NCBI GenBank assembly: GCA_002772535.1
Contig: PFDP01000004.1
Location: forward strand, 1 to 38,630
Length of the DNA stretch: 38,630 nucleotides
DNA from: Candidatus Peregrinibacteria bacterium CG10_big_fil_rev_8_21_14_0_10_36_19
GTDB taxonomy: Bacteria > Patescibacteriota > Gracilibacteria > UBA1369 > LOWO2-01-FULL-3
Direction of reading: 5' to 3'
Shown: positions 1-38,630 of the stretch, piece by piece
Position numbering within the stretch: position 1 is the stretch's first letter
How the letters are laid out: every line of letters begins with the position of its first letter
The notes under the pieces: model-generated
Told to the model about the DNA's origin: nothing
Database searches by the model: none
The model's input: the letters and a program-made list of their open reading frames with translations, nothing else
Program-made: the position numbers and the translations under genes

Positions 1-170
1 TAGCTGATTATAAATTCTGGATAACCTTTTCCGCCACCTTTTTTTGAGGCGGATTTTAACAACTTATCAATTTTTGGATTATCTGAGCGTTGTTCCTCAA
101 TATAAATAGAATCCAAAAATTTGGAAAAGTGGTCTCTTGTGATTATTTCGGTTTTTCTTTCGTTTGCCAT
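1..170 (-). CDS. N-terminal fragment, possible restriction-modification subunit (partial)
   Basis: An open frame starts at the ATG at 170 and runs off the left edge of the window, giving 56 residues. A good Shine-Dalgarno-like AGAGG lies 5 bases before the start, one of the few in this window. The peptide begins MANERKTEIITRDHF and contains SDNPKIDKLLKSASKKGGGKG followed by YPEFII. From memory this style resembles the N-terminus of type I restriction or N-6 DNA methylase subunits, but no catalytic motif is visible in the fragment. A possible -10 element, TATACT, lies at 207-202 on the minus strand. I am confident it is coding and only weakly confident of the function. Confidence 0.5.
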   Translation of the reverse strand, partial: MANERKTEIITRDHFSKFLDSIYIEEQRSDNPKIDKLLKSASKKGGGKGYPEFIIS

Positions 171-499
171 ATTGCCTCTTTAATGAGTTAAAACTATATT
201 AAGTATATAAAACTTTTTGCTTTTTTCCAATTAAAATTCGTTTTCGGAGCGATAGCGGAGAAAACACTTTTTACCCCCCTCTTTAAAATTAAAAAAATCA
301 AATTCCTTATTTCTTAAAGCCCACCAAAAACATTTTAAAAACAAATTTTTCAAAAATATGTCGCCTAACTAGTTCATATCTGAACTTTTGTTTAAATATA
401 TACGCTTTTTGGGTGGTTATGGGAAGTTTTTAGAAAAAATTTAAGAAAAATTTAGATTTGGGATTTATGGTGGTTTTAGAATTTTATTTGTCATAAATT
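171..499. other. AT-rich intergenic region with one hairpin
   Basis: No gene is visible here. The stretch separates the divergent partial gene on the left from the recombinase on the right, so it should hold both promoters. Positions 240-265 can form a hairpin with GTTTTC/GAAAAC arms followed by CTTTTTA, which looks like a weak plus-strand terminator. The rest is AT-rich with no clear repeats. Confidence 0.5.
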
Positions 500-1324
500 A
501 TGAATGAAGATGTTGAGGTTTTATTGGCTAAGGTGAGGGAAGAGTTGGTTTTGAGGAATTATACTCGTAGGACTTTTTCTTCCTATTTGAGGTGTATCAG
601 GGATTTTTTGAATGCAAAGAAGACTGCACTTTTAAATTTGGATGTTGATTTTATAAGAAAGTTTTTGGTTTTAAAGCATGAGGCTGGTCTTTCTTCGCAA
701 ACTGTTAATTTGTACCTAAATTCTATTAAATTTTTTTATAGAGATGTTTTGAAAATTCGTGGGCAAATTGATGTGAAGTTTGCAAAAAGGTCGAAAAAAC
801 TGCCAGTTGTGCTGAGTCGGCAGGAGGTTTTTAGGATTTTAAAAAATGTGTCCAATAAAAAGTATAAATTGATGATAGCTTTGGCTTATGCTGCGGGTTT
901 GAGGGTTAGTGAGGTGGTAAATTTGCGTGTTAAGGATTTGGATTTTGAAAAGAATATTTTGAGAGTTTGTGCTGCTAAGGGCGGTAAAGATAGAATTACA
1001 ATTTTGTCGCAAAAATTAATTAGGCCTCTTAAGGCAATTGCGCTTTTGAAGGATAAAAATGATTTTTTGTTTGAGAGTAATAGAGGTGGAAGGCTTTCTT
1101 GTAGGTCGGTGCAAAAGGTTTTTTGTGAGGCGGCTTTGGGGGCGGAGATTTTTAAAGATGTGAGTTTTCACTGTTTGAGGCATAGTTTTGCAACACATTT
1201 GTTGGAATCGGGCACGGATATTCGCTATGTTCAGGAGCTTTTGGGGCATGCCTCTTTGAAAACCACTCAGCTTTATACGCAGGTTAGTGTTGGTAAAATT
1301 AGGGGGATTGTGAGTCCGCTTTAG
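500..1324 (+). CDS. Tyrosine recombinase, XerC/XerD-like
   Basis: This 274-residue protein is a site-specific DNA recombinase of the tyrosine (phage integrase) family. The N-terminal SAM-like core-binding domain covers about residues 1-90. The C-terminal catalytic domain shows the full residue set: R135 in AAGLRVSE, K160 in AAKGGKDR, H224 and R227 in HCLRHSF, H250 in LLGHAS, and the nucleophile Y259 in TTQLYTQ. The length fits Xer-type resolvases or integron-like integrases common in CPR genomes, rather than large phage integrases. No attachment sites or cargo genes are recognisable nearby, so it could be the chromosome dimer resolvase or a solitary integrase. The stop codon overlaps the stop of the convergent AlkD gene. 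Confidence 0.9.
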   Translation: MNEDVEVLLAKVREELVLRNYTRRTFSSYLRCIRDFLNAKKTALLNLDVDFIRKFLVLKHEAGLSSQTVNLYLNSIKFFYRDVLKIRGQIDVKFAKRSKKLPVVLSRQEVFRILKNVSNKKYKLMIALAYAAGLRVSEVVNLRVKDLDFEKNILRVCAAKGGKDRITILSQKLIRPLKAIALLKDKNDFLFESNRGGRLSCRSVQKVFCEAALGAEIFKDVSFHCLRHSFATHLLESGTDIRYVQELLGHASLKTTQLYTQVSVGKIRGIVSPL

Positions 1325-2010
1325 CTTTGCATGTAGTGGTGGCGTTTGTCTTGTGGTAGGTGTTCGATGGCGTAGCGGAGGGCTGTGCGTGGCATGGTTT
1401 TGTGGTGTTTTTTTAAGAAATTTTCTAGAGTTTTGAGGTCCTTTTTTCCGACTTCTCTTAGCATCCATCCAACTGCTTTGTGTATCAGGTCGTGGGTGTC
1501 TTGGAGGAGCAGAGTGGCTATTTTTATTGTGTCGTCGAATTGGAGGTGTTTGATGAAGGTTTGGGTGGAGATTATGGCGATTCGGCGCTCCCAGAGGTTT
1601 TGTGATTTTGCAAGTTTGTGGAGAAGGTCGCGGTTGGGGTTTTCTAACAAATATTCTCCGAGGATTTTTGGCGCTGAAGTGTCGACTAAATCCCAGTTGT
1701 TTATATATTTGAGGTTTTTGATGTAGAGATCGTAAATGGCTTGAGGAGAGGTTTTGTATTTTTCGATTAGGATTAGGAGGGCGGTGAGTCGGCATTCGTG
1801 AATGGGATCTCTTAGTAGTTTTTCTACTTCCGGGAGAGGGAGGTTTGTGTATTTTTTAGCGATTTTTCTTTGGTTTGGGACGGTTACGCCAATAAATTTG
1901 TCGCCTTCGGCATATTGGCCTTTGCCGGTTTTGAAAAAACGGGGGAAAAATTCGGCTTTTTCTTGGTTGGCATAAGCTTGTAGATCTTTTTTTAGTTGGG
2001 TTACGTCCAT
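1321..2010 (-). CDS. AlkD-like DNA alkylation repair glycosylase
   Basis: This 229-residue all-helical HEAT-repeat protein belongs to the AlkD family (COG4912), which removes positively charged alkylated bases such as N7- and N3-alkylpurines. Residues that match the B. cereus AlkD active site are W106 and D110 in NNWDLVD and R142/R143 in LWERRIA. The first ATG that gives family-like length is at 2010. It sits inside the 3' end of the uracil-DNA glycosylase gene with a 10-base overlap (ATGGACGTAA carries both start and stop), so the two glycosylases are probably translationally coupled. The far end overlaps the convergent recombinase stop. A longer frame extending upstream reads through the other gene and is not the real start. 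Confidence 0.9.
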   Translation of the reverse strand: MDVTQLKKDLQAYANQEKAEFFPRFFKTGKGQYAEGDKFIGVTVPNQRKIAKKYTNLPLPEVEKLLRDPIHECRLTALLILIEKYKTSPQAIYDLYIKNLKYINNWDLVDTSAPKILGEYLLENPNRDLLHKLAKSQNLWERRIAIISTQTFIKHLQFDDTIKIATLLLQDTHDLIHKAVGWMLREVGKKDLKTLENFLKKHHKTMPRTALRYAIEHLPQDKRHHYMQS

Positions 2011-2666
2011 TTTATTGGGGTGAGGTGGTGGATTTTTAAATAGTCGTTGGTTTTTGAAAAATGTTTGCAGCCGAGAAATCCGCGGTGGGCGGAGAGGGGA
2101 GAGGGGTGCGGGGCTTTTAGGATGAGGTGCTTTTTTGGGTCGATTACGGCGCCTTTGTTTTGGGCATAAGATCCCCATAGTAGGAAAACTAAATTTTGGC
2201 GATGTTCGGAAAGGGCTTTGATGGCCGCATCGGTGAACTCTTCCCAGCCTTTGTTTTGGTGGGAGCCGGCTTGGTGGGCGCGCACTGTGAGTGTGGCGTT
2301 TAGGAGGAGAATCCCTTGGCGCGCCCAGTGTTCGAGGTTGCCGGTTTTTGGGATGGGTTCGCCAATGTCGCTATGGATTTCTTTGTAGATGTTTTGGAGT
2401 GACGGGGGGAGGGGGGTGCCTTCGTTTACGGAAAAGCAGAGGCCGTTGGCTTGGTTGGGGCCGTGGTAGGGGTCTTGGCCGAGGATTACTACTTTTACAT
2501 CTTCGAATGGGCAAAGTTCGAAGGCTTGGAAAATGTTTTTTGGGGCAGGGTAAATGGTGGTTTTTTGATACTCGTCTTTTACAAATTTTGTTAGCGTTTT
2601 GAAATAGGGTTTTTCAAATTCGTCTTTGAGTTGTTTTTTCCAAGATGGGTGGATTTTTACTGTCAT
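2001..2666 (-). CDS. ung: Uracil-DNA glycosylase (family 1)
   Basis: This enzyme excises uracil from DNA at the start of base excision repair. The 221-residue protein has the family 1 signatures: GQDPYHG with catalytic D65, the uracil-binding NGLCFSV, LLLNATLTVRAHQAGSH, and HPSPLSAHRGF with catalytic H187. The chosen start at 2666 (MTVKIHPSW) aligns with the usual N-terminus. An in-frame ATG at 2696 would add ten lysine-rich residues and cannot be excluded. No clear Shine-Dalgarno motif precedes either start. It is the first gene of a two-gene repair operon with the alkD-like gene, and divergent from pilB. Confidence 0.95.
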   Translation of the reverse strand: MTVKIHPSWKKQLKDEFEKPYFKTLTKFVKDEYQKTTIYPAPKNIFQAFELCPFEDVKVVILGQDPYHGPNQANGLCFSVNEGTPLPPSLQNIYKEIHSDIGEPIPKTGNLEHWARQGILLLNATLTVRAHQAGSHQNKGWEEFTDAAIKALSEHRQNLVFLLWGSYAQNKGAVIDPKKHLILKAPHPSPLSAHRGFLGCKHFSKTNDYLKIHHLTPIKWT

Positions 2667-2701
2667 GGTTAGATTCTTGCACTTTTTTTGTCTCATATCT
2701 A

Positions 2702-2730
2702 TTGATGAAAAAGCTTAAATGTGCTATAAT
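2702..2730 (+). promoter_or_regulatory. Sigma-70-type promoter of the pilus operon
   Basis: TTGATG at 2702-2707 and TATAAT at 2725-2730 are separated by 17 bases. The -10 is preceded by TGC, an extended -10. The predicted transcript starts near 2737 and leaves a leader of about 17 bases before the TTG start of pilB. Confidence 0.75.
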
Positions 2731-2753
2731 TATAGGATTTATTAACAATTATT

Positions 2754-4445
2754 TTGGTAGATAATCAGAAATTATTGCAGGCATTAATTCAGCAGGGCTT
2801 AATTGATGAAAAAACACTTAATTCGTTGATGGCTACAGCTGTTTCGCGAGGTCAAAGTTTGGCAGATCTTTTGTTTGAGAGAGAGGTTTTGCCGGATGAA
2901 AAATTGGGAGAAGTGATATCTTCGCTTTATGGGGTGCCATTTGTGAAATTATCGGAAAAAACTATTGTTGATTCGGTTTTGAAAATTATTCCGTATGCGC
3001 TTGCTTCTAAGCAGCTTGTTGTTGCATTTGAGCAAACGCCAACGTCGATAAAAGTGGCTTTTAATTTGCCGAATAATTTTGAGCTGATTAATTTTTTGGA
3101 GAAGAAAACCGGTCTTAATGTTGAGCCTTTTTATGCGACTAAAAAAGACATTAAAGTTTCTCTAAAAGCTTATAATAAAGACGTTAATACAAAATTTAAC
3201 ACTCTACTTAAGGGTGCGATGACGAATCCAACTAAAATTGAGTCGCTTAATGATGCGGCAAAAATTTTGGATACTTTGATTCTTTTTGCGTATCAAAATA
3301 GCGCTTCGGATATTCATATTGAACCTCATAAAGATGTGTTTGTGGTTCGTTATAGGATTGACGGAATTTTGCACGCAATCACAGAAATGCCTATTCAGAT
3401 TTTGGAGCTTTTAACTACGAGAATTAAGGTTTTGGCTAATATGAGAACGGATGAGCATAGGGCGGCGCAGGATGGTCGTTTTAAAATTGAGCTTGAGAAA
3501 AATGAGATTACTCTGCGTGTTTCCATTGTGCCAACTTATGACGGTGAAAAAACTGTGATGAGGCTTTTAAGTTCGTCTAATCAAGATTTAAATATTGAAT
3601 CTTTGGGGTACAGCGTTAAAAATTTGCAAATCATTCACAATAATATTTTGAACAGTTATGGCATGATTCTTATTACCGGGCCTACCGGTTCCGGTAAAAC
3701 TACCACTTTGTATTCGGTTTTAAAACTTTTAAATTCTTCTGAAACAAACATTGCAACTATTGAGGATCCTATTGAGTATAGGCTTGATGGAGTTAATCAG
3801 ATTCAGGTGAACAATGCTGCGGACTTAACTTTTGCTAATGGTTTAAGGTCGCTTTTGAGGCAGGATCCGGATGTGATAATGGTGGGGGAGATTCGTGATG
3901 AAGAAACGGCTGGTGTGGCAATTAATGCTGCGCTTACCGGGCATTTGGTGCTTGCGACTTTGCACACCAATGATGTTTCCTCTACTTTGCCGCGTTTAAC
4001 CGATATGGGTATTGAGCCTTTTTTGGTTTCTTCTACGGTTAAAATGATTGTGGCACAGAGACTTGTGAGAAATCTTTGTTCTAAATGTAAGCAAGCTTAT
4101 AGTTTGTCCATTGCACAGTTGAGCGCGCTTGGCCAGAAATTTAATATGCATTCTGATCTTGGAGAATTTTTTACACGTGTGAAAAATCAGCAGGAATATG
4201 TTTTTTATAAAGCTGTTGGTTGCGGTTTTTGTGGTGGTACAGGCTACAAAGGCAGAACCACAATTGCTGAGGTAATGGAGGTGAGTGATGAAATTAAAAA
4301 GTTGATTTTTGCTAAAGCGTCGGCAAAGGAAATTGAAGATATGGCAAGAAAGCAGGGTATGGTTCTTATGCTAGAAGATGGTCTTTTGAAATGTATGACA
4401 GGGATTACAAGTATTGAAGAAGTTCTGAGAGTGATGAGATCTTAA
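2754..4445 (+). CDS. pilB: Type IV pilus assembly ATPase PilB
   Basis: This is the hexameric cytoplasmic ATPase that powers pilus extension. The 563-residue protein has an N-terminal MshEN/GspE-N domain (about 1-140) and a secretion ATPase domain. Walker A GPTGSGKTT is at 309-317 and the Walker B region DPDVIMVGEIRD at 371-382. The zinc-binding cysteine pairs are C442/C445 and C490/C493. Translation starts at a TTG (VDNQKLLQ follows), because there is no in-frame ATG between the promoter and the conserved N-terminus. It opens an operon that runs to the terminator near 11734. No retraction ATPase pilT or prepilin peptidase gene is in the window. Confidence 0.96.
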   Translation: MVDNQKLLQALIQQGLIDEKTLNSLMATAVSRGQSLADLLFEREVLPDEKLGEVISSLYGVPFVKLSEKTIVDSVLKIIPYALASKQLVVAFEQTPTSIKVAFNLPNNFELINFLEKKTGLNVEPFYATKKDIKVSLKAYNKDVNTKFNTLLKGAMTNPTKIESLNDAAKILDTLILFAYQNSASDIHIEPHKDVFVVRYRIDGILHAITEMPIQILELLTTRIKVLANMRTDEHRAAQDGRFKIELEKNEITLRVSIVPTYDGEKTVMRLLSSSNQDLNIESLGYSVKNLQIIHNNILNSYGMILITGPTGSGKTTTLYSVLKLLNSSETNIATIEDPIEYRLDGVNQIQVNNAADLTFANGLRSLLRQDPDVIMVGEIRDEETAGVAINAALTGHLVLATLHTNDVSSTLPRLTDMGIEPFLVSSTVKMIVAQRLVRNLCSKCKQAYSLSIAQLSALGQKFNMHSDLGEFFTRVKNQQEYVFYKAVGCGFCGGTGYKGRTTIAEVMEVSDEIKKLIFAKASAKEIEDMARKQGMVLMLEDGLLKCMTGITSIEEVLRVMRS

Positions 4446-4453
4446 CCTAAATT

Positions 4454-5662
4454 ATGCCTAAATTTAATTATGTAATTACAGATGATAGTGGACGAAGAAA
4501 TGAAGGCGTGGTGAACGCCTCTACGCTTGTTGAAGCCAGAGAAAAGCTTTCCGGCCAACCTGGAAACTTGATTTCACTTGTTGAGGACACTTCAATGACA
4601 ACTTGGTTTTGGCAAAAACCGCATTTGAGTTTGCAGGACAAGCTGATGTTTGTGAAACATATGTCCACGATGATAAAAGTGGGCATTACTATTACGGAAG
4701 CTATTACAATTTTAATTAATCAGACGAGTGCACCGAATAATCAAAAGATGTATAAAAATATTTTGGAGAGAATTCGTTCGGGGCAATCTTTGTCTCAAAG
4801 TTTACAGGAGTACGACTATGTTTTTTCCAATATTTTTATAAACATGATTGGTGCCGGAGAGCAGAGTGGTACTTTGCCAAAGGTACTTGAGTACTTGGAT
4901 TTGCAGCTTGAAAAGGAATATGAATTGAGGAAAAAAGTGATCTCAGCTTTTATTTATCCTGGTGTAATTATTAGTGTTACTTTTCTTTTAACAATTGCAA
5001 TTGTGCTTTTTGTTATGCCGAAAATTACTGATATTTTTGAATCTTTTGATGTAACTTTACCGTTAGTTACCAGAATACTTATTGGTTTTAGTAAGTTTGT
5101 AACTGAACAAACTCTTTTGTTTTTTGCTATTGTTGTTGGTGCAGTTTCTTTCTTTGTATATATTTTTAGAGCGAAATTCATGAAGCCTTTTTGGCATAGA
5201 GTTGTTATTTATTTACCGGTTTTTGGTAAGTTACTTGTTTATGCAAATTTGGCGAGATTTGCTAGAACGATGAGTTCACTTTTGCAGTCGGGCTTGCCGG
5301 TTGTGAAGGCTTTGGATATTACCGGTAATATGCTTGATAACCATTTATATAAAAACGCTTTGAAGGAAGCTGCTTTTAAAGTTGATAAAGGTGGAAAAAT
5401 TGGTGATAGCTTGGAAGGTAATCCACGGCTTTTTCCTCCTATTGCGACTAAGATGATTTATATTGGTGAAAAAACTGGAAGTTTGAATGTAACAACCGAG
5501 AGTTTGGCGACTTTATATGAACGTGAAGTTGATACAATTACCAGAAATCTTTCTGTTTTGTTGGAACCTTTCTTACTTGTTTTTATGGCTGCTTTGATTG
5601 GAGGAATTGCTTTAGCGATAGTGTTACCTATTTATCAACTACCTAGTTTGATTTCAAAATGA
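4454..5662 (+). CDS. pilC: Type IV pilus inner-membrane platform protein PilC
   Basis: PilC/GspF is the membrane platform on which PilB acts. The 402-residue protein has the expected two T2SSF domains, each followed by hydrophobic segments (about residues 165-190, 215-240 and 370-395). Motifs such as GEQSGTLPKVLEYL and GEKTGSLNVTTESLA mark the two repeats. It starts 8 bases after pilB and its TGA stop overlaps the ATG of the next prepilin gene in an ATGA junction, which indicates translational coupling. Confidence 0.95.
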   Translation: MPKFNYVITDDSGRRNEGVVNASTLVEAREKLSGQPGNLISLVEDTSMTTWFWQKPHLSLQDKLMFVKHMSTMIKVGITITEAITILINQTSAPNNQKMYKNILERIRSGQSLSQSLQEYDYVFSNIFINMIGAGEQSGTLPKVLEYLDLQLEKEYELRKKVISAFIYPGVIISVTFLLTIAIVLFVMPKITDIFESFDVTLPLVTRILIGFSKFVTEQTLLFFAIVVGAVSFFVYIFRAKFMKPFWHRVVIYLPVFGKLLVYANLARFARTMSSLLQSGLPVVKALDITGNMLDNHLYKNALKEAAFKVDKGGKIGDSLEGNPRLFPPIATKMIYIGEKTGSLNVTTESLATLYEREVDTITRNLSVLLEPFLLVFMAALIGGIALAIVLPIYQLPSLISK

Positions 5663-6120
5663 TGAAACAAATAAACACATTTGGGTTTAGTATTTTGGAA
5701 GTTATTTTGGTAGTTTTTATTCTATCTATGGTGGCAGGTTTTGGCTTTGTTTATTTTCAAACTTCGCAAGTTCGTGCGGATGTTAATACGCAGGCTGCTG
5801 ATATTGTTGCATATTTACGACTCTCTCAGAGTAATGCAATTTCCGGTTCATCGGAGCATAATGCGGTTCATTTGCAGAGTAATGGATTTGTACTTTTTAC
5901 TGGCAGTTCTTTTAATCCAATTGATGCTACTAATTTTAGTGTTGAACTTCCTTCAACACTTTCAATTGCTAATATTTCTTTAAATGGAAGCGGAGATAAC
6001 GTGATTTTTAATTCGCCTGACGGAACTACTTCAACATATGGAAGCTTCGATTTAACTTCTGCTCAAATTAATAAAACTATAACAATTAACATTAATGAAA
6101 TTGGGACGATTGATTACTAA
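5659..6120 (+). CDS. Minor prepilin (GspH/FimT-like)
   Basis: This 153-residue protein starts with a type III signal: a short basic leader, then G-FSILEV with Glu at position 5 after the cleavage Gly, then about 20 hydrophobic residues. The remainder is a small Ser/Thr/Asn-rich beta domain without cysteines. Size and position after pilC suggest a FimT/GspH-like minor pilin that helps prime pilus assembly. It overlaps pilC by 4 bases and the next prepilin by 26 bases. One copy of the 19-bp palindrome described in the findings lies inside it at 5940-5958. Confidence 0.85.
   Translation: MMKQINTFGFSILEVILVVFILSMVAGFGFVYFQTSQVRADVNTQAADIVAYLRLSQSNAISGSSEHNAVHLQSNGFVLFTGSSFNPIDATNFSVELPSTLSIANISLNGSGDNVIFNSPDGTTSTYGSFDLTSAQINKTITININEIGTIDY
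5940..5958. repeat. Palindrome TGTTGAA-N5-TTCAACA, copy in prepilin gene
   Basis: This is a perfect 7-base inverted repeat with a 5-base centre. It matches the four perfect copies at 15643-16288. In frame it encodes V-E-L-P-S-T. Confidence 0.6.
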
Positions 6121-7945
6121 AATTAATGGATTTTCAATTATTGAAGTTTTACTGGCTATCACTGTTTTTGCAATTTTTAGTATAGGTATATTTTATTTGA
6201 GTTTGGATACAATTGGTAGAAATGTGAATGTACAGGTTGGGAGTGAAGCAATATTTTATGCGCAAGAAGGTCTTGAAGCTGCTAGGAGAATCAGAGATCA
6301 GAATTATTTATCTCTTACGAATGGTGATCATGGGCTTAATTTTACTACGGATGTTTGGTCTTTTGTGCCGGCACCGGAGGATGTAGATGGTTTTTACGAG
6401 AGAACGGTTACCGTTGATGATGTTTATAGAGATGTGAATGGAGATATTGCAGATAGTGGCACTTTCGATCCGGATACGAAAAAAGTTACCTCGGAAATTT
6501 CTTGGCTTTTTAAGGGGATTTTTCCAAAAAGCGTGAGCCTTGTTACTTATATCTCTAATTGGACCGGTGATGACTTTGTGCAAACAACTTGTACCGAATT
6601 TGATGCTGGAACTTATACAGATATGGAAAGTGTTGCTCAGCCTTCACCGCCTGCTGACAATTGTTCTATTCAGTTAATTCTTGAAGAAGAGGGAAGTGGA
6701 TTCTTTTCTTCTGTGGATGTGGGAGATCATGGAAATGATGTTTATGTTGATGGCTCTTACGCCTATATTGCTAATAATAAAGTTCAAGCAGGCTTTAGCG
6801 TGATTGATGTTTCGGATGTGAATAATCCTTATGTTGTAAAGGATGTTGATGTTGGTGGACGTGGTAGGAAAATTACCAAGAGTGGAAATAATGTCTTTTT
6901 GGGAATTGAGAAAAGTAATGCAGGTTTGGGAGCGGTTAACGTTTCTTCTCCGGCTTCATCTTCTTTGAGTGACACTTTGGATGTTGATGCCTATGGTAAT
7001 GATATGGTGGTTTCTGGAAACTATTTGTTTATGGGTAATAGTTCTAGTGATGATAGTTTTAGAATTATAGATATTTCAAATCCAACCGCTTTAAATGAAG
7101 TTTCGAGTTTTGATCTTAATGCTGTCGTACAAGATGTGGCAATAAGTGGCTCATATGCATTTTTGGGATTGGATGATGACTTAATGGCTTTTAGAGTTGT
7201 AGATATTGCTAACGTTAATTCTCCTACCGTTGTGGCTTCTATTGATGTGGGTGAGGAGGTTAATAGTGTTTATATTAGCGGTCCGTTTGCTTATTTAGGC
7301 ACCGAAGATTCTGCTAATTCTTTATATGTAGTTAATATTTCTGATCCGGAAAATCCAAGTGTGATTACTTCTTTGAATGTTGGTGGGGAAATTCAAGATC
7401 TTGTTGTACAGGATAGTTATTTGTACGCCGCCGTGGATGAACAAAATGTGGGACTTGCTGCTGTAAATGTGAGTAATCCTTTTTCTCCAACTCTGGTTTA
7501 TAATTTGGATTTAACAGGTAAGGGTACAGGTGTTGATGCTGATGAAAATTATGTTTATGTGACTTTGGATACAAATAATAAGGGGCTTGTGATTGTGGGA
7601 GTTACTCAAGCTTCTATTGTTTTGAGTGGAACTTTTGAGTCCAGTGTTTTTGATACTAATTCTACTTTTACTAGATATAATTTTATTGAGTGGGATCATG
7701 TGGAAGTGCCGGGTGGTGACGTGAGATTTCAAATTAGAACTGCGAGTAGTGTTGGTGGTTTGAGTTCTGCTACTTGGGTGGGGCCAGATGGCACAAACGC
7801 TACCTATTACGAGGATTCACGCACTCCAATTGTTATTGATCCTGCTGCGAGTGGTGTGAGATATTTTCAATACAAAGTATTTATCGATTCCGATGGAGCC
7901 AATTCTCCGGTGATTAATTCTGTAAGAGTAAACTTTATACCATGA
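6095..7945 (+). CDS. Large minor prepilin with seven LVIVD beta-propeller repeats
   Basis: The protein has 616 residues. A prepilin leader with G-FSIIEV and a hydrophobic helix occupies about 12-38, followed by a pilin-like domain to about 200. Seven repeats of about 43-45 residues then begin near 208, 251, 296, 339, 383, 427 and 472. Each has the pattern D-V-G-x-x-x-D-V-x-V-x-G-x-Y-A-Y-L-G followed by V-V-D-I-S-N-P. This is the LVIVD family pattern and fits a seven-bladed propeller. The last 100 residues (about 510-616) look like a beta-sandwich ending in RYFQYKVFIDSD. The position corresponds to PilV-like minor pilins. Its bulk suggests it caps the pilus and may act as an adhesin; that role is inferred. 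The start overlaps the previous gene by 26 bases. Confidence 0.88.
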   Translation: MKLGRLITKINGFSIIEVLLAITVFAIFSIGIFYLSLDTIGRNVNVQVGSEAIFYAQEGLEAARRIRDQNYLSLTNGDHGLNFTTDVWSFVPAPEDVDGFYERTVTVDDVYRDVNGDIADSGTFDPDTKKVTSEISWLFKGIFPKSVSLVTYISNWTGDDFVQTTCTEFDAGTYTDMESVAQPSPPADNCSIQLILEEEGSGFFSSVDVGDHGNDVYVDGSYAYIANNKVQAGFSVIDVSDVNNPYVVKDVDVGGRGRKITKSGNNVFLGIEKSNAGLGAVNVSSPASSSLSDTLDVDAYGNDMVVSGNYLFMGNSSSDDSFRIIDISNPTALNEVSSFDLNAVVQDVAISGSYAFLGLDDDLMAFRVVDIANVNSPTVVASIDVGEEVNSVYISGPFAYLGTEDSANSLYVVNISDPENPSVITSLNVGGEIQDLVVQDSYLYAAVDEQNVGLAAVNVSNPFSPTLVYNLDLTGKGTGVDADENYVYVTLDTNNKGLVIVGVTQASIVLSGTFESSVFDTNSTFTRYNFIEWDHVEVPGGDVRFQIRTASSVGGLSSATWVGPDGTNATYYEDSRTPIVIDPAASGVRYFQYKVFIDSDGANSPVINSVRVNFIP

Positions 7946-8448
7946 TGAAAAAAGGTTTTACATTGGTGGAGATTTTAATTTATTTTGCAATTATTGGTGT
8001 TGTGATGTTGGCTTTTATAAGCTTTTCTGTGCAGATTTTGACGGTGAGTAACATTACTCAAAATTTTGGTGAGGTGCAGTCCACTCTAAATTTAGTGAAT
8101 TATAAAGTGACTAGTGCTATTCATACTGCTGATAGTGTTGATGTGGGTAATAGTGTTTTTGATAGTGATGAGGGTGCTCTGTCTTTGAATTTTTCTGAGG
8201 CGTCCGTTTCACCAACAATGTTTTATTTTTCTGCCGGTGATGTTTATATGAAGGAGGGCGCGAATACGGCAGTGAAGCTGAATTCTGATGACATTGCATT
8301 TAGTGTATTTAGATTTCATAGATCAATTTATAATCAAGCGCCTGATCAGATCATTTTTGATGCGATTATTTCTTCCAAAAATGTAGACATTTCCAATGTG
8401 AATAAAAGCGTTTCTTCTCACTTATCCATAACCTTGAGAAATTTATGA
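7942..8448 (+). CDS. Minor prepilin (PilW/GspJ-like)
   Basis: This 168-residue protein has a classical type IV prepilin N-terminus (MMKK-G-FTLVEIL) and a hydrophobic helix to about residue 30. The rest is a beta-rich domain without cysteines. By size and position after the large prepilin it probably corresponds to PilW or GspJ in the minor pilin tip complex. ATGATGA junctions at both ends overlap the neighbours by 4 bases, so translation is likely coupled along the whole minor pilin block. Confidence 0.82.
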   Translation: MMKKGFTLVEILIYFAIIGVVMLAFISFSVQILTVSNITQNFGEVQSTLNLVNYKVTSAIHTADSVDVGNSVFDSDEGALSLNFSEASVSPTMFYFSAGDVYMKEGANTAVKLNSDDIAFSVFRFHRSIYNQAPDQIIFDAIISSKNVDISNVNKSVSSHLSITLRNL

Positions 8449-8846
8449 AAAATTTAAAATGTAAAATGAGGGGATCGGCAGCAATTACTATGGTTTTGAT
8501 TGTTTCTGCAGTTTTAATAATTTTTGTTGTGGGAATGTCGAATGTGAATATTTCTACCTCTTCTCAACAGTATAATTTTGATGCTGACAAGTGGTCTTAT
8601 TATGTTGCTGAAGGTTGTTTGGAGGAATCTATAAAGAGGCTTGAGGATGATATTAATTTTACCTCTACTTCAATTAATGCTGATTCTGATACTGTTTGTA
8701 GTGTGAATGTTGTTGGTAATTTATTAAAAACAATTTCTATTGATGTGAACTATTTGGAATTTTCTAAGTCGTTTGAAGCGAGTGTTAATTTGGTTCAAAA
8801 TGGTGAAGTTTACAATGCACACCTTTCAAATTGGAGTGAAATTTAA
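8445..8846 (+). CDS. Minor pilin-like protein (PilX/GspK-like position)
   Basis: This 133-residue protein has a basic leader, G-SAAITMVLIVSAVLIIFVV as a membrane helix, then a small domain with two cysteines. It lacks the Glu at position 5 after the Gly, as PilX and GspK proteins often do. The region YYVAEGCLEESIKRL is typical of PilX-like N-terminal domains. It overlaps the preceding prepilin in an ATGA junction and completes a four-gene minor pilin set. The name is inferred from gene order and topology. Confidence 0.72.
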   Translation: MKNLKCKMRGSAAITMVLIVSAVLIIFVVGMSNVNISTSSQQYNFDADKWSYYVAEGCLEESIKRLEDDINFTSTSINADSDTVCSVNVVGNLLKTISIDVNYLEFSKSFEASVNLVQNGEVYNAHLSNWSEI

Positions 8847-8858
8847 TAGAATTGATTT

Positions 8859-10502
8859 ATGAGCTTCTTTCCTAAAAAAATAGTTGGTGTAGATATTCAT
8901 GATTATTCTGCTGAGTTAGTGGAACTAAAGATTAAAGGTGAGAAAGTTATTTTGGAGGCTTACAATAGGGTCACTTTTGATTCTGATATGATTAGGAATG
9001 GGGAGATTTTAAAGCCGGAAGAAATGAAGGTTGTTTTAAAGTCTTTGTTTGAGACGGCTAAGCCAAGGCTTATTCAAAATGACAATGTAGCTTTAATTTT
9101 TCCTTCAGCGAAGATATTCTCTCATATTTTTAAATTGCCTGGTAATTTGAACGCGGCCGAAATTAGGAAAACTTTGCCGTATGAATCTGAATCTGTAATT
9201 CCTTTTTCTATTGATGATGTTTATTGGGATTTTTCTGTTTTGTATAAGGAAACTGAAGCGGATCATAAAGAATATCAATATGTGCTTTTTGCCTCAATTA
9301 AGAAGGATGTGGTCGATAAATATGCGAAGCTTTTCCAGGATATTGGTATTACACCTTCGCTTTTCGGTGCTGATGTTGAGTCTTTGAAATATGGAGTTTT
9401 GAAGCAGCTTGATTTGGCTGAAACTAGTTTAGTGATTGATGTTGGTACACTATCTACTAATTTTTTGGTTTTAAAAGGGCATTTGATTCGGTATTTTTTT
9501 GGTTCTAATAAAGGAGGTAAAGAGCTTATAAAATCTTTGATGACCATTTTGGGTCAGGATGAAGTAGCTGTTCTTGCTCAAAAGGAGTCTGGTGAATTTA
9601 ACGGTAAAGCTTTGCCAAAGATAACTTCTTTTATTGAATCTAATTTTAAATTGGCGAATCGTTTGATTGTGGACTTTAATTTGAGAAAAAAAGCTGAGGA
9701 TAAAATTTCGAAAATTTTTATAACTGGTGAATTTTTGAATTTGCCAGGATTTTATGATTTGGCAAAGAAGCATTTTAAAAATTACAAGATTGTTTTGGCT
9801 GATCCAAGGGCTTATTTGGTTGTGGATGAGGCTAAGTTTCAGGGAACATCTGCTGGCAAAGTGCCATACTCAACATATTTTTTAAACGCTGTTGGTATTG
9901 CTTTAAGGGGTGTTTTGCCTGATTCTAAAGGCGGTATTAATCTTTTACCAAATAATTTAAAGGAGAGTATTGCGCATAAGAAAAATTATTTGTGGGTTGC
10001 TGTAGCTTCAGTTTTAATCTCTGTAATATCTTTGTTTGTTGCTACTTTTATCTTTTTTAAGTATCAAGAGTTAAATTATGGTAGGTTGAATTTAGAGATT
10101 CAAAAGTCTTCTGTGGACAAATTGCTTTATGGAACACGTTATCAGCAGATTCGTGATGAAATTAATCATTTTAACAATGAGGTTAATGAGTTAAGTAATA
10201 TTGATAATACTTTATTTTCTGTTTCACAGGTTTTAAGAGAAATTAAATCTAGTTTACCTTATGGTGTTACTTTGAGTGGTATAAAATTTGATGATTCCAG
10301 ATTGATTATTGGTGTGACAGGTGTTGCAAGTGACAGGGCGGCCTTACTCAAAGCAACGAAAAATCTTAAAGAATTGGATTATGTGGACGAAGTTATATCT
10401 CCTATTTCCAGTTTTGATGAAAAAGTGGATATATCTTTCTTTATAGAACTTAAACTTGTATTTAAAAACTTACCAAAATATGGATCTAGTGCAGCTGCCT
10501 AA
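8859..10502 (+). CDS. pilM-pilN: Fused PilM-PilN type IV pilus assembly protein
   Basis: Residues 1-350 are a PilM actin-like ATPase, with VGVDIHDYSAELVEL near the start, LVIDVGTLSTNFLVL near 191-205 and FITGEFLNLPG near 287-297. This is followed by INLLPNN at 360, the hallmark N-terminal tail of PilN, which PilM binds. A transmembrane helix lies at about 377-400, then a coiled region and the periplasmic-type ferredoxin-like PilN domain. The frame is continuous for 547 residues, against about 350 for PilM and 200 for PilN when separate. The fusion would tether the ring-forming ATPase-fold protein to the membrane permanently. pilO follows with a 23-base overlap. Confidence 0.9.
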   Translation: MSFFPKKIVGVDIHDYSAELVELKIKGEKVILEAYNRVTFDSDMIRNGEILKPEEMKVVLKSLFETAKPRLIQNDNVALIFPSAKIFSHIFKLPGNLNAAEIRKTLPYESESVIPFSIDDVYWDFSVLYKETEADHKEYQYVLFASIKKDVVDKYAKLFQDIGITPSLFGADVESLKYGVLKQLDLAETSLVIDVGTLSTNFLVLKGHLIRYFFGSNKGGKELIKSLMTILGQDEVAVLAQKESGEFNGKALPKITSFIESNFKLANRLIVDFNLRKKAEDKISKIFITGEFLNLPGFYDLAKKHFKNYKIVLADPRAYLVVDEAKFQGTSAGKVPYSTYFLNAVGIALRGVLPDSKGGINLLPNNLKESIAHKKNYLWVAVASVLISVISLFVATFIFFKYQELNYGRLNLEIQKSSVDKLLYGTRYQQIRDEINHFNNEVNELSNIDNTLFSVSQVLREIKSSLPYGVTLSGIKFDDSRLIIGVTGVASDRAALLKATKNLKELDYVDEVISPISSFDEKVDISFFIELKLVFKNLPKYGSSAAA

Positions 10503-11019
10503 TAGCTTAAAAAGACTGATTTTTGTTTCCTTTCTGCTTATTCTTATAAGTACGTTTGTAGTTTTATTTATGGGCTTTTCTTTGATTGGTGTGCGTCATG
10601 ATATTGCAAGTCTTACAAAATTTTTAGATAAAGCGGATGGTATTCAGGCAAATTTTGAGAGAAGTTTGCAAGTTTATACTGAGAGTACTCAGGAGATTGT
10701 AGATTATTTGCTTTCTTTGAGACCGGTTAGTGAGGAAGGGTATATTAATTTCATTGCATCTACTGAAGAGGTTGCCCAAAGATTAGGGCTTGATTTGGAA
10801 CTTAATTCAATTGTGTTGGATAGCAAGAGTAAATCTTTGGCTTATAAACTTTCCTTTTATGGATCGTTTGGAGATTTAGATAGAGTTTTGAGAGAATTTG
10901 AGTCTTTGCCTTATTTTATTAGAATTTATTCAATAGATTTTGAAGATTTAAAATTTTCAAAAAATGATGAAAATCAATCTAAGAATGTTAACTTAATTAT
11001 ACAAGTTTATGTTAAATAA
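10480..11019 (+). CDS. pilO: PilO-like pilus alignment protein
   Basis: This 179-residue bitopic protein has one transmembrane helix near residues 12-36, a coiled segment (about 45-85) and a ferredoxin-like domain. Motifs include VAQRLGLDLELNSI and YGSFGDLDRVLREFESLPYFIRI, which match PilO. PilO partners PilN in the inner-membrane alignment complex. I chose the ATG at 10480, inside the end of pilM-pilN. A TTG at 10456 is possible but gives a tail with no support. The 3' end overlaps the next small gene by 11 bases. Confidence 0.85.
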   Translation: MDLVQLPNSLKRLIFVSFLLILISTFVVLFMGFSLIGVRHDIASLTKFLDKADGIQANFERSLQVYTESTQEIVDYLLSLRPVSEEGYINFIASTEEVAQRLGLDLELNSIVLDSKSKSLAYKLSFYGSFGDLDRVLREFESLPYFIRIYSIDFEDLKFSKNDENQSKNVNLIIQVYVK

Positions 11020-11212
11020 ATATAAAGAGTATTGGTTGTTTTTTGTTTGTATACTACTTTTTTTTGTACTTATTGGTTATGTTTTATATATTTATTTTAC
11101 TTGGAATGCTAATGGAAATGGTGATGATCCTATTGAAGTTTCTTTACCAGTGATTGAGTGGCAGAAGTATACTAACTTGTCAAAAACCCAAGAGGTAAGT
11201 AAAATAAAGTAA
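11009..11212 (+). CDS. Small single-pass membrane protein in PilP position
   Basis: The protein has 67 residues: a short basic N-terminus, one hydrophobic helix at about 9-32 and a short polar tail. It overlaps the end of pilO, so it is co-translated with the pilus genes. In many systems the next gene is the lipoprotein PilP, but this protein has no lipobox and is much shorter. It may be a reduced pilus component or assembly helper. No family was recognised. Confidence 0.6.
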   Translation: MLNKYKEYWLFFVCILLFFVLIGYVLYIYFTWNANGNGDDPIEVSLPVIEWQKYTNLSKTQEVSKIK

Positions 11213-11237
11213 ATTTATACTAATTAAATCCTATCCT

Positions 11238-11687
11238 ATGAATTTAAAGTTGAATAAAAAAGGTTTCACTTTGGTGGAAGTTCTTTTAGTTGTGGTGATT
11301 ATTGCGATTCTGGCTGCTATTGTGATTGTGGCTATTAATCCTGGTAGACAAATTTCTCAGGCTAACAATACTCAAAGAAGTAGTGATGTTAAAGCTATTT
11401 TAGATGCGGTGCATCAGTATTCTATTGATAACAGAGGTGCTTTACCTACTGCTATTACAACGACTCCAACTGTTGTTGGTAGTGGTGCTGGTTTGATTGA
11501 TATTTGTACTGATCTTGTTCCTACATATATGGCTGAAATGCCTTATGATCCAACTGCAAGTGGTGCAGCGTATACTGATTGTTCAGCTTACAATACAGGT
11601 TATACTATAGCTTCTGATGCGAATGGTCGTGTTACTGTTGCGGCTCCTACGGCTGAGCTTTCTGAAACTGTTAGTGTTACGAGATAA
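11238..11687 (+). CDS. pilA: Major type IV prepilin (PilA-like)
   Basis: This 149-residue protein has the most canonical prepilin N-terminus in the window: K-K-G-FTLVEVLLVVVIIAILAA, with Glu5 and a long helix. A small globular domain follows, with two cysteines in ICTDLV and TDCSAY that can form the C-terminal disulfide loop of pilins. A TATACT element at 11216-11221 allows separate, probably stronger transcription with a leader of about 10 bases. A strong terminator follows the gene. These points and the residue pattern make it the likely major subunit. Confidence 0.88.
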   Translation: MNLKLNKKGFTLVEVLLVVVIIAILAAIVIVAINPGRQISQANNTQRSSDVKAILDAVHQYSIDNRGALPTAITTTPTVVGSGAGLIDICTDLVPTYMAEMPYDPTASGAAYTDCSAYNTGYTIASDANGRVTVAAPTAELSETVSVTR

Positions 11688-11703
11688 TTTTCTTTTTATT
11701 TAA

Positions 11704-11734
11704 AAAGAGCCCGCCTTAAGGCGGGTTCTTTTTG
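11704..11734 (+). terminator. Rho-independent terminator of pilus operon
   Basis: An 11-bp stem (AAGAGCCCGCC paired with GGCGGGTTCTT, one G-T pair, minimal TTAA turn) is followed by a run of T. It ends the operon that begins at pilB. Confidence 0.9.
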
Positions 11735-11769
11735 ATTTATGGCATAGAGGTCTAAGGTTGGTGAAAACT

Positions 11770-12078
11770 TTATAATCCTGTCATAATTTTAACTTCAAAT
11801 TTTATTGTGTCATCGGCTTTGATGTTTTCTTTTTTTCTGATGTTTGCTTTGAGTGGCAGAAGGTAGCTGCCGGATTTTTTGTCGGGAAAAATTGAAGTTT
11901 CCCAGCTAGTTTTGCCAACAGTTACTGTTACTGGTAGAGAGCCAAAGCCCTTTGTGAATGGGGCGTAGAGGTTTTTTATGAGTTCGGAGGTGTCTTTATC
12001 CAGATTTACAAAATGCCAGGCCGCGACTCCTGGATAAATCCAAACTTGTGAATTGAATTTGTAGGTAGGATTTTTCAT
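11770..12078 (-). CDS. DUF1905 domain protein
   Basis: This 102-residue protein matches the DUF1905 pattern: an N-terminal strand, then VWIYPGVAAWHFVNL, GFGSLPVTVTVG, WETSIFPDKKSGSYLLPLKA and a final charged strand. The domain is a small beta-barrel, often found alone or fused to YdeI-like domains. The molecular function is unknown. It lies downstream of tRNA-Ser on the same strand, separated by a structured spacer, and may be read from the same or a separate promoter. Confidence 0.85.
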   Translation of the reverse strand: MKNPTYKFNSQVWIYPGVAAWHFVNLDKDTSELIKNLYAPFTKGFGSLPVTVTVGKTSWETSIFPDKKSGSYLLPLKANIRKKENIKADDTIKFEVKIMTGL

Positions 12079-12087
12079 TGTTGAGAT

Positions 12088-12108
12088 GTTAATTTTTCAG
12101 AGGGGGAT
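12088..12108. repeat. Duplicated copy of tRNA-Ser 3' end and flank
   Basis: On the minus strand, ATCCCCCTCT joined to GAAAAATTAAC repeats the tRNA-Ser 3' end and its downstream flank at 12256-12285, lacking the nine bases between these blocks. It resembles a degraded attachment-site duplication. Confidence 0.55.
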
Positions 12109-12268
12109 GGTGGCTCGCTTCACTTGCCACGGCATCCATCGTTCGCTCGCAAATATTCGCATAAATGCGTCTACTTGTCTCGCTCACTCGAATGTGCGAA
12201 CCCTTCGGGTTCACTTCCCCTTTCGTGATGAAAAATTATCAACACCTGTGGTGTCGTTAATTTTTCAT
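12109..12268 (-). other. GC-richer structured spacer between tRNA-Ser and DUF1905 gene
   Basis: The spacer is richer in GC than its surroundings and holds several inverted repeats. Positions 12228-12268 have 11-base arms (ATGAAAAATTA with TAATTTTTCAT) enclosing ACACC/GGTGT. A GGATG/CATCC hairpin enclosing GTGGC/GCCAC lies near 12106-12138. AACCC/GGGTT at about 12200-12211 and CGCAT/ATGCG at about 12158-12170 are smaller. No open frame is credible. It may be a remnant of a small mobile or REP-like element at the tRNA end. Confidence 0.5.
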
Positions 12269-12355
12269 GGCGGAGAGAGGGGGATTCGAACCCCCGGTAG
12301 GTTGCCCTACACACGCTTTCCAAGCGTGCTCCATCGGCCACTCGGACATCTCTCC
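12268..12355 (-). tRNA. tRNA-Ser (GGA)
   Basis: The reverse strand folds as a class II tRNA with a long variable arm. The acceptor stem GGAGAGA pairs with TCTCTCC, and the anticodon loop TTGGAAA (anticodon GGA) sits on CACGC/GCGTG. The T arm is GGGGGTTCGAATCCCCC, the discriminator is G, and an encoded CCA ends at 12268. An extended -10 (TGC TATAAA) at 12381-12376 fits its promoter and lies divergently against that of the M50 gene. Confidence 0.96.
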
Positions 12356-12387
12356 TTAATAGCTATTGCCACACATTTATAGCATGA

Positions 12388-12393
12388 TACAAT
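12388..12393 (+). promoter_or_regulatory. Extended -10 of the M50 protease gene
   Basis: TACAAT at 12388-12393 is preceded by TGA. Only 10 bases separate it from the ATG at 12404, so the transcript would have a leader of about 4 bases. Confidence 0.55.
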
Positions 12394-12403
12394 TCATAAG
12401 TAT

Positions 12404-13039
12404 ATGTTTGATTTAACAGGTTTTTTACATTTTTTGGTGGCTATTTTAGTGGTTTTGTCTGTGCATGAATCTGCACATGCTGTAACCGCTTATTACCTTG
12501 GCGATCCTACTGCAAAACTGAAAGGTCGTATTAGTTTGAACCCTATTAGGCATTTGGATCTTTATGGAAGTTTGATTTTTCTTTTAACAATGAGAATTGG
12601 CTGGGGAAAGCCTGTTCCTGTGAATTCTGAAAATTTTAAGAAGCCGGTGAGGGATAGTGCATTAACAGCTTTGGCTGGCCCTATGTCTAATTTTGCTTTG
12701 TCTTTCGCGGTGGCATTTTTGTGGAAACATACTGGTAAATTTATGCCTGAAATTCTTTTAACACAGTTGCAAACAATCTTTCATGTGAGTATTTTTCTTG
12801 GCGTTTTTAACCTTCTTCCTTTTCCTCCGCTTGATGGTTCTAAGATTTTAGGACTCTTTATTCCTAGAAAATATGAGTATCAATATGCAAATTATTTGGA
12901 AAATGGGGTTCAATATTTTATTGCCATAATGATGATTGATGTTCTTGTTCTGTCTAATTTCCTAGGTTATCCGGTTTTTGGCTTAGTTATAAGGAAAATC
13001 TCTGTTATTGTAGAGGGTATTTTAATTTTGGGTACCTAG
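12404..13039 (+). CDS. Site-2 protease family membrane metalloprotease (M50)
   Basis: This 211-residue polytopic protein is an intramembrane zinc metalloprotease of the M50B, rhomboid-independent S2P type. The zinc site HESAH is at 21-25 in the first helix. The third ligand region is NLLPFPPLDGSKIL in a later helix. The GPMSNFALSF motif between them is typical of the short, PDZ-free S2P group. Such proteases cleave transmembrane anchors of regulators or small peptides. No substrate is evident nearby. It stands alone, divergent from tRNA-Ser, with a near-leaderless promoter. Confidence 0.93.
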   Translation: MFDLTGFLHFLVAILVVLSVHESAHAVTAYYLGDPTAKLKGRISLNPIRHLDLYGSLIFLLTMRIGWGKPVPVNSENFKKPVRDSALTALAGPMSNFALSFAVAFLWKHTGKFMPEILLTQLQTIFHVSIFLGVFNLLPFPPLDGSKILGLFIPRKYEYQYANYLENGVQYFIAIMMIDVLVLSNFLGYPVFGLVIRKISVIVEGILILGT

Positions 13040-13114
13040 ATGTAGTAGTGTCCACTCAAATGATAACGCGTCTTTTTGTGTCGCGGACTCTTTGTATTTG
13101 GCTTATCTTAGCCC

Positions 13115-13143
13115 TTTACTTGCGTTCTATTTTTGTATACAAT
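13115..13143 (+). promoter_or_regulatory. Promoter for the structured RNA
   Basis: TTTACT at 13115-13120 and TACAAT at 13138-13143 are 17 bases apart. The predicted start lies near 13150, at the 5' end of the folded region. Confidence 0.5.
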
Positions 13144-13149
13144 TAAACC

Positions 13150-13346
13150 AATCTGCAATGCGCGTTAGAGTCTTAACTACTCTCTCTCCAAGCTCACCTA
13201 AGGGAACCCGATATATCTGCTGACCGTGGTCACACAGAAAAGGGTACCCACCTGGACATACCAGGGGTCAGTGCTTAAGACCAAACGGCAAAGTGGTAAA
13301 ATTAGACCTTTAAGACATTGAAGCCGCTTTTAGAAGGGGCCTTTTG
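13150..13346 (+). ncRNA. Structured non-coding RNA, possible 6S RNA
   Basis: No coding frame exists between the M50 gene and the convergent RnfD-like gene, yet the sequence is GC-richer and folds. GTCTTAA (13170-13176) pairs with TTAAGAC (13310-13316), extended by CAAT/ATTG (13156-13159 with 13317-13320). An internal stem joins CTGACC (13220-13225) to GGTCAG (13266-13271), enclosing CCTGG/CCAGG (13251-13265). A long hairpin with internal loops, the segment GGGAACCCGATAT and the total length of about 170-190 bases resemble bacterial 6S RNA, the RNA polymerase-binding regulator. A promoter and a terminator-like hairpin bracket it. The class assignment is tentative. Confidence 0.5.
13322..13346 (+). 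terminator. Terminator-like hairpin after the structured RNA
   Basis: GCCGCTT pairs with GAAGGGGC with one mismatch, and a CCTTTT tract follows. It lies just before the end of the convergent gene. Confidence 0.45.
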
Positions 13347-13354
13347 TCGTTGTG

Positions 13355-14128
13355 CTACTTTATGCTTTTTTTGATGAAAAACACTAAGTTTACTATTGCG
13401 ATACAATAAAGTGATGCTTGCGGTATTTTTGCGATTGCAAGCGCGTTGTATAGAACTGCTGCTAGTATTCCATAGGCTATTTGGTCTGTTTTTTCTATCG
13501 GAGAAGTGCGTGGTTCTATGAGCATGATTGTGGCAAAAAAGTAGATTGTGGCGTCTGTGAAAACAAATTGGAAGGCTTCTATTCCGCTATAAAAGTAAGT
13601 AAAGATAGCGTGTGGAATTAGAAAACTTATTAATATGGCGTACTTGCGCCATTGTTTAAGGAAAAAAATTGTCCAAATTGCGAGTAATGCTAGCGTGAAA
13701 TACCCTCCAAATAATTTGTAATTCGTTCCCCACCAAGAAGCTATTGTTGAGTCTGATCCGAATAGTTTTAGTAGTAGTGTTGCTAGAATTATTCCAAAAA
13801 CTGCTGGATTTATGGCTGGCGAACCTTGTTTTTCTAGGAAAAATTTACTGAAAGTGGCAATTGTTGTTGCAAGTGCTGTTGCTGGTAGGGAATTGGAATG
13901 TAGTACTAGGAAAATTATGAGCGCTGTTGAAATTGTGTTGTAGATTGATTTTGGTTTTTTTGTGAGAAATTTTAGTGTCGCAAATAAAATAATAGCAAGG
14001 CCAACACTTGCTAAAAGATGTAATAATACGGCTTGAGAGAAGTTGTTGAAGTAAATAGCACCTAGTGCAAAAAGTCCAAGAAGGATGTTGATAATTTTTA
14101 GTGGAGACATCTTGAGGTTCATAAGCAT
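13355..14128 (-). CDS. RnfD/NqrB-like integral membrane protein
   Basis: This 257-residue protein has about eight hydrophobic helices. It carries the RnfD/NqrB-family signatures EKQGSPAINPAVFGI near the middle and FTDATIYFFATIMLIEPRTSP in the second half. RnfD subunits pass electrons through the membrane to flavins on the outside. Here the S-G-A-T flavinylation motif of full Rnf/Nqr subunits is absent; SWWGTNYK stands in the corresponding region, as in stand-alone RnfD-like proteins. No other rnf or nqr genes are present. The gene is divergent from, and 42 bases away from, an FMN-binding lipoprotein and ApbE, with which it most likely works. Starts at 14128 or 14122 are both plausible. Confidence 0.85.
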   Translation of the reverse strand: MLMNLKMSPLKIINILLGLFALGAIYFNNFSQAVLLHLLASVGLAIILFATLKFLTKKPKSIYNTISTALIIFLVLHSNSLPATALATTIATFSKFFLEKQGSPAINPAVFGIILATLLLKLFGSDSTIASWWGTNYKLFGGYFTLALLAIWTIFFLKQWRKYAILISFLIPHAIFTYFYSGIEAFQFVFTDATIYFFATIMLIEPRTSPIEKTDQIAYGILAAVLYNALAIAKIPQASLYCIAIVNLVFFIKKSIK

Positions 14129-14170
14129 ATATGAGATAGTAATTTTACTTAAGATTTTACCTCAAAAGTT

Positions 14171-14692
14171 ATGCAAAAAACAATTTACCTATTAATGCTT
14201 ACAGTTATTATTTCTGGTGTGTTCACTGGATGTTTGCCTGTAGACACAACTATTGATTCTGAACCTGTTGCTCTTGATCAAGCAATGCCTGCTAATGATG
14301 GTCAATTACCTCCTGTGGAAGAAATGATTGTAGAACGCGGTGGTATGATGGGGCGTGGTGGGAATGGAATGATGGTTTTTGCCAATAAATATAAAGATGG
14401 TACATATGAGGAAATTGGTGCTTATCAAAGTCCTGCTGGAGCGGAAACTTTAGGCGTAAAAGTGACAGTTAAAGATGATGTTGTAACTAGTTTAACAGTT
14501 ACAAATAAGGCTACGGATGAAGTTAGCATTAAGTTGCAAGATATGTTTATCCAAGGAATTAATACTTTAGTTATTGGAAAAAAATTAGAAAATTTAGATG
14601 ATTTTACTGTGGTAAATGGGGCTTCTCTTACACCTGCTGGTTTTAATAATGCAATTAAAGCTATAAAAGTTGACGCTGAAAATGCCTCATAA
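14171..14692 (+). CDS. FMN-binding domain lipoprotein
   Basis: This 173-residue protein has a lipoprotein signal peptide (hydrophobic 4-18, lipobox FTGC, lipidated C21), a low-complexity Gly/Met linker (about 57-70) and an FMN_bind domain (about 73-168). The domain contains YKDGTYEEIGAYQSPAG and VVNGASLTPAGFNNAI. NGASLT at 149-154 corresponds to the flavinylation motif (S/T)-G-A-(S/T)-x-T, so T154 would carry covalent FMN added by ApbE. The first motif residue is Asn rather than Ser or Thr. It should be a membrane-tethered extracytosolic electron carrier. The 3' end overlaps apbE by 11 bases. Confidence 0.88.
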   Translation: MQKTIYLLMLTVIISGVFTGCLPVDTTIDSEPVALDQAMPANDGQLPPVEEMIVERGGMMGRGGNGMMVFANKYKDGTYEEIGAYQSPAGAETLGVKVTVKDDVVTSLTVTNKATDEVSIKLQDMFIQGINTLVIGKKLENLDDFTVVNGASLTPAGFNNAIKAIKVDAENAS

Positions 14693-15506
14693 TTGTGAAG
14701 AGCGTGAGCTTTTGGGCACACGCGTTAGAATTTTTGGTGATGTTGACTTCGAAAAAGCTTTCAAAGAATGCAAACGCATCGAGAAGGCTTTTTCTCGTTT
14801 TTTAGAGGGGAATGAGCTTTGGGAATTGAATCAAAATGTGGGTGTTTTTTTTGAAGTTAGTGAGGAGATGATGCATTTGTTGAAGTTAGCTCAACAGGTG
14901 AAGGAAAATACTGGTGGAGCGTTTAATGTGGCTGTGGAAAGTGTTTTGAGAGGGTTGGGTTATGATAAAAATTATTCTTTTGTTGAAAGTGATAGTGGCA
15001 AAATCGGTGAAATTGAATTTGATGGAAGTAGGGTTAAAATTACAGCTCCAGTAGATTTAGGCGGCTTAGGCAAAGGCTATGCTTTGAAAAAAATGGTTGA
15101 ATGTTTGAACGGTAGTTTTTGTGTGGATGCTGGTGGTGATATTTATGCACAAGGTAGTGGTTGGAAGGCGGCTTTTGAACATCCTTTAAATGAGGGGGAG
15201 GTGATTGGTGGAGTTGAAGTTGATGGCTTTTACTTAGCCTCTAGCAGTGCAAGTAAGCGTAAGTGGGGTAAGAGTCATCATTTGATAAATACGGCGTCTG
15301 GTGAGTGTGCAGACGATATGCTGGCCGTTTATATACAAGGAGGAGACGGTACTTTGGTGGATGCGTATAGTACTGCTCTTTATGTGATGGGTTTTGAAAG
15401 AGGTGTTGAAATGATTTCGACACTTCCTGTGGAAGCCATGTTAATTAGCAAAGAAGGTGCTATTTTTAGGTCGAAAGGTTTTAAGGGAGAGCTTTTTACA
15501 GCTTAG
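14682..15506 (+). CDS. apbE: ApbE-family FAD:protein FMN transferase
   Basis: This 274-residue enzyme transfers FMN from FAD to a Thr in flavinylation motifs. Family motifs visible are GGAFNVAV (78-85), DLGGLGKGYA (125-134), DAGGDI (149-154), SKRKWGKSHHLIN (191-203) and DAYSTALYVMG (227-237), which supply the Mg/FAD site. The chosen ATG at 14682 lies inside the end of the FMN lipoprotein gene and implies coupled translation. The N-terminus MPHNCEERELLGTRV has no signal peptide, which is unusual because bacterial ApbE normally acts outside the membrane. The only nearby substrate candidate is the upstream lipoprotein. The stop overlaps the convergent lipoprotein gene by 11 bases. Confidence 0.93.
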   Translation: MPHNCEERELLGTRVRIFGDVDFEKAFKECKRIEKAFSRFLEGNELWELNQNVGVFFEVSEEMMHLLKLAQQVKENTGGAFNVAVESVLRGLGYDKNYSFVESDSGKIGEIEFDGSRVKITAPVDLGGLGKGYALKKMVECLNGSFCVDAGGDIYAQGSGWKAAFEHPLNEGEVIGGVEVDGFYLASSSASKRKWGKSHHLINTASGECADDMLAVYIQGGDGTLVDAYSTALYVMGFERGVEMISTLPVEAMLISKEGAIFRSKGFKGELFTA

Positions 15507-16356
15507 TTATTATTTCTGAAAAGAAAAATATGTGTTCGTTTGTTTTTCCATTTTCGCTGTAGCTGGCTTTTATTTGCCCTTTTTCTTCATCTATTGCGGT
15601 AACTGTTACTTTTGTGAAGATTCCATAAATTGGTGCATATACTGTTGAATTGATTTCAACACTTGGGTGCAGATTAATTGGGATGACATTTTTAATGTTT
15701 TGAACAGATATTGTGTTATTGAAACCTTTTACTAAAGCCTTTTCTTTGTTGATGTTAATAATTATTCCACTTTGATATTCATTCCCATTTTTGATTGCAA
15801 TTGGAGACCCTTGTTGAAATCGGTTCGACAGTATTTTGAAAGTTTTTGCTTTGAGAGTAGCAGGTGTTGAAACGAATTCGTCAAAGTAGTAAACATCTGG
15901 TGTGGATTCGTCGGTGGAGTTGTTTACTATGGCGTGTGCAAGCCCAGAACCTCCTTGCCACCAAGTAATTAAAATATCGGATTTTTGTGCTTGAGAGTCG
16001 GTAAGGGGAATAATAAGTGAGTTAGGCATTTCGAATATTTTTCCTTGAAGATCTTTGAGTGTTGAAACTGTTTCAACAGTTTTTTGAAGAATTGCTGGTT
16101 CGAATGTGAATACGGTATTTTCTTTATAATTCCAGGCATTTTGTAGTTCTGCCAGGCTTGGTGAAAGTACGTAAGAACCTGTGGGTGTTGAAGTGAGTTC
16201 AACAGGTGGGAAATCAAAAGGAATTTCTCCAGGGGCGTGGTCGGGGATTATTGAAACACTTGTTTGTGGTGTTGAAGGTGGTTCAACAGGCTTTTGAGCT
16301 TTTGTACATGCCGTTGTGCTTATGATGAGGGCGAGAATGAGGAGTTTTTTTATCAT
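15496..16356 (-). CDS. Lipoprotein with tandem Tudor/SH3-like C-terminal repeats
   Basis: This 286-residue protein has a signal peptide with lipobox TTAC (C17) and a Pro/Ser/Thr-rich linker (about 18-65). A central domain contains ILITWWQGGSGLAHAIV, which resembles one small barrel. The C-terminal half has two further barrel-like repeats (PIAIKNGNEYQSGIIININ..ALVKGF and VYAPIYGIFTKVTVTAID..IKASYSENG) in the style of Tudor/Agenet folds. The function is unknown; it is probably surface exposed. The gene contains four perfect copies and one degenerate copy of a 19-bp palindrome, so the peptide V-E-x-x-S-T recurs. Its promoter predicts a leaderless transcript. It overlaps apbE tail to tail. Confidence 0.75.
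   Translation of the reverse strand: MIKKLLILALIISTTACTKAQKPVEPPSTPQTSVSIIPDHAPGEIPFDFPPVELTSTPTGSYVLSPSLAELQNAWNYKENTVFTFEPAILQKTVETVSTLKDLQGKIFEMPNSLIIPLTDSQAQKSDILITWWQGGSGLAHAIVNNSTDESTPDVYYFDEFVSTPATLKAKTFKILSNRFQQGSPIAIKNGNEYQSGIIININKEKALVKGFNNTISVQNIKNVIPINLHPSVEINSTVYAPIYGIFTKVTVTAIDEEKGQIKASYSENGKTNEHIFFFSEIITKL
15643..15661. repeat. Palindrome TGTTGAA-N5-TTCAACA
   Basis: This is a perfect copy inside the lipoprotein gene, encoding V-E-I-N-S-T on the minus strand. Confidence 0.65.
15865..15883. repeat. Degenerate copy of the palindrome
   Basis: The left arm TGTTGAA is intact and the right arm reads TTCGTCA. The coded peptide is D-E-F-V-S-T-P, a variant of V-E-x-x-S-T-P. Confidence 0.45.
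16060..16078. repeat. Palindrome TGTTGAA-N5-TTCAACA
   Basis: This is a perfect copy inside the lipoprotein gene, encoding V-E-T-V-S-T on the minus strand. Confidence 0.65.
16186..16204. repeat. Palindrome TGTTGAA-N5-TTCAACA
   Basis: This is a perfect copy inside the lipoprotein gene, encoding V-E-L-T-S-T-P on the minus strand. Confidence 0.65.
16270..16288. repeat. Palindrome TGTTGAA-N5-TTCAACA
   Basis: This is a perfect copy inside the lipoprotein gene, encoding V-E-P-P-S-T-P on the minus strand. Confidence 0.65.
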
Positions 16357-16362
16357 GAGGAA

Positions 16363-16391
16363 AATGTATCAGTGGTGGGTAAATTTGTCTA
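16363..16391 (-). promoter_or_regulatory. Promoter of the Tudor-like lipoprotein gene
   Basis: On the minus strand TAGACA (16391-16386) and TACATT (16368-16363) are 17 bases apart, with TGA before the -10. Only six bases separate the -10 from the ATG, so the transcript should begin at or next to the start codon (leaderless). Confidence 0.65.
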
Positions 16392-16444
16392 TCTTCCTTA
16401 AATTTGCTATATTTCTGGGTATAGTATTTTCTAACCCTATAAAT

Positions 16445-16597
16445 ATGGAAGGATACTGTGTAAAGTGTCGCGCTAAATGTGAAATGGCCGGCGCAGAACA
16501 AATTGAAATGAAGAACGGACGCCCTGCAATGAAGGGGAAATGTTCTAAGTGTGGTACTGGTATGTTTAAGATTATGTCGCCTAAAGATGCTGCTTAA
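16445..16597 (+). CDS. DUF5679 zinc-ribbon small protein
   Basis: This 50-residue protein begins MEGYCVKCRAKCEM and continues with MKNGRPAMKGKCSKCGTGMFKI, the DUF5679 pattern. Two CxxC pairs should bind one zinc. The role is unknown; the family is widespread in CPR and Chloroflexi-like genomes. I chose the ATG at 16445 because the conserved domain begins exactly there. The longer upstream frame has no family support. A TATAGT element lies at 16420-16425. Confidence 0.85.
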   Translation: MEGYCVKCRAKCEMAGAEQIEMKNGRPAMKGKCSKCGTGMFKIMSPKDAA

Positions 16598-16612
16598 TTG
16601 TAGGCGAAGGGA

Positions 16613-17107
16613 TTATCGATAATTGCCAAACTCTAGCGGTAGTGCGAGTTTCTCATCTGCTCTGAGGGTGGCAATTATTTGTTGTAGTTCGTCGATTGAT
16701 TGAGATGTTACTCTTACTGTGTCACCTTGAATGTTTGGCTTTGATTTAGGAAAAGATTCTCTAATTATGTTGGCGATTTTTTTGCCGTTTTCTTGGTCTA
16801 GTGCTTTGATTAGTTTCATTTCTTCACGCATTCTCATTCCACCAATTTCCTTAGCGGGTTCGCGTTTTAGTACTAAAGGTGAAACGCTACGGCTGATCAT
16901 TTTTTTGATAAGTATTCCGTGAATTGAGTCTATTTGCATTTCGCTTTGAGCGGTGATTTTGATGTTGTCTTCGCTAAGCTCTATTTCTACATTTGCATCT
17001 TTGAGATCGAAACGATTTACTGCTTCTTTTTTTGTTTGTTCAACTGCATTTTTTAGTTCTTGGAAATCGAATTGAATCGTAATGTCCATTGAGTGTTCTT
17101 TTGCCAT
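16613..17107 (-). CDS. yajQ: YajQ-family nucleotide-binding protein
   Basis: This 164-residue protein matches YajQ (UPF0234), with FDFQELKNAVEQTKKEAVNRFD at the N-terminus, LKREPAKEIGGMRMREE in the middle and VRVTSQSIDELQQIIA near the end. Members bind nucleotides, and some bind cyclic di-GMP. The common bacterial start would be MDITIQFDF at residue 7, so the true start may be the ATG at 17089. It converges with the DUF5679 gene at a distance of 15 bases. Confidence 0.93.
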   Translation of the reverse strand: MAKEHSMDITIQFDFQELKNAVEQTKKEAVNRFDLKDANVEIELSEDNIKITAQSEMQIDSIHGILIKKMISRSVSPLVLKREPAKEIGGMRMREEMKLIKALDQENGKKIANIIRESFPKSKPNIQGDTVRVTSQSIDELQQIIATLRADEKLALPLEFGNYR

Positions 17108-17144
17108 GGGTTTTATAAGTTATATTTGAATGTATTATAGCAGA

Positions 17145-17172
17145 TTGACTAAGATTTAAAAATTGTTATAAT
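17145..17172 (+). promoter_or_regulatory. Promoter of the unknown 229-aa gene
   Basis: TTGACT at 17145-17150 and TATAAT at 17167-17172 are separated by 16 bases, with TGT before the -10. The expected leader is about 14 bases. Confidence 0.7.
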
Positions 17173-17192
17173 AGTATCCATTAATTTTATGT

Positions 17193-17882
17193 ATGGGTAG
17201 ATTTGATTTGGATGGTTATGGGTATGATGATGAGCTTTTTTCTTTTACAAGAGGGGAAAATTCACAAACTTTAAAATCTGATTTTGGGAAGAGTTGGAGT
17301 GGTTCTATGGTTAAATTTATGCAAGATTTGCCAATGTTTTTTACGCTTGTGGGAGTTGATGAGAGAAAATATGTTGATGAGGAGTATGCTAGATTATTGG
17401 GTTTGCAGAGTGGTGATGTGGTGGAAGTTGTGAGGGAAAAAATAGGGCAAATTATTCCTAGAGGGTTTTTAAGTTCTGAAGCAATTGTGAAGACTAATAA
17501 TGTTTTTGCTTTTACTATTCCAAAGAAAATTTTTAATGCTTTGCCTGATGATAGAAGAGCAAGAAGTGGGAGAGTTTCTTTGGCGGAAGTTAGTAGAGAG
17601 AGTGTTATAAGTGATCCTTATGCTGGATTTAGGGGCTTTGGCAATCCAGTTGTGAATGATTTGAGTTTAGAAAGAGCTGAGGAAATTTTTGTTGGCTGTT
17701 ATGAGTTTAATAGAAAAATTAGTAAAAACTTGCCTTTTAGGAGAGGTGATTCTAAAGATGATATGTCTTTGCTTTTGCAAAAGGCTGTTTCAACTTTAAG
17801 GAGTAACGAAAGAATTTTTGAGCAAGTTTTAGGAGTGGTTGCCAGTAAGGAACTGCACGACTACTATACCTATTTCAAATAA
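17193..17882 (+). CDS. Hypothetical protein, 229 aa
   Basis: I do not recognise a family. The protein is soluble and starts with an acidic, aromatic-rich segment. A central part, RLLGLQSGDVVEVVREKIGQIIPRGFLSS followed by VFAFTIPKKIFNALP, could be a small beta-barrel. The C-terminal half is helical and ends in ELHDYYTYFK. It has no signal peptide or transmembrane segment. The ATG at 17193 is used because the ATG four bases earlier meets a stop at once. The last 54 bases overlap the convergent RMD1-like gene. Confidence 0.75.
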   Translation: MGRFDLDGYGYDDELFSFTRGENSQTLKSDFGKSWSGSMVKFMQDLPMFFTLVGVDERKYVDEEYARLLGLQSGDVVEVVREKIGQIIPRGFLSSEAIVKTNNVFAFTIPKKIFNALPDDRRARSGRVSLAEVSRESVISDPYAGFRGFGNPVVNDLSLERAEEIFVGCYEFNRKISKNLPFRRGDSKDDMSLLLQKAVSTLRSNERIFEQVLGVVASKELHDYYTYFK

Positions 17883-18611
17883 AATTAAGAAAACAATCAC
17901 GGCTTCTAAAAATAATCCTTTACGGCTTTCTAAGTAGTTTAGTACGAATTCTACATCAGTGAAGATGATGTCGTTTTTCTTTACTAGGATTTCGTAACGG
18001 TCTGAAATTTCGTATTCGTCGTCTAGGACTGGATACCATTGGTCGAGATATGGGTCGTCCCAGGTAAAGTCGGGTTTATCTAGAAGCGCCATTTGGCTTA
18101 CCATTAGATTTCTAAGTTGCATGGCTCTGCCTACTACTTTTAGGAGTTGGCGAGTTGAAAGATTAGTGCGTCCTTTTTTGGCAAAAGAATGTAGAATGTT
18201 TGTAAGTGTGTCTAATTGTGCTCCAATTTGTTCTTCGAAAAATTCTAGAATTAGCGAGCGGGCAAGCATTACTGCTAATAAGATTTGGAAATGTTCGTCT
18301 GCTTTGTGGCAATAAACTGTGGTTCCTTTTACTTGTTCTGTTTTAGTGGTTGTTTTAATTGTAAGCTCTTCGGTTCTTTGGTCTGATTTGCTAAATTCTC
18401 CCTCTAGATGTGGAGTTAGTCTTTTTATGAGTTCTTCGGTTTGCTTTTCATTTTTGGTCATGAAAACCGCCACACCATATTTAAAGATGAATACTTTTGA
18501 ATTTTCATATTTAAGTACTAGAGGGTCACGATTTTGCAAAGTGAAACCTTTTAGCTTAAATAAGCCCTTCATTTTGAATTTTTCTCCTAGGTGGTAAGCT
18601 TTTAAATGCAT
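17829..18611 (-). CDS. RMD1/DUF155 (COG1723) family membrane protein
   Basis: This 260-residue protein resembles the RMD1/DUF155 family, known from yeast and animal mitochondria (Rmd1, RMND1) and from scattered bacteria. Features include YGVAVFMTKNEKQTEEL in the N-terminal half, LLDKPDFTWDDPYLDQWYPVLDDEYEISDRYEILVKK in the second half, and a C-terminal hydrophobic anchor at about 237-256. The bulk of the protein should face the cytoplasm. The bacterial function is unclear. The 3' end overlaps the convergent unknown gene by 54 bases, a long overlap for two genuine proteins. Confidence 0.85.
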   Translation of the reverse strand: MHLKAYHLGEKFKMKGLFKLKGFTLQNRDPLVLKYENSKVFIFKYGVAVFMTKNEKQTEELIKRLTPHLEGEFSKSDQRTEELTIKTTTKTEQVKGTTVYCHKADEHFQILLAVMLARSLILEFFEEQIGAQLDTLTNILHSFAKKGRTNLSTRQLLKVVGRAMQLRNLMVSQMALLDKPDFTWDDPYLDQWYPVLDDEYEISDRYEILVKKNDIIFTDVEFVLNYLESRKGLFLEAVIVFLILFEIGIVVVQFLTGNHS

Positions 18612-18669
18612 ATATTTATTATGTGATCTTTTATTTTAGACTATTTTATATAAATGTCAATGATATTCG

Positions 18670-18699
18670 TTGACATAATTATTGATTTGGGATCATAAT
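18670..18699 (+). promoter_or_regulatory. Promoter of the 67-aa gene
   Basis: TTGACA at 18670-18675 and CATAAT at 18694-18699 are separated by 18 bases. The start codon lies 18 bases beyond the -10. Confidence 0.6.
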
Positions 18700-18717
18700 G
18701 AATTCTAATCATATTTT

Positions 18718-18921
18718 ATGACTTTTAAATATCCACATTTACCGCCTGATCACCCAGATAATCAGGGTGAAAATGAAAGTGGCATTCCTTTGAGGGACGT
18801 TCCTCCAGGTGCAATAGTTCCTTTGGAAAAACCAGAGGGAATGGTAATTATCCATGATGTAGTGAGGGGAGTTGTGGAGGATATAAGAGGAGAGTTTATA
18901 GTTGATTTTAATGTGAGGTAA
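18718..18921 (+). CDS. Small hypothetical protein, 67 aa
   Basis: This is a short acidic protein with a Pro-rich N-terminus (LPPDHPDNQGENESGIPLRDVPPG) and a C-terminal beta-rich part (GMVIIHDVVRGVVEDIRGEFIVDF). It has no cysteines, signal peptide or membrane segment. A good promoter and a clean ATG support it as real. No family was recognised. Confidence 0.6.
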   Translation: MTFKYPHLPPDHPDNQGENESGIPLRDVPPGAIVPLEKPEGMVIIHDVVRGVVEDIRGEFIVDFNVR

Positions 18922-18984
18922 TTAGATATCTAAAGATAATTAATAAAGGTATTATTGATTTAATATTTTATAAAAAACAATCCT

Positions 18985-19080
18985 ATGGGAAAAGGAAAAG
19001 AGCCTAAGAAAGAAAGCAAGAAGCCAGGAAAATCAATAAAAGAGAAAAAGGCTGCAAAGTTGGCTAAAAAATCTAAGTAG
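18985..19080 (+). CDS. Lysine-rich small protein, 31 aa
   Basis: The frame encodes 31 residues beginning [17 protein letters not shown], about 40% lysine, and ends two codons after AKLAKK. Its size, charge and MGKG start resemble small ribosome-associated basic proteins such as bTHX, but the family signature is not present. A TATAAA element at 18969-18974 lies ten bases before the start. The VF530 gene begins 7 bases after it, so the two may be co-transcribed. Confidence 0.6.
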
Positions 19081-19087
19081 ATTTAAA

Positions 19088-19296
19088 ATGGATACACAGA
19101 AAAACAACCCGCTTCATGGGGTCACTTTGAAAAAAATACTTCAAGACTTGGTGGAGCAATATGGGTGGGAACGCTTAGCCGAAAAAATTAGCATAAGATG
19201 TTTTATGTTTGATCCTACAATCAATTCAAGTTTGAAATTTTTAAGAAAAACTCCTTGGGCAAGAGAAAAAGTTGAAAAATTGTGGCTGGAGATGTC

Positions 19297-19318
<22 letters not shown>
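19088..19318 (+). CDS. VF530-like DNA-binding protein (DUF2132)
   Basis: This 76-residue helical protein matches the VF530 family closely: [37 protein letters not shown] and [20 protein letters not shown]. It is a small putative DNA-binding fold seen in many proteobacteria. The last seven codons and the stop lie inside the antisense of tRNA-Thr, giving a 22-base overlap on opposite strands. Confidence 0.88.
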
Positions 19319-19372
<54 letters not shown>

Positions 19373-19407
19373 GTGGTTTTTTATTACTGGGAGTTTAGCG
19401 GGAGATT

Positions 19408-19959
19408 ATGGACGGGGCAAGTTTTATGTGTTATAAGTTTTTAATAAAATTTATACGTATGGAGCGGAAAAATTGTTGTGATTTAGTTGAACTGAAGGAT
19501 GTGTTGGCAAATGACCCTGCTTATACTGAAAGTGTTAATGATTTTTTGTTTTTTAATTTTGATGGTGAGTTGGAAGATGATGTGGCATTTGATTTTGTGG
19601 ATAGATTTGTAAATTTGCTTATGGAGAGGTTTTGTAATTTTGTGAAGTTAAACCCAAAGCGCTTGAGTGAAGAATGGATTAAGCAGGATTTTATGAATCC
19701 ATTTTTTAATGATGATTCTTTTAATGCTTTTGTAGAGGAGTTGGTAGATATGGATGCAATAAATTGTTGGTCGTTGAAAAATAAATTGATTTCTATTGGG
19801 TATGCTGTTTTAGAGAAGTTTGTGAGTTTACAGGAATATGAAAAATTGAAGATGCCTTTCGAGCAGGTGATGGCTGGAAGAAGTGAGGTTGTTCAGGAGG
19901 TTTTAGCTGCTGTTACTTTGGAGCTAGAAAAAATGGGCAAGTCGGAGACGACCTCTTAG
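19408..19959 (+). CDS. Hypothetical acidic protein, 183 aa
   Basis: No family was recognised. The product is acidic and helical, rich in Phe and Asp/Glu, with four cysteines in the first two thirds and no transmembrane segment. A GGAG lies just before the ATG at 19408. The ATG at 19459 (MERKNCCDL) is an alternative that would remove a hydrophobic, unconvincing leader. The stop codon sits inside the stem of a hairpin, and a second terminator follows. Confidence 0.65.
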   Translation: MDGASFMCYKFLIKFIRMERKNCCDLVELKDVLANDPAYTESVNDFLFFNFDGELEDDVAFDFVDRFVNLLMERFCNFVKLNPKRLSEEWIKQDFMNPFFNDDSFNAFVEELVDMDAINCWSLKNKLISIGYAVLEKFVSLQEYEKLKMPFEQVMAGRSEVVQEVLAAVTLELEKMGKSETTS

Positions 19960-19976
19960 TTTTAAGAGGCTTCTCC
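19944..19976 (+). terminator. Hairpin overlapping the stop codon
   Basis: CCTCTTA pairs with TAAGAGG across a GTTT loop, extended by GGAGA/TCTCC. The T tract is poor, so it may protect the 3' end or attenuate rather than terminate alone. Confidence 0.55.
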
Positions 19977-19996
19977 AACTCTTTATCCGTTTCGGG

Positions 19997-20023
19997 AGTA
20001 TTTTAGTGTAAAGTACTATTTTT
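19997..20023 (+). terminator. Rho-independent terminator
   Basis: AGTATTTTA pairs with TAAAGTACT (one T-G pair, loop GTG), and ATTTTT follows. Confidence 0.6.
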
Positions 20024-20040
20024 CGCAAGGTAAATGGCTA

Positions 20041-20068
20041 TTGACAAAGGTAAAATTTCAGATAATAT
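20041..20068 (+). promoter_or_regulatory. Promoter of the bL33 gene
   Basis: A consensus TTGACA lies at 20041-20046 and TAATAT at 20063-20068, 16 bases apart. Confidence 0.6.
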
Positions 20069-20094
20069 GCTTTTACTTTTAAGTTAAACTTCAT

Positions 20095-20274
20095 ATGGCG
20101 AAAGGAAAAAGTCAAAATTGTACATGGTTCTGCAGTGAATGTAATACTGCGAATGATCTGTCACACTATCCAAAAAATAGAAATGAGGAGATTGTTAAAG
20201 AATTGAAGAAATTCTGTTCTAAATGCCGTGCTCATGTTATTCACAAAAGAAAGGATACCAAGAAAGGTAACTAA
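20095..20274 (+). CDS. rpmG: 50S ribosomal protein bL33
   Basis: This 59-residue protein beginning MAKGKSQNCTWFCSECN has the bL33 pattern: two cysteine pairs (C13-x-x-C16 and C41-x-x-C44) that bind zinc, an NRNEEIVKELKKFCSKCRAHVIHKRKD core and a basic tail. It is part of the large ribosomal subunit near the E site. It stands alone with its own promoter and terminator rather than next to secE/nusG or other ribosomal genes. Confidence 0.85.
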   Translation: MAKGKSQNCTWFCSECNTANDLSHYPKNRNEEIVKELKKFCSKCRAHVIHKRKDTKKGN

Positions 20275-20372
20275 TCTTTCCTTATTAATTTAGAAATCAT
20301 GATTTTTGTTTTAAATCGTTTTAATAGTTCTCTACTGCTCTCTACATAAGAATGTGGTGTAATGTAATATTT

Positions 20373-20403
20373 ATGCCCGTTCTTGATTGAATTGGGCATT
20401 TTT
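20373..20403 (+). terminator. Terminator after bL33, immediately before the 654-aa gene
   Basis: ATGCCC (20373-20378) pairs with GGGCAT (20394-20399), helped by TTC/GAA inside, and a run of five T ends at 20403. It lies only six bases before the start of the next gene. Confidence 0.65.
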
Positions 20404-20409
20404 AAATTC

Positions 20410-22374
20410 ATGAATAAAAATATAATTAACATAAATGGTGTAGGAATAGATGCGGAAGCTCATGATATTGAATCTATTCAACCTTCGATCAATAAAGTTA
20501 CAAATTTAATTAAAATGATTTGTGACAGGTTTATAAATTCTGGTGAGCACTCTATAAGTTTTGAGCATGTTAATGGTTTGTTTTATGCAAAATTAAATTC
20601 CGTTTCTCTAGATAGGCAAGAGCAGTTTTGTAAAAGGATGATTGATTTATTAGAAACTTTTTTTTGCTTTGATTTTCATGATCCTTCTTCTATTGCTAAT
20701 GATATTAACGAACTTGTTCATTTAATAGTTGGACAAGATGTTGGTGATTTGGGTCATGTTGGTGAAGATGTTGCAACAATTGAAGATTTTACTCGGCTAG
20801 TTTCTAAAAAGAAAAAGGAATTTGTGGCTTCAAAATTAGATGAAGTTGGTAGACCTTCCGAATTAGTTGGTTTGATTTTTGTTTCGGAAAACCAATTAGC
20901 TAAGAGCGAAGTATTACAAAGAATAGGATCTCTTGATATTGATAATCCTAGGTTAATTGAAATGTTGATAAATTCAGTTGATAAAATTAAAAAGGACCAA
21001 GTATTTAAACCTATGTTTTTAGGTATTGTTAAGTCTGTAATTAACGATTATGTAAAAGGTGAGTTTTCGGAATACATATCTTTGTTGGATCAGATAACTG
21101 TATTTTTGGAAACAATGAGAAAACGAAAAATTACTTTGGCTGATTTGAAATTATTGTCATATTTTGTTGATAATTTTTCATTTGATGAGGCTGCAGAATT
21201 AGTTAATGCTAATGATGCTTTTATGTCGAGTTTGGTTAAGTCTGTTTATAATGGTGGGCATATTGTGCGCAATGACTATGTAAGAAGGATGGAATCTTCA
21301 GCAACTTCAGAGACTTTTATTAAAGGTTTGGATGACCATGCTATGCAAAATCTTTTTAGTATTTTTATGAAAGTTGCGAATGGTGAAATTAATGTTAATG
21401 AAATTGATTTTCAGGTTGGTATTGGCGGATTTGAGCATGGCGTTCCTTTAAGGATTTTAAGCTACCTTGTTCCTAGTTTAACAATTGCTAATAGATTTTT
21501 TGCAAAATATGGTGATTCTCCAAAGATTAGCTTTTTTACTGGCCAGCACGGCGCAATTTATTGTAATGGCTTTGATAAAGAAACTGTTCAGAAAAGAACT
21601 ACTAACTCTTTTAATTTTGCAGGAGGGTTTGTAAAAAAATTCTTTCCTAATTTGGTTGGTAATTTTGAATTTGTGAATGATGTTCCTTGGGAAGAACCAA
21701 AAATGGGAGCAATGTTAGAGTATTTTGAAAAATTGCTTCTGGAAGAGTTAGGGCATGATGCTAAAATTACAAACTTAGTTGGTGAATTAAGGAAAAGAGG
21801 GGCTAGATATGGTGGAGAGGTTGGTGAAATGAATGCTCTTAAATACGCTGCTTTTCATGTTATATGTTTTAGAGATATTCCAATAATTGATGCTTATGTG
21901 AAAGGAGGAGATGTGTTTAAAGGTCGTAATTTTATTACTTTTGGTGGTAAGGCAGAATTAAGTTTTGATTTGGTAAGGAGTAAGTTGGTTGAAAAATTTA
22001 CTGTGAGTGGATTTAATGAATTTGTTGAAAGTAAAGGAAATGCTCATTTGAAGATAGTTGATGATGTTCAAAGTGCTAGCTTGGAAACTAGATCTACAGT
22101 AATTATGGATAGTGGTGATATTCCACCATACTTTTTGGTTGATAAAGTGGGAGATGTTGCGGTTGAAGATTTGAAAGCTAATAGTCCAGCAGATGTTGGA
22201 AAAGTGATAGCAAATATGGTTAGAAGTGTTATTTTATTTCATAGAACTTCAGAAGATAAAAAAACTGTAGTAGCAGCTGGATCTGTTGTTGATTCTATGG
22301 CACTACTTGCTACTGCGGTTTCTCCTTATGAATTAGCTAATTTTGTTTACAATTTTAAAAATGAATCCAAATAG
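20410..22374 (+). CDS. Large orphan protein, 654 aa, first gene of PLP/deacylase cluster
   Basis: I do not recognise this protein. It begins MNKNIININGVGID. The N-terminal 320 residues are mostly helical and charged. The second half has a more conserved-looking core: GIGGFEHGVPLRILSYLVPS, ISFFTGQHGAIYCNGF, SFNFAGGFVKKFFPNL, KYAAFHVICFRDIPIIDAYV, then a mixed alpha/beta C-terminus. The pattern (GQHG, repeated Gly turns, buried aromatics) suggests an enzyme, but no nucleotide- or metal-binding signature is certain. It has no signal peptide or membrane helix. The ATG at 20410 was chosen over a TTG at 20383, which lies inside the terminator. The stop overlaps the aminotransferase start by 14 bases. 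Confidence 0.8.
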   Translation: MNKNIININGVGIDAEAHDIESIQPSINKVTNLIKMICDRFINSGEHSISFEHVNGLFYAKLNSVSLDRQEQFCKRMIDLLETFFCFDFHDPSSIANDINELVHLIVGQDVGDLGHVGEDVATIEDFTRLVSKKKKEFVASKLDEVGRPSELVGLIFVSENQLAKSEVLQRIGSLDIDNPRLIEMLINSVDKIKKDQVFKPMFLGIVKSVINDYVKGEFSEYISLLDQITVFLETMRKRKITLADLKLLSYFVDNFSFDEAAELVNANDAFMSSLVKSVYNGGHIVRNDYVRRMESSATSETFIKGLDDHAMQNLFSIFMKVANGEINVNEIDFQVGIGGFEHGVPLRILSYLVPSLTIANRFFAKYGDSPKISFFTGQHGAIYCNGFDKETVQKRTTNSFNFAGGFVKKFFPNLVGNFEFVNDVPWEEPKMGAMLEYFEKLLLEELGHDAKITNLVGELRKRGARYGGEVGEMNALKYAAFHVICFRDIPIIDAYVKGGDVFKGRNFITFGGKAELSFDLVRSKLVEKFTVSGFNEFVESKGNAHLKIVDDVQSASLETRSTVIMDSGDIPPYFLVDKVGDVAVEDLKANSPADVGKVIANMVRSVILFHRTSEDKKTVVAAGSVVDSMALLATAVSPYELANFVYNFKNESK

Positions 22375-23623
22375 AGAAAAAATCGGACGTTCTCAAAATC
22401 TTGATTTATATGGTTTAAATATATCCAATACCAAAAAAGACTATATAGTTGATGTTGATGGAAAGGAGTATATTGATTTTTTGTCATGTGCGTCATCTTT
22501 AACTTTGGGTTATCAGCGTGAAGATTTGGTTAAGGCTTTTGTTGATCAGTGTCAAAAAGTTCCTCATACATGTACGGTATATACTTTTTCTCCTATTGTG
22601 GGGGAGTATGTTGATGCTCTTCTTGCTACTACGGAAATTGTTAATCCCAAAGTTTTATTTGGTGCTTTTGGCTCTGATTCTATTGAGAGTGCTATTAAAT
22701 CGGCTCAGGTTTTTACTGGTAAGAAAAAAATCATAGCTTTTAAAAAGGCTTATCATGGTGGGACTTGTTTGTCTTTGGCTAGTAGTGGCTTTGAGGGGTT
22801 AAAAAATAATCTTCACCTTCCAGATTATTTTTTTCATTTAGATTATCCAGATTCAGATTTGTATGAATCAACTTTAATTGCAATTGAGGAACTTTTAAAA
22901 AGCGGTGAAATTGCAGCTCTTTTAATGGAAACTATTTTGGGTGATGGAGGAGTTATTTATCCTGCGTTAGATTTTTATAAGCAAATAAAAAGTTTGTTAG
23001 AAAGATATGGAGCTCTTTTGATTTTCGATGAAATTCAATCTGGTATGGGAAGAACGGGTAAATTTTGGTCTTATGAACATTTTAATATTGTTCCTGATCT
23101 TTTTTGTACTGCTAAAGGTTTAGGTGGTGGATATGTACCTTTGAGTGCATGCATTGGAAGAGGAGATGTTATTGATGCAATGAATAATTGTCAGAATGCG
23201 TTTACATTTTCTTCTCATGCCGCGAGTTGTGCTGTTGGATTACGAGTTATTCAAGCTATATATGAAGAAAAAGTTTTAGATAATGTGATTGCTGCTAGTA
23301 AAATAATTTGTGAAGAATTTGAAGCATTAAAAGATTGTGATTTGGTCGAAGGCGTTAGGGGTGAAGGTTTAATGTTAGGTCTGGCACTTAAAAGCGAAAA
23401 ATCTTTGGGTCCTTACATTGGAAAAATTTGTTTAAAAAATGGGGTTTATGTTGGGTATTATGGAGCAAATAATAATGTGATTCGTATTCATCCTGCTTTA
23501 ACAGTTAGTGAGGAAAGTGCTAGAGAAGGAGCTAGAAGGGTTGTGAAAAGTGTTTTGGAGTTTGCTTCTGATCCTCAAAAATATTTAGCAGATGGTAATT
23601 TTAAATCTTTTTTTACTGAATAA
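22361..23623 (+). CDS. Class III PLP-dependent aminotransferase
   Basis: This 420-residue fold type I enzyme resembles 4-aminobutyrate, diaminobutyrate and ornithine aminotransferases. Visible motifs are GSDSIES at 104 (usually GSEANE, cofactor phosphate), YHGG at 131, IFDEIQSGMGRTG with PLP-pairing D223 and Q226, and TAKGLGGGYVPLSA with K252 as the Schiff-base lysine. FTFSSHAAS supplies the second-subunit Thr region. The substrate is unknown, but the family usually takes a terminal amine. The ATG at 22361 overlaps the preceding stop, and the YbaK-like gene follows after three bases, so the three genes are one transcription unit. Confidence 0.93.
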   Translation: MNPNREKIGRSQNLDLYGLNISNTKKDYIVDVDGKEYIDFLSCASSLTLGYQREDLVKAFVDQCQKVPHTCTVYTFSPIVGEYVDALLATTEIVNPKVLFGAFGSDSIESAIKSAQVFTGKKKIIAFKKAYHGGTCLSLASSGFEGLKNNLHLPDYFFHLDYPDSDLYESTLIAIEELLKSGEIAALLMETILGDGGVIYPALDFYKQIKSLLERYGALLIFDEIQSGMGRTGKFWSYEHFNIVPDLFCTAKGLGGGYVPLSACIGRGDVIDAMNNCQNAFTFSSHAASCAVGLRVIQAIYEEKVLDNVIAASKIICEEFEALKDCDLVEGVRGEGLMLGLALKSEKSLGPYIGKICLKNGVYVGYYGANNNVIRIHPALTVSEESAREGARRVVKSVLEFASDPQKYLADGNFKSFFTE

Positions 23624-23626
23624 ATT

Positions 23627-24133
23627 ATGCAAAATTCTCCAATTAGTTATATAGACTTTGTGAATGATATATCGCAGCATGGAGGGGAAATTTCGTTGGT
23701 TGAAATTGAAAATGATGTTACTAATCTAGACGATTTATCAAAATCTTTGAATTGTAAAATTGATGATCTTTATAAAACTGTTTGTTTGAATTATAAAATT
23801 GAAGGTGTAAGAAATTTAATTGCTGTAATTGTTCCTGCAGTTGCAAAAGTGGATTTGAATAAAGTGGAAAATTGTTTGGAGAATATTGTTGGAGTTAGAG
23901 TTAAATTAAAGGCTGCACAGCCTGATTTTATTTTGTCGGAAACAGGTTTTATTCCTGGAGGAATTCCACCAGTTGGATTTCAATGTAAAAGGTTTGTTGA
24001 TACTTCTATTTTTGAAAAAAATATTGTTTATGCTGGTGGTGGTAATAATCTTAGAGCGTATACTGCTTTTTCGCCAACAGTTTTGGAACAGGTTTATCCT
24101 GATATTTTGAAGGGAGATTTTATTGTTTCTTAA
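23627..24133 (+). CDS. YbaK/ProX-type aminoacyl-tRNA deacylase domain protein
   Basis: This 168-residue single-domain protein of the YbaK/aminoacyl-tRNA synthetase-associated superfamily hydrolyses mischarged aminoacyl-tRNAs in trans. Evidence is LYKTVCLNY, with K50 at the position of the catalytic lysine of YbaK, the loop TGFIPGGIPPVGF at about 106-118, and VYAGGGNNLRAYTAFSP near the end. Its place in an operon between two PLP aminotransferases is unusual, and suggests it clears tRNAs charged with a non-standard amino acid made by the cluster. That role is inference. Confidence 0.88.
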   Translation: MQNSPISYIDFVNDISQHGGEISLVEIENDVTNLDDLSKSLNCKIDDLYKTVCLNYKIEGVRNLIAVIVPAVAKVDLNKVENCLENIVGVRVKLKAAQPDFILSETGFIPGGIPPVGFQCKRFVDTSIFEKNIVYAGGGNNLRAYTAFSPTVLEQVYPDILKGDFIVS

Positions 24134-24163
24134 TTGACATTTTTTAAAGGTAGGTGGTAATTT
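24134..24163 (+). promoter_or_regulatory. Internal promoter before the class I-type aminotransferase
   Basis: TTGACA at 24134-24139, 18 bases, then TAATTT at 24158-24163 preceded by TGG. It directly follows the stop of the YbaK-like gene and would give a leader of about 26 bases. Confidence 0.5.
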
Positions 24164-24195
24164 ATTGCCTTATTTTGATAAACTTTGTTTTTTTA

Positions 24196-25593
24196 ATGAG
24201 TTTGAATAAATATGTTGATAGAATTGCTTCTACGGTAAAAGGCAATAATGAAAAAGTTGGTGATCATATAGATTTGTTTAGGCAAGTTATTGGAGCCGTG
24301 TTGGATGATGCTCAATTAAAAAAGAATTTTGATGGTGCAGCTATTAGATATGCAGCTATGTGTGGAGAGATTACAAATAGGGTTATGGCTGTATTAGGTG
24401 GTTCTGAATTTGTAGACTTATTGGCTATCGGTGATGTTAATATGCCTGCTTTTGCTGTAGAAGTTGCAGATCAAATTGTTAATGATTCTTATAGATATCA
24501 TGATCAGTTATCTAAAGATTTTGGACGTGGTTATGATTTAACATCTCAGGGGGCAGAAGCGGCAAGAAGCTCGTTTTTTGACTATGCTGATAAGTATTAT
24601 GGTTTTTCTGCTGTTCATGGTCTTAAAGAAAAGATGGTTGAAAACTCTACAATTGTTGGAGGTGGAATGAGAGGGTTAGATGATATTGCTACTGCGATGA
24701 TAAGAAATGCTGACAAATTAGGTTTAAAAAATAGATTTATTAGCCCAGATAATAGTTTTGGTACTTGGCATTCCATTGTTAATTTAAGAACTCATGGTGG
24801 ACATAGTGTTCATACTTTAAAAACAGGTCAGGATAATTTTTTGCATCTTTCTGCTACTAATATTGATAAGTTTTATGATGGAGTGGAAACTCCTATGGAA
24901 ACGGTTCAAGATGTTTGGTGTATTACGCCCGTTGGTAATCCATCAGGAACTTTTATGTCTGGCGATCAATTAGCATCTACTTGTGAAGCTATTGTGAATA
25001 GAAATCCTAATGCTATTATTTTGCTTGATTCTACTTATGTACGATTGTTGAGCCCAGGTAGATCTAAAGCGTTAGTGGAGGGTGTTTTAAGCAACCCTTC
25101 TGTTATTGATAGAGTAGTTTTTCTTGATAGCTTTTCAAAAACTCATGGTTTTTGTGGTGAAAGAATAGGTTTGTATTTTGCAGCGAATAAGGAAGTTTTT
25201 GATCCTATTCAAACTGTAAATATGACTCTTTCTGCTGGTAATGGTCGTTATAAAGACGCTTTAGTAATGGCAATTTGTAATTCTAGTGAGGAAAGAGAAT
25301 TAATTTTGCAAGAAGTACATGATTTTTGGATGAAGGAAAGAAAGGGCCTTTTTGATAAACTTATTACTTCTGGATCTTTTGGCCATTTGTTTGATGAGCA
25401 ACAACTTCATGTTGTTGATGAGCAGATGGATGAACCAGGATTGTATTTATTTTTGAAATTAAAAGAAGGTGTGACTGGCTTGGATGTTTTGAAAGAAACT
25501 CATTGTCTTGGTGTTGAAACTAAAATGGGGGACGGCAATTATATTAGATTTGCGGTTGGAAAGATTAGTGAACCTAGATTTTCTCAGAAATAG
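24196..25593 (+). CDS. Class I/II-type PLP aminotransferase with N-terminal extension
   Basis: The protein has 465 residues. The PLP fold is clear from about residue 150: NPSG at 248-251, ILLDSTYVRLL with D278 and Y281, FLDSFSKTHGFCGERIG with Schiff-base K315 and R323, and YIRFAVG with the substrate carboxylate Arg near the end. The first 110-130 residues are helical and longer than the usual family N-terminus. The ATG at 24196 is preferred; upstream codons read a hydrophobic run overlapping the promoter. The best match is an aspartate aminotransferase-like or amino acid C-C/C-S lyase-like enzyme. It closes the cluster begun at 20410. Confidence 0.9.
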   Translation: MSLNKYVDRIASTVKGNNEKVGDHIDLFRQVIGAVLDDAQLKKNFDGAAIRYAAMCGEITNRVMAVLGGSEFVDLLAIGDVNMPAFAVEVADQIVNDSYRYHDQLSKDFGRGYDLTSQGAEAARSSFFDYADKYYGFSAVHGLKEKMVENSTIVGGGMRGLDDIATAMIRNADKLGLKNRFISPDNSFGTWHSIVNLRTHGGHSVHTLKTGQDNFLHLSATNIDKFYDGVETPMETVQDVWCITPVGNPSGTFMSGDQLASTCEAIVNRNPNAIILLDSTYVRLLSPGRSKALVEGVLSNPSVIDRVVFLDSFSKTHGFCGERIGLYFAANKEVFDPIQTVNMTLSAGNGRYKDALVMAICNSSEERELILQEVHDFWMKERKGLFDKLITSGSFGHLFDEQQLHVVDEQMDEPGLYLFLKLKEGVTGLDVLKETHCLGVETKMGDGNYIRFAVGKISEPRFSQK

Positions 25594-25638
25594 ATGTTTT
25601 TGTTTTGAACTTTTGGTTAGTTTTGTTAGAGTTTGTTC

Positions 25639-26538
25639 ATGAATTTTAAGAAAGCCTTATTTGCAGCGGTAGTACTTTGTTTGGTCCTTTTTGGTTTGTA
25701 TTTTTATTTTAGTGAAGGTGGAGAAAATGCTAGTGATTCAGGAAAAGCTAGTGTTTTGGATTTTGGTAAAAAGGGGTTGGTGGAAATTTTTGGTGATTTG
25801 ATGATTGGAGGTTCTGGTTCTTTTGATATTAATTTAAAGGGTGAAGGAGACAGAGTTTGGCTGCAAAAAAGAGTTAATTTTGCTAATGTTTTAGGATATT
25901 GGGAGGGGCCTTATAAAGGATTTAAAGGATTGGAAGCTTTTGAGGGAGAGCAGGCGGCTTTTGTGGTTTCTGATGTTGGTCAAAAGTATCCGGGGGCGGT
26001 TTTTTATTTGGATGTTTCTTCTGATCTTGGGGCTGGAAAAGATTTGTCTGAGTTTCTTGGAGATTTTGTAAAAGATTTTTTGGTTAGTTTTGGTTTTAAT
26101 GAAGATTCTTTAAATGAAAAAGTGGTCATTGTGAGAGGGTTTGGAATGAAAAAAATGACAATTGATTGGAGTAAAGTTGGTGAAGCTAGTTTGGTTTTAG
26201 GCGCTTCGGAATTGAGTGATTTGATAGGTGAAAATTTACAATTTTACTATGGAATTTCTGATGATGGGGTGCTTATTTTGGCTATTTATCCGCATTTTGA
26301 AGATGTTTATGGTGAGGGTAAGGGTGTGAATGTTGGAAGTGAAGTATTTGTGTTGGTTAAGGGTATGGAGCTGTATGCAAATTTAAATGGTTTAGATGGT
26401 TGGAAACTTTTGGGAGATTATTTGAATAGTGTTTTAGATAAGTTAAAAGATAAGAAAGTTGTTGAATTGGAGGGGGATTATGATGAATCTTCGGGTATGT
26501 TTAGAGGGGCTGTGAAAGATGGCCTTCTTGATTTGTAA
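25639..26538 (+). CDS. Signal-anchored hypothetical protein, 299 aa
   Basis: The protein has a basic start (MNFKKA), a hydrophobic helix at about 6-26 without a lipobox, and then an extracytosolic, glycine- and acid-rich domain with many beta-prone stretches. It contains FGDLMIGGSGSFDINLKG, WLQKRVNFANVLGYW and AIYPHFEDVY. No family was recognised, though lipid-binding-like or lipoprotein-like barrels have a similar composition. It probably stays bound to the membrane by the N-terminal helix. Confidence 0.7.
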   Translation: MNFKKALFAAVVLCLVLFGLYFYFSEGGENASDSGKASVLDFGKKGLVEIFGDLMIGGSGSFDINLKGEGDRVWLQKRVNFANVLGYWEGPYKGFKGLEAFEGEQAAFVVSDVGQKYPGAVFYLDVSSDLGAGKDLSEFLGDFVKDFLVSFGFNEDSLNEKVVIVRGFGMKKMTIDWSKVGEASLVLGASELSDLIGENLQFYYGISDDGVLILAIYPHFEDVYGEGKGVNVGSEVFVLVKGMELYANLNGLDGWKLLGDYLNSVLDKLKDKKVVELEGDYDESSGMFRGAVKDGLLDL

Positions 26539-26585
26539 TGCTATTTTTGCTTTAATTAAGTCATTATTAATTTACTTTATTTCCT

Positions 26586-26975
26586 ATGAAGAAATTTATT
26601 GCTTTAGGTGCTTTGAGTGCACTTTTCCTTGTGGCTTGTGCCAGCGCTTTTAAGACTGGTGATACTGTGTGGGCTGAATGGTCTACTGATTCTTGGTGGC
26701 ATGGTTCTGTTGATGAAAGTTGTGAAAAAGATGCTAAGAAAGGATGGCATGTTACTTTTGATGACGGTGACCAAGGTTGTTATGTAGCTGGTGAAATTTT
26801 CCACGATGCTACACCTGCATCTCCTCTAGCTGTTGGTGCTCAGGTTCTTGCTTTCTGGACAGATACTCACTATTACTCTGCTGAAATTATTGAAGTAACA
26901 GAAACTGGTTATAAAGTTAAGTTTACTGATGGGGTAGAGAAAGAAGTAACATTTGAACAAGTTGTTGCTAGATAA
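26586..26975 (+). CDS. Lipoprotein with two tandem Tudor/Agenet-like domains
   Basis: The protein has 129 residues, with a signal peptide and lipobox LVAC (C18). Two similar repeats follow: FKTGDTVWAEWSTDSWWHGSVDE ending in WHVTFDDGDQGCY (about 22-66), and VGAQVLAFWTDTHYYSAEIIEV ending in YKVKFTDGVEKEV (about 82-124). Each reads as a small SH3-like Tudor barrel, with aromatic residues at the usual cage positions. Tudor domains are best known inside eukaryotic cells, so use on a bacterial surface is unusual. The ligand is unknown. A bidirectional terminator follows. Confidence 0.8.
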   Translation: MKKFIALGALSALFLVACASAFKTGDTVWAEWSTDSWWHGSVDESCEKDAKKGWHVTFDDGDQGCYVAGEIFHDATPASPLAVGAQVLAFWTDTHYYSAEIIEVTETGYKVKFTDGVEKEVTFEQVVAR

Positions 26976-26987
26976 TTTTTGATCATG

Positions 26988-27022
26988 AAAAAGCCTTACT
27001 ATTTAAATGGTAGGGCTTTTTT
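26988..27022. terminator. Bidirectional terminator between convergent genes
   Basis: AAAAAGCC-TACTATT pairs with AATGGTA-GGCTTTTT (small bulges and one G-T pair). T tracts are present on both strands. It serves the Tudor-like lipoprotein and the DtxR-like gene, whose stop lies within it. Confidence 0.8.
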
Positions 27023-27530
27023 AGTTTATACAGTTGCAAAGTTTTGCGCATTTTTTGCAACCATTTAAAGAACATTTTGAATGTTTTTTCATTTCCTTTT
27101 CAAGTTCTGTGAGGATTTTGGGATTACTTTCAATTGCTTTGAGCATTTGTAAAAGACGTGTTGAAGTTTCCGGACTTATGAGATGTTCGATTTTACATGC
27201 GTCTATTTCTGCTTTGTCTTCGCTGATGTTTAAAACCTTTGTTAAAAAATTTTGAAAAATCAAATCAGTATGTTTGATTTGAGTTGCGTATTCTTCTCCT
27301 GATTTTGATAGAGAGAGATGTTTGTTTTCGTCTTCAAGTATAAGCTTCTTTTTGAGTAGAGGTTTTAGTGAAGTGGAAAGTGAACCTTTTGAAATTTTTA
27401 ATTTGTTTGCCACATCTGAAAGGCGAGCATATCCTTGTTTTTCATGAAGTTCATGAATTGTCATTAGGTAATGTGCCCAAGAGTGAGTGAGATCGTTTTT
27501 TGCGAATTCTTTCCATGTTTGTATTTTCAT
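27021..27530 (-). CDS. DtxR/MntR-family metal-dependent repressor with Cys-rich tail
   Basis: This 169-residue regulator has a winged helix (about 18-70, with the recognition helix KISKGSLSTSLKPLLKK) and a dimerisation/metal domain with DACKIEHLIS (C112, E115, H116). The latter matches the EACRxEHxxS motif of the DtxR metal site. The C-terminus, residues 153-167, holds five cysteines (CSLNGCKKCAKLCNC). Some DtxR relatives have such a tail, which may sense iron or an Fe-S cluster. There is no SH3-like third domain. It is divergent from the FTR1 permease gene, its likely target. Confidence 0.9.
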   Translation of the reverse strand: MKIQTWKEFAKNDLTHSWAHYLMTIHELHEKQGYARLSDVANKLKISKGSLSTSLKPLLKKKLILEDENKHLSLSKSGEEYATQIKHTDLIFQNFLTKVLNISEDKAEIDACKIEHLISPETSTRLLQMLKAIESNPKILTELEKEMKKHSKCSLNGCKKCAKLCNCIN

Positions 27531-27569
27531 TTTTTAATTATACAAAGGAATCTCTTTCTGGTAAAGAAA

Positions 27570-27612
27570 GTTTTGTATATAAAACTTGCATTTTATATTT
27601 AAAACTATAAAA
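27570..27612. promoter_or_regulatory. Divergent promoter/operator between DtxR-like and FTR1 genes
   Basis: Two inverted repeats stand between the genes: GTTTTGTATATAAAAC at 27570-27585 and TTTTATA-N8-TATAAAA at 27591-27612. They cover likely -35/-10 elements (TTGTAT, TATATT, TATAAA) for the permease gene. Metal-loaded DtxR-type repressor binding here would block both genes. The site is inferred from symmetry and position. Confidence 0.55.
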
Positions 27613-27622
27613 TGTGCTTATT

Positions 27623-28420
27623 ATGTTTGCAGCACTGATTATTACATTAAGGGAGACTCTGGAGGTAGCACTTGTTGTTGGTATTGTTTTGGCTTATCTC
27701 AAAAAAACTATTAATGGCAAGCATCAGTCCTTTGTGTGGGGTGGTCTTTTCGCTGGTGTTGTTGTAAGCGCTTTGATTGCTTATGTTTTTGAGAAATATT
27801 TTGGTGGGTTTGAAGGTACGGCTGAGCAAATTTATGAAGGGGTAGCGATGTTTACAGCTGCAGCACTTTTGAGTTGGATGATTTTATGGATGCTTGAGCA
27901 AAGAAGAAAGATTAAAGAAGAATTAGAAAAAAAGGTTTCTGTTCATATAGAAAAGGATCATCCTATTGGTCTTTTAAGTTTGGTTTTTGTTTCTACTTTG
28001 AGAGAGGGGGTGGAAACAAGTATTTTTTTGAAGGCGGCGATTTTGAGTGGTGGAAGTGATGGTACTGTTTTGGGAGCAGTGTCCGGGATTTTAATTGCTT
28101 TGGCAGTTTCTTATGTTTTGTTTAAGGGTTTTGCAAGAGTCCCATTGAAGACATTTTTTACTATTACTAGTGTAATTTTAATCTTGTTTGCAGCTGGTCT
28201 TTTTGCTCATGGTATACATGAATTTCAGGAAGCTGGTGTGTTTCCTATTTATATTGAACATCTTTGGGATATAAATAACTTCCTAGATGAGAATGGTAGT
28301 TTTGGAGGTGTTATGAAGGGCGTTTTTGGTTATAATGGCAATCCTTCACTTTTGGAGGTTGTGGGATATTTTGGGTATTTGGTTTTGATTGCTTTTTACT
28401 CTTTTTTGAGAAAAAAATAA
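27623..28420 (+). CDS. FTR1-family high-affinity iron permease
   Basis: This 265-residue membrane protein has about seven transmembrane helices. It carries both acidic iron-binding motifs of the FTR1/EfeU family: LRETLEVALVVG in helix 1 (R10, E11, E14; usually REGLE) and LREGVETSIFLKA in helix 4. The family imports ferric or ferrous iron. No EfeO, EfeB or ferroxidase partner lies nearby. The ATG at 27623 is chosen because the upstream GTG at 27614 overlaps the -10 region. It ends two bases from the convergent sufT gene. Confidence 0.93.
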   Translation: MFAALIITLRETLEVALVVGIVLAYLKKTINGKHQSFVWGGLFAGVVVSALIAYVFEKYFGGFEGTAEQIYEGVAMFTAAALLSWMILWMLEQRRKIKEELEKKVSVHIEKDHPIGLLSLVFVSTLREGVETSIFLKAAILSGGSDGTVLGAVSGILIALAVSYVLFKGFARVPLKTFFTITSVILILFAAGLFAHGIHEFQEAGVFPIYIEHLWDINNFLDENGSFGGVMKGVFGYNGNPSLLEVVGYFGYLVLIAFYSFLRKK

Positions 28421-28422
28421 TA

Positions 28423-28755
28423 TTACATTCCAAAAAGTAGATCTCGGATGTCTTGATCGATTCTTTCGTGTGTCCACATTGGTTCCCATACTATGTCTAC
28501 ACGGGCGTCTTTTACGTTTTCTGCTTGGGTGATCATGATGTCGTGTACTTGTTGTACTAAAATTTCTCCTACAGGGCAGGCTGGACTAGTTAAGGTCATC
28601 TTTACTACTGCGAGTCCTTCATTGTCGATTTCTACATCGTAAATCAAGCCCATGTCTACAATACCGATGCCAACTTCCGGGTCGATGATATTGTTTAATA
28701 GTTGCCAATAACTTTCTGTTTGTTGTTCACGGGGAACTGGGAATTCTTTAGGCAT
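28423..28755 (-). CDS. sufT: SufT-like DUF59/MIP18 protein
   Basis: This 110-residue MIP18/DUF59 protein is needed for Fe-S cluster maturation. Motifs are IIDPEVGIGIVDMGLIYDVEI and LTSPACPVGEILVQQV, with the conserved reactive Cys, and VDIVWEPMWTHERID. It is the last gene of the suf operon and its start overlaps sufU by 8 bases. Confidence 0.92.
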   Translation of the reverse strand: MPKEFPVPREQQTESYWQLLNNIIDPEVGIGIVDMGLIYDVEIDNEGLAVVKMTLTSPACPVGEILVQQVHDIMITQAENVKDARVDIVWEPMWTHERIDQDIRDLLFGM

Positions 28756-29119
28756 GTTTATGGAGGATTATTGCTTTTTTAATTGTTGAAAGGCCGAGTA
28801 GGGCACATTTAATGCGGCCTGGGCTAATTTCTATTCCAAGCATGTTTATTATGTCTGGGGTGTCCATGGCTTTTATTTCTTCGATGGTTTTTCCGATGAT
28901 TTCTTCTGTTAGCATTGAGGTTGTTGCTTGGCTTATTGCGCAGCCTATGCCGTCAAAATTTGCTTTTGTGATTTTGTTGTCTTCAATTTTTAGTTGAATG
29001 GAAATTTTGTCACCACAGCTTGGGTTGTATTCTTCGGAATAAGCATTGGCATCTTTAAGTGGCCCTTTGTTGCGAGGGTTTTTGTAGTAGTCGAGAATTA
29101 TTTCTGAGTATAAATCCAT
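28748..29119 (-). CDS. sufU: SufU-type Fe-S scaffold / sulfur acceptor
   Basis: This 123-residue IscU-like protein of the SufU kind accepts sulfur from SufS. The cysteines C35 (NPSCGD), C60 (IGCAISQATTSM) and C105 (RIKCALLGL), plus D37, form the zinc or cluster site. It begins one base after sufS. Its presence in place of SufE and SufA indicates a Gram-positive-type SUF pathway. Confidence 0.94.
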   Translation of the reverse strand: MDLYSEIILDYYKNPRNKGPLKDANAYSEEYNPSCGDKISIQLKIEDNKITKANFDGIGCAISQATTSMLTEEIIGKTIEEIKAMDTPDIINMLGIEISPGRIKCALLGLSTIKKAIILHKHA

Positions 29120-29120
29120 T

Positions 29121-30335
29121 TTATTTAAAAATTTTAATGGTTTCTTTTAGGGCTTTTTCTGCTTGTTCCACGTCTTCCTTGTTGTTGTAAATGTAAAAAC
29201 TCATGCGTGCTAGAGATGGAATTTTGAGTCGTTCTATTAATGGATGTGCGCAGTGTTTTCCTGATCTAATTGCTACTCCGTATTCGTTGAAAATGCTGGC
29301 GATGTCGTGAGGATGGATTCCTTCTATGGTGAAAGATACAACTCCACCTCCGTTTTCTGGATGGAAAATTTTTACTTCTTTGTGTTTTGAAAATAGCTCG
29401 ATTGCATAGTCTGTAAGTTCTTTTTCGTGCTTTTGAATGTTTTCCATTCCAATCTCTTCCAAATATTCTATGGCAGATTTGAAGGCGATAGTTTCTGCAA
29501 TATTTGGAGTACCGGCTTCGAATTTATCTGGTAGTCCTGTGTAGCTTGTTTCTTGTTGTGTTACATGTAAAACCATTCCGCCACCAAATAAAAATGGAGG
29601 CATTTCATTGAGTAATTCTTCTTTTCCGTAGAGAGCTCCTGAACCAGTTGGTCCTAACATTTTGTGACCTGAGATTGTGAAAAAATCGCAGTTTAATTCT
29701 TGGAGATCTATTTTTGTATGAGCTGCTAATTGGGCTCCGTCTATTAAAACTTTTGAGTTAAATTTGTGGGCAAGTTCTATGATTTTTTTAATGTTTGGAA
29801 TTGTTCCGGTAACATTAGACATTCCGGTTACTGCTACAAGTTTGGTTTTTTCTGATAAAAGTTTTTCGTAAATTTCCATATCTAGATTGAGATCTTCTTT
29901 GATTGGAATAACTTTTAAAGTTGCTTTTTTGCGTTTGCAAAGCTCTTGCCATGGAATTAAATTTGCATGGTGTTCAAGTTCTGAAACAATTATTTCATCT
30001 CCTTCATGGATGTTTTTTTCGCCAAAAGTGTAGGCAACTAAATTTATTGCTTCTGTAGTGTTGCGAGTGAAAATGATTTCGTGTGCTAGTTTTGCGTTGA
30101 GAAATTTTTGTAATGTTACGCGTGCAGATTCATAAAGTGTTGTAGATTCTTCCGAAAGCGTATGAATTCCTCGGTGAATATTGCTGTTATTGTTTTCGTA
30201 ATAATCTGTGAGAGCTTGAATAACTTTGTGGGGTTTTTGTGTTGTGGATGCGTTATCTAGGTATGCTAATCTTTTGCCGTTTATTTTACGGTCAAGGATT
30301 TTAAACTGTTTGCGAATTTCTTCTACATTTAACAT
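29121..30335 (-). CDS. sufS: Cysteine desulfurase SufS
   Basis: This 404-residue group II cysteine desulfurase uses PLP to release sulfur from cysteine for Fe-S assembly. ISGHKMLGPTGSG holds H224 and Schiff-base K225, and RSGKHCAHP holds the catalytic C362 in the short loop typical of SufS. YLDNASTTQKP and NIHRGIHTLSEE are further family marks. It overlaps sufD by 7 bases. Confidence 0.96.
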   Translation of the reverse strand: MLNVEEIRKQFKILDRKINGKRLAYLDNASTTQKPHKVIQALTDYYENNNSNIHRGIHTLSEESTTLYESARVTLQKFLNAKLAHEIIFTRNTTEAINLVAYTFGEKNIHEGDEIIVSELEHHANLIPWQELCKRKKATLKVIPIKEDLNLDMEIYEKLLSEKTKLVAVTGMSNVTGTIPNIKKIIELAHKFNSKVLIDGAQLAAHTKIDLQELNCDFFTISGHKMLGPTGSGALYGKEELLNEMPPFLFGGGMVLHVTQQETSYTGLPDKFEAGTPNIAETIAFKSAIEYLEEIGMENIQKHEKELTDYAIELFSKHKEVKIFHPENGGGVVSFTIEGIHPHDIASIFNEYGVAIRSGKHCAHPLIERLKIPSLARMSFYIYNNKEDVEQAEKALKETIKIFK

Positions 30336-30997
30336 ACTGAATTTTCTATTTTTTCTGTGAGTAATTCACGGATTTCTTCACTTGGTATTTTTTCTAATTC
30401 TGTTTGCATAAAACCTTTTACTAACATGTCTTTAGCTTCTTTCTTATTTATACCACGACTTTGTAGGTAGAATAAAAGTTCTTCGTCTACTCTTCCCATT
30501 GTTGCGGCGTGGCCGGCTGCTACATCGTCGGCCTCGATTTCTAGTGATGGGGTGGTGTTTGTTTTGGCATTTGGCGAAAGCATGAGCGTGTGGTGGGCTA
30601 GGTAGCTGTCTGTTTGTTGGGCTTGTGGATTGATTTTTAGCATTCCTGTGTAGTCGACTTTTGATTTGTCGTACTGCACCGCTCTTACATAATAGTAGGC
30701 GTTGGTGTTAGTGGTTGTGTGATTTGAAAGCGTTTCAAAGGGGAAGGTGTCGTTTTCCTTTGCTATGATGAAGGCAATAAAATTTAGTGTGGAATTTTTT
30801 CCTTCTAAGTTGAATGTGATTTTTTTGTTTTCTTTCCATCCTTTTTCTAAGTAGGCGATAAAGGTGATATCACAGTTTTCTTTGATGTGAATATTTGAGT
30901 TTTCTAAATTATCGGTAATTAAAATTTGGCTGGAATTTGAGTCCAGCGTTAGATTTTCTGTTAGTTGAACGAATTGTGGTAGATCTCTTATTTCCAT
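30329..30997 (-). CDS. sufD: Short SufD-like subunit
   Basis: This protein belongs to the SufB/SufD family and partners SufB in the SufBC2D scaffold. At 222 residues it is about half the usual SufD length. It keeps the C-terminal core, with PSLEIEADDVAAGHAATMGRVDEELLFYLQSRGI near 150-183 including the conserved His, and has a reduced beta-helix. It lacks the long N-terminal region. The position, four bases after sufB and overlapping sufS, is conserved for suf operons. Confidence 0.9.
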   Translation of the reverse strand: MEIRDLPQFVQLTENLTLDSNSSQILITDNLENSNIHIKENCDITFIAYLEKGWKENKKITFNLEGKNSTLNFIAFIIAKENDTFPFETLSNHTTTNTNAYYYVRAVQYDKSKVDYTGMLKINPQAQQTDSYLAHHTLMLSPNAKTNTTPSLEIEADDVAAGHAATMGRVDEELLFYLQSRGINKKEAKDMLVKGFMQTELEKIPSEEIRELLTEKIENSVC

Positions 30998-31001
30998 ATT
31001 T

Positions 31002-32420
31002 TTATCCTACTGAGCCTGTCATTTCTAGCTCTAGTAGTCTGTTTAATTCCAATGCGTATTCCATTGGTAGTTGTTTGATAATCGGGTTTGCAAAGCCGTT
31101 TACAATTGCCGAGGCCGCTTCTTCTTCTGTAAGTCCGCGACTTTGAAGGTAAAACATTTGCTCTTCACCAATTTTTGCGACTGTGGCTTCGTGGGCAATT
31201 GTTACATCTTCTTCTTCGATTTTCATGATTGGGTAGGTGTCGGAGCGCGAGTGCTCATCGAGCAGGAGCGCGTCACAAGAAACATGGCTTTTAATATTTT
31301 TTGCGCCCTTGTTAACTTTTAGAAGGCCTCTATATGTTGAGCGCCCTTGTCCTTTTGAAATAGATTTTGACACTATTTTAGAGCTTGTGTTAGAGGCGGC
31401 GTGGATTATTTTTGCGCCCGCGTCTTGGTGTTGGTGTTGGCCTGCAAAGGCCAAAGATTGTACTTCTCCGCGGGCGCCTTCGCCCATCAAGAAGATGGCT
31501 GGATATTTCATTGTTACTTTTGAACCTATGTTGCAGTCTAGCCAAAACATCTCGGCGTTTTCATGAGCATGTGCACGCTTTGTAACAAGGTTATAAACAT
31601 TTGATGACCAATTTTGAAGTGTAGTGTATTGAACGCGTGCGTCTTTTTTAACGATAATTTCTACAACAGCTGAGTGAAGAGAATCTGTGCTGTAGGTTGG
31701 AGCTGTACAACCTTCTACGTAGTGGACTGATGAGCCTTCGTCGGCAATAATAAGAGTTCTTTCGAATTGTCCCATGTTTTCTGCGTTGATGCGGAAGTAG
31801 GCTTGAAGGGGGAGTTCTATGTGCACACCTTTTGGTACATAAATGAAAGACCCTCCAGACCATACTGCTGCGTTTAAGGCGGCGAATTTATTGTCTGTTG
31901 CTGGGATTATTGTGCCAAAATATTCTTTAAAATATTCTGGATATTTTTGTAAGGCGATATCGGTAGATTCAAAAATTACTCCTTTTTCTTCTAAGGATTT
32001 TTGCAATGAATGATATACAACTTCAGATTCGAATTGTGCCCCTGTTCCGGCTAAAAATTTTCTTTCTGCTTCCGGTATTCCAAGTTTTTCGAAAGTGTCT
32101 TTAATTTCTTCTGGCACATCTTCCCAATTTGTTTTTTCTTTGTCTTGAGGTTTTATGTAGTAGTGGATTTTGTCGAAATCTATGCCAGAAAGATCTCCAC
32201 CCCATTTTGGCATTTCTTTTTTTAGGAAAATTTCGTAGGCCTTGAGTCTGTATTCTAGCATCCATTCTGGCTCATTTTTCATTTGCGAAATTTGGATAAT
32301 CAATTCACGATTGAGTCCTGCTGGAGCCTTAAAAATGCTATCTGTTTTAGTTTTAAAACCAAATTTATAGTCTTTGAGGGTGTCGTTGATTAAATTGTGA
32401 GTTGATACTGGTACTGCCAT
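31002..32420 (-). CDS. sufB: SufB Fe-S scaffold subunit
   Basis: This 472-residue full-length SufB is the scaffold on which the Fe-S cluster forms. Recognisable segments are [38 protein letters not shown] with the conserved Cys, the [21 protein letters not shown] region, [20 protein letters not shown] with the essential Cys, and the C-terminal [20 protein letters not shown] shared with SufD. It starts two bases after sufC. Confidence 0.97.
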
Positions 32421-32422
32421 AT

Positions 32423-33175
32423 TTAGTTTATGTATTGTTCGTAACCGTTTTCTTCAAGTTCAAGTGCTAGCTCTTTTCCTCCGGATTTTACAATCTTTCC
32501 TTTTGCCATTACATGAACATGGTGAGGAGTGATGTAATTTAAAATTCTTTGGTAATGGGTGATTAGTAAAACTCCCATACCGTTTTTTTCGTGAGCATCT
32601 TGAATTCCATTTGAAACTATTTTGAGTGCGTCTATATCAAGGCCGGAATCGATTTCATCTAGCATGGCTAATTTTGGTTTTAATGTAGCCATTTGCATAA
32701 TTTCTGCTCTTTTCTTTTCACCTCCAGAAGAACCTTCGTTTACAGGTTTTGTAATGAAACTTTGATCCATTTTTAAAAGCTCTGCATTTTCTCTTAGTGT
32801 TTTCATAAATTCTCCCGGTCTTACTAATTCTGTATCGTTTGCTTTGTTGTTTGCGTTTTTAGCTAGTCTTAGAAAATTGCCAAGAGTAACTCCTTCGATC
32901 TCTAATGGGTGTTGAAACCCTAAAAACATTCCCAGATTTGCTCTTTCGTTTGGGTCTAGTTCAAGAATGTCTACACCATTAAATTTAGCATTTCCTTCTG
33001 TAACTTCGTATTTTGGGTGACCCATTAAAACTTTGCAGAGAGTGCTTTTTCCAGAACCGTTTGGCCCCATGATTACATGAATTTCGCCTTCAAGAAGAGT
33101 AAGGTTAACTCCATTTAGGATTTTTTTACCTTCAACTTCAGCATGTAAATTTTCTATTTCGAGGATGTTTGACAT
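32423..33175 (-). CDS. sufC: SufC ABC-type ATPase
   Basis: This 250-residue soluble ABC ATPase drives conformational change of the SufBCD complex. It has Walker [10 protein letters not shown] (37-45), the signature region [16 protein letters not shown], Walker [13 protein letters not shown] and the H-loop [10 protein letters not shown]. It is the first gene of sufC-B-D-S-U-T, with spacings of 4 bases or less or small overlaps throughout. A strong promoter with an inverted repeat lies upstream. Confidence 0.97.
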
Positions 33176-33189
33176 CTTTATTTTAGGTT

Positions 33190-33232
33190 ATTCCGTAGAT
33201 AGGAATGTATCTAAAATGGAGAATTTTGTCAA
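33190..33232 (-). promoter_or_regulatory. suf operon promoter with overlapping inverted repeat
   Basis: On the minus strand TTGACA (33232-33227) and TACATT (33209-33204) are separated by 17 bases. The inverted repeat ATTCC-N7-GGAAT (33190-33206) covers the -10 and start region and could be an operator for an iron- or cluster-responsive repressor. Which regulator would bind is not shown by the sequence. Confidence 0.65.
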
Positions 33233-33246
33233 TTTGTAAGCCTCAA

Positions 33247-33738
33247 TTATTTGATTCTCAAAGTGCTGAGAATTTTGTTTTTAAATCTGTCGATTAATCC
33301 GTTAGCACTTTCGTGTTTTGCATTAATTTTGTTTTGGGCAGCATTTTCCCACCCTGAAGCTTTTTCTGAAATTTTTCTAAATGGTATTCCAGCGTAGTCA
33401 CAGGCAATAAGCACTACACGGCTAATAAACGAAGGGCCAGCATTCCATAATTGATAAGCTGTATTACTTGCAAATGCTATTGGGCTTAAAACAGTTTGTA
33501 CTGCTAAATTTGTTGTTGCTCTTATTACATTAGTGACTCCCTTAGCGGTTTCTGCAAATGGCTCAAGAGTTTTTTTCACAAGATCCTGGATAGGGTGTTG
33601 TATTCCTTTTGCTGCTTGTGAGCTGTTTAATGCATTGTGGGCTGAAGCTGCTGCTACATCAAAATTTACACTTGAAACCTCTGCAGGTGTTGCAAGTGGC
33701 TTAAATAACACTAATCTCTTTTTAATTGAATCCAGCAT
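33247..33738 (-). CDS. Hypothetical protein, 163 aa
   Basis: No family was recognised. The protein is Ala/Asn-rich and mostly helical, with a moderately hydrophobic middle (about 68-115) that might associate with membranes but is not a clear transmembrane helix. It contains a single cysteine. It has its own promoter and lies between the suf operon and the penicillin-binding protein gene, all on the minus strand. Confidence 0.65.
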   Translation of the reverse strand: MLDSIKKRLVLFKPLATPAEVSSVNFDVAAASAHNALNSSQAAKGIQHPIQDLVKKTLEPFAETAKGVTNVIRATTNLAVQTVLSPIAFASNTAYQLWNAGPSFISRVVLIACDYAGIPFRKISEKASGWENAAQNKINAKHESANGLIDRFKNKILSTLRIK

Positions 33739-33743
33739 TTTTT

Positions 33744-33789
33744 ATAGTTAATAGCTTGTTATTATTAACTATTTTTAAACTTTTGTCAA
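33744..33789 (-). promoter_or_regulatory. Promoter and hairpin upstream of the 163-aa gene
   Basis: TTGACA (33789-33784) and AATAAT (33766-33761) are 17 bases apart on the minus strand and abut the stop of the penicillin-binding protein gene. A 10-bp inverted repeat (ATAGTTAATA with TATTAACTAT, 33744-33772) overlaps the -10 and leader. It could be an operator or, on the plus strand, a terminator. Confidence 0.55.
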
Positions 33790-36051
33790 CTATTTATCCG
33801 GAGGGATATTGTAGTAATCGAATAGGTATTCTGCAATTTTACTGAAAGTTGGGGCAGCTGTAGCGGATCCCCATTCACTGGCTTTAGGGTGATCGAATTT
33901 TACAAGCACAACAAATTTTGGATCGTTTACAGGGCCAAACCCTGCAAAAGTTGCAATAGTTGTTCCTTTTCCACTTAGGGCTTTACCGTTTTTGTATGTT
34001 TGAGATGTTCCTGTTTTTCCTGCTACTAAATGTCCTGGAACTTGAGCGCGATTTGCTACTCCTACTTCTGTGGAACTTGTGAGCATAGCTATCATTTTGT
34101 CTGATGTGTCTTCGGAAATTACTCGACGTATTTCGTGTGGTTCAGTTTTTGTGACTGTTTTGTCATCATGGCGTACTTCGTCAACAATGTAGGGCCTCAT
34201 TAATATTCCTCCATTAGCTATTGCAGAATATGCGTTGGCAAGCTGTATCATTGTAACTGTGAGACCTTGTCCAAAGGCATGAGTAGCAAGTTCTGATTCT
34301 GTCCAGTTATCAAAATATTCTATTTTTCCTGCTACTTCTGTTTCAAATTCTATGTCTGTACGATCTAAAAAGCCGAATTTTTCTAGATAGTTATAAAATA
34401 ATGCTGCACCAATTTTTTTTGCGATGAAAGTCATACCTGTGTTTAGGGATTTTCCTAAGACTGTTGTCATATTAATTAACCCGTAGTATCCCTCTGAGTT
34501 TTTGATTTCGAAATCAAATTCTCCGGTGTAAACATTTTTATCTACACCAATTGGCCCCACATCGTTGAATGTGGTATTTGGCGTAATATCTCCGTCGTCT
34601 ATTCCAATTGCCATTACGATTGATTTAAATACGGATCCTGGCTCATAAGGCCAAGATACTATTTTGTTGTGATACACTTCTGGACCATAATAGTTTTCAT
34701 ATCTAAAATAGTGCACATTATCGTTTTCATCTTTTTCGGCAAAAACCATGTATTTATCTAGTGTGATGGCGTTTTTGTAGAAGTAGTAAATATCTGGCTG
34801 CTTTGTTGGGTATAGAGATTTGATTTCTTCTTCGTTGAATTTTACTTCTACTTTTTTAAATACTTTGCCGTATTCGTTTGGGTCGTAACTAGGGTAGTGA
34901 GCCATTGCTGTAATTGATCCTGTTTGTGGATTCATAATAATTATTTGTCCACTATCGGCTTGGTATTCTTTTACTGCACTTTCTAGGATTGTTTCTACTT
35001 TTAGTTGTATTGATCTGTCTGTGGTGAGGACAATATCATCACCATCAATGGCTTTTTCTAAATAACTTTCACCTACGGTAATTTGTCTTCCAATTGAATC
35101 ACGCTTTGTTTGTAGTTTTCCAGCAACTCCTTCCAGTTCTTTATTAAATGTACTTTCTATTCCGTATTGGCCTATGTTTGCATGATTTACATAGCCTATG
35201 ATATTAGCAGCTAGTGTTTTTTCTGGATAAAAACGGAAATATTCTTCTTGAAATCCTAGGCCTTTGAACATTTCATCTTTATCTTCTTTCATTAATTTTT
35301 GAATTGCCTCTGTGGTTTGAAATGAAAGTTTTCTTTGTAAAATTACATAACGATTTTCTCCTTTTAGGATGGTTGCAAGTTTTGTGCTTGGTATTTCTAC
35401 GTAGTCGGCTATTTTTTCTGCAACACTTTTAGGATTCGCAATTTGAGGTGGATATGCGTAAACTTTGTTTTCTATAACTTCTATTCCAGTAACTCCAAGG
35501 TTTGAAAGTTGTTTTAATTTTTCTTCGTTTTCATAAGTTCCGAGTAAAATCTCTTGTCTTCTTTTTGCACCTATTTTTTCTGATATATTTTTTTTGAATT
35601 GTTTTTCTAGTTCTGTATCAGTGAGAGGTTTTAGCATTTCTTCTTTTTCTTCCTCAGTTGCAGTAGCTGGTATTTTTCTTGAAAGTTTTTCTATACGCTC
35701 ATTATCTGCTGCTCTTTCATTTTCGATATTAAAGAGCAAGGGGGATATTTTGGCACTAATGTAGTCTGGATCTTTAATTAGACTTGGATCTGCATAAAGA
35801 AGGTTAAGTGTGGTGTTTGTTGCTAATAAAAATTCTTCATTTGAATGATAATCTTTAATCATAATTTCACCTCTTTGAGCAGGAAGTTCTACAAGTCCGT
35901 ACTGTTCTCTTGTGGCGATGTTTTGATAATGCTCGTTTGCTATAACTTGAAGTTGAAAGAGCCTAGCAATGATTATAAATGTAATAAAAGCGCTTCCTAC
36001 TGTTAGGAAAATGGTTTTGTCGATATTTATTTTGGATCTTCTATTACGCAT
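33790..36051 (-). CDS. Class B penicillin-binding protein (FtsI/PBP2-like transpeptidase)
   Basis: This 753-residue protein has one N-terminal transmembrane helix (about 12-32), a dimerisation domain starting ELPAQRGEIMIKD, and a transpeptidase domain that crosslinks peptidoglycan outside the membrane. Catalytic motifs are S473-VF-K476 (GSVFKS), S535-L-N537 (GKSLNTG) and K679-T-G681 (AGKTGTSQ). It is longer than typical FtsI because of a charged coiled insertion at about 110-180 and an extra segment at about 400-465 just before SxxK. The -10 element TATAAT (36065-36060) lies eight bases before the ATG. Confidence 0.93.
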   Translation of the reverse strand: MRNRRSKINIDKTIFLTVGSAFITFIIIARLFQLQVIANEHYQNIATREQYGLVELPAQRGEIMIKDYHSNEEFLLATNTTLNLLYADPSLIKDPDYISAKISPLLFNIENERAADNERIEKLSRKIPATATEEEKEEMLKPLTDTELEKQFKKNISEKIGAKRRQEILLGTYENEEKLKQLSNLGVTGIEVIENKVYAYPPQIANPKSVAEKIADYVEIPSTKLATILKGENRYVILQRKLSFQTTEAIQKLMKEDKDEMFKGLGFQEEYFRFYPEKTLAANIIGYVNHANIGQYGIESTFNKELEGVAGKLQTKRDSIGRQITVGESYLEKAIDGDDIVLTTDRSIQLKVETILESAVKEYQADSGQIIIMNPQTGSITAMAHYPSYDPNEYGKVFKKVEVKFNEEEIKSLYPTKQPDIYYFYKNAITLDKYMVFAEKDENDNVHYFRYENYYGPEVYHNKIVSWPYEPGSVFKSIVMAIGIDDGDITPNTTFNDVGPIGVDKNVYTGEFDFEIKNSEGYYGLINMTTVLGKSLNTGMTFIAKKIGAALFYNYLEKFGFLDRTDIEFETEVAGKIEYFDNWTESELATHAFGQGLTVTMIQLANAYSAIANGGILMRPYIVDEVRHDDKTVTKTEPHEIRRVISEDTSDKMIAMLTSSTEVGVANRAQVPGHLVAGKTGTSQTYKNGKALSGKGTTIATFAGFGPVNDPKFVVLVKFDHPKASEWGSATAAPTFSKIAEYLFDYYNIPPDK

Positions 36052-36059
36052 GGGACTGT

Positions 36060-36065
36060 ATTATA
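36060..36065 (-). promoter_or_regulatory. -10 element of the penicillin-binding protein gene
   Basis: TATAAT on the minus strand lies eight bases before the ATG at 36051, predicting a leaderless or nearly leaderless transcript. Confidence 0.55.
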
Positions 36066-36131
36066 TCTGAATAGTTGGGAAAAATTTAGGAGATTTTTGA
36101 AAAAATTTGATGTTTTGTTGTGGGCTTGTGA

Positions 36132-36137
36132 TATAAT
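36132..36137 (+). promoter_or_regulatory. Extended -10 of the polytopic membrane protein gene
   Basis: TATAAT is preceded by TGA and is seven bases from the ATG at 36145. The predicted transcript starts at the start codon, which also argues against the upstream TTG start at 36097. Confidence 0.6.
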
Positions 36138-36144
36138 CCCGCCG

Positions 36145-36999
36145 ATGTTTAAAAAGTTTGCTATGGATGATGGTTTAAATTTGTTTTCTTGGGGAAAATG
36201 GTTAAGAGTTTTGGCATTTGGTTTAGTGATGACGGCTTTGGTGGTTTTTATTTATATTGAAGTGAGTGATTCTTTTGTATCCTTTTTCTTTTCTGAAGCG
36301 CGTTCAGTAATTTTATTGAAAGCTGGATTTCTTTTATTAATTGAATTTGTTGTTATCCTATTGCCTTTGGCGACTGTTTGTAAGAAATATTTTTTTGAAA
36401 AAAAACATGTTCTTTTGCTTTTGTTTGCTTTAGCTTTGCTAATTTTTGTTGTTAGTTTTCGATTGGGGAATGCGGTTTGGTATGAAAACGCAATTCTTAT
36501 TGGAATACTTTATCTAGTTACTATTCCTTTGTATTTTATTGCTAGCTTTGTTGCTTCAAAATTGTCGAATTTAATTAAATATCTTTCTTGGTTTGGATTT
36601 TTTGTTTTGATAGTTTCTCTTGGCTGGCAGGTTTATGCTCATTTTAGTCCGCAACTTTCTGGGATTATTGGTTATGGAGATGGTAATAGTATTGCGACGG
36701 ATGGAGGATATTTGAATATTATTTTTAACAGAGGGGTTTCCATGGATGAAATTGAAACATCTTTAGCTAAATATGAATGTGTTTTTGGGGATGGGGTTAC
36801 TATTGATTTAGGTATTGGAGGTCATGATTTTTCTTGTGTATTTGATAATAATGGATGTGTTTTTGAAAATTTTATTGATGATTTTGATGGCTATTTTGCT
36901 TGTGTATCACCACACTCTAATAATTTGAATGTGATTTTGAATGAGTTAGATGCTATGTCTAATGTATCTAGTGTTACTTTTGCACCCGTTTTAAATTAA
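36145..36999 (+). CDS. Polytopic membrane protein with Cys-containing extracellular tail
   Basis: No family was recognised. The protein has 284 residues. The first 175 hold about five hydrophobic helices (near 21-40, 57-78, 86-106, 112-140 and 148-168). The C-terminal 110 residues form a soluble domain with four cysteines (ECVFG, FSCVF, GCVFE, FACVS) that could make disulfides outside the cell. NIIFNRGVSMDEIETSLAKYECVFGD gives it a ferredoxin-like alternation of strands and helix. The ATG at 36145 is preferred because the promoter lies upstream of it but downstream of the TTG at 36097. Confidence 0.75.
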   Translation: MFKKFAMDDGLNLFSWGKWLRVLAFGLVMTALVVFIYIEVSDSFVSFFFSEARSVILLKAGFLLLIEFVVILLPLATVCKKYFFEKKHVLLLLFALALLIFVVSFRLGNAVWYENAILIGILYLVTIPLYFIASFVASKLSNLIKYLSWFGFFVLIVSLGWQVYAHFSPQLSGIIGYGDGNSIATDGGYLNIIFNRGVSMDEIETSLAKYECVFGDGVTIDLGIGGHDFSCVFDNNGCVFENFIDDFDGYFACVSPHSNNLNVILNELDAMSNVSSVTFAPVLN

Positions 37000-37010
37000 T
37001 TAAAAAAATT

Positions 37011-38270
37011 ATGTATAAAAAGAAAAAATTAAAAAGTGGACTGAGACTTGTAACTCAACACCTTGAAGGAACTAAAGCTGTAACGGTTTTGGTGCTTGCG
37101 GGGGCGGGTAGTAGATATGAAACAGAAGATCTTCGTGGAATTTCTCACTTTTTGGAGCATATGTTTTTCAAGGGAGCTGAGCGTTATAAAAATACTAAAG
37201 AAGTTTCTGAGGCAATTGATTCTGTAGGGGGTGAATTTAATGCTTTTACTGCTAAAGAATATGCTGGATATTATGTAAAGGTGGCTAGTGAGCAGGTAGA
37301 CATAGCTTGTGATGTACTTTCAGACATGCTCCTTAATGCCAAATTTGCTCAAGAAGAAATTGAAAAGGAGAGAGGAGTGATTTTGGAAGAATATAATATG
37401 TATCAAGATACTCCAATGTATCAAATTGGTTGGAATTTTGAGCAATTGTTATATGGTGACCAACCTTTGGGTTGGGATCAAATTGGTACTAAGGAATTAA
37501 TAAAATCTGTGAATCATGAAGATTTTGTAAAATATAATAGTGAACTTTATACTTCTGATAATTTAGTGTTAGCAATTGTTGGCAATGTTACGGAGGCGCG
37601 CGCCGAAGAACTTGCTGAAAAATATTTTCAAATGCCCGCTAGTCGGCGCGCGTATGATTTTAAGGCAATTGATAATGCTGTCTCTGGTGGAAGAGTTCAT
37701 TTAACAGAAAAGAAAACAGAACAAGCTCATGTGGCAATCGGGTATCCAGCTTATAGTGCAAACCATCCTGATCATTTAGCTAAGAAAATTTTGTCAGTGG
37801 TTTTAGGTGGTAATATGAGCAGTAGAATGTTTTTAGGAGTGCGTGAAGCAAAGGGTCTGTCTTATTATATTCACACAACAACTGATAATTACACAGATGC
37901 CGGTGCTCTTGTAACAATGGCTGGTGTAGATTTAACTCGTATAGACGAGGCAATTGAAGGAATTATTGAGCAGTATGAGATTGTTCGTAAAGAAGGTGTG
38001 CCTGCTGATGAGGTGGAAAAGGCTAAATCTTACTTGAAAGGTAAGATGGTTTTGAATCTTGAAGATAGTGAAGAATTTGCTCACTTTTTGGCAAAATATG
38101 AACTCCTTTTTGGAGGCTGCACTAGTCTTGAGGAAGTAATGGATAAGATTGATGGAGTAACTGCAGAAGATGTTTCTCGTGTTGCCGCTGACATTCTAAA
38201 GCCCGATTTAATGAAGATTGCGGTTATTGGGCCTTATGATGATGCAAGTAGATTTGAGAAGTTGATGTGA
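37011..38270 (+). CDS. M16-family zinc metallopeptidase (processing protease-like)
   Basis: This 419-residue protein has the inverted zinc motif HFLEH (46-50), with the third ligand in ERGVILEEYNMY (E126 or E127), and the M16B N-terminal GLRLVTQHLEGTKAVTVLVL. The C-terminal half contains GGNMSSRMFLGVREAKGLSYYIH, the conserved R/Y region of the family. Related bacterial enzymes of about 420 residues degrade peptides in the cytoplasm or process precursors. It follows the membrane protein gene after 11 bases and is probably co-transcribed. Confidence 0.95.
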   Translation: MYKKKKLKSGLRLVTQHLEGTKAVTVLVLAGAGSRYETEDLRGISHFLEHMFFKGAERYKNTKEVSEAIDSVGGEFNAFTAKEYAGYYVKVASEQVDIACDVLSDMLLNAKFAQEEIEKERGVILEEYNMYQDTPMYQIGWNFEQLLYGDQPLGWDQIGTKELIKSVNHEDFVKYNSELYTSDNLVLAIVGNVTEARAEELAEKYFQMPASRRAYDFKAIDNAVSGGRVHLTEKKTEQAHVAIGYPAYSANHPDHLAKKILSVVLGGNMSSRMFLGVREAKGLSYYIHTTTDNYTDAGALVTMAGVDLTRIDEAIEGIIEQYEIVRKEGVPADEVEKAKSYLKGKMVLNLEDSEEFAHFLAKYELLFGGCTSLEEVMDKIDGVTAEDVSRVAADILKPDLMKIAVIGPYDDASRFEKLM

Positions 38271-38630
38271 TGGCGGTTTTGGTGTGCAGATTATGCAATG
38301 TTTTGGTAGAAATGGCGAGGATATCCCCGGGGATGGGATTTTTTGGTTTGTGATGGATTTTGGAGATTTTTTTCGTGGGGAAATGTGGGCGAAGTTAGAT
38401 TTTTTGAGTTTTTTGATGGAAGTATGTGGGGGCGCGCGTCAGAGGGTTTTTATGGTGTTTTAGAGGGCTATTTCTCAGCGTTAAAATCTATGGATTTTTG
38501 GCTTTCTGCTGCGGATTTTGGCTTGATTTTTTTAGGGAATTTTGCTAATGTTTAGGGCACTTCATAACCTAAAATTTTATGACAAATAGAGAGATTCATG
38601 TGAGGTTTTGTGAGCTTGGAAAGTCTCACA
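38271..38630. other. End region without a supported gene
   Basis: Frames of 50-70 codons exist on the plus strand (for example 38343-38555, and an overlapping one starting near 38295), rich in Phe, Trp and Gly. Neither has a convincing start or family. The two overlap in different frames, which could mean a decayed gene or chance. I annotate no CDS here. Confidence 0.4.

Follow-up and report, generated by a model that had tools for sequence, protein, structure and literature searches.

Three adjacent genes in the window, the whole 38,630-nucleotide stretch of DNA analysed here, encode an RnfD-like membrane protein, a lipoprotein with an FMN_bind-like domain and an ApbE flavin transferase. The trio is a real, conserved unit that is easily missed by standard cut-offs. 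We propose with moderate confidence that it constitutes a minimal one-way transmembrane electron-transfer unit, with a free reductase as donor and an FMN-lipoprotein as carrier. The source genome comprises 1,074,598 bases in 15 contigs and is 99.06% complete. Among the top 80 of 209 loci, the named relatives nearest to the RnfD-like gene belong to MAGs of Candidatus Peregrinibacteria, Peribacteria and Gracilibacteria, which places the window's lineage in the CPR; Lac Pavin and groundwater samples appear in the record titles of these relatives. The order is one that we take to be the Peribacterales. The identities of the three genes, the folds of the RnfD-like protein and the lipoprotein, the gene linkage, its conservation and the RnfD clade were all computed.

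Table 1. Features of the three-gene module, in window coordinates.
Feature	Position	Strand	Basis
RnfD/NqrB-like membrane protein, 257 aa	13355..14128	-	PF03116, AlphaFold2 model, motif scan, tree clade
Divergent intergenic region, 42 bases, between RnfD-like gene and lipoprotein gene	14129..14170	.	ORF ends, sequence
Lipoprotein, 173 aa, with FMN_bind-like domain at about residues 75-169	14171..14692	+	FMN_bind 17.6 bits, alignment A2, fold
NGASLT, residues 149-154	14615..14632	+	Alignment, published motif, sequence
Ser152 codon, expected FMN acceptor	14624-14626	+	Published motif, alignment
T154 codon	14630-14632	+	Sequence
ApbE (FAD:protein FMN transferase), 278 aa, TTG start, no signal peptide	14670..15506	+	PF02424, PDB sequence matches, N-terminal hydropathy

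The three reading frames claimed by an earlier note on this DNA agree exactly with the ORF list (Table 1). The RnfD-like gene is divergent from the lipoprotein-ApbE pair, as that note had described, and the same order is found in relatives. The lipoprotein gene shares 23 bases with the ApbE gene. A promoter and terminator scan of the intergenic region gave no signal above that of shuffled sequences. Facing the ApbE gene, positions 15496-16356 (- strand) encode a predicted 286-aa lipoprotein for which Pfam and NCBIfam searches gave no family; it has relatives in 11 of the 89 genomes of the order, several adjoining the module and others in module-less genomes. A co-directional run of genes (4454-11687, + strand) resembles a type IV pilus set, with a PilM-like protein and a pilin-like N-terminus, as judged by eye from the ORFs.

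The membrane protein matches PF03116 at 25.0 bits (E 1.5e-5), under the cut-off of 27.7. Its AlphaFold2 model, with a mean pLDDT of 82, clearly displays an RnfD fold: VIA Z scores against RnfD/NqrB range from 20.0 to 22.9 and Foldseek agrees, while the best other fold, that of ammonium and urea channels, reaches Z 11.6. PF03116 was the sole domain found in the 257 residues, the NAD-binding domain PF00175 being absent. A motif scan found no [S/T]GA[S/T] in this protein or in its Peribacterales relatives.

The lipoprotein matches FMN_bind (PF04205) with 17.6 bits (E 0.0063, cut-off 22). Together with its aligned relatives, 3 of 11 lipoproteins match this family with E up to 0.1, led by L019 (20.7 bits, E 0.00065), and none of the 11 scanned reaches the Pfam cut-off. 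A search of PDB sequences with the lipoprotein profile returned chance matches only. The modelled domain (residues 75-169) has as its best match the FMN-binding domain 8p2a (Z 9.9, rmsd 2.2, 88 aligned), followed by NqrC (Z 8.4) and RnfG (Z 8.2). Because IscU also matches the model with Z 8.9, the fold match alone is moderate evidence that the lipoprotein has an FMN_bind-like fold; the IscU rows were taken to reflect shared topology rather than kinship. Cys21 is invariant in 11/11 aligned relatives, as are S152, L153 and T154 (alignment A2).

The ApbE motif is given as D-x-x-[S/T]-G-A-[S/T] with FMN attached to the last residue (PMC12052999), and as [S/T]GA[S/T] in the eLife survey of flavinylation (PMC8238504). 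In the window the corresponding NGAS retains the Gly, the Ala and the acceptor Ser, has Asn in place of Ser/Thr and lacks the Asp. In the motifs listed for more distant loci, the residue equivalent to S152 is Ser or Thr throughout, and L066, L091 and L095 have Ser where the window has T154. Since the published motif places FMN on its last residue and the distant motifs keep Ser/Thr there, Ser152 is the expected FMN site, with Thr154 as an alternative. T154, the site named by the earlier note, was therefore rejected as the expected one. According to the review, a Thr to Ser change reduces flavinylation by the ApbE studied (PMC12052999).

Identification of ApbE is certain at the sequence level: PF02424 is matched over residues 16-257 with 133.3 bits (cut-off 25.6, E 1.5e-38), and a sequence search recovered solved ApbE structures, including the FMN transferase chain 7esa.

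The trio recurs across the order. Profile A1 detects an RnfD-like match in 18 of 89 genomes, 14 of them at E 1.3e-85 or better; the weaker matches (G077, G045, G088 and G020) have E between 4e-13 and 1.9e-21. ApbE is found in 24 of the 89, namely in 13/14 genomes with a close RnfD-like relative versus 11/75 others (Fisher p 2e-8, kinship ignored). In the relatives' neighbourhoods RnfD points one way and the FMN_bind lipoprotein-ApbE pair the other, and the recurrence of this divergent order argues against chance. The co-occurrence on which the earlier note had staked its module is thus borne out, and the three genes behave as one set within the order. Some copies are incomplete. In G008 a contig end cuts off the lipoprotein gene, with ApbE on another contig; in G060 the N-terminal part of the lipoprotein falls in a run of N; and in G006 (L190:3467-3995), the one of the 14 genomes not counted as having ApbE, an intact RnfD stands beside an N-terminal piece of the lipoprotein and then roughly the final 25 residues of ApbE, remnants that reflect either module decay or an assembly error. 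Lipoprotein-ApbE pairs without RnfD were also seen, adjoining a YibE/F membrane protein gene (217 bits) at L021:5518-8358 (G045) and a ZnuA-type metal-binding protein gene (262 bits) at L203:2186-4638 (G070).

Across a sample of the phylum, an RnfD-like match was found in 77 of 379 genomes, 57 of fused size and 20 of solo size, as split by open-frame length at a 400-residue line that we drew. A tree was built from 89 RnfD domains, taken from the 80 top-ranked of the 209 loci and from the profile A1 matches in the order; short rows were kept, and the set excludes duplicate proteins and the repeat loci L025-L035. The order's 14 solo proteins form a single clade (bootstrap/SH-aLRT 100/92), joined by one Dojkabacteria protein (100/98), and 51 fused proteins plus 4 solo or split ones form one group (100/100); the tree has several long end branches and its deeper order is unsure. 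The window protein belongs to a separate, well-supported clade, it carries no NAD domain and its intact relatives are also unfused, so it is not a truncated or broken copy of the fused form. Nor is it the remnant of an RNF operon, since PF02508 (RnfA/RnfE, NqrD/NqrE) was not found in the 99% complete genome. Profile A1 detects a single RnfD-like protein there, which upholds the earlier claim that Rnf/Nqr complex partners are missing.

No reductase adjoins the trio in the window. The genome holds two PF00175 proteins, one of which scores above the NCBIfam cut-off for a PyrK-type subunit. The other is a free 232-aa reductase with PF00970 and PF00175 (G000:C3:173869-174564), whose NCBIfam matches include NqrF (E 5e-27, below cut-off). 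Counted by hand at at least 100 bits, a threshold chosen after viewing the list, this free reductase is present in 48 of 89 order genomes: 14/14 module genomes and 34/75 others (p 6e-5), with 0/4 among carriers of the fused or split RnfD form (p 0.04). Within the window's own family the figures are 8/8 module genomes versus 14/22 (p 0.055), so much of the link may stem from common descent. Free reductases lie divergent beside solo RnfD in L120 (Levyibacteriota) and L111 (Berkelbacteria); the other neighbour of the L111 reductase is ferric-reductase-like (24.2 bits, cut-off 28). In the order, the gene next to the free reductase often encodes either a small membrane protein or a roughly 190-aa lipoprotein, and these neighbours of its own suggest that it has another role as well. 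The earlier note was right that no dehydrogenase stands beside the trio but wrong for the genome, where this NqrF-like FAD/NAD(P) reductase is encoded; as every module genome has one, the module need not lack a donor. A search for FAD synthetase (PF06574) gave only a partial, sub-threshold 22-bit match (L198:1501-1941, G000:C3 near 269.7 kb), located in a nucleotidyltransferase-like ORF of about 146-147 aa.

An electron-transfer mechanism is likely for the trio. Electrons would pass from NAD(P)H to the cytosolic FAD/NAD(P)H reductase whose gene lies in another part of the genome, and from there to the RnfD-like protein, which would hold its flavin non-covalently and send them across the membrane to the lipoprotein. 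The latter, carrying FMN attached by ApbE to Ser152 on the outer face, would in turn reduce some acceptor. For related systems in which the reductase is fused to RnfD, export of NAD(P)H-derived electrons has been proposed (PMC11334425). No ion pumping by the trio is expected because RnfA/E, B, C and the Nqr partners are missing. Flavinylation, the direction of flow, the reductase as donor and the acceptor are steps that we infer. Several points speak against the scheme: the lipoprotein is under the FMN_bind cut-off, its motif is off consensus, ApbE lacks an export signal and G006 holds remnants; moreover, the reductase link is weak given kinship, and many genomes that lack the module also carry the reductase, which lies among other neighbours. 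The electron-transfer reading of the earlier note thus keeps its conserved unit and its lack of an Rnf/Nqr complex, and loses T154 and the genome-wide lack of a donor. Its suggestion of electron exchange with a host cell is unsupported.

The N-terminus of ApbE shows no hydrophobic stretch, signal peptide or lipobox by hydropathy, and a single in-frame codon separates the upstream stop from the TTG start. The export-signal test was the mean hydropathy of 15 N-terminal residues, a simple measure and not a signal-peptide predictor. By this test none of 69 distinct ApbE in the collected loci reaches 2.2, upstream in-frame extension included, and 2 reach 1.85. As the order yielded no signal-bearing ApbE to act as a positive control, the lipoproteins took that place: among distinct FMN_bind proteins, 21/37 reach at least 2.2 and 33/37 at least 1.85. 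Modification of a surface protein by such an ApbE needs an extra step. This can mean that flavinylation takes place inside the cell before export, that ApbE is exported by some other route, or that the lipoprotein is not flavinylated. We place flavinylation before export first among these options, as an interpretation of the overlapping genes and the invariant motif.

That ApbE acts on a cytosolic protein, with an unflavinylated lipoprotein and a trio linked for another reason, appears highly improbable. The hydropathy contrast between ApbE and FMN_bind proteins and the departure of NGAS from the consensus fit such a reading, and the review names signal-less ApbE with intracellular substrates, with the precedent of Klebsiella, where it serves a cytosolic fumarate reductase (PMC12052999). 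It is countered by the 23-base overlap, by the Ser and Thr of the motif being invariant in 11/11, and by the recurrence, in other phyla, of signal-less ApbE together with exported FMN_bind proteins. The donor, for its part, might be ferredoxin, another flavoprotein or a membrane pool rather than the free NAD(P)H reductase. Ferredoxin is the electron source of RNF (PMC11334425), and the free reductase lies apart from the trio with different neighbours; yet exactly this reductase domain is present in the fused relatives, and the distribution of the free reductase (14/14 module genomes versus 0/4 fused or split carriers) also speaks against another donor, which we rate as distinctly improbable.

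The same wiring could also serve an assimilatory or protective purpose, such as ferric iron reduction for uptake or repair of oxidised surface proteins, instead of an electron sink. In the eLife survey, a ferrous iron transporter was associated with some flavinylated systems, six NQR/RNF-like clusters among them (PMC8238504). Beside the trio, however, the ORF lists and the families run on them show no recognisable gene for iron transport or repair, and we regard this purpose as unlikely.

These bacteria are generally described as fermenters without respiration. If the proposal is true, some of these tiny bacteria can push electrons out with three or four proteins. The eLife survey called extracytosolic flavinylation strikingly underrepresented in the CPR and, by its account, dropped genes lacking a signal peptide or lipidation site (PMC8238504). 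In the present CPR lineage the proposed carrier lipoprotein escapes the standard threshold, and the signal-less ApbE would not pass that filter. Part of the CPR gap may thus be a detection effect, as the lipoproteins are under the cut-off (11/11) and ApbE is without the required signal. A signal-less ApbE with an exported substrate also raises the question of where flavinylation occurs.

Solo RnfD-like genes elsewhere have other neighbours. They adjoin cupredoxin genes (PF13473 or PF00127) at L194:5695-7571 (G045), L120:2858-4178, L075:2356-3619 and L100:5354-6651, the last cupredoxin match being 24.3 bits, under the cut-off of 27. At L194 a Rieske protein (64 bits) is encoded between the RnfD-like and cupredoxin genes, and at L120 the RnfD-like gene is flanked by a cupredoxin on one side and a free reductase on the other. 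The RnfD-like protein may thus serve copper as well as flavin carriers. In Micrarchaeota (L054, L056, L058, L065 and L067), a small conserved protein of 146-164 aa with one membrane segment precedes the solo RnfD-like gene; it ends in ...LGDDGFVxVxPxGY..., gave no convincing Pfam match (L058 scanned) and is possibly another outer partner. A wider and doubtful extension would make the solo RnfD-like protein a general transmembrane adaptor, distinct from the fused NQR/RNF-like systems, through which a free cytosolic reductase is connected to exchangeable outer carriers, namely a Ser-linked FMN lipoprotein in this module and cupredoxins or a Rieske protein elsewhere; in these CPR a signal-less ApbE would attach FMN in the cell prior to export, with no flavin exporter needed.

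A literature search, at the level of listings, found no publication that treats the module for Peregrinibacteria or Gracilibacteria. The flavin-based extracellular electron transfer of Listeria (FmnB/ApbE) likewise has an ApbE-type transferase serving extracytosolic transfer, but flavinylation is described as extracytosolic there whereas the window ApbE has no export signal. The remaining components of the Listeria system also differ. With RNF (RnfD, RnfG) and Na+-NQR (NqrB, NqrC), the trio shares the folds of the membrane protein and the FMN domain; unlike them, the window genome lacks RnfA/E or NqrD/E and the membrane protein lacks [S/T]GA[S/T]. Closer in gene content are the Bacillaceae FMN_bind-ApbE-solo RnfD loci (L066, L095), with the same genes, an unfused RnfD and a signal-less ApbE, and the Paenibacillaceae ApbE-solo RnfD locus (L083), which shares the latter two features. 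In all three the genes lie on one strand and the RnfD falls in a separate clade of the tree, and L066 and L095 have a canonical SGAT motif in contrast to the NGAS of the window.

NQR/RNF-like systems, in which an RnfD-like domain is fused to PF00175, were reported from 127 genomes, mainly of Actinobacteria and CPR (PMC8238504), and the 2024 mSystems paper proposes one-way flow through a membrane domain that it describes as without a flavin site (PMC11334425). The window system resembles these in its RnfD/NqrB-like membrane part without a covalent flavin site (PMC8238504, PMC11334425), its adjacent lipoprotein as a putative extracytosolic FMN_bind partner with a matching fold but a family score under the cut-off, the nearby ApbE, the lack of other Rnf/Nqr subunits and its occurrence in the CPR. 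It differs in that its RnfD has no fused NAD reductase domain (PF00175) and belongs to a separate clade. Sharing these traits except the fusion, the window system would thus work alike, yet it is not a member of this group by the published definition.

What the first reader, a model, noticed from the sequence alone, without database searches (positions are those of the whole stretch)
20410..25593. Unexplained cluster: 654-aa orphan, two PLP aminotransferases and a tRNA deacylase
The first three genes are joined by a 14-base overlap and a 3-base gap, and the fourth follows within 62 bases with an internal promoter. Two different PLP folds (class III with K252, class I-type with K315) flank a YbaK-type aminoacyl-tRNA deacylase (K50, GGIPPVG loop), preceded by a large protein with no family I recognise. 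A plausible reading is synthesis of a non-standard amino acid or small metabolite, with the deacylase protecting host tRNAs from mischarging. Biosynthesis is unusual for a reduced CPR-like genome, and this gene combination matches no pathway I know.
Basis: partly seen in the sequence, partly recalled or inferred. Interest (0 to 1): 0.8.

Follow-up and report, generated by a model that had tools for sequence, protein, structure and literature searches.

The report
Synthetase-like protein paired with racemases
The "orphan" gene belongs to an undescribed family built like the enzymes that load tyrosine onto tRNA but lacking their ATP-binding signatures; it nearly always sits beside a gene for an amino-acid racemase, and sometimes beside or fused to a spare tRNA-loading enzyme, which suggests a non-ribosomal way of using D-amino acids in these tiny bacteria.

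Summary
The four genes are real and laid out as described; the "internal promoter" is not supported. They are not one conserved cluster. Genes 1 and 2 (orphan + class III PLP enzyme) form a conserved overlapping pair, also found in a distant Gracilibacteria genome that reads TGA as glycine. The YbaK-type deacylase is linked only here. The class I-type aminotransferase stands alone elsewhere.

The orphan is the main finding. Its C-terminal half defines a family with no match in Pfam or NCBIfam (22 loci, 21 of 353 genomes of the class). AlphaFold2 gives it the class Ic aminoacyl-tRNA synthetase (TyrRS/TrpRS) fold, but HIGH and KMSKS are missing, as in cyclodipeptide synthases. In 18 of 22 loci the adjacent gene is an amino-acid racemase homologue: PLP class III, CntK-like histidine racemase, or Asp/Glu-type. 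Only 1 of 243 non-adjacent ORFs is one. Histidine-racemase loci usually also carry a HisRS, shown to be a second copy in three genomes; one Asp/Glu-type member is fused to an intact TyrRS.

Best mechanism (inferred, about 0.45): an aminoacyl-tRNA-dependent amide or cyclodipeptide synthase using D-amino acids. No activity has been shown.

The parts
20410..22374 (+). Orphan gene, 654 aa. Residues about 1-300: helical, low-confidence N-terminal region. Residues about 300-654: class Ic aaRS-like domain.
   Evidence: No Pfam or NCBIfam match; AF2 plus structure comparison; 22-member family
21307..22371 (+). Class Ic aminoacyl-tRNA-synthetase-like domain (residues 300-654)
   Evidence: pLDDT mostly 70-93 from residue 301; VIA Z 17.6 to yeast TyrRS, 273 aligned, rmsd 4.1
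21445..21462 (+). PLRILS (346-351), at the place of the HIGH motif; HIGH absent, commonly Arg instead
   Evidence: Family alignment; register from hhalign against TyrRS/TrpRS, not statistically significant
21565..21567 (+). N386, conserved in 21 of 22 family members
21844..21858 (+). Y479-AAF-H483; Tyr invariant and His/Asn at +4 across 22 members, at the place of the amino-acid-binding YxxxQ of TyrRS and Y178xxxE182 of CDPS (inferred)
21940..21957 (+). FGGKAE (511-516), GGxxE motif at the place of TyrRS GGxDQ (Glu invariant)
22120..22134 (+). IPPYF (571-575), GxxPxY motif at the place of KMSKS (Pro invariant; KMSKS absent)
22361..23623 (+). Class III PLP enzyme, 420 aa, K252; most likely an amino-acid racemase
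   Evidence: PF00202; best PDB matches are archaeal BAR and Ala/Ser racemases; 58% identical partner in G141
23627..24133 (+). YbaK/ProX-type aminoacyl-tRNA deacylase, 168 aa; closely spaced on the same strand, but linkage not conserved elsewhere
   Evidence: PF04073 51.2 bits against cut-off 25.5; PDB match to YbaK 9e-7
24196..25593 (+). Class I-type aminotransferase, 465 aa, K315; probably NOT part of the system
   Evidence: Orthologues at 38-47% identity in six related genomes, standing alone

Best explanation
Genes 1 and 2 are one form of an undescribed two-gene module: an amino-acid racemase plus a class Ic aminoacyl-tRNA-synthetase-like protein that lacks the ATP-binding motifs. SHOWN computationally: the fold (AF2 on two distant members), the missing motifs, and the racemase pairing across three unrelated racemase superfamilies. 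ALSO SHOWN: an aaRS gene is linked in several loci (a second HisRS, or a fused TyrRS). INFERRED mechanism: the racemase supplies a D-amino acid. The synthetase-like enzyme does not activate an amino acid with ATP. It takes an aminoacyl group already activated on tRNA, charged by the housekeeping or the dedicated extra aaRS, and transfers it to the D-amino acid or to a derived amine. The product would be a D-amino-acid-containing dipeptide, cyclodipeptide or amide. In this genome the YbaK-type protein may clear mischarged or D-aminoacyl-tRNA that arises as a side effect; the class I-type aminotransferase is a neighbour without a role in the module.
For: Pairing: 18 of 22 family loci have a racemase homologue immediately adjacent, on the same strand, overlapping or within 9 nt, against 1 of 243 non-adjacent ORFs in the same stretches. 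In the tree, partner type follows subclade: class III pair 98/99, histidine-racemase clade 99/98, main Asp/Glu clade 100/99. Fold: window orphan, VIA Z 17.6 to TyrRS; another member (G692, pLDDT 89.7, pTM 0.91), Z 16.9 over 241 of 296 residues, with all 50 listed rows TyrRS-type. Motifs: HIGH and KMSKS absent in all 22; Y, GGxxE and PxY conserved. aaRS link: a second HisRS near the gene in G083, G094 and G103, with another HisRS elsewhere in each genome; a HisRS also beside it in G685; fusion to a motif-intact TyrRS (297 bits, cut-off 113.8) in G273, followed by a racemase and prephenate dehydratase- and dehydrogenase-like genes. The window genome also has two HisRS genes, the second 56% identical to the G083 copy. 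Precedents: CDPSs share this fold and lack the ATP motifs (PMC5935735); SbzA, an extra IleRS copy in a biosynthetic cluster, uses Ile-tRNA to acylate a small molecule (PMC12945691).
Against: No significant sequence similarity to TyrRS, TrpRS or CDPS, so the relationship rests on predicted structure. By motif alignment the position of the CDPS acceptor Ser (AlbC S37) is mostly Gly, so the CDPS covalent mechanism is not obviously available. Four loci have no racemase (G057, G070, G032, G105). Most Asp/Glu-type loci show no linked aaRS. The HisRS2 type occurs in 75 of 241 class genomes, so its presence in the window genome is weak evidence. No activity data exist.
Confidence: 0.45

Rival explanations
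1. The orphan is an ATP-dependent ligase with rewritten motifs: it adenylates the D-amino acid made by its partner and passes it to an amine or to another carrier.
For: The amino-acid pocket motifs look kept (Y...H/N, GGxxE), and new residues (Arg at HIGH, PxY at KMSKS) are themselves largely conserved. Pairing with racemases fits a D-amino-acid substrate directly.
Against: Both classic ATP motifs are absent in all 22 members. It does not explain the linked second HisRS or the fused, motif-intact TyrRS.
Confidence: 0.2
2. The orphan is a quality-control factor: it recognises D-aminoacyl-tRNA or mischarged tRNA that arises because the neighbouring racemase makes D-amino acids, and the cluster is otherwise D-amino-acid salvage or supply.
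For: The YbaK-type deacylase next to the window pair; extra synthetases nearby; an amino-acid-oxidase-type FAD gene near the G032 member.
Against: A class Ic synthetase fold with a conserved amino-acid pocket is not a known deacylase. The YbaK linkage occurs at one locus only.
Confidence: 0.15
3. The orphan is an amino-acid-sensing subunit of the racemase, as the HisRS-like HisZ is for ATP phosphoribosyltransferase.
For: Tight gene coupling, 4-nt overlaps at most loci; catalytic aaRS motifs lost.
Against: One subunit family would have to contact three unrelated racemase folds; conserved active-site-like residues suggest chemistry; the aaRS linkage is unexplained.
Confidence: 0.12
4. One reading: all four genes form one pathway for a non-standard amino acid, with the deacylase as self-protection.
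For: Short gaps on one strand; genes 1 and 2 are linked to amino-acid chemistry.
Against: Genes 3 and 4 are absent from the G141 copy, and their relatives lie elsewhere, unlinked.
Confidence: 0.08

Closest known systems
Cyclodipeptide synthases (AlbC, YvmC, Rv2275)
   Same: Class Ic aaRS catalytic fold, ATP motifs absent, Tyr followed by a polar residue four later at the aminoacyl pocket
   Different: Longer (about 290-650 aa); no CDPS profile match apart from one member at E 0.038; acceptor Ser not at the expected place by motif; adjacent racemase and extra aaRS genes
[quoted passage not shown]
   Same: Whole-domain fold, Z about 17, helical C-terminal part included
   Different: HIGH and KMSKS absent; no PF00579 match; each family genome checked has ordinary TyrRS/TrpRS-type genes besides
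SbzA, IleRS-like aminoacyl transferase (PMC12945691)
   Same: Extra class I aaRS-like protein in a biosynthetic locus; uses aminoacyl-tRNA as acyl donor to a small molecule (proposed here, shown for SbzA)
   Different: SbzA is an IleRS copy with residual charging activity; the orphan family has lost the ATP motifs
Pyrococcus horikoshii broad-specificity (BAR) and Ala/Ser racemases (PLP fold type I)
   Same: Closest solved relatives of the class III gene: 204 and 198 bits against 161 for acetylornithine aminotransferase; share THIGHA/TFSSHA and YG...NV.RI-type stretches
   Different: Distant; substrate of the window enzyme unknown
Histidine racemases CntK (S. aureus) and HisR (F. nucleatum)
   Same: Partner gene in five family loci; catalytic Cys pair and the Glu residues proposed to bind histidine present (PMC11602996)
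   Different: Below curated NCBIfam cut-offs; linked to HisRS and the orphan family, not to staphylopine genes

Membership tests
Class Ic aminoacyl-tRNA synthetase (TyrRS/TrpRS) | Class Ic catalytic fold | tested here: met
   VIA Z 17.6 (273 aligned, rmsd 4.1) and Z 16.9 (241 aligned, rmsd 3.4) on two predicted models; listed rows are TyrRS/TrpRS-type
Class Ic aminoacyl-tRNA synthetase (TyrRS/TrpRS) | HIGH and KMSKS ATP-binding motifs | tested here: not met
   Neither motif in any of 22 members; R and PxY commonly stand at those places
Class Ic aminoacyl-tRNA synthetase (TyrRS/TrpRS) | Recognised by PF00579 or TIGR00234 | tested here: not met
   Pfam scan of 11 members at E<=10 and NCBIfam scan of 22 members at E<=0.1; only the fused C-terminal TyrRS of G273 matches
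Cyclodipeptide synthase | Class Ic aaRS-like fold without ATP motifs | tested here: met
   As above; definition from PMC5935735
Cyclodipeptide synthase | Recognised by a CDPS profile | tested here: not met
   No CDPS family in the Pfam scan; one weak NCBIfam hit, NF052540 at E 0.038, for 1 of 22 members; hhalign P 0.3
Cyclodipeptide synthase | Acceptor Ser (AlbC S37) at the end of the first strand | tested here: inconclusive
   Position is mostly Gly by motif alignment, but the alignment is not statistically supported
Cyclodipeptide synthase | Makes cyclodipeptides from two aminoacyl-tRNAs | not testable with these tools
   Needs biochemistry
Amino-acid racemase of PLP fold type I (BAR/ASR) | Class III fold with PLP lysine | tested here: met
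   PF00202 275.7 bits; K252 in AKGLGGG
Amino-acid racemase of PLP fold type I (BAR/ASR) | Closer to racemases than to transaminases | tested here: inconclusive
   Top two PDB matches are racemases, but no NCBIfam equivalog cut-off was reached
YbaK/ProX trans-editing deacylase | tRNA_edit domain with catalytic Lys and GGxxPxG loop | tested here: met
   PF04073 over its cut-off; K50; GGIPPVG
YbaK/ProX trans-editing deacylase | YbaK Cys-tRNA(Pro) deacylase equivalog | tested here: not met
   31.1 bits against a cut-off of 153.25: a divergent member, specificity unknown

The most novel reading that the evidence does not exclude
An undescribed non-ribosomal system of Gracilibacteria-class CPR bacteria: a residue-specific racemase, an ATP-motif-less class Ic aaRS-like enzyme and, in several lineages, a dedicated second aaRS for the same amino acid (His, Tyr) together join a tRNA-activated L-amino acid to a D-amino acid. 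The system would have diversified by swapping racemase superfamilies.
Probability: 0.35. Interest if true: 0.9.

Novelty: new variant of a known kind. Interest (0 to 1): 0.75.

Why it matters
CPR bacteria are thought to make almost nothing themselves. A conserved racemase-plus-synthetase-like module would be a rare biosynthetic capacity in genomes of about 1 Mb, possibly yielding D-amino-acid dipeptides or diketopiperazines that act on hosts or neighbours. It would also be a second escape of a class Ic aaRS fold from protein synthesis, besides cyclodipeptide synthases. The linked racemases and spare synthetases name likely substrates (His, Tyr), so the enzyme family is directly testable.

Tried and rejected
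(1) Four-gene cluster: rejected, genes 3 and 4 are not linked elsewhere. (2) Opine-metallophore (CntL/nicotianamine-synthase-like) reading of the orphan, prompted by the CntK-like neighbours: dropped after both structure searches gave only TyrRS/TrpRS-type rows in the lists. (3) Sequence proof of homology to TyrRS, TrpRS or CDPS: hhalign with 11- and 22-member profiles and shuffled pairwise scores were not significant; some registers agree with the fold, no more. CDPS chains were not among the rows listed, which says nothing either way. (4) Searches with the full-length orphan in genome contigs, viral contigs, plasmids and phages found nothing; nor did a second family member in plasmids and phages. 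The pattern search with the 22-member alignment could not be run. (5) HisRS2 as a specific marker of the module: weakened, the type is found in 75 of 241 class genomes. (6) Internal promoter: not supported. (7) Literature: no description of such a pairing found in the open-access library.
Full report
Observation. Pfam confirms PF00202, PF04073 and PF00155, and nothing for the orphan. The internal promoter is not supported: 18 promoter-like sites in the region against 23.5 in shuffles, none in the gap. The window is the whole of contig 9 of a 1.07-Mb, 99%-complete genome, G000.

Are the four genes a unit? Clear orthologues of the class I-type aminotransferase (38-47% identity) occur in six other genomes of the order, G050, G054, G068, G077, G014 and G061, and none of the fetched stretches around them carries the other three genes. 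Deacylase relatives in the class are about 30-40% identical and scattered; one of them lies inside a longer ORF of about 550 aa. The orphan and the class III gene, in contrast, occur together in G141, a genome of the same class that reads TGA as Gly (contig record titled Candidatus Gracilibacteria McBI.71). There a 610-aa homologue (27% identity overall, 34% in the C-terminal half) overlaps by 11 nt a class III gene that is 58% identical. So the conserved unit is genes 1 and 2.

The orphan family. Iterated profile searches over the order, the phylum sample and the class gave 22 loci in 21 of 353 class genomes, plus a truncated one in G442. Members range from about 290 to 650 aa (one is fused to a longer protein) and share only the C-terminal domain of the window protein. 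No member matched a Pfam or NCBIfam family meaningfully; the window protein and two relatives matched nothing meaningful in PHROGs. The tree groups members by partner gene: the class III pair 98/99, five histidine-racemase members 99/98, eight Asp/Glu-type members 100/99; long branches make the deep order unsure.

Fold. AlphaFold2 on the full window protein with 11 sequences gave a good C-terminal domain (residues 301-654, mostly pLDDT 70-93) and a poor N-terminal region. Foldseek's best matches are TyrRS (2cyb, E 6e-5); VIA-align 2 gives Z 17.6 to yeast TyrRS, 273 residues, rmsd 4.1. A second model, of the 296-aa member from G692 with 22 sequences, has mean pLDDT 89.7 and pTM 0.91; its listed matches are all TyrRS or TrpRS types, Z up to 16.9 over 241 residues, rmsd 3.4. 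The fold is therefore class Ic aminoacyl-tRNA synthetase. Sequence comparison does not reach significance, so common descent with TyrRS or with cyclodipeptide synthases is likely but not proven.

Motifs. In the register suggested by the strand pattern and by one hhalign alignment, the HIGH site commonly reads P-[LV]-R-[IL]-x-[SA] (window PLRILS, 346-351) and the KMSKS site reads G-x-x-P-x-Y (window GDIPPY). Neither ATP motif is present in any of 22 members. Y479 is invariant, with His or Asn four residues on; GGxxE (511-516) is conserved with an invariant Glu; N386 is kept in 21 of 22. From general knowledge of the families, these places correspond to the amino-acid-binding YxxxQ and GGxDQ of TyrRS and to Y178/E182 of the CDPS AlbC; this mapping is inference. 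The pattern, a class Ic fold without ATP motifs, is what sets cyclodipeptide synthases apart structurally (PMC5935735). But the AlbC acceptor Ser is not at its place by motif, and CDPS profiles do not recognise the family (one member at E 0.038). I do not file it as a CDPS.

Partners. In 18 of 22 loci the next gene, on the same strand and overlapping or within 9 nt, is a homologue of an amino-acid racemase. Among 243 non-adjacent ORFs of the same stretches there is one. The racemases belong to three unrelated superfamilies: class III PLP (window, G141); two-Cys CntK/HisR-like histidine racemases (G083, G094, G103, G169, G685), with the catalytic Cys pair and the Glu residues proposed to bind histidine (PMC11602996); two-Cys Asp/Glu-type racemases (11 loci; those scanned are above the TIGR00035 cut-off except the divergent G130 copy). 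The class III gene of the window has as its closest solved relatives the archaeal broad-specificity and Ala/Ser racemases, 204 and 198 bits, against 161 for acetylornithine aminotransferase; it shares with the broad-specificity enzyme an HA where aminotransferases have NP, and with both a YG/FG...NV.RI pattern where acetylornithine aminotransferase has PAGNNTIRF. It also takes the racemase's place in the gene pair. I read it as a racemase; its substrate is unknown.

Synthetase link. G083, G094 and G103 each have two HisRS genes, and the second one lies within a few genes of the orphan family member and its histidine racemase; G685 has a HisRS in the same arrangement (its genome-wide HisRS count was not checked). 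In G273 the family domain is fused to a complete TyrRS with intact HIGH and KMSK motifs (tyrS 297 bits, cut-off 113.8), followed by a racemase gene and prephenate dehydratase- and dehydrogenase-like genes; that genome has three TyrRS/TrpRS-type genes where most others checked have two. The window genome has a second HisRS on another contig, 56% identical to the G083 copy and about 26-28% to housekeeping copies of the other type, but this type is common in the class, so this is weak.

Mechanism. The three facts together, racemase, aaRS fold without ATP motifs, spare cognate aaRS, fit an enzyme that takes its activated substrate from tRNA and joins it to a D-amino acid or derived amine. There are precedents for both halves: CDPSs, and SbzA, an extra IleRS copy that uses Ile-tRNA to acylate altemicidin (PMC12945691). 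Everything beyond fold, motifs and gene order is inferred. Rivals: an ATP-dependent D-amino-acid ligase with rewritten motifs; a tRNA quality-control factor; a regulatory subunit of the racemase.

Limits. Neighbourhood counts are not phylogenetically independent, but the association recurs with three unrelated racemase folds. The N-terminal 300 residues of the window protein remain unexplained.

Noticed in passing
L171:2905-5337 (G273): Single 810-aa ORF (TGA = Gly): ATP-motif-less aaRS-like domain fused to a motif-intact TyrRS with C-terminal S4-like region, beside a racemase and two prephenate-pathway genes.
   Followed up: partly
L177:1580-7463 (G069): HisRS2 next to a CntK-like histidine racemase fused to a GNAT domain, a D-Ala-D-Ala dipeptidase-type M15 peptidase, an aromatic/histidine ammonia-lyase-type gene and an AstE/AspA-type deacylase, without an orphan-family gene in the stretch: another histidine/D-amino-acid locus.
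   Followed up: partly
L080:8356-8856 and L165:6163-6681: Pyruvoyl-dependent arginine-decarboxylase-type gene (PF01862) directly after the orphan-family gene in two histidine-type loci; might supply an amine acceptor.
   Followed up: no
L079:303-1133 and L177:7629-8237: SLOG-family (LDcluster4/LSDAT) gene beside HisRS2 plus histidine racemase in two genomes.
   Followed up: no
L168:10386-11369 (G679): A third TyrRS/TrpRS-type gene (TrpRS-like) about 3.5 kb from the orphan-family gene on the same contig; the genome is 6% contaminated.
   Followed up: no
window 26586-26975: Small protein with a signal-like N-terminus and Tudor-like domains (PF18115 1.4e-8), unusual in bacteria.
   Followed up: no
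window 19408-19959: 183-aa protein without a family match just upstream of the orphan.
   Followed up: no
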